A stretch of 64,000 nt of DNA from Roseococcus sp. SYP-B2431 (lineage in GTDB: Bacteria > Pseudomonadota > Alphaproteobacteria > Acetobacterales > Acetobacteraceae): assembly GCF_004336745.1 (NCBI RefSeq), contig NZ_SJXD01000027.1:124001-188000 (forward strand), read 5' to 3'. The notes beneath the pieces are model-generated. The model saw only the letters and a program-made list of their open reading frames with translations, was not told the DNA's origin and did not search any database. Position 1 is the first letter of the stretch. Every line of letters begins with the position of its first letter. The translations under genes were made by a program, and so were the position numbers. This document shows, one piece after another, positions 1 to 64,000 of the stretch.

Positions 1-40
1 TCAGATAGGCCACGAGATGCATCTTGCCCGGACGGCTCAC
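1..40 (-). CDS. LLM-class flavin-dependent oxidoreductase, N-terminus only (partial)
   Basis: Only the first 13 codons lie in the window. Read on the reverse strand from a GTG at 38-40, they give MSRPGKMHLVAYL, which resembles the start of NtaA/SnaA/DszA-type flavin-dependent monooxygenases (usual opening MSRPxKMHLVAYLKTGPT). A GAGGA ribosome-binding site sits 10 bases upstream (51-55, reverse strand). An internal ATG at codon 7 is a weaker alternative start. The rest of the gene lies left of the window. The family call rests on a very short stretch and is tentative. Confidence 0.5.
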   Translation of the reverse strand, partial: MSRPGKMHLVAYL

Positions 41-191
41 GCGCAAAGTCTCCTCAGATCCGACGAAGGTCGTGGTCCGTGCTAGCACCGCGCCCGCCGA
101 GGGTCAGGACGGGCGCGGCCCGCCGATCACGTCCGGGAGAGCGCGGCTGATCGATCCTTGGGCATGAAGCTGCGCGCTTCCTGGGCGAATT

Positions 192-1064
192 TCAGAAGCG
201 GTAGAGCTCCGCCGGATTGGTGACCAGGATCTTCTCCCGCGTCGCCGCATCCGGCACCCAGTCGAAGAGCCAGTCGAGCAGCATGCCGTCATCCGTCATC
301 TGCTCCGGGGTCTCGAACTGCGTGTGCGGCCAGTCGGTGCCCCAGACGCAGCGCTCCGGCGCCGCGGCGACGAAGCGGCGGGCGATGGGCGCGAGATCGT
401 CATAGGGCGGCTTGCTGGAGCGGTAGCCGCTGATCTTCACCCAGACATTGCCGCTGTCCAGCAGGCGCAGCGCGGCCTGGAGCTCCGGGCTGTCCGGCCC
501 GTCGGCCGCGTCCACGCCCGCCATGTGGTCCAGTACCAGCGGCACGGGGAGCTTCGCGAGCTGCGGGGCGAACTGCGTCAGCGGCGGGCCCTTCACGTAG
601 AGCTGGAGGTGCCAGCCGAAGCTCGCGACTCGCCGGGCCATGCTCTCGATCTGCTCCAGCGGCGTGCCGTTGCCGCTCACCACGTTGAAGCGGAGCCCGA
701 CCGCGCCCTCGTCGGCCAGCCGCTGCAGCTCCTGCGGCATGGTACCCTCGTCCACCACCACGACGGCGCGGGCCGTGTCGCGGCCGAAGCGCGCGACGGC
801 GTCCATGGTGACGCGGTTGTCGGTGCCGTAGACGCTGGCCTGCACCACCACCCGGCGGTCGAGGCCCAGGGTGTTCGCCATGTCGAGATAGTGGTCGATC
901 GAGGCGGGTGGCGGCGTATAGGGCCGGGCCGGGCTCATCGGGAAGCGGTCGTAGGGGCCGAAGATGTGGAAGTGGCTGTCGCAGCTTCCGGGCGGCGCCT
1001 TCTCGCGCGGCGGGCGCGTCTTCGCGTTGGCGGGGACGCAGGTGAATTCGAGATGCGTTTCCAT
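192..1064 (-). CDS. Amidohydrolase family protein (2-pyrone-4,6-dicarboxylate hydrolase LigI-like)
   Basis: 290-residue TIM-barrel metal-dependent hydrolase of the amidohydrolase_2 group. The N-terminal HxH metal motif is seen in [16 protein letters not shown], a context typical of LigI-like lactonases acting on aromatic-derived pyrone dicarboxylates. Further signs are LVLDHMAG at mid-protein and [10 protein letters not shown] near the C-terminus, which carries the late barrel Asp. I chose the ATG at 1062-1064; the open frame continues upstream, but that extension runs antisense through the SDR gene and has no family similarity. It is divergent from the SDR at 1140, with a 75-base gap that should hold both promoters. 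The exact substrate is unknown. Confidence 0.85.
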
Positions 1065-1139
1065 GGGGTGAGATTGCGGGGATCGCCGGCCCGACGCAAT
1101 CTTGCGCCGCAACGGAACCTTCCCTGGGAGAGAGATGAC

Positions 1140-1892
1140 ATGACCGGAAAAGTCGCGGTGGTGACAGGCGCGAGCACGGGCATCGGGCGCGCCTCGGCGC
1201 TGGGCCTGCTGAAGGCGGGCTATCGCGTGGCGCTGGTCGCGCGGCGGCAGGAGGCGCTGGACGAGACGGCGCAGATGGCCGGCGCCAATTCCGGCAACGC
1301 CATGCCGGTCGCGACCGACGTGGCCTCGCCCGAGGGCGTGGCCAAGCTCTTCGCCGCCGTGAAGTCGAAGTGGGGCCGCTGCGACCTGCTGTTCAACAAT
1401 GCGGGCATGGGCGTGCAGGGCTTCCTGCTCGAGGACCTGCCGGTGGAGAAGTGGCTGCAGGTGGTGAACGTGAACCTCACCGGCTCCTTCCTCTGCGCGC
1501 AGCAGGCCTTCCGGATGATGAAGGAGCAGACTCCGCAGGGCGGGCGCATCATCAACAACGGCTCGATCAGCGCGCATACGCCCCGGCCGGACAGCGTGGC
1601 CTACACCGCCACCAAGCACGCCATCACGGGGCTGACGAAGTCGCTGATCCTGGACGGGCGGAAGTACAACATCACCGCCGGCCAGATCGACATCGGCAAT
1701 GCGGCGACCAACATGACGCAGCGCATGACCAAGGGCGTGAAGCAGCCGAACGGCGAGATGCTGGTCGAGGCCACGATGGACGTGCAGAACGTGGCCAATG
1801 CCATCGTCTTCATGGACAGCGTCACGCCCGAGGCCAACGTGCCCTTCCTGACGGTCAAGGCCTCGCTGATGCCGTGGGAAGGGCGTGGCTGA
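1140..1892 (+). CDS. SDR family oxidoreductase
   Basis: 250-residue short-chain dehydrogenase/reductase. It has the cofactor motif TGASTGIG (10-17), the NNAG motif (86-89) and the catalytic set Ser142, Tyr155 and Lys159 (SISAHT..YTATK). Its length matches classical SDRs. The start is the ATG at 1140, which overlaps an upstream ATG (1135) that would make only a 2-codon peptide. A purine-rich GGGAGAGAG lies just before it. It is divergent from the LigI-like hydrolase, so the pair may serve one catabolic route; that is inference. The substrate cannot be read from sequence. Confidence 0.88.
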
Positions 1893-1913
1893 GCCGCGGC
1901 CTTTGGATGAAGG

Positions 1914-1980
1914 TGCAGGAAACGAGTTTCCTGCAGGGCTTGGCGCCGAAGGGGAGACAACCGAGGGGCAAAGCCCCTCG
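1914..1980. repeat. Double-hairpin intergenic module, copy 1
   Basis: Two inverted repeats follow each other just past the SDR stop. The first, 1914-1935, has perfect 10-base arms around a 2-base centre. The second, 1962-1980, has arms CGAGGGGC/GCCCCTCG around AAA. Between them is a purine-rich GGGGAGACAA stretch. A second copy of the same architecture lies at 41658-41711. It could act as a terminator for the SDR gene, although no T-run follows. Confidence 0.55.
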
Positions 1981-2350
1981 AAGGTCAGGTCAACTGATCG
2001 TAATGTCCGCCGATACTCGCTGCAGGGACCGCAGGTTCGGGCGGTACGTGTTGTCCCACCGGAAACCCTCCAGCGGGCTTTTTGTGTTCTGGAGCGAGCC
2101 GGACTGAACCCCTACTGAATTAGCACGCTCATCCGCCGCCAATTCTCCAGTACCCCACTCCCGCCCGGACCGATCACTCTCCGTAGCACTGTTGATCTCC
2201 AGCTCGAAAAAGCTGCGGGGCATCAGGGACATCTCGTAAGAGGCAGCTTGGCCCAACGGCGCTCCTCGACCCCTCGGATGACATTTGGGGGTGGATATCA
2301 GTGGCGATTACGGCATAGACTGGTAGTATTCCCAATACGAGAGGTCACCC
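1981..2350. other. Intergenic stretch at the edge of an AT-richer island
   Basis: About 370 bases without a convincing gene. An 88-codon reverse-strand frame (1990-2256) with plausible-looking residues is present, but it has no recognisable family, no clear ribosome-binding site and no partner. Composition changes within this stretch from GC-rich to the AT-richer DNA of the following lipoprotein gene, so one island boundary probably falls here. The promoter of the lipoprotein gene is expected in about 2260-2345, but I see no confident -35/-10 pair. Confidence 0.4.
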
Positions 2351-2983
2351 GTGAGCATTCTCATTCCTCGCGGCCTCTTAGCGGCGACTGGTGCTGTTTT
2401 ATTGCTTGCAGGGTGCGCTGCGCAGAATGCAGCCGATCCTGTTGCTAGGACAACAATTGCAAGCCAACGAGTACCCGGCTTTTCGTGCCCACCTGCCGGA
2501 GCAGTTGTATCATATGGCCAAGTAACTCGAACCTACCAAGGCTCAGATCCGACGGACCCTGTGATATGTGTTTCGTCCGATCAATTCGGTGTGATCCACC
2601 GTCGAATGTACGATTTTTATGAACTTGGCCATCCATCTGACACTATTATTCGTTCAGCCATGCAATCATTGTACCCAATGGCCGCTGGAAGGCAATCGGA
2701 ATTTTCTGTTTTTCTTACAGGACAAAGCGGTCTATCTCTGCCATTCACCGAAAGATACCGCGTCGAAGGAGAGGAAAAGGTAGTTATCGGAAATCGAGAG
2801 TATGATACTTGGATCGTAAGCCACATTCGAAATGGTGGAGGTCCGAGCAACTTTATGGGAGAAGATATTTACTGGATAGATAAAATAAATGGAATCCAAT
2901 TAAAAAGAGTGATTCGGCAATCATTAGGGGCGGTAGCGGTCAGAAGAAATTTTACAGCCTCCAGTGTAATAATGGGGAATTAA
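2351..2983 (+). CDS. Hypothetical lipoprotein
   Basis: 210-residue protein starting at GTG. The N-terminus is a textbook lipoprotein signal: basic MSILIPRG, a hydrophobic run and the lipobox LLAGC with the modified Cys near residue 22. The mature part is soluble, with no domain I recognise. Base use differs sharply from the neighbours: the row 2881-2940 has only 23 G+C of 60, and 2641-2700 has 29 of 60. Codons end in A/T often. This suggests recent transfer. It stands alone between the SDR and the end of the reverse-strand FAD oxidoreductase operon. It is probably anchored in the inner leaflet of the outer membrane; the function is unknown. Confidence 0.75.
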   Translation: MSILIPRGLLAATGAVLLLAGCAAQNAADPVARTTIASQRVPGFSCPPAGAVVSYGQVTRTYQGSDPTDPVICVSSDQFGVIHRRMYDFYELGHPSDTIIRSAMQSLYPMAAGRQSEFSVFLTGQSGLSLPFTERYRVEGEEKVVIGNREYDTWIVSHIRNGGGPSNFMGEDIYWIDKINGIQLKRVIRQSLGAVAVRRNFTASSVIMGN

Positions 2984-3096
2984 TGTAATAAGTGCGAGCC
3001 AGCGAGGCTGTTTCTTGGAATTTAGTATCCAATCAGCGCGCGTTTGCAAAGGATGGGTATCCGCCACCCAGAGCATCACCCCGCCAGCGGACGAAT

Positions 3097-3137
3097 AAAT
3101 AAATCGGCCGGCACTTGGATTAGGCGCCGATTTATTA
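3097..3137. terminator. Probable bidirectional terminator
   Basis: Inverted repeat with arms AATAAATCGG (3098-3107) and CCGATTTATT (3127-3136), an 18-19 base loop and AT-rich flanks. It lies between the lipoprotein gene (forward) and the stop of the FAD oxidoreductase (reverse, 3146), the place where both transcripts should end. On the reverse strand the stem is followed by ATTTATTCG, a weak U-rich tract. Confidence 0.5.
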
Positions 3138-3145
3138 GGTGGCCA

Positions 3146-4318
3146 TCAGTACACCAGCGCCTCGCGAATCGGCCGCTCCGCCGCAATCCGCTCATATCCC
3201 AACGGCGAGAGATCGAGCGACACATAACGCCCATGCAGTAGCAGCTCCGCCACGCCGCGACCCGTGGCCGGCGAATGCATCACGCCATGGCCGGAGAAGC
3301 CGTTGGCGAAGAGGAAGTTCGTCACCTCCGGATGCGGGCCGATCACGCCGTTGTGGTCGAAGAGGTTCATCTCGTAATGCCCCGCCCAGGCGCTCATCAG
3401 GCGCAGGCTTTCCAGGGCCGGGATCCGGTGCGCCAGGGCGGGCCAGACCTTTTCCTCGAAGAGATAGTGGTCCGGCTCGAAATCCTCGCCCGGGTCGGGA
3501 TCGCGGTCCTCGTCGGGCAGCGCGCTGCAGATGAAGCCGTCGCCCTCCGGCCGGATCGCGATGCCGGAGCTGTCGAAGACGAAGGGCAGCCCCTTGTTGG
3601 GCAGCGGCGCGCGGATGACGAACATGGTGCGCTTGCGCGGCCAGACGGGAAGCTCGCAGCCCGCCATCGCGGCGACGCGGCCGGCGAAGGGCCCCGCGGC
3701 ATTCACCACGCTGCCGCAGGACCAGGCCGCGCCGCTCGCCAGCCGCACGCCCTCGATCCGGCCAGGCGCCAGCTCCAAGCCGGTGACCTCCTCGTCGATG
3801 AACTCAACGCCCCTGCGCTTCGCCTGGACGCGCAGCAGGCGGAGCAGCATATAGGCGTCGAACCAGCCCTCCCCCGCGAGGCCCAGCGTCGCGCCCGCCA
3901 GATCCTCCACGTTCAGCCAGGGAAAGCGACGCGCCAGATCCTCCGGGTCGAGCCAGGCGATGTCCGATCCCAGCTGCCGGAAGGTCGCGTGGCAGCCGCG
4001 CAGCGTCTCGACGCGCGCCGCGTCGGCCAGCAGCAGATAGGCGCTGCGCACCAGCGCGATCTCGCCCTCCTCGCCGAAACGCTCCTTCAGCCCGGCGAGG
4101 AAGGCCCAGGAGAATTGCGACATCTGCGTGCTCACCGGCGTGGTGAACTGTTGCCGGATCGAAGCGGCCGAGCGCGCCGTGGAGGCGAAACGGTAGGAGG
4201 AATCCTTCTCGAAGACCACGACGCGGCCGGTGAAGCCGAGCTCCCGCAGGAAGAAGGCCGTGGCGCAGCCGATCACGCCGCCGCCCACGATGACGATATC
4301 CGCCACCTGCCGTGCCAT
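3146..4318 (-). CDS. FAD-dependent oxidoreductase (DAO family)
   Basis: 390-residue flavoprotein of the D-amino acid oxidase / sarcosine oxidase beta-like family. The Rossmann motif DIVIVGGGVIGCATA is at 7-21 and is followed by the acidic FAD-ribose residue in VVFEKD. The SARSAASIRQQF segment is typical of FOXRED1-like DAO enzymes. Near the C-terminus, NGFSGHGVMHSPATGRGVAELL closes the FAD site. I start it at the ATG at 4316-4318, directly before the Rossmann strand. It is the last gene of the acyl-CoA dehydrogenase/crotonase operon, 38 bases after the crotonase stop. It probably oxidises an N-substituted or amino-acid substrate, but the substrate is not evident. Confidence 0.85.
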   Translation of the reverse strand: MARQVADIVIVGGGVIGCATAFFLRELGFTGRVVVFEKDSSYRFASTARSAASIRQQFTTPVSTQMSQFSWAFLAGLKERFGEEGEIALVRSAYLLLADAARVETLRGCHATFRQLGSDIAWLDPEDLARRFPWLNVEDLAGATLGLAGEGWFDAYMLLRLLRVQAKRRGVEFIDEEVTGLELAPGRIEGVRLASGAAWSCGSVVNAAGPFAGRVAAMAGCELPVWPRKRTMFVIRAPLPNKGLPFVFDSSGIAIRPEGDGFICSALPDEDRDPDPGEDFEPDHYLFEEKVWPALAHRIPALESLRLMSAWAGHYEMNLFDHNGVIGPHPEVTNFLFANGFSGHGVMHSPATGRGVAELLLHGRYVSLDLSPLGYERIAAERPIREALVY

Positions 4319-4356
4319 CGAGGGCCTTTCGCCGACGGGCACGGCCGGGCCCGCGC

Positions 4357-5160
4357 TCACCGGCCGGTGAAGGTCGCCTGCCGCTTCTCCAGCATGGCGC
4401 CGACGGCCTCCCTGTGGTCCTCCGTCTCCTGCGCGATGGCCTGGTAGGAGGCCGACAGCTCCAGCAGCGAGGCCAGCGACATGTGCTGCCCCTCGCGCAG
4501 CAGACGCTTGGTCATGCGCAGCACCTGCGGCGGATTCTTGGCCACGCGCGCGGCGAGTTCCTTCGCGGCCGCCATCAGCTCCGCATGTGGCACGACGCGC
4601 GAGACGAGCCGCGCCGCCAGCCCCTGCTCGGCATTGAGCGGATCGCCGGTGAAGGACATCTCGGCGGCCATGGCCAGGCCCACGGCGCGCGGCAGCAGCC
4701 AGGCGCCGCCATCGCCGGGCACGATGCCCACGCGCACGAAGCTCTCGGCGAAGATCGCCTTCTCGCTGGCGATGCGCATGTCGCACATGCAGGCGAGGTC
4801 GAGGCCCGCGCCGATCGCCGGGCCGTTGATGGCGGCGATGGTCGGCAGGTCCAGCTCCCACAGCGCCAGCGGGATGCGCTGGATGCCGCGGCGGTAGTTC
4901 TCCCGCATCTCGGCCGCGTTCTTGGCCGCCATGATGCCGGTGCGGTCGCGCATGCCCTTGAGGTCGCCGCCCGCGCAGAAGGCCGGGTCGGCGCCGGTGA
5001 CGATGACGCAGCGCAGGCTGTCGTCGCGCGCGATGCGGCGGCAGGCGTCCTCCACCTCGTCGCAATCGGCGAAGCTGGAGATGGCGTTGCGCCGCTCGGG
5101 CGCGTTGAGGGTGATCGTGACGACCGGGCCGTCCTGCTCGATCTTGAGGAAGTCAGCCAT
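4357..5160 (-). CDS. Enoyl-CoA hydratase/isomerase (crotonase) family protein
   Basis: 267-residue crotonase. The first oxyanion-hole segment is FCAGGDLKGMRD and the second is GPAIGAGLDLACMCD. Aligned by eye to mitochondrial enoyl-CoA hydratase, the first catalytic Glu is Asp (GLDLA) and the second is replaced within AESFVRVG, while an Asp occurs in IVPGDGG. A simple hydratase reaction is therefore doubtful; isomerase or another CoA-thioester chemistry is possible. It sits between two acyl-CoA dehydrogenase subunits upstream and a DAO-type flavoprotein downstream on the same strand. The gap to the upstream gene is 15 bases and carries a purine-rich AAAAGGAAA ribosome-binding site. Confidence 0.85.
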   Translation of the reverse strand: MADFLKIEQDGPVVTITLNAPERRNAISSFADCDEVEDACRRIARDDSLRCVIVTGADPAFCAGGDLKGMRDRTGIMAAKNAAEMRENYRRGIQRIPLALWELDLPTIAAINGPAIGAGLDLACMCDMRIASEKAIFAESFVRVGIVPGDGGAWLLPRAVGLAMAAEMSFTGDPLNAEQGLAARLVSRVVPHAELMAAAKELAARVAKNPPQVLRMTKRLLREGQHMSLASLLELSASYQAIAQETEDHREAVGAMLEKRQATFTGR

Positions 5161-5175
5161 GCGTCAGTTTCCTTT

Positions 5176-6216
5176 TTAAGCGGCCGATCCAGACCTGGCA
5201 CCTTCGGTGCTGCGGTCCTCGGAGGCCTGCGGGTCGCGTGCGGTCAGGTCGGGCCAGAGGTTGGCGCCACCACGGGCCAGCGCCCCGCGGCCGATCTCCG
5301 CCGCCCAGAATCGCTCCGTGCCGCCCTCCTCGCGCCAGGACCAGAGCCGGCGCGTGAAGTGGTGCAGCTCGTGCTCCTCGGTGATGCCGATGGCGGCGAA
5401 GACCTGGTGCGCGGTGGCGGCGCCCATGGTCGCTGCCTCGCCGGCGACGACCTTGGCGCAGCCGATCTCGAAGGCGGCGCCGGCCAGGCCATGCGCGTCG
5501 GCGGCCCGCGCCGCCTGGCTCACGGCCACGCTCACCGCGGCGACCTCGCCGGCCATGGCGGCGAGCTGCTGCTGAACCGCCTGGAACTTCCCGATCGCGC
5601 GGCCGAACTGCCTACGCGTATTGGCCCAGTCCACGGTCAGCGCCAGCACCCGCTCCAGCGCGCCGGCGATCAGCGCGGCGCGGATGAGCGCGCGGCCGAG
5701 CAGCCCGGCGCGCGGCCCGAAGGCGTTCGGCAGCAGCCCGCGCGCGATGCGCGGGCCTTGCGTCACGAGGTCGCGCGGCTCGCGGCCGATATTGGCCGCC
5801 GGCGCCGCCTCCGCGGCCTCGTGCAGCGCGACGGTGCCGCCCTCCAGCACCACGAGCCGCGACACATGCCGGCCGAAGGGCACGGCGGCCCTTCCGCAGG
5901 CCAGCCCGAGCGGGCCTTCCGGCACCTCGATCCCCGCGCTCGCCAGCAGCGCCGCGCCCAGCATGGTCTCGGCGACCGGCGCCGGCGCGCCGTGACGGCC
6001 GAGCACCTGCCAGATCGCCGCGGCATCGCCCCAGGTGAGGCCGACGCCGCCGGCCTCCTCGGGGACCAGCGAAAGCGCCAGCCCCTGTGCCTCGAGCCCG
6101 GCCCAGAGCCCGGCCGGGAACTCGCCCGTCTCCACCTGGCGCAGCAGGGCCACGCCGCCCGCATCGCCGATGAGGCGGTCCACCTGCTCGATCAGGATCG
6201 CACGCAATTCGTTCAT
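5176..6216 (-). CDS. Acyl-CoA dehydrogenase family protein (small subunit-like)
   Basis: 346 residues. The N-terminal helical domain, middle beta domain and C-terminal helical bundle of acyl-CoA dehydrogenases are recognisable; NTRRQFGRAIGKFQAVQQQLA is the hallmark of the C-terminal domain and HQVFAAIGITEEHELHHF follows. The middle domain is reduced and lacks a good WxT flavin motif. This pattern is known for the partner subunit of alpha2beta2 acyl-CoA dehydrogenases (FadE26/FadE27-like), and the full-length partner lies just 11 bases upstream. I start at the ATG at 6214-6216; longer frames upstream are antisense or shadow. The tail after residue 315 is a low-complexity extension. Confidence 0.85.
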   Translation of the reverse strand: MNELRAILIEQVDRLIGDAGGVALLRQVETGEFPAGLWAGLEAQGLALSLVPEEAGGVGLTWGDAAAIWQVLGRHGAPAPVAETMLGAALLASAGIEVPEGPLGLACGRAAVPFGRHVSRLVVLEGGTVALHEAAEAAPAANIGREPRDLVTQGPRIARGLLPNAFGPRAGLLGRALIRAALIAGALERVLALTVDWANTRRQFGRAIGKFQAVQQQLAAMAGEVAAVSVAVSQAARAADAHGLAGAAFEIGCAKVVAGEAATMGAATAHQVFAAIGITEEHELHHFTRRLWSWREEGGTERFWAAEIGRGALARGGANLWPDLTARDPQASEDRSTEGARSGSAA

Positions 6217-6227
6217 CGATGCGGCCC

Positions 6228-7364
6228 CTAACGCAAGCCGAGGTCGCGCGCGATGATGCCGCGCAGGATCTCGCGCGTGCCGCCGCGCAGGCTGAAGGTG
6301 GGCGCGAGCTGCGCGAGCACGCCCAGCATCTCGCGCAGTTGCGGCGACGAATCGCCGGGATCCAGGAGATTGCGCAGCTGCTCCGGCAAGGCCTGCTCGA
6401 AGAGGTTCCCCGCATCCTTCACCAGCGCGGCCTCGACCTGCGGCGATTCGCCCCGCTCCAGCATGCCGCCGACCGAGAGCGACATGCCCCGCAGCGTGGC
6501 CAGCCGCGCGACCATGCGGCCGATGGCGACCTCCGCGCCGGGCTGCGGCGCGGCGGTCAGCGCATCGAGGCCGGCCGTCAGCGCGGGGAAGGAGGAGAGG
6601 TAGCGGTCCGGCCCGCTGCGCTCGAAGCCGAGCTCGGAGGTCGCCTGGGCCCAGCCGGCGCCTTCCTGCCCCAGCAGGTCGTCCGGCCTCAGCCGCACCT
6701 CGTCGAAGGTGACCTCGTTGAAGCTGTCCTCGCCCGCCAGGTCGCGGATCGGGCGGATGGTGATGCCGGGCAGCGTCAGGTCCACCAGGAACTGCGAGAG
6801 GCCGGCATGGCGCGAGCCGCCCTCCGGCGCCGGCGAGGTGCGGACGAGGGCGATCATGTAGTCGCTCTTGTGCGCGAAGGTCGTCCAGATCTTGCGGCCG
6901 TTCAGCACCCAGCCGTCCTCGCTCCGCTCCGCCTTCGTGCGCAGGGCGGCGAGGTCGCTGCCGGCATCCGGCTCGGAGAGCCCGATGCAGAAGGCCAGCT
7001 CGCCCCGGGCGATGCCGGGCAGGATGCGCAGCCGCTGCTCCTCCGTGCCGAGTCGCAGGATCAGGGGGCCGGACTGCCGGTCGCCGATCCAATGCGCGCC
7101 GACCGGAGCGCCGGCCGCCAGCATCTCCTCCAGCACCACGATGCGTTCCAGGCTGCCGCGCTCCTGGCCGCCGTAGCGCCTCGGCCACGTCATGCCGATC
7201 CAGCCGCGCGCGCCGACCGCGCGCGAGAAGCCGCGGTCGAAGCCCATCCAGGAACGCGCGCGCGTCGCCGCCGACCAGTCGCGGCCGGCCTCGGCGAGGA
7301 AGGCGCGCAGCTCCGCGCGCAGCGCCTCGGAATCCCGCGGGGTATCGGGCAAGTCGAAGCGCAT
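6228..7364 (-). CDS. Acyl-CoA dehydrogenase family protein (catalytic subunit-like)
   Basis: 378-residue acyl-CoA dehydrogenase. It shows the FAD/substrate motif CIGLSEPDAGSDLAALRT, then KIWTTFAHKSDYM (the WxT/S flavin motif) and the C-terminal signature SLRGGTREILRGIIARDLGLR. Length fits the family. It oxidises an acyl-CoA to the 2-enoyl-CoA and passes electrons to ETF. It is the first gene of the operon 7364-3146 (dehydrogenase pair, crotonase, FAD oxidoreductase). The 181-base gap to 7545 carries the operon promoter region and faces the divergent gene at 7546. Substrate class is not readable; sterol side-chain or branched acids are known for paired enzymes of this type. Confidence 0.9.
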   Translation of the reverse strand: MRFDLPDTPRDSEALRAELRAFLAEAGRDWSAATRARSWMGFDRGFSRAVGARGWIGMTWPRRYGGQERGSLERIVVLEEMLAAGAPVGAHWIGDRQSGPLILRLGTEEQRLRILPGIARGELAFCIGLSEPDAGSDLAALRTKAERSEDGWVLNGRKIWTTFAHKSDYMIALVRTSPAPEGGSRHAGLSQFLVDLTLPGITIRPIRDLAGEDSFNEVTFDEVRLRPDDLLGQEGAGWAQATSELGFERSGPDRYLSSFPALTAGLDALTAAPQPGAEVAIGRMVARLATLRGMSLSVGGMLERGESPQVEAALVKDAGNLFEQALPEQLRNLLDPGDSSPQLREMLGVLAQLAPTFSLRGGTREILRGIIARDLGLR

Positions 7365-7545
7365 CCGGCATCCTCCTGGAGACGCAGGCTAGACGGGGCG
7401 CGTTTCGAGGGCGACCCCCCGCTCCCGGCCCGCGATCCGAGGCCCGGATGCCCTTCGAAGACAGAGCGAGCCCCGCTTCCCTTTCGCGGAAAGCCAGGCA
7501 AGAATGCAATCATAGGTTGTATTTGGACAAGGACACGCATTCCGC

Positions 7546-8235
7546 ATGTGGTTGGAAAGCTACCTGAAGCCGGTCACGCCCGCGCATCCCCCCGTCGGGC
7601 CCCTGCAGCAGGGCGACATATTGGTGAAGGAGTCGGACGGCAGCGCCACCGGAGGCGTGATCAAGTTCGGCCAATGGCTGGTGAGTGGCGCCGGCGCCTA
7701 TGCGAAATGGGCCCATGCCGGCATCGCGACGTCGGACCGCATGATCGCCGAGATGGATGGCGAGGGCCTGCAGCACCACGATCTCGCGGTGAAGAACGCC
7801 GGCTACACCTACTCGGTATTCCGCTGCAAATTCAAGAATGTCGCCATAGGCGCCGCCGAGACCGCGAATATGATGCTCGGATTCCAGAACAACAAGTCGG
7901 GTCACGTCACCTATTCGATCGGCGGTGCTGCGAAGTCCACCTTGCTCTCCACCGGGAAACTGTCCGACCGGAACCGTGTCAACGCGCTGCTGGACAAGTT
8001 GCTGGACGGCCAGGATGTAAGCTTCTTCTGCTCCGAGCACACCGTGTACTGCTACGTGGTGGCGCTGGAGCAGTCAGGCCTGCTGCCGGCCCGCTCCCGC
8101 CCCGACCTTCCTGGCCTCGGCAGCTTCTTCAGCTACGAGCCCGGCAACTACAGCCCAGCGTATCTCTACGAGATGCTCGTGAAGAACAATCGGTTCGACT
8201 ATATCGGCCTCTACAAGGGCCTGCGCTGGATCTGA
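7546..8235 (+). CDS. Putative permuted papain-fold (NlpC/P60, YiiX/C92-like) protein
   Basis: 229 residues, cytoplasmic-looking, no signal peptide. The order of motifs suggests a circularly permuted papain fold: QQGDILVKES near the N-terminus, then KWAHAGIATSDRMIAEM (candidate catalytic His), then SFFCSEHTVYCYVVAL (candidate nucleophile Cys) near residue 160. In the YiiX/YaeF group the His likewise precedes the Cys. Such proteins act on peptidoglycan peptides, acyl chains or amides; the substrate here is unknown. It stands alone, divergent from the acyl-CoA dehydrogenase operon and convergent with the APC permease. Assignment rests on motif order only. Confidence 0.6.
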   Translation: MWLESYLKPVTPAHPPVGPLQQGDILVKESDGSATGGVIKFGQWLVSGAGAYAKWAHAGIATSDRMIAEMDGEGLQHHDLAVKNAGYTYSVFRCKFKNVAIGAAETANMMLGFQNNKSGHVTYSIGGAAKSTLLSTGKLSDRNRVNALLDKLLDGQDVSFFCSEHTVYCYVVALEQSGLLPARSRPDLPGLGSFFSYEPGNYSPAYLYEMLVKNNRFDYIGLYKGLRWI

Positions 8236-8268
8236 GGGGGCGGCGGCCGGGCCGCCCAGCCCTCTGGA

Positions 8269-9591
8269 TCAGGGCTCCAGCAGCACCTTGCGCGGGCGCA
8301 TCACCGCGAAGCCCGCGACGATCGCCAGCAGGACCACGCCCGCCAGGGCCGGGGCCCGCCAGTCGCCGGTCGCCACCCTGTTCACCAGCAGCGCCAGGCA
8401 GACCAGCGCTCCGAGCGCCGGAACGAACTGCGGGATCTCGAAGCCGCCCCGCGCCTCGCCCGGGCGGCGCTGGAGGATCAGCAGGGCCAGGTTCACGCAG
8501 GTGAAGACCGCCAGCAGCAGCAGCACCGTCGCCGAGGCCAGCTGCGCGATGTTGCCCGCCAGCATCAGCGCCGCCACGACGAGGAAGAGCACGGCCACGG
8601 CCACATGGGGCGTGCGCGTCGCCGGATGGATGCGGCCCAGCGGCTCGGGCAGCAGGCCCTGCCGGGCCATGCCATAGGCGAGCCGCGAGGCCGTGACGTA
8701 GTTGAGCAGCGCAGTATTGGCGACGGCGAAGATCGTCACGGCCACGTAGACCCATCCCGGCATCCAGGAGGCGGCGCGCAGCATCACCTCGGCCAGCGGG
8801 CTCGGGGCCGCGGCGAGCTCGCGCCAGGGCACGACCGAGACGGCCACGATCGCCACCGCGATATAGAGCGCCGTGGCCACCAGCATGGCGGAGATGATGC
8901 CGATCGGCACCGTGCGCTGGGGGTCGTGGCATTCCTCGGCGACGTTCAGCGTGTCCTCGAAGCCGATGAAGGCGAAGAAGGTCAGGATCGCGCCCTGCAG
9001 CAGCAGGCTGGCGCCAATCCCCTCCGGGCCCGGCGTCTCGAGGAGGTCCGTCATGCCGATCCAGGGCAGCCCGACGATGACGACGAGCAGGAGGCCCAGG
9101 GCCTCGACGGTCGTGCAGAGCATGTTCATCCACATGCTCTCCCGCATGCCGCGCGCGACCAGGCCGGCGATGAGCAGGAGAAAGCCCAGCGCCAGCAGGA
9201 CCGCCGGGATCCCCGGCATGTCCAGCAGGCGCAGGAGGTTCTGGGCCACCACGCGCGACTGGGTGGCGACCGAGGTCAGCCCCGAGGCCATCACGGCCAG
9301 GCCCACCGTCCAGGTCAGGAGCGGCCGTTGGAAGCCGCGATGCGTGACATAGGCGGCGCCGCCCGCGCGTGGATAGCGCGAGCCGAGGGAGGCGTAGGAG
9401 AGCCCCGTCAGAAGGGCGGCGACCATCGCGACGATGAAGCCGAGCCAGACCGCCGAACCGAGCTGCCCGGCCGCCTGGCCGACCAGCCCGTAGATGCCGG
9501 CGCCGAGCATGCCGCCCAGCGTATAGGCGAAGAGCTGAAGAGGCCCGATGCTGCGGCGGAGGCCAGGCTGAGCGTCGATGTCGCTGGGCAT
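8269..9591 (-). CDS. APC family amino-acid permease
   Basis: 440-residue inner-membrane transporter with about 12 hydrophobic segments. The opening FAYTLGGMLGAGIYGLVGQAAG carries the G[AS]G[IV][YF] element of helix 1 in APC-superfamily amino-acid transporters. FFAFIGFEDTLNVAEECHDPQRTVP is the conserved helix 6 segment with the following Glu and acidic loop. It is probably a proton-coupled amino-acid or amine importer. It follows the racemase-type gene on the same strand after 71 bases, so it may be co-transcribed with the Mo/PhoX/racemase operon. The exact substrate is not evident. Confidence 0.88.
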   Translation of the reverse strand: MPSDIDAQPGLRRSIGPLQLFAYTLGGMLGAGIYGLVGQAAGQLGSAVWLGFIVAMVAALLTGLSYASLGSRYPRAGGAAYVTHRGFQRPLLTWTVGLAVMASGLTSVATQSRVVAQNLLRLLDMPGIPAVLLALGFLLLIAGLVARGMRESMWMNMLCTTVEALGLLLVVIVGLPWIGMTDLLETPGPEGIGASLLLQGAILTFFAFIGFEDTLNVAEECHDPQRTVPIGIISAMLVATALYIAVAIVAVSVVPWRELAAAPSPLAEVMLRAASWMPGWVYVAVTIFAVANTALLNYVTASRLAYGMARQGLLPEPLGRIHPATRTPHVAVAVLFLVVAALMLAGNIAQLASATVLLLLAVFTCVNLALLILQRRPGEARGGFEIPQFVPALGALVCLALLVNRVATGDWRAPALAGVVLLAIVAGFAVMRPRKVLLEP

Positions 9592-9662
9592 GGCGTCTTC
9601 CCCGGATCACGATACCCTATCAACGCGGCATCCCTGGCGAAAGGTTTTCCTCACGGGAAGCC

Positions 9663-10328
9663 TTACCGCGCCATCGTCGCCAGCCCCGCCTCCACGCCCA
9701 GCACCGTCGCGTCCCAGACGGGCCTGCCCCCGAAGTCCGGACCGAGCAGCGGCAGGGGGAAGTTGGTGCACCAGCCCAGCAGCACGTCGCAATGCGGCGC
9801 CACGCGCCCGGCCTGGGCCTCGATCGTGGCGCGCGGGACGGCGGCGTAGGACAGGTTGTCCCGGAGGCCGAGATGGTCCTCGGCGCTGACCAGCCAGCCG
9901 CGCGCGGCGAAGGCGTCCAGTAGCCGGCGCTGATAGGCGTCGTCATAGGGCGTGACGAGGCCGAGCCGCACCGGCCGGCGCTCCATCGCCGCTTCGAGCG
10001 CGAGGCCGGAGGTGGTGGCGGGAATGCCCGTCGCGGCGGTGATGCGCGCGCAGAGGTCGCGGTCGTGGTGCAGGCCGATCACGCCGCCCTTGCTGCCGTT
10101 CCAGAGGATCACGTCCGGCCGCGCATGGCTCAGCAATTCGGCGGCCCGGAGCATGCCCTCCAGGTCGTAGCCGTCCGGGAAGGGATCGCGCCCGCCATGG
10201 ACGGGGATGCGCGAGAAGATGGGCAGCACATCCGCGCGGTCGCGCAGCAGGGCCTGCGTCACCGCCTCGACCACCGTATTGCCCGAGGGCGTGATGGTGG
10301 CGAGGACCCGTCCCCCGCTGAGCCTCAT
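9663..10328 (-). CDS. Asp/Glu racemase-fold enzyme (maleate isomerase / arylmalonate decarboxylase-like)
   Basis: 221-residue member of the Asp/Glu racemase superfamily. TPSGNTVVE at 13-21 matches the N-terminal substrate loop of maleate cis-trans isomerases. Family racemases and isomerases use two Cys. Here the first site reads WNGSKGG (76-82, no Cys), whereas the second site keeps Cys187 in LLGWCTNFP. A single second-half Cys with Gly/Ser at the first site is the layout of arylmalonate decarboxylase, so a decarboxylase or related one-base reaction is more likely than racemisation. The start overlaps the upstream PhoX-like stop by 4 bases. The substrate is unknown. Confidence 0.75.
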   Translation of the reverse strand: MRLSGGRVLATITPSGNTVVEAVTQALLRDRADVLPIFSRIPVHGGRDPFPDGYDLEGMLRAAELLSHARPDVILWNGSKGGVIGLHHDRDLCARITAATGIPATTSGLALEAAMERRPVRLGLVTPYDDAYQRRLLDAFAARGWLVSAEDHLGLRDNLSYAAVPRATIEAQAGRVAPHCDVLLGWCTNFPLPLLGPDFGGRPVWDATVLGVEAGLATMAR

Positions 10329-11713
10329 CCGCGCGCGAGCGAGAGCAGCGCCGAGCGCGGCGGCACGCCCGGCTCAAATTCCGGCCAGCGCGTGGCGGGG
10401 CGGTCGAAACTCGCGCCCCGCTCGGCGCCGGGACGGCGCGCGACGGTGAAGATGACCCGCCCGTCCGGCGAGGCGGCCGCGCCGCCGATCCCGGCCGCGC
10501 GCGGCGCTCCATAGATCGGGCGCGTGCCGGCCTCGTCCATCCGCCAGAGCGTCTGCGCCGCCGGGCCCACCACGCCGTCCGTGTCCGTGCCGAGCATCAG
10601 CCCGCCTTGCGCATCGACGGACACGGTGCGGAGGGCGCCCAGCCCGCTCGTGTCGTGCCGGCGCAGCGACATGGTGGCCGCGCCCGGATCGCCGCCATCC
10701 GGCGAGAACGAGATCGCGCCCAGCCCGCCGCACAGGACCAGCCGGTTGCCGGCCGTGTCCCAGGCCAGGCCGGAGGGCGTGTCGAAGGGCGTGCCGCCGG
10801 CCGCGCGCGCGGATTCGGGCGGGTTGGAGGCATCGGCCAGCGGCACCCAGCTCAACCGCCCGCCCTGGACCTGCGCCACGCCGAGCGACCCCGCCTCCAG
10901 CGGCCCGCCCGCGGCGGCCGGGCCGCTGGAGAGGAAGCGGAAGAGATAGCCGGCCGGTCCGCGCTCAGCGACGAAGACCACCGCCTGGCCGGAGCGCGCG
11001 GCGGCGGCGGCCGCATCGGCCTTGGGAAACCGGCCGACGGCCGTGTGCTTCACGGGGATGGATTGTGGGTCGAGCGGGTCGAGCTCCACGAGCCAGCCAT
11101 GGCCCTCCGCGCGGCCGAGGTCCAGGCGCCGGATCCAGGGCGTCGGGTCGCCCTCGGTCAGCAGCAGCGAGCCCCAGGGGGTGGCGCAGCCGCCGGTGAC
11201 GGCGATGACGCCACGCAGCGCGCCGCCCGTCGCGGTCGCCAGGGGACCGCTGGCCCGGCACAGGTTGGCGGCGGTCAGCCGGCGCGACTGGAACCCGCCG
11301 TCGATCACGATCCAGCGGCCGGCCTGGAGCTCGACATTGAGCAGCGAGGCGCCCTGCATGGCGCCCGCGACCTCGGGCCGGTCCACGCCGCCGGGGAAGG
11401 CCATGGCGGGTTCGACCGTCGGATGCGCGATGGCCAGCACGCCGCGCGGCACGCGATCGGCGGCGAGCGGCGGGATCACGATGCCGGCGATGCGCGCATC
11501 CCAGCCGAACTGCGCCGAGGCGCCCTCCGCATCGACGCTGCGCGGGTTCCAGGGCGGGGCGTCGAAGGTGACGCGGTCGCCCCAGCGCATCAGCACGCCG
11601 CGGCGGAAGCCGGGCGCGACGCTGTCGTCCTGCAGGACCGGGAAGGCCGGCTGGGCTTCGGCCATCGCCGGAAGCAGCGCCGGCGCGGCGAGAAGCGCGC
11701 GGCGGGAGATCAT
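10325..11713 (-). CDS. PhoX (DUF839) family protein, short form
   Basis: 462 residues. The N-terminus MISRRALLAAPALLPAMAEAQP is a Tat-like signal (RR then a hydrophobic stretch and AxA cleavage site), so the protein is expected in the periplasm folded. GGCATPWGSLLLTEGD is the PhoX-family TPWGT motif, and HGWLVELDP and VGRFPKADA are the following conserved blades. Classical PhoX alkaline phosphatases are longer, about 600 residues or more, so this is a short, diverged form and phosphatase activity is not assured. It overlaps the Mo oxidoreductase stop and the racemase start by 4 bases each, so the three genes form one operon. Confidence 0.75.
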   Translation of the reverse strand: MISRRALLAAPALLPAMAEAQPAFPVLQDDSVAPGFRRGVLMRWGDRVTFDAPPWNPRSVDAEGASAQFGWDARIAGIVIPPLAADRVPRGVLAIAHPTVEPAMAFPGGVDRPEVAGAMQGASLLNVELQAGRWIVIDGGFQSRRLTAANLCRASGPLATATGGALRGVIAVTGGCATPWGSLLLTEGDPTPWIRRLDLGRAEGHGWLVELDPLDPQSIPVKHTAVGRFPKADAAAAAARSGQAVVFVAERGPAGYLFRFLSSGPAAAGGPLEAGSLGVAQVQGGRLSWVPLADASNPPESARAAGGTPFDTPSGLAWDTAGNRLVLCGGLGAISFSPDGGDPGAATMSLRRHDTSGLGALRTVSVDAQGGLMLGTDTDGVVGPAAQTLWRMDEAGTRPIYGAPRAAGIGGAAASPDGRVIFTVARRPGAERGASFDRPATRWPEFEPGVPPRSALLSLARG

Positions 11714-13998
11714 GCCGGCATCTCCTCGATGGCCGGCGGGACATGCGCGCGGACGGGCGGCAGCGGCCCCGCCCAGGCCTCGATCCGGACCAGACAGGAC
11801 TGGGCCGAAGGGCCCTGGGTGAGCGCCGAGCTTCCGACGTCGGCGGTCAGGACGTTCGGATTGCCGTGGACGCAGAGGCTGCCGGGCACGCCCGGCTCCA
11901 GCGGGTCGAACCAGGCGCCCGTGGCGAGCAGGACCACGCCGCGCGCCAGCCGGTCGTCAAGCCGGAGCCCGGCGAGGCAGGCGCCGCGCGTGTTGAAGAC
12001 GCGCACCACCTGCCCGGCTTTCAGGCCCCGGGCGGCGGCATCCGCGGGATGGAGGACCAGCGGCTCGCGCCCCTGGATCTTATCGCGCGCGGCGATCGGC
12101 CCGGGATCGAGCTGGGAGTGCAGGCGCGTCGGCGGCTGGTAGCTCAGCAGGTGCAACTCGTCCGGCGCGGCATTGCCGAGATATTCGCGCGGCTCCATCC
12201 AGGTCGGCAGGCCGGGGCAGTCGGCATGGCCGAAGCCGGCGATGGTCTCGGAATGCAGCTCCACCTTGCCGGAGGGCGTGTCGAGCGGATGGGCCTGCGG
12301 GTCCTGCTGAAAATCGGCGAACTGCGTGAAGCCCTCGCCCCGGCCGAGGGGCGGCATCTCGACATGCCCCCGGTCCCAAAAGGCGTCGAAATTCGGCGCC
12401 TCGAAGCCCATGCGCGCGCAGGCCTGCTGCCAGCGGCCGTAGAGGTGGCGCAGCCAGGCGCCCTCGTCGCGCTGCTCGGTGAAGCGGTCGCGGAAGCCGG
12501 CGGCATCGGCGAGGTCGGCCAGGATGTCGTGGTCGTTGCGGGCGAGGCCGACGGGACGGATGGCCTGGTGCATGGCGCGCACGAAGCGGTCGCGCGAGGA
12601 ATGGCCGATGTCGTTGCGCTCCAGCGTGGTGGTCGCGGGCAGCACGATGTCGGCATGTCGCGCCGCCGCGGTCCACCAGGGCTCCTGCACCACGATGGTC
12701 TCGGGATGCGCCCAGGCGCGCAGCAGGCGGTTGAGGTCCTGGTGGTGGTGGAAGGGATTGCCGCCCGCCCACCAGATCATGCGGATATCGGGCAGCGGCA
12801 GCTTGCGGCCGTTGTAGTCGAGCGTGCCGCCGGGCCGCTCCAGCAGCTCGGTGATGCGGCCGACCGGGATGAAGCTGCCGACCGGGTTGCGCGAGGCCGG
12901 CAGCGAGATCCCCGGCATCTCCCTGCGCGGATTGCCGATGCCGCCGGAGGAGCCGTAGCCGAAGGCCACCCCCTGCCCCGGCTTGCCGATAGTCCCCAGC
13001 ACGGCGGCCAGCGCGATCAGCGCCCAATAGGGCTGCTCGCCGTAATCGGCGCGCTGCAACGACCAGGAGGCGGTAAGCATGGTGGGCTGGGCGAGGCAGC
13101 GCTCGGCGAGGTCGCGGATGGTGGCGGCGGGGATGCCGGTGATGCCCTGGGCCCATTCCGGCGTCTTGTCCGCCAGCGTCGGCTCCAGTTTCTCCCAGCC
13201 CACGCAATGAGTGGCGAGGAAGGCGCGGTCCTCGCGGCCGAGGCTCACGATGTGGCGGATCATGGCCAGGATCAGCGCCGTGTCGGTGCTCGGCCGGATG
13301 GGCACGAACTCGGCGGCGAGCGCCTCCTCGGTATCGGCCCGGTAGGGCGAGACGTTCACGATCCGCACGCCGGCATCGACGGCGGCGCGCATATTGGGCC
13401 CATAAGTATTGGCCGCGCCGCCCGAACAGACATAGCCGTTCTTGGCCGCCAGCCCGCCGAAGCAGAGCATCAGCCCCGCGTTCTTCGCGATGGCCGCCCA
13501 ATCCGTCATGCGGCCCAGGAACACCTCGTTGGTGCCCAGGAGGTGCGGCATCAGCGCCTGCGCCGTGGCATAAGAATAGGCGTTCACCGAGAAGGTGTAG
13601 CCGCCGCCGAGGCCGAGGAAGCGCTGGAGCTGGCTCTTGGCGTGGTGGAAGCGCCCCGCGCTCGACCAGCCGTAGGAGCCGCCATAGATCGCGGCGTCGC
13701 CATGCTCGGCCCGGATGCGCGCGGTCTCCTCCGCGACGAGGCGGATGGCATGGTCCCAGCTGACGGGGACGAAGGCGTCGCCTCCGCGCAAATGGCCGCG
13801 GCGCCTTCCTTCCAGCCAGCCCTTGCGGACATGGGGCCGGTCGATCCGCGCCTCGCTATGGACCGTGGCGGGAACGGATTCGATCAGCGTCGCCGGCACC
13901 GGATCCTGCGCGAAGGGGCGGACGCCGACCAGCCGGCCGTTCTCCGTGATGGCGTCGAAGAAGCCCCAATGGGCGGCGTGCGGCTTGATCTCGGTCAT
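11710..13998 (-). CDS. Molybdopterin-dependent oxidoreductase (biotin sulfoxide / DMSO reductase type)
   Basis: 762 residues. No N-terminal Cys cluster for an iron-sulfur centre is present. GGSYGWSSAGRFHHA has a Ser (Ser113) where DMSO/TMAO/biotin sulfoxide reductases carry the Mo-ligating Ser. Later motifs are WWAGGNPFHHHQDLNRL, DIVLPATTTLERND, LDTPSGKVELHSE and the C-terminal dinucleotide-binding domain (HPADAAARGLKAGQVVRVFNTRG). There is no Tat signal, so it is cytoplasmic like BisC. I start at the ATG at 13996-13998; the much longer upstream frame runs antisense through the aminotransferase gene. It is the first gene of the overlapped Mo-PhoX-racemase operon. It is likely an S- or N-oxide reductase; the substrate is unknown. 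Confidence 0.85.
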   Translation of the reverse strand: MTEIKPHAAHWGFFDAITENGRLVGVRPFAQDPVPATLIESVPATVHSEARIDRPHVRKGWLEGRRRGHLRGGDAFVPVSWDHAIRLVAEETARIRAEHGDAAIYGGSYGWSSAGRFHHAKSQLQRFLGLGGGYTFSVNAYSYATAQALMPHLLGTNEVFLGRMTDWAAIAKNAGLMLCFGGLAAKNGYVCSGGAANTYGPNMRAAVDAGVRIVNVSPYRADTEEALAAEFVPIRPSTDTALILAMIRHIVSLGREDRAFLATHCVGWEKLEPTLADKTPEWAQGITGIPAATIRDLAERCLAQPTMLTASWSLQRADYGEQPYWALIALAAVLGTIGKPGQGVAFGYGSSGGIGNPRREMPGISLPASRNPVGSFIPVGRITELLERPGGTLDYNGRKLPLPDIRMIWWAGGNPFHHHQDLNRLLRAWAHPETIVVQEPWWTAAARHADIVLPATTTLERNDIGHSSRDRFVRAMHQAIRPVGLARNDHDILADLADAAGFRDRFTEQRDEGAWLRHLYGRWQQACARMGFEAPNFDAFWDRGHVEMPPLGRGEGFTQFADFQQDPQAHPLDTPSGKVELHSETIAGFGHADCPGLPTWMEPREYLGNAAPDELHLLSYQPPTRLHSQLDPGPIAARDKIQGREPLVLHPADAAARGLKAGQVVRVFNTRGACLAGLRLDDRLARGVVLLATGAWFDPLEPGVPGSLCVHGNPNVLTADVGSSALTQGPSAQSCLVRIEAWAGPLPPVRAHVPPAIEEMPA

Positions 13999-14112
13999 GG
14001 GGCGAAGGATGCCCCCAAATCCGGCGCGCGCGAAGCAGGAACCGGCCCGGATCGGGTTCCAACGCCGGAGCCGGAGGCGTAGGGTGCAAGGATCCTGCAA
14101 GGACGCTGCCCG

Positions 14113-15507
14113 ATGACCCCTCCGCGCAATTCCAACGCCGCCCGCGATATCGTCAACCTCCTGCATCCCTACACGGATGCCCGAGCCCATGCGCAGAGCG
14201 GCCCGCTGGTGATCACCCGAGGCAAGGGCGTGCGGGTCTTCGACGACCAGGGCAACAGCTACATCGAGACCGTGGCCGGCCTCTGGTGCGCCTCGCTCGG
14301 CTTCGACAACGAGCGGCTGGTGGAGGCCGCCACGAAGCAGATGAAGCAGCTGCCCTTTTATCACGCCTTCACGGGCCGCAGCCACGAGCCGGCGATCGAC
14401 CTCGCCGAGATGCTCATCGAGCGCGCGCCGGTGCCGATGAGCAAGGTGTTCTTCTGCAACTCGGGCTCCGAGGCGAACGACACCGCGATCAAGATGATCT
14501 GGTACTTCAACAACGCCATCGGGCGTCCGGAGAAGAAGAAGATCATCGGCCGCCTGAAGGGCTACCACGGCATCACCATCGCCGCCGGTTCGGCGACGGG
14601 CCTGCCGGCCAACCACAAGCTGTTCGACCTGCCGATCCCCGGCTTCCTCCACACGCGCACGCCGCACCACTACCGCGAGGGCCTGCCGGGCGAGACCGAG
14701 GAGCAGTTCGCGACGCGCTGCGCCGAGGAGCTCGACGCGATGATCGTGCAGGAAGGCCCCGAGACGGTCGCCGCCTTCTTCGCCGAGCCCGTCATGGGCG
14801 CCGGCGGCGTGCTCGTGCCGCCCGCCACCTATTACGAGAAGATCCAGGCCGTGCTGAAGAAGCACGACGTGCTCTTCGTGGCCGACGAGGTGATCTGCGG
14901 CTTCGGCCGGACCGGCGAGTACTGGGGCTGCCAGAGCATGGGCATCCAGCCGGACATCCTGACCTGCGCCAAGGCGCTCAGCGCCTCCTTCCTGCCGATC
15001 TCGGCGGTCATGATCAACGAGCGCATCTTCCAGGGCCTGGCGGACGGCTCGGCGACCATCGGCACCTTCGGCCATGGCTTCACCTATTCGGGCCATCCGG
15101 TTCCGGCCGCCGTCGCGGTCGAGACGCTGAAGATCTACGACGAGATGAACCTCGTGGCCCATGTGAAGAAGGTGGCCCCGGTCCTGCAGGACGGGCTGCG
15201 CAGCCGCTTCGCCGACCATCCGCTGGTGGGCGAAGTGCGCGGCATCGGCCTCATCGGCGCGATCGAGCTGGTGGCGGACAAGGCCACGAAGAAGCCCTTC
15301 GACGCGGCCCAGAAGATCGGCCCGCGCCTGACGAAGATCGCCGAGGCCAATGGCCTGATCATGCGCGCCCTGCCGGGCGACGGCATCGCCTTCTCGCCGC
15401 CGCTGATCATCACGGCCGAGGAGATCGTCGACATGCTGGAGCGCTTCGGCAAGTCGCTGGACGAACTCGCGGTGCAGCTGCGCCGCGAGAGCATCGCGGC
15501 GGTCTGA
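14113..15507 (+). CDS. Class III aminotransferase (omega-aminotransferase type)
   Basis: 464-residue PLP enzyme. Family signs are GLWCASLGF, FFCNSGSEANDTAIK for the phosphate site, GYHG, the DEVICGFGRTG strand and TCAKALSASFLPISAV with the Schiff-base Lys at about 287. Length and order match putrescine/beta-alanine:pyruvate aminotransferases. It transfers an amino group from an omega-amine or beta-amino acid to an oxo-acid in the cytoplasm. It is divergent from the Mo oxidoreductase with a 114-base shared upstream region. The next gene, the O-antigen-ligase-like protein, starts 13 bases after its stop. Confidence 0.9.
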   Translation: MTPPRNSNAARDIVNLLHPYTDARAHAQSGPLVITRGKGVRVFDDQGNSYIETVAGLWCASLGFDNERLVEAATKQMKQLPFYHAFTGRSHEPAIDLAEMLIERAPVPMSKVFFCNSGSEANDTAIKMIWYFNNAIGRPEKKKIIGRLKGYHGITIAAGSATGLPANHKLFDLPIPGFLHTRTPHHYREGLPGETEEQFATRCAEELDAMIVQEGPETVAAFFAEPVMGAGGVLVPPATYYEKIQAVLKKHDVLFVADEVICGFGRTGEYWGCQSMGIQPDILTCAKALSASFLPISAVMINERIFQGLADGSATIGTFGHGFTYSGHPVPAAVAVETLKIYDEMNLVAHVKKVAPVLQDGLRSRFADHPLVGEVRGIGLIGAIELVADKATKKPFDAAQKIGPRLTKIAEANGLIMRALPGDGIAFSPPLIITAEEIVDMLERFGKSLDELAVQLRRESIAAV

Positions 15508-15520
15508 TCCGCCCCGAAGC

Positions 15521-16699
15521 ATGACACCGAATTGGCCGCTGGCGGCGGCGCTCGCCGCCGCGCCCTTCGCGGTGGTGCTGCAGAACCGGGTGATGGCGCC
15601 GATCGCGCTGGCCGGCATGGTGGGCTGTGTCGTGCTGGGCTGGCTGCGGGGCTGGCGCCCCTCCGGGGTGCCGGCGCTGGCTTGGCCGGCGATCGCCCTG
15701 CTGGCCTGGATGGCGGCGTCTGCGCTCTGGGCGCCCGAGGCCGGGCGCGCGCTGGATGGCGCGGCGCGGCTGGCGATCTCGCTCGCCCTGGCCGTGCTGG
15801 CCGCGGATGCGCTGGGGCGTGAGGCGCCCTCCCCGTTTGTCGCGAAGGCGGCGGCCATCGGGTTGGCGCTGGGGATTCTCGCGGCCGGTTTCGATCATCT
15901 CAGCGGCAACCTCCTGCGCGGAACGGTGCGCGGGCTTCCGGCCTGGGATGTGACCCTTTCCTTCGGGCTGAAGAATGCGGGGGCCGTGCTGGCGCTGCTG
16001 CTGCCGCTCGGCGTCTTCGCCCCCTCGCTGCCGGCCTGGCCGCGCGTGGCGCTGGGCCTGATCGGCGGCGCCGTGGTGTTGATATTGCCCGGGGACAGCG
16101 CAAGGCTGGCCGTTCTGGCCGGTCTCGGCACCGGGCTGGCGGCGCAATTCGCGCCGCGGCTGACGCGGCGGGCCCTCGCGGCCGGCATCGCGGCGATGGT
16201 CCTGGGCCTGCCCTGGGTGCTGAATGCGCTCCTCCCGCTGGATGCGGGCGGACTGCCGCCCTCGGCCGCGCATCGCCTGCTGATCTGGGATTTCGTCTCC
16301 GGCCGGATCGCGGAACGCCCGCTTCTGGGCTGGGGCATGGAGGCGAGCCGCGCCATACCGGGCGGCATCGGCCATGCGAGCGCGGCGGTGCTGGCGGAGT
16401 TCGGCCTGACCGCGCAGTCGGGCTGGTTCTCCTCCGCCCAGCTTCTGCCGCTGCATCCGCACAATCTCGCGTTGCAGACCTGGCTGGAGCTGGGGGCCGT
16501 AGGCGCAGCGCTGATGGCGCTGCTGCTCGCGATGCTGGCCCTGCGGGCCGAGGGCGGTGCCGCCAGCGGCGCCTATGCTGCCGGCCTCGTCATCGCCATG
16601 CTGAGCTACGGCGCCTGGCAATACTGGTGGGTGGCCGCGCTGCTCCTGGCGGCGGTCGCCGTGCCCCGGATTCGATCGGCCAGCGCTTTGCCATCGTGA
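15521..16699 (+). CDS. O-antigen ligase (WaaL/Wzy-like) family membrane protein
   Basis: 392 residues, nearly all hydrophobic, about 10 membrane segments. The key stretch HRLLIWDFVSGRIAERPLLGWGMEASRAIP followed by LHPHNLALQTWLELGAVGAAL is the periplasmic loop pattern of O-antigen ligases/polymerases, with the conserved Arg residues and the HPHN motif. Such enzymes join polysaccharide from undecaprenyl diphosphate to lipid A core or polymerise it. It lies 13 bases behind an aminotransferase and about 37 kb from the polysaccharide cluster, so its partner genes are not adjacent. Which glycan it handles is unknown. Confidence 0.78.
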   Translation: MTPNWPLAAALAAAPFAVVLQNRVMAPIALAGMVGCVVLGWLRGWRPSGVPALAWPAIALLAWMAASALWAPEAGRALDGAARLAISLALAVLAADALGREAPSPFVAKAAAIGLALGILAAGFDHLSGNLLRGTVRGLPAWDVTLSFGLKNAGAVLALLLPLGVFAPSLPAWPRVALGLIGGAVVLILPGDSARLAVLAGLGTGLAAQFAPRLTRRALAAGIAAMVLGLPWVLNALLPLDAGGLPPSAAHRLLIWDFVSGRIAERPLLGWGMEASRAIPGGIGHASAAVLAEFGLTAQSGWFSSAQLLPLHPHNLALQTWLELGAVGAALMALLLAMLALRAEGGAASGAYAAGLVIAMLSYGAWQYWWVAALLLAAVAVPRIRSASALPS

Positions 16700-16705
16700 T
16701 CGCAT

Positions 16706-16764
16706 AGGGCGAAGATCGCCCTGGATTGTTCGGGGTCGCCGGCCAGGTTTCCCTTGACCGGCGA
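16706..16764. terminator. Bidirectional terminator region between converging genes
   Basis: Two hairpins sit in the 71-base gap between the O-antigen-ligase-like gene and the pyrG stop. The first has arms AGGGCGA/TCGCCCT around AGA (16706-16722) and is followed by GGATTGTT. The second has arms TCGCCGG/CCGGCGA (16736-16742 and 16758-16764). Both lie where two converging transcripts end. Confidence 0.5.
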
Positions 16765-16770
16765 AGCGCC

Positions 16771-18474
<1,704 letters not shown>

Positions 18475-18518
18475 TCAGGCCGGACAGGCTAGTCCGGCCG
18501 AGTCGCCCGGCGGGCGTC

Positions 18519-18839
18519 TCAGTTCGTGGGCACGGCCGGGAGCGCGGGCACGGCCGGGGCGGTGGCGGCCGGCGGGGGCGCGGCGTCGAGGATCGAGCGG
18601 CTCTGCTGCGAGGTGCCGCGGTGCAGCAGCGCGAGCGCCAGGGCCATCACGAAGAAGATCGTGCCCAGGATCGCCGTGGTGCGCGTGAGCAGGTTCGCGG
18701 TGCCGCGGCCGCCCATGAAGTTGCCCATCCCCTGGGAGGAGCCGATGCCGAGGCCGCCGCCCTCGCTGCGCTGCACGAGGATGACCCCGATGAGCGCCAG
18801 GGTGACGAGGAGGAAGACGATGAGGAGGATGGTGGACAT
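18519..18839 (-). CDS. secG: Preprotein translocase subunit SecG
   Basis: 106 residues with two membrane helices and the conserved loop VILVQRSEGGGLGIGSSQGMG between them. It is a non-essential partner of SecYE in protein export. The tail after the second helix is Pro/Ala-rich and poorly conserved, as in other alphaproteobacterial SecG proteins. An AGGGACGCAACC stretch before the ATG provides a plausible ribosome-binding site. It lies upstream of pyrG in the usual order, but tpiA, which usually precedes it, is about 2.1 kb away behind two opposite-strand genes. Confidence 0.95.
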   Translation of the reverse strand: MSTILLIVFLLVTLALIGVILVQRSEGGGLGIGSSQGMGNFMGGRGTANLLTRTTAILGTIFFVMALALALLHRGTSQQSRSILDAAPPPAATAPAVPALPAVPTN

Positions 18840-18907
18840 GGTTGCGTCCCTCTACCCCCTTGAGGCGTCCAAGGCCAGAGTGAGGTTGACAGGGAAGAGG
18901 ACCAGGA

Positions 18908-20122
18908 ATGACCGGGATCGAAGCCACGCTCCACGCCGCGGTCGAATCGGGGCGGGTGCCGGGCGTGGTCGCCCTCGCCGCGACGCGCGACGGGCCGGTG
19001 TTCCAGGGGGCCTATGGCCTGCGCTCCCTCGGCGATCCGGCGCCGATGACCCTCGACACAATCTTCGCGCTGGCCTCCATGACCAAGGCGGTCACCTCCG
19101 TCGCGGCCATGCAGCTGGTGGAGGAGGGCCGGCTCGGCCTCGACGACCCCATGGCCGCAATCCTGCCGGAGATGGCCGACCCGCTGGTGCTGGAGCGATT
19201 CGACGCGGCCGGACGGCCGGTGCTCCGGCCGGCGCGCGGGGCGGTGACGCTGCGCCACCTGCTGACCCACACGGCCGGCTATGGCTACGACCACTGGGAT
19301 CCGCTGCTGGACCGCTACATGCGGAGTGCCGGGCTCTCGGGCGGGCCGCGCACGGCCAAGGGCATGCCGCTGATGTTCGATCCGGGGACGCGCTGGGAGT
19401 ACGGAATCAACACCGACCTGGCCGGCCAGGTGGTGGAGGCGGTCTCCGGCCGCAGCCTCGGGGCGTATCTTCGCGAGCGAATCCTGGGGCCGCTCGGGAT
19501 GGAGGAGACCGGCTTCGCGGTCCCGGCGGCGTGGCGGGGGCGCATGGCCGGGCGCCATCAGCGCGGGCCGGACGGGGTGCTCGCGCTGGACCGGGAGTTT
19601 GTGCCGCCGGAGCACGTCGAGGTGGAAGGCGGCGGCGGGGGGCTGTTCGGGACGGGGCCGGACTATCTGCGTTTGCTGCGCATGCTGCTGAACGGCGGCA
19701 CGCTCGACGGGGTGCGGATCCTGGCGCCGGAAACGGTGGCGGAGATGGGTCGGAACCAGATCGGCGCGGTGGAGGTGCAGCCGCTGCCGGCGAGCTCGGT
19801 GCCGGGGCGGGCCGACCGCGCGGATTTCTTCCCCGGGATGCGGAAGAAGTGGGGGCTGGGGTTCTTGATGAACACGGATTCGGTCCCCGGGCGTCGCACG
19901 GCGAACAGCCTGGCCTGGGGCGGGCTGTTCAACACCTATTACTGGATCGACCCGGAAGCGGGCATCACGGGGGCAGTGTTCACGCAGTTGCTGCCCTTCG
20001 CGGATGCGGCCGTGCTCGACCTGCTGGGCGGCTTCGAGACCGCGGTCTATGCCAGCCGCTCACCCGCCGGCGCCCCCATCGAGTCGAAATCGTTGTTTTC
20101 GCCTCGGTTTCCGGTAGAATAG
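18908..20122 (+). CDS. Serine hydrolase, beta-lactamase (class C/EstB-like) family
   Basis: 404 residues. The serine nucleophile motif SMTK lies at 57-60 in IFALASMTKAVTSVAAMQLVEEGRL, and RWEYGINTDLAGQVVEAVSG carries the second-motif Tyr. LLTHTAGYGYDHW is another family hallmark. No signal peptide is visible, so a cytoplasmic esterase role is likelier than beta-lactam resistance. It is inserted on the opposite strand between secG and tpiA. A GGAAGAGGACCAGG stretch precedes the ATG. Substrate unknown. Confidence 0.85.
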   Translation: MTGIEATLHAAVESGRVPGVVALAATRDGPVFQGAYGLRSLGDPAPMTLDTIFALASMTKAVTSVAAMQLVEEGRLGLDDPMAAILPEMADPLVLERFDAAGRPVLRPARGAVTLRHLLTHTAGYGYDHWDPLLDRYMRSAGLSGGPRTAKGMPLMFDPGTRWEYGINTDLAGQVVEAVSGRSLGAYLRERILGPLGMEETGFAVPAAWRGRMAGRHQRGPDGVLALDREFVPPEHVEVEGGGGGLFGTGPDYLRLLRMLLNGGTLDGVRILAPETVAEMGRNQIGAVEVQPLPASSVPGRADRADFFPGMRKKWGLGFLMNTDSVPGRRTANSLAWGGLFNTYYWIDPEAGITGAVFTQLLPFADAAVLDLLGGFETAVYASRSPAGAPIESKSLFSPRFPVE

Positions 20123-20290
20123 CCGCCGCCAAGGGGCGCAGTCCGGCCGGGGTCCGGGACTTTGTCCGAAAACATCCCGCATCGCCGGGAACCGCGCCAT
20201 GGGATGGCGAGACGCGCTTCCATGCCGCCGCGGCGCGATCCGCCGGGTTGAAGGGCCCGAGCCGTGTCACCCTTCAAGAGTCGAGCCCCG

Positions 20291-20974
20291 ATGTCCGCCC
20301 TTCTCGCCAGCCTGCTCCTGCCGCTGCGTCAGCTCGACGACCGGGCCTTCCTGGCCCCCCTGCTCAAGGGGGCGCTTGGCGCCGCCCTGGGATGCGCGGC
20401 GCTGATCGTCCTCGGCGGCTGGGGAGCGGAGGCGCTGCTGGGCCAGACCGGCTGGCTCGGCTCCTACAGCGGCGTGCTGGGGGGCATGCTGGCGCTGATC
20501 GTCGCCGTCTGGCTCTTCGTGCCGCTGCTGCTGGCCGTCGCCAGCCTGTTCCTGGACGACGTGGCCTCGGCGGTGGAGGCCCGCTTCTATCCCAGCCTGC
20601 CGCCGGCGCGGGGCGCCTCGCTCGCCGCGCAGGGCCGGGCCGGGCTGGGCCTCGCGGCGCGCGTGCTGCTCTGGACCTTGCTCGCGCTGGCGGCGACCCT
20701 CGCGGTGCCGCCGTTCGGCGTGGTGCTCTTCCCGGTCGTCGCCACGGTCTCGCTCGGCCAGGGCCTGTTCGAGGGCGTGGCCTGGCGCCGGATGGGCGTG
20801 GCGGAAGCGCGCGCGCTCCGCCGCCGGCTCGGCCTGCCGGTCTATGTGCTGGGCGGGGCCCTGGCCGCCCTGGCCCTGGTGCCGGTGCTGAACCTGCTCG
20901 TGCCGGTGCTGGGCGCCGCGGCGATGACGCATCTGCTCCACCGCTCCGGCCCGGTGGGACGGGTTCCGGCCTGA
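20291..20974 (+). CDS. EI24 / CysZ-like membrane protein
   Basis: About 227 residues with four to five membrane helices. The opening MSALLASLLLPLRQLDDRAFLAPLLKG resembles EI24/CysZ-family proteins, which often start with a membrane-surface helix containing a PxF/L-Q-D pattern. The C-terminal part (VLGGALAALALVPVLNLLVPVLGAAAMTHLLHR) matches the family's closing helix. A GTG at 20264 with an AAGGG ribosome-binding site (20251-20255) is an alternative start that adds 9 residues; I prefer the ATG because it fits the family start. CysZ carries sulfate, but there are no sulfur genes here, so no substrate is claimed. It is convergent with tpiA, 16 bases apart. Confidence 0.72.
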   Translation: MSALLASLLLPLRQLDDRAFLAPLLKGALGAALGCAALIVLGGWGAEALLGQTGWLGSYSGVLGGMLALIVAVWLFVPLLLAVASLFLDDVASAVEARFYPSLPPARGASLAAQGRAGLGLAARVLLWTLLALAATLAVPPFGVVLFPVVATVSLGQGLFEGVAWRRMGVAEARALRRRLGLPVYVLGGALAALALVPVLNLLVPVLGAAAMTHLLHRSGPVGRVPA

Positions 20975-20990
20975 GCTATTCCGGCCCGAC

Positions 20991-21740
20991 CTACTCCGGT
21001 ACTGCGCGGGCGATCGCCAGGAAGTCCTCCGGCACCAGGCTCGCGCCCCCGACCAGCGCCCCATCCACATCCTCCAGCGCGAAGAGTCCCGCCGCATTGC
21101 CCGGTTTCACGGAGCCGCCATAGAGCAGCCGCGTCGTCCGCGCCGCCGGCCCGAACCGTTCCACGAGCGCATGCCGCATGGTCCCGTGGATCGCGGCCAC
21201 CTCCGCCTCGGTCGGCGTCCGCCCGGTGCCGATGGCCCAGACCGGCTCGTAGGCCACGATCCCGCCCGAGGTCACGAAGCCATAGGGGATGGAGCCTTCC
21301 AGCTGCGCGCTCACCACCGCCTCCGCCCGTCCGGCCAGCCGCTCGGCCTCGGTCTCGCCCACGCAGAGGACGGGGACGAGCCCGGCTGCCAGGGCCGCCT
21401 CGGTCTTGGCCAGCACCGCCGCATCCGTCTCGCCGTGGTTCTGCCGGCGCTCGGAATGGCCGAGGATCACATGCGTGGCCCCTGTGTCGCGCACCATGGC
21501 CGCGCTCACGTCGCCGGTATGGGCGCCCTTGGCCGCCGCGTGGCAGTCCTGCGCGCCCACCGCGACGCGGCTGCCCAGCAGCGCGACCGCCACCGGATGC
21601 AGATGCGGAAAGGTCGGGCAGACCAGCAGGTCCACGCCCGGCACCCCCTCGCGCACGCCCTCCGCGAGGCGCACGGACTCGCGCAGGCTGCCATGCATCT
21701 TCCAATTGCCCGCGATCAGCGGACGAATTCCCGGCGTCAT
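20991..21740 (-). CDS. tpiA: Triosephosphate isomerase
   Basis: 249-residue TIM barrel, normal length. It has NWKMHG with the catalytic Lys, ILGHSERR with the catalytic His and AYEPVWAIGTGRT with the catalytic Glu and the mobile loop 6; LLYGGSVKPGNA binds phosphate. It interconverts dihydroxyacetone phosphate and glyceraldehyde 3-phosphate. It is divergent from ppiD with an 81-base gap, a common alphaproteobacterial arrangement. Its usual downstream partner secG is separated by two opposite-strand genes. Confidence 0.97.
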   Translation of the reverse strand: MTPGIRPLIAGNWKMHGSLRESVRLAEGVREGVPGVDLLVCPTFPHLHPVAVALLGSRVAVGAQDCHAAAKGAHTGDVSAAMVRDTGATHVILGHSERRQNHGETDAAVLAKTEAALAAGLVPVLCVGETEAERLAGRAEAVVSAQLEGSIPYGFVTSGGIVAYEPVWAIGTGRTPTEAEVAAIHGTMRHALVERFGPAARTTRLLYGGSVKPGNAAGLFALEDVDGALVGGASLVPEDFLAIARAVPE

Positions 21741-21821
21741 CGGCCCATCCCTCTAACTCGGCCGATCAAGCATTCCGCGGACCCGTTTGGCAACCGCCCG
21801 GCAAAGGGCTATGCGCGGAGC

Positions 21822-23717
21822 ATGATCACCTGGATGCGCCGCCTCGCCGGAACCTGGTTCGCGAAGGCCCTCTTCATCGTCCTGATTCTCTCCTTCGCGG
21901 CCTGGGGGATCGAGGACACGCTGCGCAACATCGGGCGCGACACCGCCGTCGCGCGCGTGGGTAGCGACAGCATCGAGGTGGACGAGGCGCAGGAGGCCGC
22001 CCGGCGCGAGCTGCAGCGCATCCAGCGCCAGCTCCAGGGGCGCATCGAGATCAACGCCACCATCCGCCGCGCCGTGGCCGGCCAGGCGATCGAGGCCCTG
22101 GTGCTCGAACGCGTGGTCCGCCAGGAGGCCGATCGCATGGGCATCGTCTCGCCCGACGAGGCGGTGCGCGGCTACATCTTCCAGATCCCGGCCTTCCAGG
22201 GCCTCGACAACCGCTTCTCCCGGGTCATGTTCGACGCCTTCCTGCGCAACAACGACCTGACCGAGGGGCGCTTCCTGGCCCTGCTGCGGGCCGACCTCTC
22301 GCGGCAGCAGCTGACCGGCGCCGTCCGCGCCGGCGCCGCCGCGCCGGAGACGCTGGCCGAGCGGCTGCTGTCCTGGAACCTCCAGCAGCGCAGCGCGACC
22401 CTGGTGGAGCTGCCCTTCTCCGACGCGCCGGAGCCGGAGGCACCGACCCAGGCCCAGCTCGAGCGCTTCCACGAGAACAACGCCGCCCGCTTCTCCACGC
22501 CCGAATACCGCGAGGTGGCAGTGGCGACGCTGAACGCCGCGCGGATCATGGGCGAGATCGAGGTCTCCGAGCGCGACATCGAGGACGCCTATGCCGCCGG
22601 CCGCGCCCGCTTCGAGACGCCGGAGAAGCGCGAGATCTTCCAGGCCGTGATGCCGGACGAGGAGGCCGCGAAGGCCCTCGCCGAGCGCTGGCGGGACGAG
22701 CCGGACTTCGCCGCGATCGAGGCGGCGGCCCAGGCGGCCGGCGGGCTGGCCTCCACGCTGCCGGCCAGCTCGCGCGCCGAGCTGCCGCTGCCCGAGCTGG
22801 CCGACGCCGCCTTCTCGCTGGAGGCCGGCGCGGTCTCCGCGCCGGTGCGCAGCGCCTTCGGCTGGCATGTCCTGAAGCTCGGCCGGGTCGAGCCCGGCCA
22901 GACTCGGGTGCTGGACGAGGTGCGCGACGAGCTGCGCCAGGAGATCGCCGCCGAGCGCGCCGCCGACATGGCCTTCGAGCGCGTGAGCCAGGTCGAGGAC
23001 GCGCTGGCCGGCGGCTCCACCCTCGCCGAGGCGGCGCAGCGCTTCTCGCTCGGCTTCTTCGAGGGGAAGATCGACGCCGCCGGCCGCAATCCGGAGGGCG
23101 CCGAGGCGGAGCTGCCGGTGGCGGCCGCCGCGAGGACGGCCGCGCTGCGGGCCATCTTCGCCGCCGAGCGCGGCGCCGCGCCGCGCATGCAGGAGGGCGA
23201 GTGGGGCTTCATGGCGGTCGAGGTGCGCGACATCCAGCCGCCCGCGCTGCGCCCGCTCGACACGGTGCGCGAGCAGGTGACGGCGGCCTATCTCGCCAAT
23301 GCCCGCCGCCGCTTCCAGGAGGAGCGCGCGGCGGCCCTGCTGGCGGCCACGCGCGGGGGCAAATCCCTGGCCGAGGCGGCGACGGAGGCCGGCGTGACGG
23401 CCGAGGAACTCGGCCCCTTCGGCCGGGAGGCCGGCGGCGCCAATCCAATGCCGCGCGACCTGCTGGCCCCGGTCTTCGAGCTGCGCGGCCAAGACGCGAC
23501 CATGGTCGAGCGGCCGCAATCCTTCGCGGTGGTGCAGCTCCTCTCGGTGAGCGCGCCCGACCTCTCGGGCGCGGCCGAGGCGCTGACGACGCTCCGCTCG
23601 GAGACGGCCCAGGCCATGGCCGAGGACCTCGAGGCGCAGTACCAGGCCGCGCTACGCGCGCGCGCCAATGTCCGCATCAACCCGCGCCTGCTCGACCAGA
23701 TCGCGGGCGGGGAATGA
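21822..23717 (+). CDS. ppiD: Peptidyl-prolyl cis-trans isomerase / periplasmic folding chaperone (PpiD-like)
   Basis: 631 residues. A short basic N-terminus and one membrane helix (about 12-30, FAKALFIVLILSFAAWGIED) anchor it in the inner membrane with the rest in the periplasm. The SurA/PpiD N-terminal chaperone region follows (to about 170) and then a parvulin-like domain (about 265-365), where AAGGLA and SAPVRSAFGWHVLKLGRV are recognisable. It assists outer-membrane and periplasmic protein folding. The stop is followed by trpE after one base, so the two are co-transcribed, as is usual in alphaproteobacteria. I start at the ATG at 21822. Confidence 0.92.
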   Translation: MITWMRRLAGTWFAKALFIVLILSFAAWGIEDTLRNIGRDTAVARVGSDSIEVDEAQEAARRELQRIQRQLQGRIEINATIRRAVAGQAIEALVLERVVRQEADRMGIVSPDEAVRGYIFQIPAFQGLDNRFSRVMFDAFLRNNDLTEGRFLALLRADLSRQQLTGAVRAGAAAPETLAERLLSWNLQQRSATLVELPFSDAPEPEAPTQAQLERFHENNAARFSTPEYREVAVATLNAARIMGEIEVSERDIEDAYAAGRARFETPEKREIFQAVMPDEEAAKALAERWRDEPDFAAIEAAAQAAGGLASTLPASSRAELPLPELADAAFSLEAGAVSAPVRSAFGWHVLKLGRVEPGQTRVLDEVRDELRQEIAAERAADMAFERVSQVEDALAGGSTLAEAAQRFSLGFFEGKIDAAGRNPEGAEAELPVAAAARTAALRAIFAAERGAAPRMQEGEWGFMAVEVRDIQPPALRPLDTVREQVTAAYLANARRRFQEERAAALLAATRGGKSLAEAATEAGVTAEELGPFGREAGGANPMPRDLLAPVFELRGQDATMVERPQSFAVVQLLSVSAPDLSGAAEALTTLRSETAQAMAEDLEAQYQAALRARANVRINPRLLDQIAGGE

Positions 23718-23718
23718 C

Positions 23719-25221
23719 ATGACCTCACCGGATTTCGCGAGCTTCCGCGCCGCCCTCGAGGCCGGGCAGTCGCAGCTCCTCTGGCGGGAGCGCGTCGCCG
23801 ACCTGGAAACCCCCGTCGGCACCTTCCTGAAGCTGGCCGAGGACAAGCCCCATGCGTTCCTGCTGGAGAGCGTCGAGGGTGGTGCCGCGCGCGGGCGCCA
23901 CTCCGCCATCGGCCTCGCGCCCGACCTGATCTGGCGCTGCCGGGACGGGGTGGCCGAGTGCAACCCGCATGCGCTTTCGGCGCCGCATGCCTTCGAGCCG
24001 GAGGAATTGCCGCCGCTCGAAGCCCTCGCCAGGCGCATCGAGGCGATCCGCATGCCGCTGCCGCCCGGGCTGCCGCCCATCGCGGCGGGCCTCTTCGGCT
24101 ACCTCGGCTACGACATGGTGCGCCAGATGGAGCGGCTGCCGGACACCAATCCGGACGTGCTGGGCATCCCCGAGGCGGTGATGATCCGCCCCACCATCGT
24201 CGCCGTCTTCGACCATGTGCGCGATGCGCTGACCCTCATCACGCCGGTCTGGGCCGAGAAGAGCCAGGATGCCGAGACGGCCTGGGCGCTGGCCCAGTCG
24301 CGGCTGGACGAGGCAGAGGCCGCGCTGTCGCGCCCCCTGCCCCGCCCAGCGCCGCCGGCCCGCCTGCCGCCCACGCAGGCGCCGCGCTCCAACTTCACGC
24401 CCGAGGAGTACATGGCCGCGGTGGAGCGGGCGCGCGAATACATCCGGGCCGGCGACGCCTTCCAGATCGTGCCGAGCCAGCGCTTCTCCACGCCCTTCGC
24501 GCTGCCGCCCTTCTCGCTCTACCGCGCGCTGCGGCGAATCAATCCGGCGCCCTACCTCTTCTTCTTCGACTTCGGCAGCTTCGCCACCGTCGGCGCCTCG
24601 CCCGAGATCCTGGTGAGCGCCAAGGACGGCGAGGTGACCATCCGCCCGCTGGCCGGCACGCGCCGCCGCGGCGCGACGCCGGAGGAGGATGCGGCCCTGG
24701 AGGTCGAGCTGCTGGCCGATCCAAAGGAGCGCGCCGAGCACCTCATGCTGCTCGACCTCGGCCGCAACGATGTGGGCCGCGTGGCGGCGATCGGCACGGT
24801 GAAGGTGACGGCGCAGTTCCGCATCGAGCGCTACAGCCAGGTGATGCACATCGCCTCGGAAGTCCGCGGCCGGATGCGCCCCGGCCTGACGGCGCTGGAC
24901 GCGCTTCAGGCGGGCTTTCCGGCCGGAACGCTCTCCGGCGCGCCCAAGGTGCGGGCCATGGAGATCATCGAGGAGCTGGAGCCCTCGCGGCGGGGCCTCT
25001 ATGCGGGCGGCGTCGGCTATTTCGGCGTGGACGGCAACATGGACGTCTGCATCGCGCTGCGGACGGCCCTGGTGAAGGAGGGTACTCTGCACGTGCAGGC
25101 CGGCGCCGGCGTGGTCGCCGACAGCAACCCGCAGGCCGAGCACGAGGAGTGCATCCAGAAGGCCAAGGCGCTGTTCCGCGCCGCCGACGAGGCGGTGCGC
25201 TTCGCGGCGGGCGATCGCTGA
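23719..25221 (+). CDS. trpE: Anthranilate synthase component I
   Basis: 500 residues. The N-terminal domain contains the LLES element (AFLLESVEGG, near residue 51) that binds tryptophan for feedback inhibition. The C-terminal chorismate-binding domain shows IRAGDAFQIVPSQRF, RPLAGTRRRGATPEED, LLDLGRNDVGRV, FPAGTLSGAPKVRAMEII and the closing DSNPQAEHEECIQKA. It converts chorismate and ammonia to anthranilate. It begins one base after the ppiD stop, leaving no room for a leader-peptide attenuator. Feedback inhibition through LLES is therefore the visible control. Confidence 0.97.
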   Translation: MTSPDFASFRAALEAGQSQLLWRERVADLETPVGTFLKLAEDKPHAFLLESVEGGAARGRHSAIGLAPDLIWRCRDGVAECNPHALSAPHAFEPEELPPLEALARRIEAIRMPLPPGLPPIAAGLFGYLGYDMVRQMERLPDTNPDVLGIPEAVMIRPTIVAVFDHVRDALTLITPVWAEKSQDAETAWALAQSRLDEAEAALSRPLPRPAPPARLPPTQAPRSNFTPEEYMAAVERAREYIRAGDAFQIVPSQRFSTPFALPPFSLYRALRRINPAPYLFFFDFGSFATVGASPEILVSAKDGEVTIRPLAGTRRRGATPEEDAALEVELLADPKERAEHLMLLDLGRNDVGRVAAIGTVKVTAQFRIERYSQVMHIASEVRGRMRPGLTALDALQAGFPAGTLSGAPKVRAMEIIEELEPSRRGLYAGGVGYFGVDGNMDVCIALRTALVKEGTLHVQAGAGVVADSNPQAEHEECIQKAKALFRAADEAVRFAAGDR

Positions 25222-25223
25222 CG

Positions 25224-25240
25224 CGGGGCTGAAAGCCCCG
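25224..25240. terminator. Terminator hairpin after trpE
   Basis: Arms CGGGGCT/AGCCCCG around GAA, directly after the trpE stop and before the stop of the converging cupin gene. There is no U-tract, but the position suits both transcripts. It would cut trpE off from trpG, implying that trpG has its own promoter. Confidence 0.5.
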
Positions 25241-25260
25241 TCCCCGCGCTTCCGCGCGCC

Positions 25261-25749
25261 TCAGGCCTTGTGGATCGGGTCCACCCAGAGGACGCCCTCA
25301 GGCTTCTCCACCGGCTCGATGTCCAGGTTCACCACGACGGACTCATTGTCGCTGCGCACCAGCACGCAGGACAGCGTCTCCGCGTCGCTCGCATTGATCT
25401 CCTGGTGCGGGACATAGGGCGGCACGAAGATGAAGTCGCCCGGACCGGCCTCGGCGACGAATTCCAGCTTCTCGCCCCAGCGCATGCGGGCCTTGCCGCT
25501 CACCACGTAGATCACGCTCTCCAGCGCGCCATGGTGATGCGCCCCGGTCTTGGCGCCCGCATGGATATCCACCGTGCCGGCCCAGATCTTCTGGGCGCCC
25601 GCGCGCGCGGCATTGATGGCCGCCGCGCGATTCATGCCCGGCGTCTGCGCGGTATTGGGATCGAGGCTGTTGCCGGGGATGACCCGGACGCCCGTGTGCT
25701 TCCACCCGTTGGGCGGAACGTCGTGGCTGTGGTGGCCGTCATGAGGCAT
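25261..25749 (-). CDS. Cupin domain protein
   Basis: 162 residues with one double-stranded beta-helix. The first cupin motif is [17 protein letters not shown] (metal-binding His pair and Glu), and the second is [18 protein letters not shown] (His). The N-terminus [10 protein letters not shown] is His-rich. It is probably a metal-binding enzyme or small-molecule sensor; no substrate is evident. It is encoded antisense between trpE and trpG, which normally adjoin. Its start is 61 bases from the trpG start, so the two share a divergent promoter region. Confidence 0.85.
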
Positions 25750-25810
25750 GGCGCTGGCTCCTCATCGCTTCCGGCTTGACCCCGAAAGCCTCCGAAAGCC
25801 ATCTTGCCGC

Positions 25811-26392
25811 ATGCTCCTGCTCATCGACAATTACGACAGCTTCACCTTCAACCTCTACCACTTCCTGGGCGACCTGGGCGTGGAAGCGGTGGTGAAGCGC
25901 AACGATACGCTCTCCGTGCAGGATGTCTTCGCGATGCGGCCCGACGCGGTGGTGCTCTCGCCCGGCCCCTGTACGCCGAACGAGGCCGGCATCTGCCTGC
26001 CGCTGATCGCCGCCGCCGCCGAGGCGAAGCTGCCGCTGCTCGGCGTCTGCCTCGGCCACCAGGCGATCGGGCAGCAGTTCGGCGGCCAGGTGATCCGCGC
26101 GCCGGTCCCCGTTCACGGCAAGGTCTGGGAGGTCACGCACGAGGGCCAGGGCGTCTTCGCCGGCCTGCCCTCGCCCTTCCACGCCACGCGCTACCATTCG
26201 CTCGTCGTCGAGCGGGGGAGCCTGCCGGCGGAGCTGGAGGTCACGGCCGAGACCGCGGACGGCCTCGTCATGGGCCTGCAGCACCGCGCGCTGCCCATCC
26301 ACGGCGTGCAGTTCCACCCGGAGAGCATCGCCTCCGAGCATGGTCACGCGATCCTGAAGAACTTCCTCGAGACGGCGCGCGTCGCCGCCTGA
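25811..26392 (+). CDS. trpG: Anthranilate synthase component II (glutamine amidotransferase)
   Basis: 193-residue class I glutaminase. It begins [18 protein letters not shown]. The oxyanion and nucleophile region is [17 protein letters not shown] (Cys) and the His-Glu pair lies in [15 protein letters not shown]. It supplies ammonia to TrpE. The [10 protein letters not shown] and YHSLVVE segments are as expected for TrpG/PabA. I start at the ATG at 25811. Instead of trpD, the next gene is a M20 amidohydrolase 59 bases on, so trpD and trpC are elsewhere. Confidence 0.95.
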
Positions 26393-26451
26393 GGTTGCCC
26401 GCCGCTATCGCGGCACCTAGCATTCGCGGCTTCGCATAGTAGGAACCGCCG

Positions 26452-27612
26452 ATGTCCCCGCTCGACAGCATCCGCAAATACCATCCCGAGCTGACCGAGC
26501 TCCGCCGCGACCTGCACGCCCATCCGGAGCTCGGCATGGGCGAGCACCGCACGGCCGAGATCGTCGCGCAAAAGCTGGAATCCTTCGGGGTCGAGGTGCA
26601 TCGCGGGGTCGGCAGGACGGGCGTGGTCGGCGTGCTGCGCGGCCGCCCCGGCAACCGCGCGATCGGGCTGCGCGCCGACATGGACGCGCTGCCGATCGAG
26701 GAGGCGAACGACGTTCCTTATCGCAGCAGGACCAGCGGCGTGATGCATGCCTGCGGGCATGACGGCCACACCACCATGCTGCTCGGCGCGGCGAAGTACC
26801 TCGCCGAGACGCGGAACTTCGACGGCACCGTCCACTTCATCTTCCAGCCCGGCGAGGAGGGCTGTGGCGGCGCGCTGGCCATGCTGGAGGACGGGCTGTT
26901 CCAGCGCTTCCCCTGCGACGCCATCTACGGGATGCACAACCGCCCCGGCATGCCCGTCGGCGAATATGCGATCAGCGAGGGGCCGGCCATGGCCGGCGGC
27001 GCCTTCTTCGACATCACCGTGACGGGCAAGGGCGCGCATGGCGCGCATCCGGATGCGGGGATGGATCCGGTCATCGCGGCCTGCCACATCGCGACGGCCG
27101 CGCAGACCATCGTCGCGCGCAACCTGAACCCGGCCGATCCGGCGGTGATCAGCATCACCAAGATCGGCGGCGGCGACGCCTACAACGTCATCCCCGAGAC
27201 CGCGACCATGTCCGGCACCGCGCGCTTCTTCAGCCGCAAGGTGGGCGAGCAGATCGAGGAGGGGATGAAGCGCGTGGTGGCGGGCGTGGCCGCGGGCCTC
27301 GGCTGCACGGCGGAGATCGACTGGCGGCTCATCTTCGCGCCCACGGTGAATGCCGCCGACGCGACCGACGCCTATGTCGCGGCGGCGAGCGAGCTGGTCG
27401 GCGAGGGCAAGGTGACGCGCGGCAAGCCGCCCTCCATGGGCTCGGAGGATTTCTCCTTCATGATGGAGCAGGTGCCGGGCGCCTATATCCTGGTCGGCAA
27501 CGGCGAAGGCGCCATGCCGCACAACCCGCGCTACATGTTCAACGACGAGGCCATCCCCTTCGGCGCGGCGCTCTACGCGCGCATCGTGGAGCGCGGCCTC
27601 AAGGCCGGATAG
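26452..27612 (+). CDS. M20 family metallo-amidohydrolase (hippurate hydrolase-like)
   Basis: 386 residues, the usual length. The metal site shows ADMDALPI, HACGHDGHTTML (Cys101 and His103 bind the di-metal centre), FQPGEEGCGGA with the general-base Glu, and the late MGSEDFSFM His/Glu region. The bacterial exopeptidase dimerisation domain occupies about 185-300. These enzymes remove acyl groups from N-acyl amino acids (hippurate, N-acetyl amino acids). GTAGGAACC precedes the ATG. It could be co-transcribed with trpG, but a role in tryptophan synthesis is not implied. Confidence 0.92.
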   Translation: MSPLDSIRKYHPELTELRRDLHAHPELGMGEHRTAEIVAQKLESFGVEVHRGVGRTGVVGVLRGRPGNRAIGLRADMDALPIEEANDVPYRSRTSGVMHACGHDGHTTMLLGAAKYLAETRNFDGTVHFIFQPGEEGCGGALAMLEDGLFQRFPCDAIYGMHNRPGMPVGEYAISEGPAMAGGAFFDITVTGKGAHGAHPDAGMDPVIAACHIATAAQTIVARNLNPADPAVISITKIGGGDAYNVIPETATMSGTARFFSRKVGEQIEEGMKRVVAGVAAGLGCTAEIDWRLIFAPTVNAADATDAYVAAASELVGEGKVTRGKPPSMGSEDFSFMMEQVPGAYILVGNGEGAMPHNPRYMFNDEAIPFGAALYARIVERGLKAG

Positions 27613-27686
27613 GCCGGCTATCGCGCGGCGCCGCGAAACATGTTCCCCTCGGCCGTCCCGCTCTTCCGGCATGTCGAGAGGCCCTG

Positions 27687-29264
27687 ATGACCGAATATGA
27701 CGTGATCGTCGTGGGCGCCGGTTCCGCCGGCGCCGCCCTGGCCGGCCGACTCTCCGACGACCCGAACCGCCGCGTGCTGGTGCTGGAGGCCGGGCGCGAC
27801 TGGCGCGCGGCCGAGGCGCCGCCCGCGCTGCGCTCCAGCAACATCATCCCCTTCATGCACGACCGGCGGAACCAGCTCGACTGGCAGTGGTCGGACCTGA
27901 ACACCCGCCGCTCGCACGTCCAGGCGCCGAAATACTACTGGCGCGGCAAGGCGCTGGGCGGATCGTCCACGGTCAATGCGCAGATCGCCATCTGGGGCGT
28001 GGCCGAAGCCTTCGACGCCTGGGCCGAATCCGGCTGCGAGGGCTGGTCGCGCGAGGAGGTCCTGCCGCTCTTCGCCAGGCTGGAGGACGACCCGGCCATG
28101 GCGGGCGCTCCGCATCACGGCCAGGGCGGCCCCATCCCCGTCTACCGCGCGCCGCTGGAGAGCTGGGGCCCGGTGGACAAGGCGCTGCGCGAGGCCGCGC
28201 TGGCCTGCGGCTATCCTTGGAACCCGGACCTGAACGATCCGGACAAGGAAGGCGTCTCCTGCTACCCCATCAACAGCCGCAACTTCGAGCGCGTCACCAC
28301 CAACGACGCCTATCTGGAGCCGGCCCGCCACCGCCCGAACCTGACCATCCGCGGCGGCGCGCTGGTCGAGAAGGTCGTCGTCGAGGACGGCCGCGCCGTT
28401 GCCGTGCGCGCGATGCTGGACGGGGAGTGGCAGGAGATCCGGGCGCGCGAGATCGTGCTCTCCTCCGGCGCCATCCACTCGCCGGCGATCCTGCTGCGCT
28501 CGGGCCTCGGCCCGGCGGCGGAGCTGTCGGCCCTCGGCATACCCGCGGTCGCGGACATGCCGCATGTGGGGAAGCATTTCCACGACCACGCGATCTGCCG
28601 GACCAACCTGGAGCTGAAGCCGGACTTTGTCTCCAAGGACCCGAAGCAGCGCCACACCAATTGCTGCGTGACCTACAGCTCCGGCCTCGCCGGCGGCTTC
28701 CGCGACATGATCTTCATCGGCTTCAACCACCGCTACCTGGGCCAGGGCGAGCTGCCGAGCGGCGTGGGCAGCGTGGCGGCCGGCATCTACGACGTCTTCT
28801 CGCGCGGCGAGCTGACGCTGGCCTCGGCCGATCCGCGCATCGACCCCATCGTCGAGGAGAACATGCTGGCCGACCAGCGGGACGTGGTCCGCATGCGCGA
28901 CGCGGTGCGGCGCCTGGCGGAACTCGCCCGGCAGCCGGCGCTGGCGGATATCTCCACCCGCATCACCTTCGGCGATTCCGGAATGGAGATCGCGGAAGTG
29001 GCGGCCCTGCCGGTCTCGGCCCTCGACAGCCTGATGCTGGAACAGGTCAACGACATGCAGCACGCCGCCGGCACCTGCAGGATGACCGCCTATGAGGATC
29101 CGCGCGGCGTGGTCGATCCCGACCTGAGGGTGAAGGGGATCGAAGGTCTGCGCGTGGCCGATGCCTCCATCATGCCCTTCGACTGCCGGGCCAATACGCA
29201 TTTCACCTGCGTCATGATCGGCGAGTGGCTGGCCCGGAAGATGAAGGAAGAGGCCGCCGCCTGA
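27687..29264 (+). CDS. GMC family oxidoreductase (choline dehydrogenase-like)
   Basis: 525 residues. The FAD-binding Rossmann motif is DVIVVGAGSAGAALAGRL at 4-21, with LVLEAGRDWR after it. RGKALGGSSTVNAQIAIWG is GMC signature 1 and SSGAIHSPAILLRSG is signature 2. The C-terminal catalytic pair is His459 (MQHAAGTCRM) and His505 (NTHFTCVMIGE). The second residue is His rather than the Asn seen in choline oxidase. It oxidises an alcohol, with the substrate undetermined. It follows the M20 gene by 74 bases on the same strand. Confidence 0.92.
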   Translation: MTEYDVIVVGAGSAGAALAGRLSDDPNRRVLVLEAGRDWRAAEAPPALRSSNIIPFMHDRRNQLDWQWSDLNTRRSHVQAPKYYWRGKALGGSSTVNAQIAIWGVAEAFDAWAESGCEGWSREEVLPLFARLEDDPAMAGAPHHGQGGPIPVYRAPLESWGPVDKALREAALACGYPWNPDLNDPDKEGVSCYPINSRNFERVTTNDAYLEPARHRPNLTIRGGALVEKVVVEDGRAVAVRAMLDGEWQEIRAREIVLSSGAIHSPAILLRSGLGPAAELSALGIPAVADMPHVGKHFHDHAICRTNLELKPDFVSKDPKQRHTNCCVTYSSGLAGGFRDMIFIGFNHRYLGQGELPSGVGSVAAGIYDVFSRGELTLASADPRIDPIVEENMLADQRDVVRMRDAVRRLAELARQPALADISTRITFGDSGMEIAEVAALPVSALDSLMLEQVNDMQHAAGTCRMTAYEDPRGVVDPDLRVKGIEGLRVADASIMPFDCRANTHFTCVMIGEWLARKMKEEAAA

Positions 29265-29333
29265 CACGGCGGAAAGGTTGCGGGAGCTATCGCCACCCCT
29301 TACACGCCCAGGTTGCATCGGGCATAAAGGGCC

Positions 29334-30491
29334 ATGGACTCCCGGACCGCCTATGTCGTCCTCGCGATGATGACGCTCGCCAATAGCGGCGCGCTGGGCC
29401 TGATCCTCCGCGATTTGCCGGAGCTCCTGCGGCCTTCGGTGCGGAGCTGGCAGGCCGGGACGCTCGTCATCGCTGGCGGCTATGTTCTCCATGCCTTTCC
29501 GTCCCTGCCGCTGGCCGTGATGGTCACGCTGTCGAACGGCGCCATCCTCCTGGGCCTGACGATCTGCTGGCGCGGGGTCCAGCAGTTCGACGGACTCCCA
29601 CGGAAGAGCTGGCAGCTCCTGCCCGCCGCGGCGGGGACCTTCGCGATCTTCTGGTACTCGGCGCTTCAGCCGGACACGCTCGTCCGGATCCTCGCGGTCT
29701 CGCTGGCCTCGATCGTGATCCTGGCGGGCTGCGTCGCCATCCTGGCCGACCCCGGCCGCCGGGACGGCTCGCGCAGCCGGCAGCTGCTGATGATCCTGTT
29801 CCTCTCGATCATGCTGCTCAACTGCCTTCGCTTCGCCTATTTCGCCTGGGCAGGCATCCCGGCCGATTTCAGCATCGCCGACAACGGCAGCATGGCGAAC
29901 GTCATCTCGCCGCTGGTGGCGGCCATGCTGCCGGTGATCGGCACCACGGCCTTCACGCTGATGTGCTCGGAGCGCCTGCGCCGGCAATGGGAGCACGCCG
30001 CCTCCACCGACCACCTCACCGGGCTGGCGAACCGCCGCACCCTCACCGAGATGGGGCGGCTCCGCTTCGAGACGGCCCGGACCCGGGAGGAGCGGGTTGC
30101 GATCGCGCTCATCGACGTGGACGCCTTCAAGTCGATCAACGATCGCTTCGGGCATGAGGCGGGCGATCTGGCGCTGAAGCACGTGGCGGCCAGCCTGAAC
30201 GCGGCGACCATGCCCTCCGACCTTCTGGCGCGGACGGGGGGCGAGGAATTCGTGGCCCTGCTCGGGCAATCGGAGGCCGAGCCGGCCCAGATGGCGGCCG
30301 AGCGCCTGCGCCTGGCGGTGCAGCGGCACCCCTTCATCCTGCGCGGGATGCGGATTCCGCTCACCGTGTCCGTCGGGATCGCGGTGTCCCAGGAGGGGGA
30401 CACGGATTTCGACAGCCTGCTGCGGCGCGCCGATCAGGCGATGTACACGGCGAAGTCGGCGGGCCGGAACCGGGTGGAGCTGGCGGCCTGA
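29334..30491 (+). CDS. Diguanylate cyclase (GGDEF) with N-terminal membrane sensor region
   Basis: 385 residues. The first 215 residues form about seven hydrophobic helices of a membrane sensor with no named domain that I recognise. The GGDEF domain starts at HLTGLANRR (about 228) and continues with IDVDAFKSINDRFGHEAGD and the active-site loop RTGGEEF, an accepted GGDEF variant, ending in ADQAMYTAKSAGRNRV. There is no clear RxxD inhibitory site five residues before the loop. It makes cyclic di-GMP from two GTP at the inner membrane. It stands alone, without an EAL partner. Confidence 0.9.
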   Translation: MDSRTAYVVLAMMTLANSGALGLILRDLPELLRPSVRSWQAGTLVIAGGYVLHAFPSLPLAVMVTLSNGAILLGLTICWRGVQQFDGLPRKSWQLLPAAAGTFAIFWYSALQPDTLVRILAVSLASIVILAGCVAILADPGRRDGSRSRQLLMILFLSIMLLNCLRFAYFAWAGIPADFSIADNGSMANVISPLVAAMLPVIGTTAFTLMCSERLRRQWEHAASTDHLTGLANRRTLTEMGRLRFETARTREERVAIALIDVDAFKSINDRFGHEAGDLALKHVAASLNAATMPSDLLARTGGEEFVALLGQSEAEPAQMAAERLRLAVQRHPFILRGMRIPLTVSVGIAVSQEGDTDFDSLLRRADQAMYTAKSAGRNRVELAA

Positions 30492-30498
30492 CGCGCCC

Positions 30499-30987
30499 TC
30501 AGCCGGCCGTCCAGGCCGTGCAGGCCGAGCGGCGCTTCATCTCGCCCTGGACGCGGAGCGTGATGACGATCTGACCCTTCTTCCTCCCTATGGCGCCGCC
30601 ACAGGCCTCCCAGATCTGCGTGAAGCTGGCCTTGCCCTCCGACATCACGCCGCTGGCGTCGAGGCAGCCCACGCCGACGCAGCCCTCGAGATGCGACGGC
30701 ACGCTGGCCGGATGGAAGAGGATATTGTACTTCTTCTTCTCCGCCTCCCTGCCGAGCCAGGGGTTGATCACGTACGAGCCGTATTTCTCAAACCAATACA
30801 TGGTGGAATTGGTATAGTCCCGGCTTCCCGCCATGGACATGTAGTTGTCCATTCGCTCGATCGTCCGGTAGGACTGGCCGCCGACCAGGAGCTCGCCGAC
30901 CAGGCCATGGGCGGCCGCCGCCCCCGATTTTGGTATGTTGCTCACATACTTGTCGCCCCGGATATAAGTGACCACCGTTGCCGCCAT
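30499..30987 (-). CDS. DUF5675 family protein
   Basis: 162 residues. The stretch NILFHPASVPSHLEGCVGVGC matches the core of DUF5675, where a His and later Cys are conserved in an IxxHxGxxPxxxxGCI pattern. There is no signal peptide. I choose the ATG at 30985-30987 because GGAGAG lies about 6 bases upstream; a start at 31026 would add 13 residues but has no such site. The gene is AT-richer than its neighbours (28 G+C of 60 in 30781-30840), hinting at transfer. DUF5675 proteins often occur with phage lysis or secretion genes, but none is nearby. The function is unknown. Confidence 0.65.
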   Translation of the reverse strand: MAATVVTYIRGDKYVSNIPKSGAAAAHGLVGELLVGGQSYRTIERMDNYMSMAGSRDYTNSTMYWFEKYGSYVINPWLGREAEKKKYNILFHPASVPSHLEGCVGVGCLDASGVMSEGKASFTQIWEACGGAIGRKKGQIVITLRVQGEMKRRSACTAWTAG

Positions 30988-31184
30988 ATCTCTCTCCAGC
31001 CACGCGCCTGCCGCTGGAATCTGCATTAATTGCCGGCTGTTTGTTTTCCACGCGATTTATTGTCGCGCCTGTCACACGGTCTCATGGACCCGCGCCCAGG
31101 GCCGACCGGCAGCAGCGCCTTCGACCCCCCGCCGTCTTGCGCCGCGCGCCGTCCGCGCCGACCCTGCGCGCCGAGGAGAACGCC

Positions 31185-31970
31185 ATGACCGAATCACCCG
31201 TGCTGATGTCCGTGGACGACCGCGGCATCGCCACCGCCACGCTGAACCGCCCCGCGCTGGGCAATGCCTATAACGGCGAGATGCTGGATGCGCTCATCGA
31301 AGGCATCCCCCGCCTCGCCGCCGATCCCGCCATCCGCGGCCTGGTGATCCGCGGCGCGGGCAAGCACTTCCAGGCCGGCGCCGATATCCACTGGCTGAGC
31401 GCGGCCGCCGCGGCCCCGCCCGAGCAGGCCTTCGCCTCCTCGCTGCAGACCACGCGCGCCATGCAGCTGCTGAACGAGTTCCCCAAGCCGAGCTTCGCCG
31501 TCATCCACGGCGCCTGCTTCGGCGGCGGCACCGGCATCGCCTGCTGCGTGGACGTGGCGCTGGCCACCACCCAGGCGAGCTTCGGCATCACCGAGGTCCG
31601 CGTCGGCGTGGCGCCCACGCCGATCTCGACGCACATGGTCCACGCCATGGGCCTGCGCCATGCACGGCGCTACGCCATCACCGGCGAGCGCTTCGGGCCC
31701 GAGGAGGCCATGCGCATCGGCCTGGTGCACGAGGTCCATGCGCCGGAGGCCGTCGAGGCGCGGCTGGAGGAGATCGTCGCCGCCATGCTGCTCTCCTCGC
31801 CGGCCGCGATCGCCGTGACGAAGACCAGCCTGCTGGAATCCAACGGGCTGGCGCTCAGCGCGCATCAGGTCACGCAGCTCACCAACGAGAGCTGGATGGT
31901 CCGCGCCGGGAAGGAGGGCAAGGAAGGCCTCGCCGCCTTCCGCGAGAAGCGCAAGCCCGCCTGGGCCTGA
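31185..31970 (+). CDS. Enoyl-CoA hydratase family protein (methylglutaconyl-CoA hydratase LiuC-like)
   Basis: 261-residue crotonase. The oxyanion-hole segments are FQAGADIHWL and HGACFGGGTGIACCVD. The second catalytic Glu is kept in FGITEVRVGVAPTPIS, whereas the first is Gly (GTGIA). The FGxTEVRxGxxPxxIS pattern and YAITGERFGPEEAMRIGLVHEV are characteristic of LiuC-type hydratases of leucine and isovalerate breakdown. No other Liu genes (carboxylase, isovaleryl-CoA dehydrogenase, lyase) are adjacent, so the role is inferred. GAGGAGAACGCC precedes the ATG. The 197-base upstream gap is shared with the DUF5675 gene and has an AT-rich part (31017-31070) suited to a promoter. Confidence 0.85.
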   Translation: MTESPVLMSVDDRGIATATLNRPALGNAYNGEMLDALIEGIPRLAADPAIRGLVIRGAGKHFQAGADIHWLSAAAAAPPEQAFASSLQTTRAMQLLNEFPKPSFAVIHGACFGGGTGIACCVDVALATTQASFGITEVRVGVAPTPISTHMVHAMGLRHARRYAITGERFGPEEAMRIGLVHEVHAPEAVEARLEEIVAAMLLSSPAAIAVTKTSLLESNGLALSAHQVTQLTNESWMVRAGKEGKEGLAAFREKRKPAWA

Positions 31971-31989
31971 GCCGCGGGGGAAAACAAGA

Positions 31990-32136
31990 AACCGGATCGG
32001 GATCAGAGCGGATGCGAACGCATTCGCCACTTAGAGCTTTTTCCGTTCGAATAGGCTCATTCAAAAGCTCTAGCTTTTTGTTTTCGAGCATCTTCACCCG
32101 ATCATGCGAAGCGGCATGATCGGGATCTGCTCTAGG
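31990..32136. repeat. Intergenic mosaic element with nested inverted repeats
   Basis: About 145 bases rich in palindromes. The arms GCGAA/TTCGC are at 32014 and 32023, TAGAGCTTTT (32032-32041) pairs with AAAAGCTCTA (32063-32072), and a perfect 11-base hairpin CCCGATCATGC/GCATGATCGGG spans 32097-32124. The mix of GAGCTTTT..AAAGCTC and GCATGATC blocks resembles RIME-like mosaic elements of Rhizobiales. The right end (CTCTAG) supplies the stop codon of the reverse-strand gene at 32132, so the element appears to have inserted at or replaced that gene's 3' end. Confidence 0.6.
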
Positions 32137-32671
32137 AGGCGGACAGCCGCCGCGCAGCCTCCGCGACGCAGGCCTCGAAGAGCGAGAGGTCGGTCCAGGG
32201 CAGCGGCGCCGCGGCGCGCAGCACCATGCCGCCCGAGGCCGCGATGGCGCCTTCCAGCATGAGGTTCTCGGCCAGGCCGAAATCCTCGACCTCCATCCCC
32301 GCCGGATCGCGCCAGGCCGCGCCGTCGTGCCGGGCCTCGACCCGGGCGCGGTAGTCTCCGGGCGCGTGGGTATAGCCGAAGACGGGCCGGCCCATGCTGC
32401 GCATGTAGCCGAGTTCGAAGGCCGTGCCCGGATCGGTCCCGGAACCGCGGAACGGGGTGAGATTCGCCACCAGCGCGTCGCAGCCGTGCATGTGCATTTC
32501 GCAGGCGGCGTGGATGCGGCGCCAGTCCGCCGGACCTGTGGGCATGGGCGCCGGCGGGTCGAGCGGAAAGACCCCGGCCAGCCCGTGCCGCGCGCAGATG
32601 GCCTTCTTGGCCGCGCCCAGCGATGCCGGGTCGGGCAGGAAGACCTCGGGGCCGGCCAGGTAGATTCGCAT
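32132..32671 (-). CDS. Nucleoside 2-deoxyribosyltransferase-like protein
   Basis: 179 residues. MRIYLAGPEVFLPD is the N-terminal nucleotide-sugar motif of the family, CDALVANLTPFRGSGTDPGTAFELGYM carries the Asp residues and the catalytic Glu. Enzymes of this group move deoxyribose between bases or hydrolyse 2'-deoxynucleoside monophosphates. Start is the ATG at 32669-32671, with a GGATTCCAGGCAGAATGTCCC upstream context and no strong ribosome-binding site. The C-terminus RRLSAS ends inside the palindromic element, so its last codons may be recent. It lies 37 bases downstream of the histidine kinase stop, on the same strand. Confidence 0.85.
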   Translation of the reverse strand: MRIYLAGPEVFLPDPASLGAAKKAICARHGLAGVFPLDPPAPMPTGPADWRRIHAACEMHMHGCDALVANLTPFRGSGTDPGTAFELGYMRSMGRPVFGYTHAPGDYRARVEARHDGAAWRDPAGMEVEDFGLAENLMLEGAIAASGGMVLRAAAPLPWTDLSLFEACVAEAARRLSAS

Positions 32672-32708
32672 GGGACATTCTGCCTGGAATCCATGCGGCA
32701 GACCATGA

Positions 32709-34271
32709 TCAGCCCGTGAGGTGCGCCGCCGGGATGCGCAGCCGGATGACGACGCCGCCCGGCGCCCAGTCGCGCGCGATCTCACCGCCAAGTCCCTGGA
32801 CGGTGGCGCGCTCGAGCAGGCTGCCGAACCCTTCCGGCATTCCGCGGGCCGCCACCGCCGGCCCGCCGATCTCCCTCCAGGTCAGGACCAGCATCCCGCC
32901 CTCTATGGCGGTCTGCACCGCGAGGCGGCCCGCCTTGCTCGAGAGCGCGCCGTACTTGGCGGCATTGGTCGTGAACTCGTGCAGCAGCAGCGCCAGCGAG
33001 GTCAGCGTCGAGCCCTGCAGCGGCACGTCCGTGCCCGTGACCGCCAGGCGCGGCGCGCCCGCGAAATCGTGCGGTGCGATGATCGCCGCCAGCAGCGCGA
33101 AGAGGGTCGTGCCCCTCTCGCCGGTCTGTTCCCCGCCAAGCTCGGGCAAGGTGAGGTCGTGCGCGCGGGACAGCGCCAGCACGCGCTCGCGCAACGAGAC
33201 CGCCAGCTCCTCCGCGCTGTTCGCGGACGTCGCGCTGATCGAGATGAGCCCGGTCGTGACCGAGAAGAGGTTCTTCACCCGGTGGTTCACCTCGCGCAGC
33301 AGCAGGTCCTGCTGCTGCTGCGCGCGCTTCCGGTCCGAGATGTCGCGCGCGATCTTGGAGGCGCCGATGATGACGCCCCGCGTGTTGCGCACCGGCGAGA
33401 CCGTCAGCGAGATGTCGAGCAGGCTGCCGTCCTTGCGGCGGCGCACGGTCTCGAAGTGGTCCACGCGCTCGCCCCGGCGGATTCGGCCGATGATCTCCTC
33501 CTCCTCATGCAGGCGGTCGTCGGGGATGAGGATCGTGATGTGCCGGCCGATCGCCTCGGCCGCGGTGAAGCCGAAGAGCCGGGTGGCGCTGGCGTTCCAG
33601 CTGGAGATGATGCCTTCCAGCGACTTGCTGAGGATCGCGTCGTCCGAGCCGGCGACGATGGCGGCGAGCCAGGCATTGGCCTCCTGCGCCTGGCGCGACG
33701 CCTCCTCCCCGCGGCGCGATGCCTCGAGCAGACGGGCATTGTCGATGGCGATGGCCGCATGCGCCGCGATGGCGGCGACCGTCTCCTCGGCCTCCATGCC
33801 GAAGGCGCCAGGCTCGTCATGGGCGACGAAGAGGCCACCATGCACCTCGCCCGTGCGCGAGACGACCGGCGCCGCTAGATAGCTGACCACCGGCAGGTGG
33901 CCCTCCAGCATGCCGAAATACGGCCCGTTCCTCCCGAAGCGGGGATCCTGGCGAATGTCGTCGGAGCGGACGATCCCGACGCCGTCGAAGGCGGGGCCGA
34001 AGATCTCCGCCCTGCGCGGCATCGGAAGCTTCTCGGAGCCGGAGCGCGGGACGCCGGACAGGGCATAGAGGTCACAAGCCTCGCCCGAGGCATCCACCAT
34101 ATCGTAGAAGAAGCCGCCGAACTTTGCGCCCGACCACTGCGTGGCGGCATCCGTGACGATCTGCACCAGCTGCGACAGCTCGACATCGCCGGCGATGGTA
34201 CGGGCGATGGCGGAGAACATGCGCAACCGCTGCGTCTCGCGGACGGCGGAGGCGGGGCCCTCAATTCTCAT
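32709..34271 (-). CDS. GAF-PAS HWE-family sensor histidine kinase
   Basis: 520 residues, no membrane segment, so a cytoplasmic sensor. Domains in order: GAF (about 15-180), PAS with PAC (about 200-315, GSDDAILSKSLEGIISSWN then DISDRKRAQQQ), then the HWE/HisKA_2 dimerisation region with phospho-acceptor His330 in LLREVNHRVKNLFSV, and an ATP-binding domain with HEFTTNAAKYGALS and MPEGFGSLLERATVQGLGG. These kinases are common in Alphaproteobacteria for light, oxygen or stress sensing. No response regulator gene is beside it. It is divergent from the alpha/beta hydrolase at 34427 with a 155-base gap. Confidence 0.9.
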   Translation of the reverse strand: MRIEGPASAVRETQRLRMFSAIARTIAGDVELSQLVQIVTDAATQWSGAKFGGFFYDMVDASGEACDLYALSGVPRSGSEKLPMPRRAEIFGPAFDGVGIVRSDDIRQDPRFGRNGPYFGMLEGHLPVVSYLAAPVVSRTGEVHGGLFVAHDEPGAFGMEAEETVAAIAAHAAIAIDNARLLEASRRGEEASRQAQEANAWLAAIVAGSDDAILSKSLEGIISSWNASATRLFGFTAAEAIGRHITILIPDDRLHEEEEIIGRIRRGERVDHFETVRRRKDGSLLDISLTVSPVRNTRGVIIGASKIARDISDRKRAQQQQDLLLREVNHRVKNLFSVTTGLISISATSANSAEELAVSLRERVLALSRAHDLTLPELGGEQTGERGTTLFALLAAIIAPHDFAGAPRLAVTGTDVPLQGSTLTSLALLLHEFTTNAAKYGALSSKAGRLAVQTAIEGGMLVLTWREIGGPAVAARGMPEGFGSLLERATVQGLGGEIARDWAPGGVVIRLRIPAAHLTG

Positions 34272-34426
34272 GCTAAGCGCATCGAGGCCTTGCAGAACCT
34301 TTCCCTGACCCCGCAGGCTGGACGGGGGAATGAGAGCCGCGGATAAGCAGAACCCGACTTATTTCTATCAGAAGCTTCGCCGGGACGGTAGAGGGGCCGC
34401 ATCGTGTCCCAGGCGGAAGGTGCGGG

Positions 34427-35221
34427 ATGAATTCCGAAGAGATTGAATACAATAACCGGGCCCGGGTGCCGGGCCATCCGGCGATCATGGCGGGCTGGAT
34501 GCGGGATGCGTCCGCCTTCCGGGCGGCGCATCCGCCGGAGGTGCTGGCCTATGGGCCGGGCCCGCGCGAGGCGATGGATCTCTTCCTGCCGCCGGAGATC
34601 CGCGGCGTCGCGATGTTCTTTCACGGCGGCTACTGGCAGGCGCTCGACCGCTCCTCGGCGAGCCATTGCGCGGCGGGGCTGCTGGGGCACGGGATCGCCG
34701 TGGGCGTGCCGTCCTACGACCTCTGCCCCGCCGTGCCGCTGGCCCGCATCCTGGAGCAGGCGGAGGCGGCGGCACGGGCGCTGCACGCCCGGCTCGGACG
34801 CCCCATGCTGATCTCGGGGCATTCGGCCGGCGGGCACCTCGCGGCCATGCTGTTGGCGCGGCTGCCGGCGGAGATGGCCGCGGCGGCGCTGCCCGTCTCG
34901 GGCCTCTTCTGGCTGGAGCCGCTGGTGCCGACCAGCCTCAACGCGGCGCTCGGCCTGGATCCGGCGGCGGCGCGCGGCCTGTCGCCGGCCCTGCTCTCCT
35001 CGCCCGGCCGCCCTCTGCACTGCGCCGTCGGCGGCGAGGAGAGCGGCGAATTCCTGCGCCAGAGCCGCGACTTCGCGGGGCTCTGGGGCGGCTCCTGGGA
35101 GGCGCTGCCGGGGCTGGATCATTTCACCGTGCTGGGCCCCTTGTCTCGGGTCGACCATCCGCTGACGATAAGGGCCGCGAGACTTGCATGGCAGGCCTGC
35201 TGCACGGTATCGAATATTTAA
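34427..35221 (+). CDS. Alpha/beta hydrolase (arylformamidase/esterase-like)
   Basis: 264 residues. FFHGGYWQALDRS contains the HGGYW oxyanion motif of the kynurenine formamidase-type esterases, SGHSAGGHLAAML the nucleophile Ser in a GxSxG elbow, and LDHFTVLGPL the catalytic His. The N-terminal EYNNRARVPGHP is also typical of that group. It hydrolyses an ester or amide in the cytoplasm. The stop is 29 bases before the start of the Liv-type binding protein, so it is probably first in that operon and may act on a compound the transporter brings in. The substrate is inferred only. Confidence 0.85.
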   Translation: MNSEEIEYNNRARVPGHPAIMAGWMRDASAFRAAHPPEVLAYGPGPREAMDLFLPPEIRGVAMFFHGGYWQALDRSSASHCAAGLLGHGIAVGVPSYDLCPAVPLARILEQAEAAARALHARLGRPMLISGHSAGGHLAAMLLARLPAEMAAAALPVSGLFWLEPLVPTSLNAALGLDPAAARGLSPALLSSPGRPLHCAVGGEESGEFLRQSRDFAGLWGGSWEALPGLDHFTVLGPLSRVDHPLTIRAARLAWQACCTVSNI

Positions 35222-35250
35222 GGCTTCAAACGATGCGCGGGAGAGCACCC

Positions 35251-36465
35251 ATGGCGTTCCAGGACAATCCGGGCTTCGCCCGCCGCACGCTCCTCGCCGG
35301 CGGCGGCGCTGCGGTCCTCGCCGCGCCGGCCGTCCATGCCCAAGGTTCGGCAGCTTCGGCCCCCATCAAGATCGGTCTCGTCGCCGTGCTGACCGGCCCG
35401 GCGGCCTCGCTGGGCACGCATCTACGCGACGGCTGGATGCTCGGCATGCGGCACCTTGACACCAAGCTCGGCGGCCGCCGGGTCGAGACCATCGTGATCG
35501 ACGACGAGCTGCGCCCGGACGTCGCCGTCACCAAGGTCCGCGCCGCGCTGGAGCGCGACAAGGTGGACTTCGTCGTGGGCGTGGTCTTCTCCAACATCCT
35601 GGGCGCGATCATCCGCCCGGTGACGGATTCCGGTACCTTCCTGATCTCCACCAATGCCGGCCCCTCGACGCTCGCCGGCCGCGGCTGCAGCCCCTACTTC
35701 TTCACGACGAGCTACAACAACGACCAGGTCCATTCGGTGATGGGCCAGGTGGCGCAGGATTCGAACTACCGCCGGGTCTTCGTGCTGACGCCCAACTATC
35801 AGGCCGGCCGCGACGCGGTGGCGGGCTTCAAGTCGAAGTTCCAAGGCACCGTCGTGGACGAGGTCTATGTGCCGCTGACGCAGATGGACTTCTCCGCCGA
35901 GCTCGCGAAGATCGCCTCGCTGCGGCCGGATGCGGTCTTCACCTTCATGCCGGGCGGGCTCGGCGTGAACCTGGTGAAACAGTATCGGCAGGCCGGGCTG
36001 GCGACGATCCCCTTCCTCTCCACCTTCACGGTGGACGAGGCGACGCTGCCCGCGCAGGGCGAGGCCGCGCTGGGCTTCTACGCCGCGGCGAGCTGGGCGC
36101 CGAACATGGACAACCCCGCGAATCAGGCCTTCGTGCGGGACTTCGAGGGCGTCTACAACTACGTCCCCGCGAGCTATGCGGCGCAGAGCTACGACGCGGC
36201 GCGGCTGCTGGACTCCGCCGTGAAGAAGGTGGGCGGCAACTTCACCGACAAGAATGCGCTGCGCAACGCCATCGCGGCGGCCGATTTCCAGAGCGTCCGC
36301 GGGCCCTTCCGCTTCGGCATCAACCAGTATCCGGTGCAGGATTTCTGGCAGCTCCAGGTCGCGCGCCGGCCGGACGGCCGGTTCCAGACGGAGACGGTGC
36401 GCAAGGTGCTGTCGGCCAATATCGACCCCTGGGCGCCTGAATGCCGCATGCCAGTCCGTATCTGA
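35251..36465 (+). CDS. ABC transporter substrate-binding protein, branched-chain amino acid (LivK) type
   Basis: 404 residues. The N-terminus has twin Arg (FARRTLLAGGGAAVLAAPAVHAQG), a Tat-like signal ending at an AxA site, so it works in the periplasm. The type I periplasmic-binding fold follows: IKIGLVAVLTGPAASLG, VDFVVGVVFSNILGAI and a late AAQSYDAARLLDSAV. The start at 35251 has GGGAGAG 5 bases upstream; an ATG at 35233 is possible. Aromatic or amide ligands are as likely as leucine for this family. A threefold 15-base repeat overlaps its stop codon (36456-36500). Confidence 0.92.
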   Translation: MAFQDNPGFARRTLLAGGGAAVLAAPAVHAQGSAASAPIKIGLVAVLTGPAASLGTHLRDGWMLGMRHLDTKLGGRRVETIVIDDELRPDVAVTKVRAALERDKVDFVVGVVFSNILGAIIRPVTDSGTFLISTNAGPSTLAGRGCSPYFFTTSYNNDQVHSVMGQVAQDSNYRRVFVLTPNYQAGRDAVAGFKSKFQGTVVDEVYVPLTQMDFSAELAKIASLRPDAVFTFMPGGLGVNLVKQYRQAGLATIPFLSTFTVDEATLPAQGEAALGFYAAASWAPNMDNPANQAFVRDFEGVYNYVPASYAAQSYDAARLLDSAVKKVGGNFTDKNALRNAIAAADFQSVRGPFRFGINQYPVQDFWQLQVARRPDGRFQTETVRKVLSANIDPWAPECRMPVRI

Positions 36466-36500
36466 TCTGGCCGTATATGATCTGGCCGCATCTGAACGGG
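36456..36500 (+). repeat. Three imperfect 15-base tandem repeats over a stop codon
   Basis: Units CCGTATCTGATCTGG (36456), CCGTATATGATCTGG (36471) and CCGCATCTGAACGGG (36486) stand head to tail. The stop codon of the binding protein lies in the first unit. The period is a multiple of three. The repeats separate the binding-protein gene from the first permease gene and could come from replication slippage. Confidence 0.6.
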
Positions 36501-36519
36501 TGAACGTGACCCTCCGCGT

Positions 36520-37440
36520 GTGAACACGACGCTGCTCCTCGTGCAGGCCCTGAACGGCCTGCAATTCGGCATCCTGCTCTTCCTCATCGCTGCGGGCCTC
36601 ACCCTGGTCTTCGGCGTGATGGACTTCATCAACCTCGCCCATGGGGTGCAGTACATGGTGGGCGCCTATCTGGGCGCCACGCTCGCCGCCTGGACGGGCA
36701 GCTTCTGGCTGGGGCTGCTGCTGACCCTGCCCGCCACGCTCGCCTTCGGGCTGCTGCTGGAGTTCCTGGTCTTCCGCCACTTCTACGACCGCGACCATCT
36801 CTCGCAGGTGCTCGCGACCTTCGGCGTCATCCTCTTCCTGAACGAGGGCATGCGGGTGCTGTTCGGCACGGCGCCGATGCAGATGCCCATGCCCGCGGCG
36901 CTGAGCGGCGGCATCGCCATCATGGACGGGCTGCTCTACCCGACCTATCGCATCGCCATCCTGGCCGTGGGCCTCGCCACCGCCGCCCTGCTCTGGTTCC
37001 TGGTCGAGCGCACGCGGGCCGGCATGCTGGTGCGCGCGGGGGCGAGCAACGCGCCCATGGTAAGCGCGCTCGGCGTCGACATCCGCCGGCTCTTCATGCT
37101 GGTCTTCGGCTTCGGGGCGATGCTGGCGGGGTTCGCCGGCGCGCTGGCCGCGCCCATCCTCTCCGTCGAGCCGGGAATGGGCGACACGCCGCTGATCCTG
37201 GCCTTCGTGGTGATCGTGATCGGCGGCATCGGCAGCATTCGCGGCGCCTTCCTCGCGGCCCTGCTGGTGGGGCTCGTCGAGACGCTGGGGCGCGGCCTGA
37301 TGCCGGACCTGATGCGCCTCTTCCTCGACCCCTCCGCGGCACGGCAGACGGGCGCGGCGCTGGCCTCGATGCTCGTATATATCGTGATGGCGGCGATCCT
37401 GGCCTTCCGCCCCGCCGGCCTCTTCCCGGCCCGCCGATGA
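36520..37440 (+). CDS. Branched-chain amino acid-type ABC transporter permease (LivH-like)
   Basis: 306 residues, about eight membrane helices. LFLIAAGLTLVFGVMDFINLAHGVQYMVGAYLG is the family-typical first half, and the EAA-like cytoplasmic loop lies in RAGMLVRAGASNAPMVSALGVDI, which contacts the ATPase. It starts with GTG at 36520, 54 bases after the binding-protein stop; the ribosome-binding site is weak. It forms the channel together with the next permease, with which it overlaps by 4 bases. Confidence 0.92.
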   Translation: MNTTLLLVQALNGLQFGILLFLIAAGLTLVFGVMDFINLAHGVQYMVGAYLGATLAAWTGSFWLGLLLTLPATLAFGLLLEFLVFRHFYDRDHLSQVLATFGVILFLNEGMRVLFGTAPMQMPMPAALSGGIAIMDGLLYPTYRIAILAVGLATAALLWFLVERTRAGMLVRAGASNAPMVSALGVDIRRLFMLVFGFGAMLAGFAGALAAPILSVEPGMGDTPLILAFVVIVIGGIGSIRGAFLAALLVGLVETLGRGLMPDLMRLFLDPSAARQTGAALASMLVYIVMAAILAFRPAGLFPARR

Positions 37441-38360
37441 CATGGCGTGACGCCGCCGTGCCGCTCGCGATCTTCGCGCTGCTGGCCATCGCCCCCTTCG
37501 CCGGCTTCGGCCAGGGGCATTCGCTGACCCTGCTGGCCCGCGCGATGATCTTCGGCATGGCGGCGATCTCGCTCTCGCTGATCGTCGGCGGCGCGGGGCT
37601 GGTGAGCCTGGGGCATGCGGCGATGCTCGGCGTCGGCGCCTACACCGTCGTCGTGCTGGACCATGCGCGCATCACCGAGGGCTGGATGGTGGTGCCGATC
37701 GCCATCGCGGCTTCGGCCGCCTTCGCGGCGGTGACGGGCGCCATCGCCATCCGCACCTCGGGCGTGCACTTCATCATGATCACCCTGGCCTTCGGCCAGA
37801 TGGCCTTCTTCGCCACCTCCTCGCTGGCGCTCTATGGCGGGGACGACGGCTACACGCTCTACAGCCGCACCGAGCTCTTCGGGACGCGCGCGCTGGAGGG
37901 CCGGCTGTTCTTCCACTTCACCTGCCTGGCCCTGTTGATCCTGTGCTGGGCGCTGGTGCAGGCCCTGCTCGCCAGCCGCTTCGGCCGCGTGCTGCGCGCG
38001 GCGCGCGAGAACGAGACGCGCGCGCGCGCCGTGGGCTTCGAGCCCTATCGCTACCGCCTCGTCGCCTATGCGATCGCGGGCGCGATCGGCGGGCTGGCCG
38101 GCGTGCTGCTGGCCAATGGCACGGAGTTCGTGGCGCCGGCCTATGTCACCTGGCAGCGCAGCGGCGACCTGCTCTTCATGGTGATCCTGGGCGGCGCGGC
38201 CGGGCCGCATGGCGCGCTGATGGGCGCGCTGGCCTTCATCCTCGTCGAGGAATGGCTGGCCCATGTCACCGAGCACTGGCGGCTGATCTTCGGGCCGCTG
38301 CTGATCCTCTGCGTCTACTATATGCGTGGCGGCATCGCCGGGCTGCTGCGCCGTGGCTGA
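37437..38360 (+). CDS. Branched-chain amino acid-type ABC transporter permease (LivM-like)
   Basis: 307 residues, about nine hydrophobic helices. GMAAISLSLIVGGAGLVSLGHAAMLGVGAYTVV is the usual LivM core, and RAARENETRARAVGFEPYRYRLVAYAIAGAIGGLAGVLL is the cytoplasmic ATPase-contact loop. The start ATG overlaps the LivH stop (ATGA). It pairs with LivH in the inner membrane. The next ATPase gene starts within its last codons. Confidence 0.93.
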   Translation: MTWRDAAVPLAIFALLAIAPFAGFGQGHSLTLLARAMIFGMAAISLSLIVGGAGLVSLGHAAMLGVGAYTVVVLDHARITEGWMVVPIAIAASAAFAAVTGAIAIRTSGVHFIMITLAFGQMAFFATSSLALYGGDDGYTLYSRTELFGTRALEGRLFFHFTCLALLILCWALVQALLASRFGRVLRAARENETRARAVGFEPYRYRLVAYAIAGAIGGLAGVLLANGTEFVAPAYVTWQRSGDLLFMVILGGAAGPHGALMGALAFILVEEWLAHVTEHWRLIFGPLLILCVYYMRGGIAGLLRRG

Positions 38361-39108
38361 GATGCTTCTGGAGCTGCGGCATCTGCGCAAGGCCTTCGGC
38401 GGGCTGGTCGGCACCGACGACGTCTCGCTCGACCTGCGCCAGGGCGAGATCCACGCGCTGATCGGCCCGAACGGCGCCGGCAAGACCACGCTCATCCACC
38501 AGATCAGCGGCACGCTTGCCCCGGATTCCGGGCAGGTCGTCTTCGCGGGCGAGGACGTGACGCGGCTCTCTTTGGCGCGGCGGGCGCGGCGCGGGCTGGC
38601 GCGCAGCTTCCAGATCACGAGCATCGTGCCGGGCTTCTCCGCGCTGGAGAACGTGGCGCTCGCCGTGCAGGCGCGCAGCGGCTCCTCCTTCCGCTTCTTC
38701 CGCCCGGCGGGCAACGAGGCCACGCTGAACGGCCAGGCGATGGAGGCGCTGGCCGAGGTCGGGCTGGAGCGGCGCGCCGCCGTGCCGGCCTCCGTGCTTT
38801 CGCATGGCGAGAAGCGGCAGCTGGAGCTCGCCATCGCGCTCGCCATGCGTCCGCGCCTGCTGCTGCTGGACGAGCCGCTGGCCGGCACCGGCGCGGAGGA
38901 GGCCGAGCGGCTGATGCGCATCCTCGGCGGGCTCCGCGCGCGCTACGGCATCCTGCTCATCGAGCACGACATGCCGGCCGTCTTCGCCCTGGCCGACCGG
39001 ATTTCGGTGCTGGCCCAGGGCCGCGTGATCGCCAGCGGCACCAGGGAGGAGATCCGCGCGAATCCCATCGTCCGCGACGCCTATCTCGGCGAAGACGAGG
39101 CGGCTTGA
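38353..39108 (+). CDS. ABC transporter ATP-binding protein (LivG-like)
   Basis: 251 residues. Walker A is GPNGAGKTTL, the signature is LSHGEKRQLELAIAL (the LivG variant of LSGG) and Walker B is LLLLDEPLAG, followed by the switch His in LLIEHDMPAVF. It powers the LivHM channel with LivF. I start at the GTG at 38353, which overlaps the LivM stop by 8 bases; an ATG at 38362 is an alternative. The stop TGA (39106-39108) shares its last base with the ATG of a repeated micro-ORF. Confidence 0.92.
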   Translation: MAEMLLELRHLRKAFGGLVGTDDVSLDLRQGEIHALIGPNGAGKTTLIHQISGTLAPDSGQVVFAGEDVTRLSLARRARRGLARSFQITSIVPGFSALENVALAVQARSGSSFRFFRPAGNEATLNGQAMEALAEVGLERRAAVPASVLSHGEKRQLELAIALAMRPRLLLLDEPLAGTGAEEAERLMRILGGLRARYGILLIEHDMPAVFALADRISVLAQGRVIASGTREEIRANPIVRDAYLGEDEAA

Positions 39109-39217
39109 TGCGCGCCGCCGATTCACGCCTCCGGGCCTTCGCCCTCCGGCGATCGGAGGTTTGCCGCGCCGCCGATTCACGCCTCCGGGCCTTCGCCCTC
39201 CGGCGATCGGAGGCGTG

Positions 39218-39218
<1 letters not shown>
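39108..39218 (+). CDS. Candidate 36-residue micro-ORF built from an 18-residue repeat
   Basis: Reads ATG at 39108 to TGA at 39216-39218: two copies of RAADSRLRAFALRRSE, the first preceded by Met, the second by Val-Cys, and ended by Ala. Ten of 36 residues are Arg. At DNA level a 48-base unit (39112-39159 and 39166-39213) is repeated exactly at a 54-base period, in frame. Its ATG overlaps the LivG stop (TGATG), and its stop overlaps the LivF ATG (TGATG), so it could be translationally coupled on both sides. The second copy also supplies the CGGAGG ribosome-binding site of LivF. It may be only a duplicated spacer. Confidence 0.35.
39112..39213 (+). repeat. 48-base direct repeat, two copies at 54-base period
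   Basis: Copies at 39112-39159 and 39166-39213 look identical by eye and are separated by TTTGCC. The second copy with its flank forms an inverted repeat, CACGCCTCCG..CGGAGGCGTG, with the LivF ribosome-binding site in the right arm. In the first copy the right arm is broken because CGTG is replaced by TTTG. Confidence 0.9.
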
Positions 39219-39919
<701 letters not shown>

Positions 39920-40050
39920 AACGCCAGGATCCGATCGTTACCCATGCGGCATGGACAGCCCCGGGTCGCGCCTCGTGGTCTAGGCCGGGGACGACAACCG
40001 TGCTGCGGTGCAACAAGAACGTGCCGCCAGCCTAACGAGGAGAGGCATCC

Positions 40051-40491
40051 ATGACCGAAACCGCAGGCATCACCCGCGCCACCACCGGGCTCGAGGGCAT
40101 CACCTGGAACATCCTGGGGCAGACCTACCACCCCAAGGCTTCCACCGGGGACTGCTTCGCCTTCGAGGCACTATCCCCGCCCGGCACCTTCGTGCCGCCG
40201 CACATCCATCCGACCCAGGACGAGTACATCCTGATGCTGGAGGGCGAGTGGAAGCTCATCCTCGACGGCCAGACGCACCACGCCAAGGCCGGCGACCTGG
40301 TCCGCATGCCGCGCGGCATCATGCACGGCTACTTCAACGAGAGCGGCAAGCCCGGCCGCGCCTTCTTCTGGGTCAGCCCGGCACGCCGCCTGCACGACCT
40401 GTTCAAGGCCATCCACAACGTGCCCGATCCGGCCGAGGTCGTACGCCTCTCCGCGCTGCACGAGGTGGAGTTCCTGCCGCCGCCTGCATGA
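40051..40491 (+). CDS. Cupin domain protein
   Basis: 146 residues, one cupin barrel. Motif 1 is PPHIHPTQDEYILMLEGEWKLILDG (two His and a Glu) and motif 2 is GDLVRMPRGIMHGYFN (His). It is likely a small metal-binding protein or dioxygenase-like enzyme; no substrate is evident. GAGGAGAGGCATCC precedes the ATG. The last four bases overlap the start of the Bcr/CflA exporter, so the two are translationally coupled and may act on the same small molecule. The 131-base gap before it separates it from the transporter operon. Confidence 0.85.
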   Translation: MTETAGITRATTGLEGITWNILGQTYHPKASTGDCFAFEALSPPGTFVPPHIHPTQDEYILMLEGEWKLILDGQTHHAKAGDLVRMPRGIMHGYFNESGKPGRAFFWVSPARRLHDLFKAIHNVPDPAEVVRLSALHEVEFLPPPA

Positions 40492-41654
40492 GCCGCCAGA
40501 ACCGTCTGGCCTTCCTGCTCGGGCTGCTGAGCGCCTTCGCGCCGCTCTCGATCGACATGTACCTCTCGTCCCTCCCGGATATCGGGAGGGATATGGGCGT
40601 GGGCATCGACGGCGCGCAGCTCACGCTGGCGGCCTACTTCCTGGGGCTGGGCACGGGGCAGCTCGTGCACGGCCCGCTTGCCGACCGGCTGGGGCGGCGC
40701 CCGCCGCTCTTCGTGGGGCTCGTGGTCTACATCATCGCCTCCGCCCTCTGCGCGATGGCGACCAGCATCGAGGCGCTGATCCTGCTACGGCTGTGCCAGG
40801 CGCTGGCGGGCTGCGCGGGGATGGTGATCGCGCGCGCGGTGGTGCGCGACGTCGCCCACGAGATCGACCCGGTGAAGCTGATGAGCCGGCTGATGCTCAT
40901 CATGGGCGTGGCGCCGATCCTGGCGCCGCTGATGGGCGGCTACCTCGCGGCCGCGCTCGGCTGGCGCGCCATCTTCTGGTTCCTGGCCGGCGTGGGCGCG
41001 GTGGCGCTGGTCTGCTGCATCGCCTTCCTGCCGGAGACGCTGGCGCCCGAGAAGCGGCAGCGCGCCTCGGTCTTCGCCGTGCTGCGCAGCTATCTCTCGC
41101 TGATCACCGACCGGCGCTTCCTGGCGACCGCGGCCGTCTCCGGCCTCACCATGGGCGGGATGTTCGCCTATATCGCGGGCTCGCCCTTCGTCTTCATCTC
41201 GATCTACGGCGTGGCGCCCGAGCATTACGGGCTGTTCTTCGGCGCCGGCGCGGCGGGCTTCATCCTGATGTCGCAGTTCGGCGGGCGCTTCGCCGCGCAA
41301 TATGGTCGCGACCGGGTGTTCACCATGGGCGTGGCGGGCGTGGCCTGCTGCGGCGCGGCGCTGACGGGCTGCGTGCTGCTGGGCGCGCCCTTCCTCGCGG
41401 TCTATGCGGCGATCGTGCTGTACATCGCGCTGCTGGGCGTGACCGTGCCGATCGGCAGCGTGCTGGCCATCACGCCCTTCCCGCATATCGCGGGCACCGC
41501 CTCGGCGCTGCTGGGGACGCTGCAGTTCGGCTTCGGCGCGATCGCGGGCTCGCTGGTCTCGGCGCTGCACAACGGCACGGCGCTGCCCATGGCGATCACG
41601 CTCGGCCTGGCCGGCGTGAGCGCGATCGGCGCGCGGCTGCTTCTAACACGATAG
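40488..41654 (+). CDS. Bcr/CflA family multidrug efflux MFS transporter
   Basis: 388 residues, about 12 membrane helices. The opening LLSAFAPLSIDMYLSSLPDIGRDM is the Bcr/CflA hallmark (D in helix 1), and GPLADRLGRRPPL is the MFS loop 2-3 motif. Helix 5 has the antiporter-type MGVAPILAPLMGGYL. It exports small drugs or metabolites against protons. Its ATG overlaps the cupin stop by 4 bases. A double hairpin follows (41658-41711). Confidence 0.9.
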   Translation: MSRQNRLAFLLGLLSAFAPLSIDMYLSSLPDIGRDMGVGIDGAQLTLAAYFLGLGTGQLVHGPLADRLGRRPPLFVGLVVYIIASALCAMATSIEALILLRLCQALAGCAGMVIARAVVRDVAHEIDPVKLMSRLMLIMGVAPILAPLMGGYLAAALGWRAIFWFLAGVGAVALVCCIAFLPETLAPEKRQRASVFAVLRSYLSLITDRRFLATAAVSGLTMGGMFAYIAGSPFVFISIYGVAPEHYGLFFGAGAAGFILMSQFGGRFAAQYGRDRVFTMGVAGVACCGAALTGCVLLGAPFLAVYAAIVLYIALLGVTVPIGSVLAITPFPHIAGTASALLGTLQFGFGAIAGSLVSALHNGTALPMAITLGLAGVSAIGARLLLTR

Positions 41655-41657
41655 GGT

Positions 41658-41711
41658 CCAGGGATTTGTCATCCCTGGCGGGGAGAGTTTGAGAGGGGCA
41701 GAGCCCCTCTC
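41658..41711. terminator. Double-hairpin module, copy 2 (bidirectional terminator)
   Basis: First hairpin CCAGGGAT/ATCCCTGG around TTGTC (41658-41678), then GGGGAGAGTTT, then hairpin GAGAGGGGC/GCCCCTCTC around AGA (41691-41711). It fills the gap between the exporter stop and the converging molybdenum-enzyme stop, whose TGA lies at its edge. It shares layout and the GGGGAGA..GAGGGGC..GCCCCTC sequence with copy 1 at 1914-1980. Confidence 0.65.
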
Positions 41712-44052
41712 AATGGGCGTGAATGGCCCGCCAGATCTTCTCCGGCGTCGCCGGCATGTCCATATGCGTCACGCCCATCGGCCGCAGCGCGTCCACGATG
41801 GCGTTCATCACCGCCGGCAGCGAGCCCGCGCAGCCCGCCTCGCCGCAGCCCTTGGCGCCCAGCGGGTTGGTCTTGCACGGCACGGGGTGGCTCGCGAATC
41901 CGAAGCTCGGCACGTCCTCCGCGCGCGGCAGGCCGTAGTCCTGGAAGCTGCCGGAGAGAAGCTGCCCGTCCTCGGAGAAGGCGACGAACTCGTAGATCGC
42001 CTGGCCGATCCCCTGGACGATCCCGCCATGCGCCTGGCCCTCGACCAGCAGCGGATTCACGATCACGCCGAAGTCGTTGACCGTGACGTAGTTCACGAAC
42101 TTCACCGTGCCGACATCCGGGTCGATCTCCACCTCGGCCACGTGGCAGCCGTTCGGGAAGGCCATCGGCGCTTCCTGGAAGACATGGGTGACGTCCAGCG
42201 TGTCCGGCAGGTCGTCCGATTTCGGCATTTCCCTGAGCTTCGCGGCCAGCTCCATGATGCCGATGCTGCGGTCGGTGCCCGCCACGGTGAAGGTGCCGGC
42301 GTCGAACTCGATGTCCGCGACGGCGGTCTCCATGACATGGGCCGCGGCCTGCCGGCCCTTCTCGATGACGAGCTCGGAGGCCTCCACGATCGCGCCCCCC
42401 GACGCCATGATCGACTTCGAACCGCCCGTGCCGCCGCCGGCGATCAGCGCGTCGCTGTCGCCCTGCATCAGGCGCACGGCGTCGAAGGGCACGCCCAGAT
42501 GCTGGTGCAGCACCTGCGCGAGGGCACTCCAGTGCCCCTGCCCGTAATCCAGCGTGCCGGTGACGATGGTGACGGTGCCGTCCTCGCCGAAGCGGATGCC
42601 GCCCTGTTCCTTCTGCACCGGCGCGGTGCATTCGAGGAAGTTGCCGATGCCGAGGCCGCGCAGCGCCCCACGCGCCTTGGCCTCGGCGCGGCGCGCCTCG
42701 AAGCCCGCGAAATCCGCCGCCTCCAGCGCCTGGTCGAGGATCGCCGAGAAGTCGCCGCCGTCATAGACACTGCCGCTCGCGGCGGAATAGGGCATCTGCT
42801 CGGGCTTGATGTGGTTGAGCTTGCGCAGTGCGATGGGCGACTTGCCCATGGCGCGCGCGGCCTCCTCGATCAGCCGCTCCATGTAGTAGTTGGCCTCGGG
42901 CCGGCCCGCGCCGCGATAGGCGGTGACGGGCACCGAATTGGTGAGGATGCAGCGCGTGTGCACCTCCAGCAGCGGCGTGGCGTAGTTGGCCTGGATGTTC
43001 TTCGAGTAGTTGCCGGTCGCCATGTTGGGTCCGACATTCGTCAGATAGGCGCCCATATTGGCGAAGCTGGTGAGGCGCACGGCCAGGAACTTTCCATCCG
43101 CGTCGAGCGCGAGCTCCGCCTCGACCTCGTGGTCGCGGCCATGCGCGTCCGACTGGAAGGAGCCGCTGCGCTCGTCCGTCCACTTCACGGGCCGGCCGAG
43201 GACTTTGGAGGCATGCAGGATGGGCAGGTATTCCGGATAGACGGAGGCCTTCATGCCGAAGCTGCCGCCCACATTGCCGGTGAGGACGCGGACCTTGTTC
43301 CGCGGCATCTTCAGCACGTCGTCGGCCAGCTGGTTGCGCAGGCCGAAGACGCCCTGGCAGCCCAGGCGCAACACGAAGCGGCCCGTCTCGGCCTCGTATT
43401 CGCCGATGGCGCTGCGCGGCTCCATCGCGGCCACGACGATGCGGTTGTTCCGGATGGAGAGCTTCTGCACATGCGCCGCACCGGCGAAGGCCTCCGCGAC
43501 CTTCCCGGCATCGCCGAAGCGGAAGTCCAGCACCTGGTTGCCCGGGATGTCGTCATAGAGCTGCGCGGCGCCCGGCGCGGCGGCGGCCGAGGCCTCGGTT
43601 GCCGCCGGCAGCGTCTCGACATCGAGGAAGATCAGCTCGGCCGCGTCCTTGGCCTGCGCCCTGGTCTCAGCCACGACGACGGCGACCGGGTCACCCACGA
43701 AGCGCAGCCGGCCCTTGGCCAGCGCGGCGCGCCGCGTGGTCCGCAGCGGCGTGCCGTCGATGCTCTTGAGCGGCATGGCGCAGACCAGCTCGCCGTAATC
43801 GCCGAGGTCGTCGGCCGTGATGACCGCATGCACGCCCGGCGCCGCCCTGGCCTCGCTGACGTCGACGGCATTCAGGACCGCATGGGCATAGGGGCTGCGC
43901 AGGACATGGGCATAAAGCTGGCCGGGCAACGACAGGTCGTCCGTGTAGCGGCCCTGGCCCTTGAGGAGCTTCGGATCCTCCTGGCGGGGCACCGGCTGGC
44001 CGATGCCGAACTTCATGCGCGTGGGGTCGAAGGGGAGGCTGGAATCGGGCAT
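41710..44052 (-). CDS. Xanthine dehydrogenase-family molybdopterin-binding (large) subunit
   Basis: 780 residues. N-terminal a/b hammerhead domain: GQPVPRQEDPKLLKGQGRYTDD, GVHAVITADDLGDYG. The Mo domain has GGSFGMKASVYPEYLPILHASKVLGRPVKW, then VTAYRGAGRPEANYYMERLIEE and the catalytic Glu738 in AKGCGEAGCAGS. The active-site loop is AYRGAGRP, not the AYRCSFR of carbon monoxide dehydrogenase, so despite CoxL-like annotation this is a hydroxylase of an aldehyde or N-heterocycle. The FAD and iron-sulfur subunits it needs are not adjacent. I start at the ATG at 44050-44052; 15 more residues upstream are possible. Confidence 0.88.
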   Translation of the reverse strand: MPDSSLPFDPTRMKFGIGQPVPRQEDPKLLKGQGRYTDDLSLPGQLYAHVLRSPYAHAVLNAVDVSEARAAPGVHAVITADDLGDYGELVCAMPLKSIDGTPLRTTRRAALAKGRLRFVGDPVAVVVAETRAQAKDAAELIFLDVETLPAATEASAAAAPGAAQLYDDIPGNQVLDFRFGDAGKVAEAFAGAAHVQKLSIRNNRIVVAAMEPRSAIGEYEAETGRFVLRLGCQGVFGLRNQLADDVLKMPRNKVRVLTGNVGGSFGMKASVYPEYLPILHASKVLGRPVKWTDERSGSFQSDAHGRDHEVEAELALDADGKFLAVRLTSFANMGAYLTNVGPNMATGNYSKNIQANYATPLLEVHTRCILTNSVPVTAYRGAGRPEANYYMERLIEEAARAMGKSPIALRKLNHIKPEQMPYSAASGSVYDGGDFSAILDQALEAADFAGFEARRAEAKARGALRGLGIGNFLECTAPVQKEQGGIRFGEDGTVTIVTGTLDYGQGHWSALAQVLHQHLGVPFDAVRLMQGDSDALIAGGGTGGSKSIMASGGAIVEASELVIEKGRQAAAHVMETAVADIEFDAGTFTVAGTDRSIGIMELAAKLREMPKSDDLPDTLDVTHVFQEAPMAFPNGCHVAEVEIDPDVGTVKFVNYVTVNDFGVIVNPLLVEGQAHGGIVQGIGQAIYEFVAFSEDGQLLSGSFQDYGLPRAEDVPSFGFASHPVPCKTNPLGAKGCGEAGCAGSLPAVMNAIVDALRPMGVTHMDMPATPEKIWRAIHAH

Positions 44053-44271
44053 CGCTTCGGTCCTTGAGCAGCTTCCGCCAGGCGGAAGGCGCGACACAAC
44101 GAAGCCCGAGGCATGATCCGGGGTCTACACGCCGTTCATGCTTCGGGCTTTGCATGGATGGTAGGCGGCCCGGGGGCTTCCGCAAAGATGCGGGCCGCGT
44201 CACGCTGCGAGGCATCCAGGAAAGCCGATGAATTCTTCGCCAGACCGCGTCCCCCGAAAGCCTCCCATCGC

Positions 44272-45141
44272 GTGAGCCCCACCGCCCTCGGCATGCTCTA
44301 CGCGGCGGCGGCCGGCTTCACCCTCTGCGCCCTGAACATCGTCCTGCGGCTGCTCTCGGAGGACCTGCCGAGCTTCCAGGTGCAGTTCATGCGCTACTTC
44401 ATGGGGTTGGTGGCCGTGCTGCCCTGGGTGTTCCACGACGGGCTCGCCGCCTATCGGACACGCAGCCTCTCGGGACAGTTGTGGCGCGGCGCCGTGCATG
44501 CCTCCGGCCTGTTCCTCTGGTTCGCGGCGCTGCCGCTGATCCCCTTCGCGGAGCTGACCGCCATCGGCTTCACCACCCCGATCTTCATCATGATCGGCGC
44601 GGTGATCTGGCTGAAGGAGGTCATGTTCTGGCAGCGCTGGGTCGCCGGGCTGCTGGGCTTTTCCGGTGTGCTGGTGGTGGTCTGGCCCGGGCTGCAGGGC
44701 GGCGGCAACTGGGGCTCGCTGCTGATGCTGGCCTCCGCGCCGCTTTTCGCGGCCTCCTTCCTGATCACGAAGGCCCTGGCGCGCCGCGACGCGCCGACGG
44801 TGATCGTGGCCTGGCAGTCCCTGACGGTGACGCTCTTCACCCTGCCGGTGGCCCTCTGGGCCTGGGTCTGGCCGACCCCGTCGCAATGGGCGATCGCGCT
44901 GGTCTGCGGCATGCTGGGCAGCCTCGGCCATTGGCTCCTGACCCATGCCTACAGGCTCGCCGACATCTCCTCGACGCAGCCCGTGCGGTTCCTGGACATG
45001 ATCTGGGCCGCGGGCCTGGGGTTCCTCTTCCTGTCGGAAATCCCCTCCACCTCGACGCTGCTCGGCGCGGCCGTCATCTTCATCTCGACCACCTGGATTG
45101 CCCGCGTCGAGGCGCGGCGCGGAAGGAGCCTGCCTGCATGA
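44272..45141 (+). CDS. DMT superfamily (EamA) transporter
   Basis: 289 residues, about ten membrane helices in two EamA halves. ALGMLYAAAAGFTLCALNIVLRLLSEDLPSFQVQFMRYFMG is the first-half signature and LADISSTQPVRFLDMIWAAGLGFLFLSEIPSTSTLLGAAVIF the second. It is probably an exporter of metabolites. GTG at 44272 gives a family-length N-terminus; an ATG at 44293 or an upstream extension to 44113 are alternatives, and there is no decisive ribosome-binding site. It overlaps the next hydrolase by 4 bases. It is divergent from the molybdenum enzyme. Confidence 0.85.
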   Translation: MSPTALGMLYAAAAGFTLCALNIVLRLLSEDLPSFQVQFMRYFMGLVAVLPWVFHDGLAAYRTRSLSGQLWRGAVHASGLFLWFAALPLIPFAELTAIGFTTPIFIMIGAVIWLKEVMFWQRWVAGLLGFSGVLVVVWPGLQGGGNWGSLLMLASAPLFAASFLITKALARRDAPTVIVAWQSLTVTLFTLPVALWAWVWPTPSQWAIALVCGMLGSLGHWLLTHAYRLADISSTQPVRFLDMIWAAGLGFLFLSEIPSTSTLLGAAVIFISTTWIARVEARRGRSLPA

Positions 45142-45983
45142 CCGCCGAGATCGACGCCCTCGAAGCCCGCGCCCAGCCGTCCCACACGCCGTGCGGGGAC
45201 GGCCGGATCGCCTGGCGGAGCTGGGGGGACGGGCCCGGGATCCTGCTGCTGCTGCATGGCGGCTCGGGGAGCTGGCTGCACTGGCTACGCAATATCGACG
45301 CCCTCGCGGCGCGGTATCGCGTCATCGCGGCCGATATCCCGGGCCTCGGCGAGAGCGCGATGCCGCCGGATGCGAAGGACATCTACGACGTGGCCAAGCC
45401 CCTGGCCGCGGGCATCGCCACGCTGCTGGGGCCGGACCGGCGCTACCATCTCGCCGGCTTCTCCTTCGGCGCCAATGTCGGCGGCCACCTCGCCGCGCTG
45501 GAAGGCGACCATGTGCGCAGCGTGACCGTGGTGGGCGCGGCCTCGCTCGGCCTGCCCCGCCCCCCACTCGACCTGCTCAAGGTGCGCGACAAGCAGGGCG
45601 CGGAGCGGCGCGCGGCCAATGCGGAGAACCTGGCGCGTCTGATGATCCGCGACCGCGCGAAGATCGACGACACCTCGCTCGACATCCAGGAGTACAACAC
45701 CCAGCACGCGCGGTTCCGCAGCCGCGGCTTCGCCTCGGGCGACAGCCTGAAGGAGGCGCTGAAGCTGGCGAAGGCGCCGATCAACGGCATCTGGGGCGAG
45801 ATGGACACGGTGGCCTGGCCGAATGTGGCGGCGCGGCTGGACGTGCTGCGCGAGATCGACCCGACGCTGCTGTCCCATGTGATCACGGGCGCCGGCCACT
45901 GGGTCGCCTATGAGGCGGCGGAGGAGTTCAACGCGGCGCTTCTTCGGATTCTGGCTGAACGCGAAGCCAGTACAGACCGATGA
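45138..45983 (+). CDS. Alpha/beta fold hydrolase
   Basis: 281 residues. LLLLHGGSGSWLHWLRNID is the HGG oxyanion segment, AGFSFGANVGGHLAA the nucleophile elbow with GFSFG, and TGAGHWVAYEAAEEF the catalytic His near the C-terminus. The acid is probably the Asp in IWGEMDTVAWP. It cleaves a C-C or ester bond of an unknown substrate. Its ATG overlaps the transporter stop by 4 bases. Its last 56 bases run antisense to the end of the MFS gene on the opposite strand, so the two 3' ends overlap as coding sequence. Confidence 0.88.
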   Translation: MTAEIDALEARAQPSHTPCGDGRIAWRSWGDGPGILLLLHGGSGSWLHWLRNIDALAARYRVIAADIPGLGESAMPPDAKDIYDVAKPLAAGIATLLGPDRRYHLAGFSFGANVGGHLAALEGDHVRSVTVVGAASLGLPRPPLDLLKVRDKQGAERRAANAENLARLMIRDRAKIDDTSLDIQEYNTQHARFRSRGFASGDSLKEALKLAKAPINGIWGEMDTVAWPNVAARLDVLREIDPTLLSHVITGAGHWVAYEAAEEFNAALLRILAEREASTDR

Positions 45984-47094
45984 AGGCCGCGACAGAGAGG
46001 CCGATGGTGAGCCAGAGCGCGGCCACGCCGTAGCCCTCCACGAAGAAGCCGAAGACGGCGGGGGCGAGCGCCGAGAGGAAGCGCCCCGGCGCCACGATCA
46101 GCCCCTGCCGCGCGCCGTAGCCGGCCGCGCCGAAGACCGCGAGCGGCAGCGTGCCGCGCACGATCGTCAGGATGCCGTTGCCCGCGCCGTGGATCACGGC
46201 GAAGGCCATGGCCGCCGGCGCGCCGAAGGCGAGGAGCAGCGCGGCCGCGACCGGATGGCTGATCTGCGCCAGCTTGGCCGAGAGCAGCGGATGCGCCTTG
46301 CGCAGCAGCGTGAACTCCAGCACCCGCGCGCCGACCTGGGCCGGCCCGAGCAGCGCCCCGGCGGCGATCGCGGCCGCAGGCGTCGCGCCGGCCGCCAGCA
46401 GCAGGGCGGGCAGATGCGCGCCGAGCGCCGCGGCGGTGAAGGAGCTCACCGAGAAGATGGCGGCCATCAGGATGGCGGACCGGCGCGTCGCCCGCGCGGC
46501 GGCCTGCGGGAGCGGCTTGGGCGCCGCCACCTCCCTCGCCCCGGGGCGGGGCAGCAGCAGGTTCAGCGGCAGCGCCAGCAGGAGCTGGATGCCGATCCAG
46601 CCGAGGCACGCGCCGCGCCAGCCCCATTCCGCCTCCATCGCGGCCGTCAGCGGCCAGCCGACCGTGCTCGCGAAGCCGGCAATGAGGGTGATTCCGGTGA
46701 TCGCGCTGCGCGCCTCCTTGCCGTAGAGCCGGGCCAGCGTGGCGAAGCCGGCCTCGTAGAGGCCCATGCCCATCGCGATGCCCATCGCGAGCCATCCCGC
46801 GAAGAGCAGCACGGGGCCGCCGGCCAGCGACAGGATCGCCAGCCCCGAGGCGAAGACCAGGTTGGACGCGGCCAGCACCCCCCGCCCGCCCTGCCGGTCG
46901 ATGGCCGCGCCGACGCGCGGGCCGAGCACGGCCGAGATCAGCATGGCGCAGGAGAAGGCGACGAAGACCGTCGCCGTGGACACGCCGGTGTCGCGCGCCA
47001 TGGCGGGGGCGAGGATGGCCGGCAGATAGTAGCTGCCGGCCCAGGCGAGCGTCTGCGTCGTCCCCAGGATCAGGACGACGCGCGACTTTTTCAT
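45928..47094 (-). CDS. MFS transporter
   Basis: 388 residues, about 12 membrane helices. The start VVLILGTTQTLAWAGSYYLPAILAPAMARDTGVS is the first-helix segment of oxalate/formate-like and sugar-acid-related MFS carriers; RVGAAIDRQGGRGVL is the loop 2-3 motif. It is the last gene of the five-gene operon DHDPS-like, SDR, GreB, HADH, MFS, and it overlaps the preceding stop by 4 bases (ATGA). It probably imports the substrate for that pathway. Its 3' end overlaps the opposite-strand hydrolase by 56 bases. Confidence 0.88.
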   Translation of the reverse strand: MKKSRVVLILGTTQTLAWAGSYYLPAILAPAMARDTGVSTATVFVAFSCAMLISAVLGPRVGAAIDRQGGRGVLAASNLVFASGLAILSLAGGPVLLFAGWLAMGIAMGMGLYEAGFATLARLYGKEARSAITGITLIAGFASTVGWPLTAAMEAEWGWRGACLGWIGIQLLLALPLNLLLPRPGAREVAAPKPLPQAAARATRRSAILMAAIFSVSSFTAAALGAHLPALLLAAGATPAAAIAAGALLGPAQVGARVLEFTLLRKAHPLLSAKLAQISHPVAAALLLAFGAPAAMAFAVIHGAGNGILTIVRGTLPLAVFGAAGYGARQGLIVAPGRFLSALAPAVFGFFVEGYGVAALWLTIGLSVAAFIGLYWLRVQPESEEAPR

Positions 47095-48008
47095 ACCTCG
47101 TCGCGCAGCAGAGGCTGCGCGGCGGCGAGCACGCGCTCGTAGCGGGCGCGCTCGGCGGCGGTCTTCTCCGGCGGCCAGTCGCGATAGCCGCGGCCGGTCT
47201 TGGGGCCGAGGCGATCCTCGGCCACCAGCTTCGCCAGGCCCGGCGAGGGCTCGGGGCTGGTGTTGAGACTCGGATAGATCGTGGCGGCGGCGGCCAGCTG
47301 CGTCTCCAGCCCGGCCAGCTCCTTCTGCAGGATCGGACCGGCCGCGAGGTAGCGGAAGCCGAAGCAGTAGCGCACCGCGCGGTCGACATCCTCGGCCGTG
47401 GCGAGGCCGGAATCGATGCAGGAGAAGGCCTCGCGCATCAGCGCGTGCTGGATGCGGTTGGCGAGGAAGCCGGGCTCGTCGCGCGAGACGCGGATGGGCA
47501 TGCGGCCGAGGCTCTCCATGATGGCGAAGAAGCGGTCGACGACCTCATCCTCCGTCGCCTCGCCCTTCACGACCTCCACGCCGGGCACGAGATGCGCCGG
47601 CAGGAAGAAGTGCAGGTTGCACATGCGCGATTTCGTCGCGCAGTCCCGCGCGATCTCGGTGATGCGGTAGCCGGAGGCATTGGAGCCGATCGGGATGCCG
47701 ACGGGCACCAGCCGGTCCAGCGCGGCGAAGACCTGGCGCTTCAGCTCCATCCGTTCCGGCGCGGCCTCGATGACGCAGGCGCAATCCGCGAAGGGCAGAT
47801 CACCGATCGCGGCGAAGAGCGTGAGCCCCGCCTCCAGCGCCGGATCGGCGCCGAGCTGCGCCAGCGAGAGACGCACGCGCTCGCGCTTCGCCGGCCAGGA
47901 TTCCGTCGCGGGCTCCTGTGCGGCAACGGTCCATCCGCCGGCGAGGAAGATCGCCGAAATGTCGCAGCCCATCAGGCCCATGCCGATGACGGCGGCTGTC
48001 TCGCTCAT
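47091..48008 (-). CDS. 3-hydroxyacyl-CoA dehydrogenase family protein
   Basis: 305 residues. The NAD-binding Rossmann motif is AAVIGMGLMGCDISAIFLAGG at 5-25. CVIEAAPERMELKRQVFAALD and SNASGYRITEIA follow the family pattern, with HFFLPAHLVPGVEVVKG holding the catalytic His. The C-terminal helical domain (NRIQHALMREAFSCIDSG) carries the dimer part. It oxidises a 3-hydroxy acid or acyl-CoA with NAD. It overlaps GreB upstream and the MFS gene downstream by 4 bases each. L-carnitine or L-gulonate dehydrogenases share this fold, so the substrate may not be a CoA ester. Confidence 0.88.
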   Translation of the reverse strand: MSETAAVIGMGLMGCDISAIFLAGGWTVAAQEPATESWPAKRERVRLSLAQLGADPALEAGLTLFAAIGDLPFADCACVIEAAPERMELKRQVFAALDRLVPVGIPIGSNASGYRITEIARDCATKSRMCNLHFFLPAHLVPGVEVVKGEATEDEVVDRFFAIMESLGRMPIRVSRDEPGFLANRIQHALMREAFSCIDSGLATAEDVDRAVRYCFGFRYLAAGPILQKELAGLETQLAAAATIYPSLNTSPEPSPGLAKLVAEDRLGPKTGRGYRDWPPEKTAAERARYERVLAAAQPLLRDEV

Positions 48009-48541
48009 GCGTCGCGCTCCGGATAAAAGATCTTCATCACTTCGATCTCCTCGAGGCCTGCGGGGGTGCGCAGCTTCACGAGGTCGCCCACGCGCTTGCC
48101 CAGCAGCGCGCGCGCCACCGGCGAGACCCAGGAGATGCGGCTCAGCGTCGCATCCGCCTCCTCCATGCCGACGATGGTGACAGTGGTTTCGCTGTCATCC
48201 TCGCGCGCATAGGTCACCGTCGCGCCGAAGAAGACCTGGTCGCGCCGCTTCTGGTCGCGCGGATCCACGACCTCGGCGCGGTCGAGCCGGCGGCGCAGGA
48301 AGCGCACGCGGCTGTCGATCTGGCGCAGGCGGCGCTTGCCATACTGGTAGTCCGCATTCTCGCTGCGGTCGCCGAGCGCCGCGGCCCAGGAGACGATCTC
48401 CGTCACCTTGGGGCGCTCGCCATGCCAGAGCTGGTGCAGCTCGGCCTGGAGCGCCGCATGGCCGTCGGGCGTCATGTAGAAGGGCGTGCCGGGAGGAACG
48501 CCGGGCGGCCCCTCGTCGTCGTCGTCATCGTCCTGGCTCAT
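48005..48541 (-). CDS. greB: Transcript cleavage factor GreB
   Basis: 178 residues. The coiled-coil hairpin tip GDRSENADYQYGKRRLRQIDSRVRFLRRRLD is the GreB form of the family (GreB rather than GreA because of DYQYGKRRLR), with the Asp and Glu that hold Mg in the RNA polymerase channel. VFFGATVTYAREDDSE and ISWVSPVARALLGKRVGDLVKLRTPAGLEEIEVMKI form the C-terminal globular domain. The N-terminus is unusual: six Asp in a row (SQDDDDDDEGP), then Pro-rich. It rescues stalled polymerase by cleaving RNA. It is embedded between SDR and HADH genes with 4-base overlaps, so it is co-expressed with a catabolic operon. Confidence 0.93.
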   Translation of the reverse strand: MSQDDDDDDEGPPGVPPGTPFYMTPDGHAALQAELHQLWHGERPKVTEIVSWAAALGDRSENADYQYGKRRLRQIDSRVRFLRRRLDRAEVVDPRDQKRRDQVFFGATVTYAREDDSETTVTIVGMEEADATLSRISWVSPVARALLGKRVGDLVKLRTPAGLEEIEVMKIFYPERDA

Positions 48542-49347
48542 GGCATGTAGAGACCGCCATTCACGTGGTAGACCTGCCCGGTGATCCAGCTCGCCTGCTC
48601 GGAGACGAGGAAGCAGGCCACCTCCGCGATGTCCTGCGGCTGGCCGAGGCGCGAGATGGGGATGGCCTTCACCCGCTCGGCGATCTGCTCCTCGGTATTG
48701 CCGTGCCGGGGCTGGGCCGTGTCGGTGAGGCCGGGCGCGATGGCGTTGATGCGGATGCCCCTGTCGGCCATCGCCAGCGCAACCGAACGCGTAAGGCCGA
48801 GCAGCCCGGTCTTGGTCGCGGAGTAATGCGCCCCCTTCGGGTCGCCGCGCACGGCAGAGGACGACATGGTCACCGCCGCCCCCGGCTTGCCCGCCGCGAC
48901 CAGCGCGCGGGCGAAAAGCTGGATCTGGAACGCCGTGGCCTTGAGGTTCACGCCATGGACGGAATCCCACATCGCTTCGGTCAGGTCGAGGAAGTCGGCG
49001 CGGGGAAAGATGCCGGCATTGCAGACCAGGATGTCGGGCAGGCCGAGCCGCCGCTCCGTTTCGGATTGCAGATGGGCTCGGCCTTGCGTCGTTCCGATAT
49101 CCGCCTGGATGGCGACGGCGCGAACGCCGGACGCACGTGCCTTCGCCGCGACCGCCTCGCCGGCTTCCGCGTCGTCCAGCCAGTTCACCGCGACATCGGC
49201 GCCGTCGCGCGCCATGGCGGCGCAGATCGCCGCGCCGATGCCCTGTTGGCCACCGGTGACGAGGGCGATGCGCCCCTTCAACCGACCGCCATCGGACGGC
49301 CGATTCAGATCGCCCGGCTGCGCGCTCCGATCATCGGACGCCATCAT
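48538..49347 (-). CDS. SDR family oxidoreductase
   Basis: 269 residues. The cofactor motif is TGGQQGIGAAI (at about 31), CNAG follows, and the catalytic Ser..Tyr-Lys set is in SSSAVRGDPKGAHYSATKTG. The C-terminal YHVNGGLYMP is typical of glucose-dehydrogenase/3-oxoacyl-reductase-type SDRs. The ATG at 49345-49347 overlaps the DHDPS-like stop by 4 bases; the second ATG (49344) is the alternative. It probably reduces or oxidises a sugar-acid or hydroxy intermediate made by the neighbouring enzymes. Confidence 0.9.
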   Translation of the reverse strand: MMASDDRSAQPGDLNRPSDGGRLKGRIALVTGGQQGIGAAICAAMARDGADVAVNWLDDAEAGEAVAAKARASGVRAVAIQADIGTTQGRAHLQSETERRLGLPDILVCNAGIFPRADFLDLTEAMWDSVHGVNLKATAFQIQLFARALVAAGKPGAAVTMSSSAVRGDPKGAHYSATKTGLLGLTRSVALAMADRGIRINAIAPGLTDTAQPRHGNTEEQIAERVKAIPISRLGQPQDIAEVACFLVSEQASWITGQVYHVNGGLYMP

Positions 49348-50276
49348 TCCGCCGCGAGCTTCAGGGCGACAGGGTCCCGCCGCGCGAGCCGGGCCAGCAT
49401 CGCATCCACCTCCGCGCGCGTGGCCTCTGAGAGCTTCGGCCCCGGCGCGCGCACGGTGGGGTGCGCGATGATTCCGCGCCGCGTCAGCACGTATTTCCGC
49501 ACCGCGAGGCCGAGACCCGGCTGGTGCTCCGTGCGGATGAGCGGCAGATGCGCCTCGAAGAGGTCCATCGCCTCGTCCCGCCGGCCGGCCAGGATGAGCT
49601 CGCGCACGCTCTTCAGCATCTCGGGGAAGGCGTAGCCCGTCATGATGCCGTCGGCGCCGCGGATCGTCTCCTCCGGCAGGAAGATCCCGCCATTGCCGCC
49701 ATAGATGGCGATGCGGTTCATCTCGCCCCTGGCCATCAGGCCGACGAGCGTCGTGATCTTGTCGAGGCCGGGCCACTCCTCGGCCTTCAGCATCACGCAG
49801 CGCGGATCGGCGGCCAGCGTCGCGATCACGCGCGCGGGCATGGTGACGCCCGTGGCCTGCGGGAAATCCTGCAGCACCCAGGGCGCCGGCGCCACGGCCT
49901 CGGCCGCGCCCTGCAGCCAGGACAGCACCGCGTCGTCGCCGCGCAGGCCCGCGGGCGGGGCGATCATCACCCCGGCCGCACCGGCCTCCATGGCGCGCTG
50001 CGCCAGCGCCCGCATCGGCGCATAGCCCGGCGCCGAGACGCCCACGATCACCGGCAGGCCCTTGGCGTGCTTCAGCACGACGCGCACCAGCCGCATGGCC
50101 TCCTCGGCGTCGAGCTTCGGCGCCTCGCCCATGATGCCGAGGATGGTGAGGCCCGTGGCGCCCGCCGCCGCATAGGCCTCGGTCATGGCGGCCGCGCTGC
50201 GCTCGTCCAGCGCGCCATCGGGCGTGAAGGGGGTCGGGCAGATGACGCAGACGCCGGAGGCATCGGATGTGAGCAT
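49344..50276 (-). CDS. Dihydrodipicolinate synthase (DapA) family protein
   Basis: 310-residue TIM barrel of the DHDPS/N-acetylneuraminate lyase family. GIMGEAPKLDAEE is the phosphate/carboxylate-binding GxxGE motif and VMLKAEEWPG holds the Schiff-base Lys164. The usual YNVP, carrying the catalytic Tyr, is replaced by QDFP (136-139), so the acid-base chemistry differs from lysine-pathway DapA. This fits an aldolase or decarboxylase of sugar-acid breakdown. It is the first gene of the five-gene operon. It is divergent from the polysaccharide deacetylase with a 62-base gap; GGAGGAGAA lies before its ATG. Confidence 0.9.
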   Translation of the reverse strand: MLTSDASGVCVICPTPFTPDGALDERSAAAMTEAYAAAGATGLTILGIMGEAPKLDAEEAMRLVRVVLKHAKGLPVIVGVSAPGYAPMRALAQRAMEAGAAGVMIAPPAGLRGDDAVLSWLQGAAEAVAPAPWVLQDFPQATGVTMPARVIATLAADPRCVMLKAEEWPGLDKITTLVGLMARGEMNRIAIYGGNGGIFLPEETIRGADGIMTGYAFPEMLKSVRELILAGRRDEAMDLFEAHLPLIRTEHQPGLGLAVRKYVLTRRGIIAHPTVRAPGPKLSEATRAEVDAMLARLARRDPVALKLAAE

Positions 50277-50338
50277 GGGACTTCTCCTCCTGGATCGAGA
50301 AAACTAAACCCGATGTCAGCCGCTGCGAAGGATGGACG

Positions 50339-51265
50339 ATGACGCTGCCTGGGGGAATGCCGCCGACGACTCGCGATCTTGTCGGCTATGGGCGCCATCC
50401 ACCGGACCCGCGCTGGCCGGGCGGCGCGCGGCTCGCCCTTTCCTTCGTGGTGAATGTAGAGGAGGGCGCGGAGCTCTCGCTCGCCAGCGGCGATGCGCGC
50501 AACGAGAGCGTGCACGAGATCCGCGAGGAGGTGACCGGCCAGCCCGACCCCTGCATGGAGACGCATTACGCCTATGGCGCGCGGGCCGGAATCTGGCGGA
50601 TCCTCGACGCCTTCGACGCGCATGGCGTGAAGGCCACCTTCTCCGCCTGCGGCCGGGCCGTCGCCGCCAACCCGCACCTGGCCCGCGCGCCGGCCGAGGC
50701 CGGGCATGAGGTCAGCGCCCATGGCTGGCGCTGGGAAAGCCACGCCAATATGCCCGAGGCGCAGGAGCGCGCGGTGATCGCCGGCACGGTGGACGCCATC
50801 TCCCGGGCGGCCGGCACGCGCCCGGTCGGCTGGCACACGCGCTCGGCTCCCTCCATGAACACGCGGCGGCTGCTGCTGGAGGAGGGCGGCTTCCTCTACG
50901 ACAGCGACGTCTATGACGACGACCTGCCAAGACTATTCGCGCCGCGCCCCGGCGCCCCCGGCCACGTGATCCTGCCCTATTCCTTCGACACCAACGACAT
51001 GCGCTTTTCCCCGGGCGGCGGCTTCGTGCAACCGGAGGACTTCTCCCGCTATTGTACCGGCGCGATAGACTGGCTGATGCGCGAGGGGAAGACCGCGCCG
51101 AAGATGCTCTCCATCGGCCTGCACCTGCGGATCATCGGCCGGCCCGGCCGCATGCCGGGCCTCGCCGCGCTGCTGGATCACGTCGCGAAGACACCCGGCA
51201 TCTGGGTCGCCCCGCGGCGCGAGATTGCGGCGCATTGGCTGAAAATCGCCCAGGAAAGGCCTTGA
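50339..51265 (+). CDS. Polysaccharide deacetylase family protein (PuuE/allantoinase-like)
   Basis: 308 residues. The opening TRDLVGYGRHPPDPRWPGGARLALSFVVNVEEGAE is the pattern of the PuuE allantoinase branch of NodB-fold deacetylases, and HEVSAHGWRWESH carries the His/Arg metal-site residues. RPVGWHTRSAPSMNTRRLL and PMSI-like SIGLHLRIIGRPGR segments close the active site. It hydrolyses an amide bond on a small heterocycle or an N-acetyl group. No purine-degradation genes are adjacent. It is divergent from the DHDPS-like operon. The next gene, a glycosyltransferase, starts 22 bases after it. Confidence 0.85.
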   Translation: MTLPGGMPPTTRDLVGYGRHPPDPRWPGGARLALSFVVNVEEGAELSLASGDARNESVHEIREEVTGQPDPCMETHYAYGARAGIWRILDAFDAHGVKATFSACGRAVAANPHLARAPAEAGHEVSAHGWRWESHANMPEAQERAVIAGTVDAISRAAGTRPVGWHTRSAPSMNTRRLLLEEGGFLYDSDVYDDDLPRLFAPRPGAPGHVILPYSFDTNDMRFSPGGGFVQPEDFSRYCTGAIDWLMREGKTAPKMLSIGLHLRIIGRPGRMPGLAALLDHVAKTPGIWVAPRREIAAHWLKIAQERP

Positions 51266-51286
51266 TCCGCCGCCAATAGGAGCCGC

Positions 51287-52264
51287 ATGCAACTCGCCCC
51301 TGCCCTGTCCGTCGTCGTGCCCTGCTACAACGAGCAGGAAGTGCTGCCTGAGTTCCACGACCGCCTCGTGCCGGTGATGGAGGCGATCGGACGCTCCTGG
51401 GAGGTCGTCTACGTCAACGACGGCTCGCGCGACACCACGCTCTCCGTCATGACGGGCCTCGCCGCGGCCGACCCGCGCGTGGCCGTGCTGAACCTCTCGC
51501 GCAACTTCGGCAAGGAGATCGCGCTGACGGCGGGGCTGGACCATGCGCGCGGCAGCGAGGGCGTGGTCATCATCGACGCCGACCTGCAGGACCCGCCCGA
51601 GGTCATCCCGGAGCTGGTCGAGGCCGCCGGCGAGGGCCACGACGTGGCCTATGCCCAGCGCAGCGCCCGGCACGGCGAGGGCCTCCTGAAGCGCGCCACG
51701 GCGCATGCCTTCTACCGGGTGATGCAGCGGCTCGGCGGCAAGGTGCAGCTGCCGCAGGACACGGGCGATTTCCGCTACATGTCCCGCCGCGCGCTGGACG
51801 CGCTGCTGAAGCTGCGCGAGCAGCACCGCTTCATGAAGGGGCTCTTCGCCTGGGTCGGCTTTCCCTCGATCGCGGTGCCTTATGAGCGCGCGCCTCGCGC
51901 CGCCGGCGAGAGCAAGTGGAACTACTGGAAGCTGTGGAACCTCTCGCTGGAGGGCATCACCAGCTTCACCGTGGGTCCGCTCAAGATCGCGACCTATCTG
52001 GGACTTGCCACGGCCTTCTTCGCGGGCCTTTACCTGCTGCAGCTCGTGGTACGGACGATCTTCTTCGGCAATCCGACAGCCGGCTATCCGAGCCTGATGG
52101 CCGTGGTGCTGTTCCTGGGCGGCGTGCAGCTGATGACGCTGGGCATCATCGGCGAGTATCTCGGCCGCATCTTCAACGAGACCAAGGGGCGGCCGCTCTA
52201 CCTGGTGGAGCGGCACCTCCCCTCATCGGCAGACCGTGAGGTCTCCCGCCGCCCGGCAGCCTGA
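51287..52264 (+). CDS. Glycosyltransferase family 2 (polyprenyl-phosphate sugar transferase, DPM1/GtrB-like)
   Basis: 325 residues. SVVVPCYNEQEVLPEF begins a GT-A domain, VNDGSRD and DADLQDPPEVI (nucleotide-sugar and DxD metal motifs) follow, and FMKGLFAWVGF plus RAAGESKWNYWKLWNLSLEG mark the GtrB-like branch. Two membrane helices (about 235-300) anchor it. Such enzymes make polyprenyl-phosphate sugar for lipid- or envelope-modifying GT-C transferases. The 42-base 3' end overlaps the DUF6311-like gene on the opposite strand; a GT-C protein there may be its partner. Confidence 0.9.
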   Translation: MQLAPALSVVVPCYNEQEVLPEFHDRLVPVMEAIGRSWEVVYVNDGSRDTTLSVMTGLAAADPRVAVLNLSRNFGKEIALTAGLDHARGSEGVVIIDADLQDPPEVIPELVEAAGEGHDVAYAQRSARHGEGLLKRATAHAFYRVMQRLGGKVQLPQDTGDFRYMSRRALDALLKLREQHRFMKGLFAWVGFPSIAVPYERAPRAAGESKWNYWKLWNLSLEGITSFTVGPLKIATYLGLATAFFAGLYLLQLVVRTIFFGNPTAGYPSLMAVVLFLGGVQLMTLGIIGEYLGRIFNETKGRPLYLVERHLPSSADREVSRRPAA

Positions 52265-53815
52265 GCCGGACAGCCCCGGGAAATCTCTCCTCGGAGGCAG
52301 TCCGACGCGCAGCTCGCCCGGCGCCGGCGGCGTGGCCAGCACCTCGGCATCGGTGCAGCGCGGCGGCGTGCGCCAGCGCGCGGCATACATGGTGTTGACC
52401 GGTCGGGGCGTCTCACTCGCCAGCAGCAGCAGTTCCAGGGTGCGTATCCGGGCCGCGTCGTCGCCGGCCGCGATGCAGGGCCAGGAGGGCAGGAAGGTGA
52501 CACGGCCGGCTTCGCGAAACAGCGGGCGCAGCGCTTCGGCCTCGACCGTCCAGGGCGCGCGCTCATGGGCCCAGGCGCAGAGCCCGTCGCGCATCGGCCC
52601 GCCATCGATGAACTGCATCAGGCCGCAGGCCAGCAGGATCACGACGCCGCGCCGCCCACGACCTGCGAGCAGCACGGCCGCGCCGATCATCAGCGCGTAG
52701 GCGACGGGCCAGAAGAAGCGGCCCGAGGCGCGGAACTGCTCCAGGAAGCCCGGCGCCGCGCCGAGGTCGAGCACGATCCGGTCGCCCAGCCCGATCCGGA
52801 AAGACAGGGCGATCGCCGTCAGCCCTAGCAGCGCCAGGACGAGGCCGAGATGCGCCCGCAGCCCCGGCGCGATGCGCCGCCCGGCCAGCAGCGCGCCCGC
52901 GATCAGGGCCGCCCAGAGTCCGAGGCCGAGCCAGTTGTAGCCCTCCCAGCCGCCATGGCCGGTCGCGTCCACCTCGGCCGGGGCCCAGCCGCCCAGGATC
53001 AGCGACCGGAAGGGCCAGAGCGGCGAGAGCAGGTTCAGCGCATATTGCCCGTAGCCGCCGTCGCCCGAGGCGCCGAAATAGCCGAACAGCGCCATCACGC
53101 CGATCATGGCCGCCGCGGCGAGGGCGGCGCCGATCCCGGCGCGGAGAAACCGCTCGCCGCGGAGCAGCAGCGTCAGCGGCGCGGCGGCGAGCAGCGCCAG
53201 CGACATCAGCGCGAGATAGGGATGGATCAGCAGCGCCACCGCTTGCCAGGGCACGGCGACCCACCACCAGCGCGGCGCTTCCAGCAGCCTGAAGTAAAGG
53301 CCGAGCGAGACCAGGATCACGAAATGCCCGCAGAGCGCGGCGTGGCCATAGCGCGATATGAAGGCGGGCATGGCGCTCGCCATCAGCGCCACGGCGAGGC
53401 CCGGCCAGAAGCCCCGCACCCCCGCCCCGCGCAGCGCCCAGACCGCGGCGACCGGCTGCAATATCCAGGCAATCGCATAGAAGACGCCGATGCCATGGAA
53501 GCCCTCCGGCAGGAGCGGGGCGAGCAGCTTCAGCGGGAGGGCCAGCGCCGGAATCCCGTCCAGAAAGGCGAGGTTCGCATTCCCCAGCGTGCCCACATCC
53601 AGCGGCGGCCAGCGCCAGGCATCGGCCAGGAAATGCCGCTGGGCGATCGCATGCTGCGCCGCATCGCCCACAGGCCGCCAGTCGAGCCCCGCGCGCGGCC
53701 AGATGAAATCCAGCCCGAACAGATGGATCGCCAGCAAAGCTCCCAGCAGGCATGAGGCGGCATAGGCGAGGCGGGACACGACAGGCTCCGGCGGTGGCTG
53801 CATTCCTCGTGGCAT
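52223..53815 (-). CDS. DUF6311-like multi-pass membrane protein
   Basis: About 530 residues with roughly ten membrane helices in the first 430 residues and a soluble periplasmic C-terminus. GDAAQHAIAQRHFLADAWRWPPLDVGTLGNANLAFLDGIPALALPLKLLAP and GDGGYGQYALNLLSPLWPF are the segments on which I base the DUF6311 assignment (GT-C-like membrane proteins). The start at 53815 has AAGGGG 5 bases upstream, next to a palindrome (53822-53837). It faces the GtrB-like gene with overlapping 3' ends, and probably transfers a sugar from a polyprenyl phosphate to an envelope acceptor. Confidence 0.65.
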   Translation of the reverse strand: MPRGMQPPPEPVVSRLAYAASCLLGALLAIHLFGLDFIWPRAGLDWRPVGDAAQHAIAQRHFLADAWRWPPLDVGTLGNANLAFLDGIPALALPLKLLAPLLPEGFHGIGVFYAIAWILQPVAAVWALRGAGVRGFWPGLAVALMASAMPAFISRYGHAALCGHFVILVSLGLYFRLLEAPRWWWVAVPWQAVALLIHPYLALMSLALLAAAPLTLLLRGERFLRAGIGAALAAAAMIGVMALFGYFGASGDGGYGQYALNLLSPLWPFRSLILGGWAPAEVDATGHGGWEGYNWLGLGLWAALIAGALLAGRRIAPGLRAHLGLVLALLGLTAIALSFRIGLGDRIVLDLGAAPGFLEQFRASGRFFWPVAYALMIGAAVLLAGRGRRGVVILLACGLMQFIDGGPMRDGLCAWAHERAPWTVEAEALRPLFREAGRVTFLPSWPCIAAGDDAARIRTLELLLLASETPRPVNTMYAARWRTPPRCTDAEVLATPPAPGELRVGLPPRRDFPGLSGSGCRAAGDLTVCR

Positions 53816-53821
53816 TTCAGC

Positions 53822-53837
53822 CCCTTGCCGGCAAGGG
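53822..53837. promoter_or_regulatory. 16-base palindrome beside the DUF6311-like start
   Basis: CCCTTGCCGGCAAGGG is self-complementary. On the reverse strand it overlaps the AAGGGG ribosome-binding site of the gene starting at 53815. It could be an operator or a translation-controlling hairpin, but no cognate regulator is in view. Confidence 0.3.
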
Positions 53838-54002
53838 CGCGGCGTTTGCGCTGCCACATTCCTGCCCCAACCGGGCCCGATTGCCGCCCGCGATCAAAGG
53901 TTAAAACCGCATCGTGGCCAGGGGGCGGATACCCTTCCCCCGCGCCGCGACCGGATCGGTGAGAGCGGCCCTTCGGCCCGGATCACCGTGAATGAGGCCA
54001 GG

Positions 54003-54740
54003 ATGCCTGGGTTGGACGCATTTACGTCCCTTCAGCGTGAAGTGATCCTCCGCGAGACGCGGATGGGTGGCGAGTACCGCGCCCCCAGCGTGATGCTGGC
54101 CCCGCCGCATGCCCAGTGGCGCGAGGGGCTGCAGCCGGTCCTCAAGCGCGCCATGGACGTGCTCGGCGCTAGCGCGCTGCTGGCGGTGCTGGCGCCCGTT
54201 ATGCTCGCCATTGGCCTCATGATCCGGCTCGACGGCGGCCCGGCGCTCTTCGGCCATCGCCGCATCGGCCGCGCCGGCCAGGGCTTCGCCTGCCTCAAGT
54301 TCCGCTCGATGACGACCGACAGCCAGGCCCGGCTCGAGGCGCTGCTGGCGCGTGATCCCGCCGCCCGCGCCGAGTGGGAGGCCACGCACAAGCTCAAGGA
54401 CGACCCCCGCGTGACGCGGATCGGCCGCTTCCTGCGCGCCACCTCGCTCGACGAGCTGCCGCAGCTCATCAACGTGCTGCTCGGCCAGATGAGCCTGGTC
54501 GGCCCGCGCCCCGTCATCCAGTCGGAGCTCGACCGCTTCTACGGCGCCGCCGCCGCCCATTACATGAGCGTGCGCCCCGGCCTGACCGGGTTGTGGCAGG
54601 TCTCGGGCCGCTCGGACACCAGCTACGCCCAGCGCGTGGCGCTGGACGTGGCCTATGTCGCCCGCCCCTCGCTTTGGCAGGACATCACCATTCTCGCCCG
54701 CACGCCGATGGCGGTGCTGTCGCGCCGCGGCGCCTGCTGA
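54003..54740 (+). CDS. Undecaprenyl-phosphate sugar-1-phosphate transferase (initiating glycosyltransferase)
   Basis: 245 residues. One membrane helix (about 50-75, AMDVLGASALLAVLAPVMLAIGLMIRLDGG) precedes the bacterial sugar-transferase domain: GHRRIGRAGQGFACLKFRSM, TRIGRFLRATSLDELPQLINVLLGQMSLVGPRPVI and GLTGLWQVSGRSDTSYAQRVALDVAYV. It starts polysaccharide repeat assembly by loading a sugar phosphate on undecaprenyl phosphate. The ATG at 54003 has GAGG 5 bases upstream; a GTG at 53988 is the alternative. It is followed 99 bases later by the flippase gene and probably heads that cluster. Confidence 0.92.
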   Translation: MPGLDAFTSLQREVILRETRMGGEYRAPSVMLAPPHAQWREGLQPVLKRAMDVLGASALLAVLAPVMLAIGLMIRLDGGPALFGHRRIGRAGQGFACLKFRSMTTDSQARLEALLARDPAARAEWEATHKLKDDPRVTRIGRFLRATSLDELPQLINVLLGQMSLVGPRPVIQSELDRFYGAAAAHYMSVRPGLTGLWQVSGRSDTSYAQRVALDVAYVARPSLWQDITILARTPMAVLSRRGAC

Positions 54741-54839
54741 GCTAGGTTCGGCGCCTCTGGATTTTTTCTGGCGCGTGATTCAGATCTGCGGCGCCTCGGC
54801 GCCTTCGATCAGCACGCTTCAAGCAGGCGCAGGCATTCA

Positions 54840-56363
54840 ATGAGCCAGACCATCGAGGCGCGGGCCGGTGCGCGGCGCCTCATCTCAGGCATGTTCTGGA
54901 ATGCGCTCGGGCGGGGCCTGCCGCTGCTCCTGGCCCTCGTCCTGACGCCGATCCTGGTGCAGGAGATGGGGCTGGAGCGCTGGGGCCTCTTCACCCTCGC
55001 CTTGGCCCTGGTGGGCGTCTTCGGCATCTTCGACCTCGGCATCGGCCCGGCCCTGACCCGCGGCCTCTCCGAGCGGATGTCGGAGGGCGAGGATGCCGAG
55101 GCCGGCCGGTTGGTGGGCACGGCCATGGTGGCACTGGGCGGCTTCGCCACGCTGGGCGCCGCGATCTTCTGGTTCATCCTGCCCTGGCTGATGAAGAGCG
55201 CCCTGAACGTCCCGCCGGAACTGCAGGAGGAGGCGCTGGTCGCCTTCCGGGTGCTGGCCTGTTCCGCGCCGCTCATCGTGATCAACGCGGCGCTCTGGGG
55301 CGTGCTGGCCGCGCATCAGAAATTCGCTGCGGCCAACCTCGTCACGATCCCGGTGGCCGCGATGTATTATGTCGGACCGGTGCTGCTGCTGATGGTCTGG
55401 CCGAGCCTCGTCGCCGTGATGCTGGCGCTGGTGGCCTGCCGCCTGGCGAACACCCTCTCCTATCTCTGGCTGGCGCGGCCGCTGCTGCCGCGGCTGTCCG
55501 TCGGCAGCCCGGCCATGGTGCTGCCGCTGCTGCGGATCGGCGGCTGGATGACCTTCGCCTCCCTCCTGAACCAGGCGCTGCTCTATGCCGACCGCTTCCT
55601 GATCGGCGCCATGCTCACGCTCGCGGCCGTCGCACATTACGCGACGCCGCTCGACCTCGTGCTGCGCATGTGGATCCTTCCCATCGCCATCGCCCAGGCG
55701 CTGCTGCCCGCCATGGCCTCGGCCTTCCGCACCCTGCCCGAGGTGACGGCCGGCCTGCTGCGCCGGGGCGCCATGCTGATGATCCTGCTCACCCTGCCGC
55801 CCTGCCTGGCCTTGGCCGGTGCCGGCGACTGGGCGCTGCGGCTCTGGCTCGGCGCGGAATTCGCGGCGAATGGCGGGATGGTGCTGCGCATCCTGGCGGC
55901 CGGCATCTTCTTCTCCTGCGTCTCCTTCTCGGCCAATGCGCTGCTGGACGCGATCGGCCGGCCGGATGCGACGGCGAAGCTGGTGATGGCCGAGGTGGTG
56001 GTCTTCCTGCCCTTTTCCGCCCTCATGCTCTGGTGGATCGGCATCGAGGGCGCGGCGATCGCCTGGGGCCTGCGCGCGGCCATGGACTGCACGGGAAAGC
56101 TCTGGCTCGCCGGCTGGCTCTATCCGCCGGTGCGCGCCGTGACGCGGCGGCTCGGGCTCCCCCTGATCCTCTCCTTCCTGGCGCTGGCCGCGACGGTGCT
56201 GGCGCCGGACTGGCGCTGGGCCGCGGCGATCGCCCTGCCCGGCTTCCTCCTGGTCGCCCTGGCGACGCTGCGCGTGCTGACGCCCGTGGAGCGCACCACG
56301 CTCCGCCCGCTGCTGCGGCGGCCATGGCAGGCGCGGCGGCTGCTGCAATCGGGGCTCGCATGA
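54840..56363 (+). CDS. Oligosaccharide flippase (PST/Wzx-like)
   Basis: 507 residues with 12-14 membrane helices and no soluble domain. The N-terminal RLISGMFWNALGRGLPLLLALVLTPILVQEMGLERWGLFTLALALVGVFGIFDLGIGPALTR is the Wzx/PST pattern. It moves undecaprenyl-linked oligosaccharide to the periplasmic face. The stop overlaps the next start by 4 bases, and the four following genes are linked in the same way, so the chain is one transcript. Confidence 0.88.
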   Translation: MSQTIEARAGARRLISGMFWNALGRGLPLLLALVLTPILVQEMGLERWGLFTLALALVGVFGIFDLGIGPALTRGLSERMSEGEDAEAGRLVGTAMVALGGFATLGAAIFWFILPWLMKSALNVPPELQEEALVAFRVLACSAPLIVINAALWGVLAAHQKFAAANLVTIPVAAMYYVGPVLLLMVWPSLVAVMLALVACRLANTLSYLWLARPLLPRLSVGSPAMVLPLLRIGGWMTFASLLNQALLYADRFLIGAMLTLAAVAHYATPLDLVLRMWILPIAIAQALLPAMASAFRTLPEVTAGLLRRGAMLMILLTLPPCLALAGAGDWALRLWLGAEFAANGGMVLRILAAGIFFSCVSFSANALLDAIGRPDATAKLVMAEVVVFLPFSALMLWWIGIEGAAIAWGLRAAMDCTGKLWLAGWLYPPVRAVTRRLGLPLILSFLALAATVLAPDWRWAAAIALPGFLLVALATLRVLTPVERTTLRPLLRRPWQARRLLQSGLA

Positions 56364-57427
56364 TCGTTCTCAACGGGCGCTTCCTCGCCCAGGGCCTCAC
56401 CGGCGTGCAGCGCTATGCACGTGAGATCGCGCGCGCGCTGGACGCGCTGGTCGCCGCCGGCGAGGCGCCGCCCATCCGGCTGCTGGCGCCGCCCGGCGCC
56501 GAGGGGCTGGAGGAATTTCCCTTCCTCGCGCCGCGGATCGTGGGCCGCAGGTCCGGCCAGCTCTGGGAGCAGATCGACCTGCCGCGCGCGCTGTCGGGCG
56601 ATTTCCTCCTCAATCTCGGCAATACGGCGCCGATCCTCGCGGGAAGCCACCAGGCCGTGGTCATCCACGACGCCGGAGTCTTCGACACGCCCGAGAGCTA
56701 TTCCTGGAAGTTCCGCAGCTGGTACCGGACGATGCAGCGGATGCTGGTGCTCCGGGGCGCCCGGATTCTCACCGTGTCGGAATTCTCCGCCGGGCGGATC
56801 GCGGCCAATCTGGCCGTCGGGCGCCAGGGACTCGGCGTGACGCTGGAAGGCGGCGAGCACATCCTCCGCCAGCCGGCCGATACCGCGATCCTCGAGCGGA
56901 ACGGCCTCGCGCGGCAGGGCTACGCGCTGGTGGTGGGCACGGGCGCGGCGCACAAGAATCTCGCCGCGCTGCGCGACGCTATCGGCGCGCTGGGCGCGCG
57001 CGGCCTCGTCCTGGCGGTGGCCGGCGCCAAGGATGCCGGCGTCTTCCGGCAGGAGGGCGGACCCGAGCTGGACCGGCATATCCGCCCGCTGGGCCGCGTC
57101 TCCGACGCCGAGCTGCGCGCGCTCTACGAATCGGCGCTCTGCCTGGTCTTCCCCTCGCGTTACGAGGGCTTTGGGCTGCCGCCGGTCGAGGCCATGTGGT
57201 GCGGCTGCCCGGTCGTGGCGGGCCGCATCGGCGCCGTGGCCGAGGTCTGCGGCGACGCGGCGCTGTGGTTCGACGCGGCACGGCCGGAAGGCCTGGGCGA
57301 GGCCATCGCGCAGCTCGCCGACGATCCGGCATTCCGCGCCTCCCTCACCGAGGCGGGCCGCCATCGTACTGCCGGTTTCTCGTGGGATGCCGCGGCCCGG
57401 AGACTGCTGGGATATCTGCCGCGATGA
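56360..57427 (+). CDS. Glycosyltransferase family 1 (GT4-like)
   Basis: 355 residues, GT-B fold. NGRFLAQGLTGVQRYAREIARALDAL is a typical opening of GT4 enzymes with the GxxGVxRY loop. The C-terminal E-x7-E region is SRYEGFGLPPVEAMWCGCPVVAG with GAVAEVCGDAALWFD after it. It adds one sugar to the growing repeat unit in the cytoplasm. The acceptor and donor are unknown. It overlaps the flippase and the next GT by 4 bases each. Confidence 0.9.
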   Translation: MIVLNGRFLAQGLTGVQRYAREIARALDALVAAGEAPPIRLLAPPGAEGLEEFPFLAPRIVGRRSGQLWEQIDLPRALSGDFLLNLGNTAPILAGSHQAVVIHDAGVFDTPESYSWKFRSWYRTMQRMLVLRGARILTVSEFSAGRIAANLAVGRQGLGVTLEGGEHILRQPADTAILERNGLARQGYALVVGTGAAHKNLAALRDAIGALGARGLVLAVAGAKDAGVFRQEGGPELDRHIRPLGRVSDAELRALYESALCLVFPSRYEGFGLPPVEAMWCGCPVVAGRIGAVAEVCGDAALWFDAARPEGLGEAIAQLADDPAFRASLTEAGRHRTAGFSWDAAARRLLGYLPR

Positions 57428-58554
57428 AGATCGCCATCATCCATGAGTGGCTGGACAGCTATGCCGGCTCGGAGCGCGTGGTGGAGCAGATGCTCGCCTG
57501 CTTCCCCGAGGCCGACCTCTACGCGCTCTGCGACTTCCTGCCCGAGGGCCAGCGCGGCTTCCTGGGTGGCAGGGTGCCGAGAACGAGCTTCATCCAGCGC
57601 CTGCCGCTCGCGAGAAAAATGTTCCGCAACTACCTGCAGCTGATGCCGCTCGCGGTCGAGCAGTTCGACCTGCAGGGCTACGACCTCGTCGTCTCATCGT
57701 CCCACGCGGTGGCGAAGGGCGTCATCACCGGCCCGGGCACGAAGCATGTCTCCTACGTCCACAGCCCCATGCGCTACGCCTGGGATCTCCAGCACCAGTA
57801 CCTGCGCCAGGCCGGGCTGACGCGCGGGCTGAAGGGGCTCTACACGCGCTGGCTGCTGCACAGGCTGCGCGGCTGGGACCAGCTGAGCTCGGCGCGGCCC
57901 GACGTGATCCTGGGCAATTCCAGCTATATCGTGGAGCGCATCCGCAAGGTCTGGCGGCGCGAGGCGGAGGTGCTGCACCCGCCCGTGGACCTCGGCGGCT
58001 TCCCGCTCAGCACGGCGCCGCGGCGGCATTTTCTCGTGGCCTCGCGGCAGGTGCCCTACAAGCGCATCGAGCTCGTCGCCGAGGCCTTCCGGCGCATGCC
58101 CGAGCTGAAGCTGATCGTCGCCGGCGATGGCCCTTCCGCGCCGCTGGTCGCCGAGGCGGCGAAGGGCGCGGACAACATCGAGATCCGCGGCCGGGTGCCG
58201 CAGCCGGAGCTGGTGTCGCTCCTCCAGGGCGCCCGCGCCTTCGTCTTCGCCGCCGAGGAGGATTTCGGCATCGCCATGGTCGAGGCGCAGGCCTGCGGCA
58301 CGCCGCTGATCGTCTATGGCCGCGGCGGCGCGCGCGACATCGTGGCGGACGGCACGACCGGCCTCTTCTTCGAGGAGCAGAGCGCCGATGCCATCGTCGC
58401 GGCCGTGCGCGCCTTCGTCGCCCGCGAGGCCGCCTTCACGCCCGAGGCCTGCCATGCCCAGGCGCAGCAGTTCAGCATCGCGGAGTTCCGCCGGAAGCTG
58501 ATCGAGGTTGTCTCGCGAGATGCGCCTCCCTCCGCGCCTGCGGGGGCGGCATGA
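57424..58554 (+). CDS. Glycosyltransferase family 4 (WbaZ/mannosyltransferase-like)
   Basis: 376 residues, GT-B fold. The start MKIAIIHEWLDSYAGSERVVEQMLACFPEADLYAL, then HSPMRYAWDLQHQYL, match WbaZ-type mannosyl or rhamnosyl transferases. SRQVPYKRIELVAEAFRRMP and EEDFGIAMVEAQACGTPLIVY hold the donor-site Lys and E-x7-E motif. It is in-line with the upstream GT and the following GT2, 4-base overlaps at both ends. Confidence 0.92.
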   Translation: MKIAIIHEWLDSYAGSERVVEQMLACFPEADLYALCDFLPEGQRGFLGGRVPRTSFIQRLPLARKMFRNYLQLMPLAVEQFDLQGYDLVVSSSHAVAKGVITGPGTKHVSYVHSPMRYAWDLQHQYLRQAGLTRGLKGLYTRWLLHRLRGWDQLSSARPDVILGNSSYIVERIRKVWRREAEVLHPPVDLGGFPLSTAPRRHFLVASRQVPYKRIELVAEAFRRMPELKLIVAGDGPSAPLVAEAAKGADNIEIRGRVPQPELVSLLQGARAFVFAAEEDFGIAMVEAQACGTPLIVYGRGGARDIVADGTTGLFFEEQSADAIVAAVRAFVAREAAFTPEACHAQAQQFSIAEFRRKLIEVVSRDAPPSAPAGAA

Positions 58555-59423
58555 TCTCTCTCGTCGTCTCGACGAAGGGCCGCGTGGCGGAGATCGGCGA
58601 GCTCTTCGACAGCCTGCTTGCCGATGCCAGCGCCGAATTCGAGGTGCTGCTGGTGGACCAGAACGAGGATGGACGCCTCGATGCGCTCGCCGAGGCCTAT
58701 GCGCCGCGCCTGAAGCTGCGCCACCTGCGCAGCCCGCGCGCCCATGCCAATGCTGGCCGCAATCTCGGCCTGCGGCACGCGCGCGGCGACCTCGTGGGCT
58801 TTCCCGACGACGACTGCGTGTTCCCGGCCGGCGTGCTGGGCCGGGTGCGGGCCGCCTTCGACGCCGATCCGGCGCTTGCCATCCTCACCGGCCCGGCCGC
58901 CGCACCGCAGGGCGGGCTCGGCTCCGGCCGCTGGAACCCGGCGGCGGGCGCGATCACGCCGCGCAACGTCTGGACGAGCGTGATCGAGTTCAACCTCTGG
59001 CTCCGCCGCGACGTGGCCCTCGCCCTGGGCGGCTTCGACGAGTCGATGGGCCCCGGCGCCCGCTTCGGCTCGGCCGAGGGCAACGACCTCGTCTGCCGCG
59101 CCATGGCGAAGGGCCTCGCCGCCCGCTATGCGCCGGAGCTGCGCGTCGTCCATCCCGACAAGCGCCTCACGCCGGAGGCCGTCGCGCGCGCGGAGCGCTA
59201 CGGCCTCGGCCTCGGCTTCGCGCTGCGGCGGCATGGCGTGCCGGCCGGCGTCTGGGCGCCTTTCCTGTACCGGCCCCTCGCCGGGGCCGCGCTCTCGCTG
59301 CTGCGCGGCCGGCTGCTGAACGCGCGATACTACCTCGCGACATTCCAGGGCCGGCTGTCGGGCTTCCTTTCCGCGGAGTCCCGCGCCCTGCCCCATCCCG
59401 CGCCGCTCGCGAGCCTCGCATGA
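58551..59423 (+). CDS. Glycosyltransferase family 2
   Basis: 290 residues, GT-A fold. ISLVVSTKGRVAEIGELFDSL begins the nucleotide-binding half. VDQNEDGR and GFPDDDCVFPAGVL carry the acidic metal motif, and GSAEGNDLVCRAMAKG is the later catalytic acid region. It has no membrane helix. It overlaps its neighbours by 4 bases. Donor sugar unknown. Confidence 0.88.
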   Translation: MISLVVSTKGRVAEIGELFDSLLADASAEFEVLLVDQNEDGRLDALAEAYAPRLKLRHLRSPRAHANAGRNLGLRHARGDLVGFPDDDCVFPAGVLGRVRAAFDADPALAILTGPAAAPQGGLGSGRWNPAAGAITPRNVWTSVIEFNLWLRRDVALALGGFDESMGPGARFGSAEGNDLVCRAMAKGLAARYAPELRVVHPDKRLTPEAVARAERYGLGLGFALRRHGVPAGVWAPFLYRPLAGAALSLLRGRLLNARYYLATFQGRLSGFLSAESRALPHPAPLASLA

Positions 59424-60292
59424 GGATCGCGGTCGGCATCGCCACGCGCGGCCGCCCGGCGATCCTGGGCGAGGTCCTGCAGGAGCTGGACCGCCAGACC
59501 CGCGCGCCGGACAGGATCCTCGTCTGCCACGTCGCGGACAGCGACATCGCCGGCCTGCCGGAGCGCTTCCCCGGCGTCGAGTTCCTGACCTCGCCCGCCG
59601 GCCTGCCGCGCCAGCGCAACCGCATCCTCGACGCCCTCGGCGATTGCGACGCGGTGCTCTTCCTCGACGACGATTTTCTGGCCGGCCCGCGCTGGCTGGA
59701 GGCGCTGGAGGGCGTGCTGCTCGCCCACCCCGAATGCGTGGTCGCCACCGGCACGGTGATCGCCGACGGCGCGAAGGGTCCGGGCATCACGCCCGAGGCC
59801 GCGCGCGCGACGCTGGCCACCGACACGCCGCCCGCCGACCTGCTCGGCTTCCACGAGCACTTCAACGGCTATGGCTGCAACATGGCCCTGCGCCTCGCGC
59901 CGGTGCGCGCGCACGGGCTGCGCTTCGACGAGAAGCTGCCGCTCTACGGCTGGTACGAGGATCTGGACCTCACGCGGCGCCTGCTGCCCTTCGGCCAGAT
60001 CTACCGGCTGCACGGCGCCAGAGGCGTGCATCTCGGGACCAAGTCCGGCCGCGTGCCGGGCATCAAGCTGGGCTATTCGCAGGTGGTGAATCCCGTCTAC
60101 CTCGCCCGGAAGGGCAGCTATCCCTGGAGCCACGCGCTCCGCTCCGTCGCGCGGCATTGCGTGATGAACCTGGCCCGCTCGCCGATGCCCGAGCCCGAGG
60201 TGGACCGCTGGGGCCGGTTCCGCGGCAATCTGCGCGGGCTGATCGACCTCGCCACCGGCCGCGCCGATCCGGAGAGGATCCTCACCCTGTGA
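59420..60292 (+). CDS. Glycosyltransferase family 2
   Basis: 290 residues, GT-A fold. RIAVGIATRGRPAILGEVLQELDRQT begins the domain, LPRQRNRILDALGDCDAVLFLDDDFLAGPRWL has the metal motif, and YGWYEDLDLTRRLLPFG the catalytic acid region. Its length equals the preceding GT2 but the sequences differ widely, so it is not a recent duplicate. It overlaps the GNAT gene by 4 bases (GTGA). It is likely the last sugar-adding step of the unit. Confidence 0.88.
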   Translation: MRIAVGIATRGRPAILGEVLQELDRQTRAPDRILVCHVADSDIAGLPERFPGVEFLTSPAGLPRQRNRILDALGDCDAVLFLDDDFLAGPRWLEALEGVLLAHPECVVATGTVIADGAKGPGITPEAARATLATDTPPADLLGFHEHFNGYGCNMALRLAPVRAHGLRFDEKLPLYGWYEDLDLTRRLLPFGQIYRLHGARGVHLGTKSGRVPGIKLGYSQVVNPVYLARKGSYPWSHALRSVARHCVMNLARSPMPEPEVDRWGRFRGNLRGLIDLATGRADPERILTL

Positions 60293-60801
60293 GCCAGGCG
60301 CATGCCGTCCGGGCCGAGGCATGGCGGGGCATCCGCCAGGAGCCGTGGCGCATCCTGCGGATCGCGGATCGGCCCGACCTCGTGCCGCTGGTGGCGAACT
60401 GGCTCTGGGATGCCTTCTGGCAGCCGGGCGGCCACCGGCTGGAGGAAGTGCGGGAAATCCTCGCCGCGGCCGATGCCGAGATCGGAACGCCGCAGAGCTT
60501 CGTGCTGATGGCGGGCGAGATCCCCTGCGGCACCGCGAGCTTCATGTCTGCGGACCTCGAGATCCGCAACGACATCGGGCCGTGGCTCGCCGGCCTCTAT
60601 GTCGTGCCCGAGGCGCGCGGCCAGGGCTGCGCGCAGCGGCTCGTCACGGCGGTGGAGGAGGCTGCCCGCCGGTCGGGAGAGAAGGCCCTCTATCTTCACA
60701 CGGAGGATGCGCAGGGGCTCTATGAAGGCCTGGGCTGGTACGCGGTGGGCGAAGGCTCCGACCACGGCCGCCCCGTCACCATCATGCGGCGCGACCTCTG
60801 A
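60289..60801 (+). CDS. GNAT family N-acetyltransferase
   Basis: 170 residues. The acetyl-CoA pyrophosphate loop is GLYVVPEARGQGCAQRLVTAVEEAARRSG, and ALYLHTEDAQGLYEGLGWYAVG is the closing region with the typical YxxxG(W/F) end. It starts with GTG overlapping the upstream GT stop by 4 bases, so it is the sixth gene in the chain and may acetylate a sugar amine. Small-molecule or protein targets are also possible. Confidence 0.85.
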   Translation: MSQAHAVRAEAWRGIRQEPWRILRIADRPDLVPLVANWLWDAFWQPGGHRLEEVREILAAADAEIGTPQSFVLMAGEIPCGTASFMSADLEIRNDIGPWLAGLYVVPEARGQGCAQRLVTAVEEAARRSGEKALYLHTEDAQGLYEGLGWYAVGEGSDHGRPVTIMRRDL

Positions 60802-60935
60802 TCGCGGCATCACCGGCCCGCGTCAGGCCGGATGCAATCTCCCGCCTTCCGCAACCCGCCCCCCGTCTCGGCGATTTCACATCTGCCGCTGCGTGACCGA
60901 TCCGGGTCCGGTAAGCCACTGTGAAAGATTCCGTC

Positions 60936-61388
60936 ATGAGTATCTTCAGCTCGATCCTGCACAAGATCTTCGACCACTCGCCCAAGGCCGCCGCCGCCAG
61001 CGCTCCTTCGTCATCAGCCGCCGCGTCGCCACAGGCCACGCCCTCCCAGCCCGCGCCGACTCAGGCCGCGCCGACCCAGGCCGCGCCGACAAGCGAGGCG
61101 GGCCAGACCAGCGCCGCGCCCCAGCTGGGTCAGGCGGATGTGGAGGCGATCCTGGCCGATCTGGCGGCGAAGAAGGGTGGCGGCGGCAATTGGAAGACCT
61201 CCATCGTGGATCTTCTGCGCCTGCTCGACCTGGATTCCAGCCTCACGGCCCGCAAGGAGCTCGCCTCGGAGCTGAATGTCCATGCGGGCGAGCACGGCTC
61301 CGCGGAGCAGAACATCGCCCTCTCCAAGGCGGTGTGGCAGCAGCTCGCGCAGAACGGCGGCAAGGTGCCCGACAGTCTCAGGAGCTAA
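60936..61388 (+). CDS. DUF3597 domain protein
   Basis: 150 residues. MSIFSSILHKIFDHS is the usual start of DUF3597 proteins. Residues about 17-60 are a low-complexity Ala/Pro/Ser/Thr/Gln linker with APTQA repeated in tandem, then the folded domain ADVEAILADLAAKKGGGGNWKTSIVDLLRLLDLDSSLTARKELASELNV. The Lys-Gly-Gly-Gly-Gly and NWKTSIVDLLRLL segments are conserved in the family. A GTG at 60921 would add five residues. The function is unknown; the gene stands alone after the polysaccharide cluster. Confidence 0.8.
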   Translation: MSIFSSILHKIFDHSPKAAAASAPSSSAAASPQATPSQPAPTQAAPTQAAPTSEAGQTSAAPQLGQADVEAILADLAAKKGGGGNWKTSIVDLLRLLDLDSSLTARKELASELNVHAGEHGSAEQNIALSKAVWQQLAQNGGKVPDSLRS

Positions 61389-61399
61389 GCCGGCAGAGA

Positions 61400-61435
61400 C
61401 GGCAGCGCCCGCCCCTCCCCGGGCGGGCGCTGCCG
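61400..61435. terminator. Strong hairpin after the DUF3597 gene
   Basis: Perfect 15-base arms, CGGCAGCGCCCGCCC and GGGCGGGCGCTGCCG, around CTCCCC. It lies 11 bases after the stop. No U-tract follows, so it may end transcription by Rho-independent folding only weakly or protect the mRNA end. Confidence 0.55.
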
Positions 61436-61453
61436 GCGGGAAACGGAGGCAGG

Positions 61454-61585
61454 ATCAAGGCCCTCGTCGCGCTCGTTCTCGTCGCCACGGCGGTCGGCCT
61501 CGCCTTCGCCCAGGCGCAGCAGCACAGGCCATCGGCACCGGCCGGCGGGGCGGCGCCGCGGCAGATGTCGCAGATCACCCGATGA
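61454..61585 (+). CDS. Possible 43-residue hydrophobic peptide with an AUC start
   Basis: In frame from ATC at 61454 to TGA at 61583-61585: KALVALVLVATAVGLAFAQ, then AQQHRPSAPAGGAAPRQMSQITR. The pattern is Lys, a hydrophobic run and an AxA-like cleavage site, as in a short secreted or anchored peptide. GGAGG (61445-61449) sits 4 bases before the ATC, exactly where a start would be expected. ATG, GTG or TTG is not available in frame, so either AUC is used as start or a former ATG was lost. It ends 8 bases before the stop of the converging YdcF gene. Confidence 0.3.
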   Translation: MKALVALVLVATAVGLAFAQAQQHRPSAPAGGAAPRQMSQITR

Positions 61586-61593
61586 CCGGCGGC

Positions 61594-62391
61594 TCAGGGC
61601 GCGGGGAAGAGCGCGCTCGTCCGCCCGAGGAGCCGGTAGGCGATCAGCCCCACATATTCCCGCACCGCCCATTCCGCCTGGCCCAGCCGGAAAGAGAAGG
61701 GCGGATCGAACCAGCCCTGCCCGCCGGGCGAGGTCGAATAATTCACCGGCCAGGGCGTCACCTCCCAGCCCGCGCGCCGGAAGCAGCCCACCGAGCGCGG
61801 CATATGGCTCGCCGAGGTCACCAGCAGCCAGCGCTCGCCCGGCTTCGGACCCGCCACGCGGTGGGCGAGGACGGCGTTCTCCCAGGTGTTCCGGGACTGG
61901 CTTTCGAAGATGACGCGCTCGCCTTCAAGGCCCATCGAGGCCCAGAGCCCGCGCGCCACATCGGCCTCCGTCTCCTGGCCGGTGATCACCGTACCCTGCC
62001 CGCCGGTGAAGAGGATGCGCGCCTCCGGATGCCGCCGCGCCAGGGCGACGGCCTCGGTCATGCGCTCGGCGGCGCCGTTGAGGGCGGGGATGCCGCGCCG
62101 CTCGGTCAGGAGCTGCTCCACGGCGCCGCCCAGGATGACGACGCCGTCCACGCGCTCGAACCCGGCCGGCCGCGGGAAGCGGTCCTCCAGCGGCAGGGTG
62201 ATCCAGGCGGGCAGCGGCGTGAGCAGCACGGCGACGAACCAGCCGAGGCCGAGCGCCAGCGGGACGCGGCCCCAGCGGCGGCGCGCCATCACGGCGATCG
62301 CACCGACCACGGCCAGCAGCAGCGCAAAGGTATTCGGCCGCGCGAACAGCCAGAACACCTTCGAGACAAGGAACAGAAAATCCTCCATCAC
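61594..62391 (-). CDS. YdcF/ElyC family protein (DUF218)
   Basis: 265 residues. Two N-terminal membrane helices (about 8-58) are followed by a Rossmann-like DUF218 domain: GVVILGGAVEQLL, ILFTGGQGT, ESQSRNTWENAVLA and LLVTSASHMPRSVGCFRRAGW. ElyC-type proteins affect lipid-carrier use and peptidoglycan assembly. It overlaps the upstream GT-C gene by 4 bases, which supports a common role in undecaprenyl-linked sugar metabolism. Confidence 0.9.
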   Translation of the reverse strand: MMEDFLFLVSKVFWLFARPNTFALLLAVVGAIAVMARRRWGRVPLALGLGWFVAVLLTPLPAWITLPLEDRFPRPAGFERVDGVVILGGAVEQLLTERRGIPALNGAAERMTEAVALARRHPEARILFTGGQGTVITGQETEADVARGLWASMGLEGERVIFESQSRNTWENAVLAHRVAGPKPGERWLLVTSASHMPRSVGCFRRAGWEVTPWPVNYSTSPGGQGWFDPPFSFRLGQAEWAVREYVGLIAYRLLGRTSALFPAP

Positions 62392-63887
62392 TCGGCCTCG
62401 ACGCGGCGCCAGAGCTCCACGGTCCCGCGCTCCTCCACGAAGCTGGCGGCGAGCTCATAGCCCTCCTCCAGCGCCTCGGTCAGCATCGCCATGGCCGAGG
62501 GGCGCATGGCGAACCACTCGCTGCGGTCGAGCACGATGAAGCGCGGCCGGGAGGCCAGGATGCGCGCCACCTCGGCATCGGTGTCCACGCCGGCGAGATT
62601 GGCGAAGCTGCCGGTCAGGTGCACCGGGAAGGGAAAGCGGGTGGGCAGGCTCGCATGGGTCAGGAAATAGACCACGGGCTGGTAGTTCGGCACGAAGATC
62701 GTATCGCCCGGCTCGAGCTCGTCATTCATCATCGCGGCCATGCGGCGGGGCGTATCGGGGCTGCCCATGGCGAAGCCGCGGCCGAGGCGCGGCGAAAGAT
62801 CGGCCGCCATGAGATCGGCGCAGATCGCGACGATCGCGACGCCCAGCAGCAGGCGACCGTGGTGCCCGGCGACGTAGCGCGTGAAGGAATAGGCGCCGGT
62901 CGCCGCCAGCAGCGCGAGCGGCGGGACCGAGATCAGGAAGTAATGCGGGAAGAAGAAGCCCGGTCCCGCCACGGCCAGGGCGGCGGTGCAGAGCCAGGCC
63001 GTGCCCAGCAGCGTGAGCCGGCGCAGCACCGGCACGCGCCAGGAGAAGAGCAGCGCCGCCAGGGCCAGCGCCAGCAGCCAGCGCAGCGCCAGCGCCGCCA
63101 GCGTGATGCGCCAGAGCATCTGCTCGGTCGGGATGCGGCCGGAGGCATATTGCAGCGGCGCCAGGATGGTGCTCGCCCAGAAGATGCCGAACTCGCCGCG
63201 CAGCGCGTAGATGCCGGCGACCAGCAGCGTCGGCGCGAGGCAGAGCGCGGCGTAGGCGGCGGCGAAGCGCAGCAGGTCCGGCCATTGCCGCGCCCGCAGC
63301 GCCGGCCAGGCGAAGAGCGCGAAGATCAGGCAGCCCTCCGGCGTCACCACCGGCTTGATGACCAGCGCCAGGCCGATCAGCACGCCCATGGCGATCAGCC
63401 GCATCCAGGGGCGGCCCTGCATGAGCGCGATCGCCAGGGCGAAGACCACCAGCGGCGCGAAGAGGATCTCGGTGTTGGAGGCGAGGCCGCCCAGCAGCAG
63501 GGTATGCGCCGCGTAAAGCAGGGCCGCCGCGTAGCCGAGGCTGCGCGGCCCGCCCATCGCGCGGGCCAGCAGGATCAGCCCGTAGCCGGTGGCGGTGACG
63601 CAGAAGGCGCCGAGGAAGCGCACGGTCTGCAGGCTCTCGCCGCCGATGAGGAAGGCGCCGGCGATGGCGGCCGGCGCGCCCACGGGATGCATGTCCCAGA
63701 CGCCGGAGAGCGGCCAGTTGCCGCGCAGCCATTCGCGGGCCTGGAGGACGTAGAGGCTCTCGTCCCAGTCGATCACAGAGGGCAGGAAGGAGGCCCAGCG
63801 CAGCCCCGCCACCAGCAGCGGCAGCGCCAGCAGCGCCAGGATCCAGCGCGGGTGCGGGCGTTCGCGAAGGGCGGTGTCGGAGGACAT
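62388..63887 (-). CDS. Glycosyltransferase family 39 (ArnT-like GT-C)
   Basis: 499 residues, about 11-12 membrane helices. The first periplasmic loop has the catalytic Asp-Glu in DWDESLYVLQAREWL (Asp42/Glu43), the hallmark of GT-39/ArnT-like enzymes that transfer a sugar from polyprenyl phosphate to lipid A or glycan. The C-terminal soluble part FIVLDRSEWFAMRPSAMAML is a small periplasmic domain. The start at 63887 is preceded by GGAAGG-like purines; 13 more residues upstream are shadow. It is followed by YdcF with a 4-base overlap. Confidence 0.88.
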   Translation of the reverse strand: MSSDTALRERPHPRWILALLALPLLVAGLRWASFLPSVIDWDESLYVLQAREWLRGNWPLSGVWDMHPVGAPAAIAGAFLIGGESLQTVRFLGAFCVTATGYGLILLARAMGGPRSLGYAAALLYAAHTLLLGGLASNTEILFAPLVVFALAIALMQGRPWMRLIAMGVLIGLALVIKPVVTPEGCLIFALFAWPALRARQWPDLLRFAAAYAALCLAPTLLVAGIYALRGEFGIFWASTILAPLQYASGRIPTEQMLWRITLAALALRWLLALALAALLFSWRVPVLRRLTLLGTAWLCTAALAVAGPGFFFPHYFLISVPPLALLAATGAYSFTRYVAGHHGRLLLGVAIVAICADLMAADLSPRLGRGFAMGSPDTPRRMAAMMNDELEPGDTIFVPNYQPVVYFLTHASLPTRFPFPVHLTGSFANLAGVDTDAEVARILASRPRFIVLDRSEWFAMRPSAMAMLTEALEEGYELAASFVEERGTVELWRRVEAE

Positions 63888-63912
63888 CGGCGGAAGGTGA
63901 GGCCTGTCGGCC

Positions 63913-63934
63913 CCGCGGGCAACCACGCCCGCGG
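63913..63934. terminator. Hairpin between the ArnT-like gene and the partial gene
   Basis: Arms CCGCGGGC/GCCCGCGG around AACCAC. It sits directly behind the stop of the partial gene that ends at 63944 on the reverse strand and before the ArnT-like start, so it may end the upstream transcript. Confidence 0.45.
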
Positions 63935-63943
63935 CCTCGGGCG

Positions 63944-64000
63944 TTAGCGCCGCGGCAGCCGCCGGTTGCCGAGCTGCGCCTCGATCCGGGGGACCAGAAC
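63944..64000 (-). CDS. Unidentified protein, C-terminus only (partial)
   Basis: Reverse-strand frame enters from the right edge and ends at TAA (63944-63946): the last 18 residues are VLVPRIEAQLGNRRLPRR. The basic tail gives no family. It is 56 bases upstream of the ArnT-like start on the same strand, with a hairpin between them. The frame is short, so the call is uncertain. Confidence 0.4.
   Translation of the reverse strand, partial: VLVPRIEAQLGNRRLPRR

Follow-up and report, generated by a model that had tools for sequence, protein, structure and literature searches.

Overlapping gene pairs are tightly coupled in translation and, in both E. coli and H. volcanii, a distance of ~20 nt between the two genes almost abolishes this coupling (PMC10666635; cited, like the other papers below, from excerpts). 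Insertions in coupled junctions should therefore be harmful. In E. coli, REPs situated within ~15 nt of a stop codon lower translation and reportedly cause ribosomes to stall (Liang 2015, cited in PMC12306157). Occurrences of REPs in hypothetical proteins of <120 aa have been treated as plausibly spurious, and no relay ORFs are described in the excerpt of that account (PMC3733652). Here we describe a junction between the livG/urtD-like and livF/urtE-like ATPase genes of a Liv/Urt-type ABC transporter in Roseococcus sp. SYP-B2431, located within a 64,000-nt stretch of DNA (the window), at which a palindromic repeat encodes a micro-ORF overlapping both of its neighbours.

Methods

The exact-pattern survey covered 60 genomes, including the strain's own. 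Junctions were drawn from 290 clusters identified with a fuzzy pattern (≤2 and ≤1 mismatches), a collection that includes chance matches in unrelated genomes and represents part of the listed element places, clusters with <150 nt of flank having been dropped. Gene calls came from a simple finder based on codon usage, made for this analysis. Tight sense junctions were those with co-directional genes on either side of a sense-oriented element, where no more than 40 nt separated the upstream stop from the left end of the element (stops within the cluster were also accepted) and a downstream in-frame start followed 2–16 nt past the right end; this rule replaced an earlier, hand-picked class (SENSE_TIGHT). 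A strict relay was defined as one or more ORFs in which each start lay at −4 to +2 relative to the preceding stop, the final stop overlapping the next start. Once these criteria were fixed, a later set of 60 regions was fetched, yielding 49 new clusters. Junction look-ups (L358–L393) were excluded from both the later-set relay test and the 481-copy counts of element ends and orientation.

Results

The features of the junction are as follows (positions in the window).

38362..39108, forward strand: upstream ATPase gene, livG/urtD-like (Liv/Urt-type ABC transporter), stop codon TGA at 39106-39108
39108..39218, forward strand: candidate relay micro-ORF, 36 codons plus stop, sharing TGATG with both neighbours
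39111..39159, forward strand: palindromic repeat unit, copy 1 (49 nt, exact), core CCGATTCACG...CGATCGGA at 39118-39157
39165..39213, forward strand: palindromic repeat unit, copy 2, core at 39172-39211
39209..39213, forward strand: Shine-Dalgarno-like GGAGG that closes copy 2 on the right, with pairing predicted in isolated RNA
39218..39919, forward strand: downstream ATPase gene, livF/urtE-like, with NCBIfam matches

The upstream ATPase matched the NCBIfam models UrtD (1.8e-62) and LivG (7e-54) and the downstream ATPase matched UrtE (3.4e-62) and LivF (1e-53), all below the respective equivalog cut-offs. Direct reading of the sequence bore out the claim of an earlier note on this DNA that a micro-ORF lies between the two genes with TGATG at either end. 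The upstream TGA (39106-39108) overlaps the micro-ORF ATG (39108-39110), and the micro-ORF TGA (39216-39218) overlaps the downstream ATG (39218-39220). Both ends are thus stop/start overlaps of the −4/−1 nt type, the distances at which non-element co-directional pairs also overlap directly (134 at −4 and 55 at −1). An alternative start, TTG at 39105, likewise overlaps the upstream stop (TTGA, of the NTGA type) and would give a peptide of 37 aa, MMRAADSRLRAFALRRSEVCRAADSRLRAFALRRSEA, as opposed to the 36 codons counted from ATG 39108.

From the upstream stop codon to the ATG of the downstream gene, the spacer measures 109 nt and is rich in hairpins. Tandem Repeats Finder reported positions 39111-39213 with a period of 54, 1.9 copies, 100% match and a score of 206, the highest among the 16 rows for the window. 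The exact repeat and its 54-nt period had been described correctly in the earlier note, the repeated stretch being 49 nt and not 48 bases. A 34-nt piece of the unit (≤3 mismatches) occurred at two sites in the window, both in the spacer, with 0.00 expected from 100 shuffles. The second copy does carry, as proposed, the Shine-Dalgarno sequence (SD) of the downstream ATPase gene, which is predicted to be almost fully paired in isolated RNA. Folding of a single unit was unremarkable (z = −0.95), and the two-unit region folded better than shuffles (z = −2.70). A search of Rfam with positions 38900-39400 returned no match at threshold (BM-sr0117, 17.3 bits against a gathering score of 112, E = 0.51). 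Elsewhere in the window, positions 36456-36495 hold 2.7 tandem copies of a 15-nt unit, CCGTATCTGATCTGG, directly before the operon's first permease gene.

Both spacer units are copies of a palindrome dispersed in the genome, with the structure CCGATTCACG-(variable stem)-CGATCGGA, which the earlier note does not mention. When the spacer was used as query against the strain's own genome assembly (31 contigs, 4.71 Mb), 45 matches were returned at E ≤ 10, and the pattern CCGATTCACG...CGATCGGA with 8–36 nt between its ends occurred in 19 copies, against 0 for the reversed-pattern control. The exact pattern was present in 20/60 surveyed genomes. This included 18/21 genomes of the genus (the strain itself and 17/20 others) and 2/15 from other genera of the family (one copy in G025, nine in G035), with 0/24 from other families. 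A scan of named genomes spanning at least 116 stretches gave, among the matches listed, Roseococcus, Rubritepida, Roseomonas and relatives, and Hyphomicrobium; scattered single matches elsewhere may be due to chance. Several exact-pattern copies, with one tandem pair, were observed in Hyphomicrobium (L243, L258, L260, L264 and L301), a distant alphaproteobacterial genus, pointing to either horizontal spread or a related family.

The element comprises an outer stem of 5 bp (CCGAT/ATCGG), a TCA bulge and a variable inner stem, and its conserved ends are stop-free in every sense frame. The three bases 3′ of CGATCGG were mostly ACG, AGG or ACC, the four bases 5′ of CCGATT were mostly GCGG, CCGG or GCCG, and 222 of 481 copies ended in ..GGACG, equivalent to CGTC on the opposite strand. 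All 134 pairs of neighbouring copies (<100 nt apart) were arranged head-to-tail. In every exact-pattern copy, the CCGATTCACG core holds GATTC at the bulge, which is a CcrM-type GANTC site; a similar exposure of GANTC is reported for CIR repeats of Caulobacter (PMC2229807). In convergent-gene contexts (e.g. L146, L164, L184), a short T-run often precedes the element, whose other end is often separated by 3 nt from the stop codon of the opposing gene (L184 being one example). At L085 (G005 C226, 1501-1539), the element apparently forms an in-frame fusion close to a protein's N-terminus, with no separate ORF. From its glycine motif, we take this protein to be FAD-dependent oxidoreductase-like.

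The inner arms covary outside tight junctions, with 4.83 of 7 positions forming Watson-Crick pairs compared to 2.83 for swapped partners (n = 178; maximum of 500 shuffles, 3.08). Alongside the predicted pairing of the downstream SD and the reduced translation associated with near-stop REPs in E. coli, this covariation is consistent with an RNA-level element, whose hairpins would act mainly as an mRNA stabiliser, RNase barrier or attenuator setting the ATPase ratio and whose ORF would be incidental. However, the inner stem was less perfect in tight junctions than elsewhere, though still above swapped partners (3.72 vs 3.12, n = 29; maximum of 500 shuffles, 3.52), and a role at the RNA level does not predict the frame-adjusted lengths described below. 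We consider it quite unlikely as the main explanation.

Comparison across the genus distinguished junctions before and after insertion. A livF orthologue was found in 20/21 genomes and, in 15 of these 20, its start directly overlaps the upstream stop as TGATG with no insert. We therefore rejected a conserved ancestral spacer, and the earlier suggestion that the spacer was originally 18 codons long is not supported. The filled junctions (5/20) hold either the window's palindrome, in two copies in the strain itself (G000), two in G006 (the first eroded) and one in G002, or an unrelated longer palindrome, GGCCTCCGGCGGCTGGGGCC...GGCCCCAGCCGCCGGAGGCC, in G005 (L096) and G014 (L092). The unrelated palindrome forms relay ORFs too, of 42 and 52 codons, respectively. 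All five filled junctions contain a stop-free ORF that starts on the upstream stop and stops on the livF start. Out-of-frame spacers in relatives, which the earlier note had named as evidence against a coding spacer, were absent from this junction.

The element was also found upstream of pqqD in G000 and G003, among 20 genomes with pqqD, and upstream of rutB in G010, among 16 genomes with rutB; the rutA-rutB junction is uninterrupted in G003, a relative of G010, and in several other genomes the sequence 5′ of rutB was unlike rutA. In G012 (L360), pqqC and pqqD are separated by a 52-nt spacer that lacks the palindrome motif and holds a relay ORF of 19 codons, which overlaps each gene. Orthologous junctions varied in copy number, with 1 or 2 at livG-livF, 1 vs 5 in G005 and G006, and 1 vs 3 in G001 and G000. 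Relays persisted despite such differences: L169 has five copies (94 codons) and its orthologue L412 one (22 codons), and L038 has three and its orthologue L404 one.

Tight sense junctions accounted for 29 of the 290 clusters, the window's included. A strict relay was present in 24/29, or 21/26 downstream-gene families; lowering the minimum relay length from 30 to 12 nt midway through the analysis left the count at 24/29, with members differing by L038 and L236. The earlier proposal of a coding coupling spacer was supported at this junction, and most of the other tight sense junctions behaved likewise. When nucleotides were deleted within the element, the strict rule was passed in 3.1% (1 nt), 6.5% (2 nt) and 82% (3 nt) of cases. 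An initial form of the test run under different settings likewise yielded 24/29, against 6 and 2. Under the relaxed rule, 27/29 junctions passed, with nulls of 16.6% (1 nt) and 6.5% (2 nt). In the later set, judged by the same criteria, 9/13 junctions were strict relays and one more passed the relaxed rule (deletion nulls 0% and 7.7%); this set is not independent, since it came mostly from the same genomes and includes orthologues of earlier junctions. Merging both sets by downstream-gene homology gave strict relays in 26/33 families. In the main set, the strain's own genome contributed four tight sense junctions (L038, L041, L042, L052), each of them a strict relay. Loci L001-L037, omitted from the main cluster counts as mostly duplicates, added four clusters on checking, two of which (L005 and L013, own genome) were tight sense and both strict relays. 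Two livG-livF relays, L097 (G006) and L104 (G002), fell outside the 29 by filter. Relative to a naive one-in-three frame chance, P was 6e-8 for 24/29, 9e-7 for 21/26 and 0.009 for the later set, values that overstate the evidence because element copies are related.

Failures of the strict test numbered 5/29 and 4/13 in the two sets, and the relaxed rule was also failed by 2/29 and 3/13. Orthologues did not always agree: L201 passes the strict test but its counterpart L429 fails it, and L447, orthologous to L169, passes the relaxed rule only. Antisense elements in tight junctions formed relays at 2/10 loci, 0/5 in the later set and 1/1 among the added loci, which does not support antisense insertions as relays by rule; a relay is therefore not necessary at every junction. 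As a control, non-element co-directional pairs with gaps of 40–300 nt contained a relay in 16/169 cases (deletion null 1.6–3.2%); among these 16 are both livF junctions with the unrelated palindrome, as well as one or more plausible real small genes.

Adjustment to the reading frame was also apparent in the lengths of the elements. Within one palindrome subfamily, copy length was 1 mod 3 in 18/22 tight junctions compared to 4/23 elsewhere (Fisher, P = 2e-5), where 39 and 42 nt predominated; L097, one of the 4/23, is itself a relay, namely that at livF in G006, which the tight filter had missed, and the test left out five copies with overlaps on both sides that were not tight (3/5 being 1 mod 3). 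A GGAGG end was present in 18/29 tight junctions against 13/261 other clusters (Fisher, P = 2e-13). In these 18 junctions, the stop-to-element distance was only 6, 9 or 12 nt and the element-to-start distance only 4, 7 or 10 nt. Arrays with periods of 54, 57 or 60 formed a single read-through ORF (e.g. L052, L063, L175), and those with periods of 59 or 62 carried an extra NTGA between copies, giving two relays in series at L142 and L183 and four at L038.

The 24 strict relays comprised 19 in phase 1, three in phase 0 and two in phase 2, and all three phases were again represented in the later set (read from peptides). This bears on the earlier proposal that the repeat encodes an arginine-rich micropeptide with a function of its own. 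Peptides resembling ADSRLRA-ALRRSEA do occur at many junctions, but such recurrence follows from that of the DNA repeat. Moreover, the other phases give GRFTL... or APIHA... peptides, those from different phases being unrelated to each other, and the sequence is absent in 15/20 livF orthologues. We thus abandoned the micropeptide as highly improbable. Because all three phases are used, it is continuity and not the peptide that seems to be kept.

Flanking duplications indicated how the overlaps may have arisen. Duplicated flanks of ≥9 nt were present in 8/29 tight junctions compared to 6.5% of mismatched flanks, and in 4.1% of 266 clusters in other contexts compared to 0.45%. At L191 (21 nt), L285 (16 nt) and L148 (13 nt), the duplication holds the stop/start overlap, and the rutA-rutB junction has a 21-nt flank duplication. 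This suggests that insertion may duplicate the stop/start overlap itself. Were target duplication alone to make both overlaps, only the frame would need selection; we rejected it as a full explanation, as duplications of ≥9 nt occur in a minority of junctions.

These duplications, the stop-free conserved ends and the single phase common to 19/24 strict relays are also what would be expected of neutral insertion, whereby only gene ends tolerate the palindrome, the open frame comes from stop-free GC-rich sequence, and the common frame reflects descent of a fixed-length subfamily combined with NTGA target duplication. Part of the frame agreement may indeed be shared descent of one subfamily, as these 19 share similar flanks as well as phase; the remaining 10 junctions include five strict and eight relaxed relays. 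However, lengths and flank distances step by three in tight junctions and lengths do not do so elsewhere, the arrays with periods of 59 or 62 hold a compensating extra overlap, relays arise in all three phases, and an unrelated palindrome likewise forms a relay at livG-livF in two genomes. On balance, a purely neutral origin appears unlikely.

Discussion

The best reading of these data, and in our view a probable one, is that the micro-ORF is a relay micro-cistron preserving stop/start translational coupling across a mobile insert. It would have arisen when two tandem copies of a stop-free hairpin repeat inserted in the ancestral TGATG overlap of the ATPase genes, target duplication possibly supplying the second overlap. 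We infer that a ribosome finishing the upstream gene would restart at the overlapping micro-ORF start, read through the micro-ORF whilst melting the hairpins, stop at the second overlap and restart on the downstream ATPase gene. The relay would thereby keep overlap coupling over an insert that should abolish it as a non-coding spacer, with purifying selection on coupling presumably keeping the frame. Given that spacers of ~20 nt almost abolish coupling and near-stop REPs down-regulate translation, a hairpin-rich spacer of 109 nt should uncouple livF; a translated relay would avoid both this uncoupling and the pairing of the SD. Judged from genome comparisons, the frame and both overlaps are apparently kept so that ribosomes can pass from gene to gene.

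A more specific version is that one subfamily has become specialised to invade operon stop/start overlaps, each unit being a self-contained relay cistron (hairpin, GGAGG and duplicated NTGA) that can be stacked and whose copy number could tune the downstream gene. Stacking of one to five copies, either as one long ORF or as up to four in series, would leave coupling intact, and operons would tolerate the inserted unit because translational coupling is unbroken. We regard this specialisation as possible, albeit doubtful.

If correct, the relay reading would show how compact operons absorb mobile DNA and provide natural evidence for selection on overlap coupling in living genomes. A class of small arginine-rich ORFs would also find an explanation as relays, as opposed to peptides. 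The element junctions, with one to five copies and orthologous empty sites, represent a natural spacer series for tests of coupling.

How the element relates to REPs can be assessed from transposase occurrence and element structure. PF01797 (RAYT/Y1 transposase) was detected in 1/21 genomes of the genus (G016: C10, C14, C19) and in 5/14 control genomes. G016, the sole genus genome with a Y1 (REP-type) transposase, has no exact-pattern element, and PF01797 was found in 0/18 element-bearing genus genomes; we thus rejected a RAYT/REP pair for the genus. The GTAG tag of RAYT-associated REPs was likewise absent from the element ends. The CGTC-tagged REPs of alphaproteobacteria are closer, also being short dispersed palindromes beside gene ends for which the excerpt reports no dedicated transposase (PMC3733652). 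No transposase of the Y1 class was found in the element-bearing genus genomes, and 222/481 element copies have CGTC on the opposite strand. In contrast, CGTC REPs are described there as having 8–9 bp stems starting with AT and 4–5 nt loops, and as occurring mostly as head-to-head dimers (PMC3733652), whereas our element has a 5 bp outer stem with a TCA bulge and its pairs were head-to-tail throughout (134/134); it shares neither the stem/loop form nor the dimer arrangement.

Rickettsial palindromic elements, ERIC and other MITEs are likewise small mobile palindromes with open frames in or beside genes (PMC2229807). According to the excerpt, the ORF of ORF-bearing MITEs is fused in frame to one protein, whereas here it forms a separate micro-cistron overlapping both neighbours, the one fusion-like case (L085) being the exception that resembles them. 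Among open-licence PMC literature, in a limited search mostly of titles and the starts of abstracts, we recognised no palindromic-repeat relay micro-ORFs. Known termination-reinitiation at ATGA/TGATG uses the same overlaps as those found at both ends of the micro-ORF, yet, as excerpted, it couples two ordinary genes directly (PMC6728339, PMC10666635), whilst here a repeat-derived relay would stand between them. Similarly, mgtQ, between mgtC and mgtB, is an intergenic small ORF whose translation promotes the next gene via RNA structure; the excerpt presents it as a single regulatory ORF with no dispersed repeat and does not claim a double overlap (PMC8092293). ORF-bearing MITEs, overlap coupling and a single intergenic small ORF are already known, and the limited literature search yielded no repeat family that systematically forms relay cistrons.
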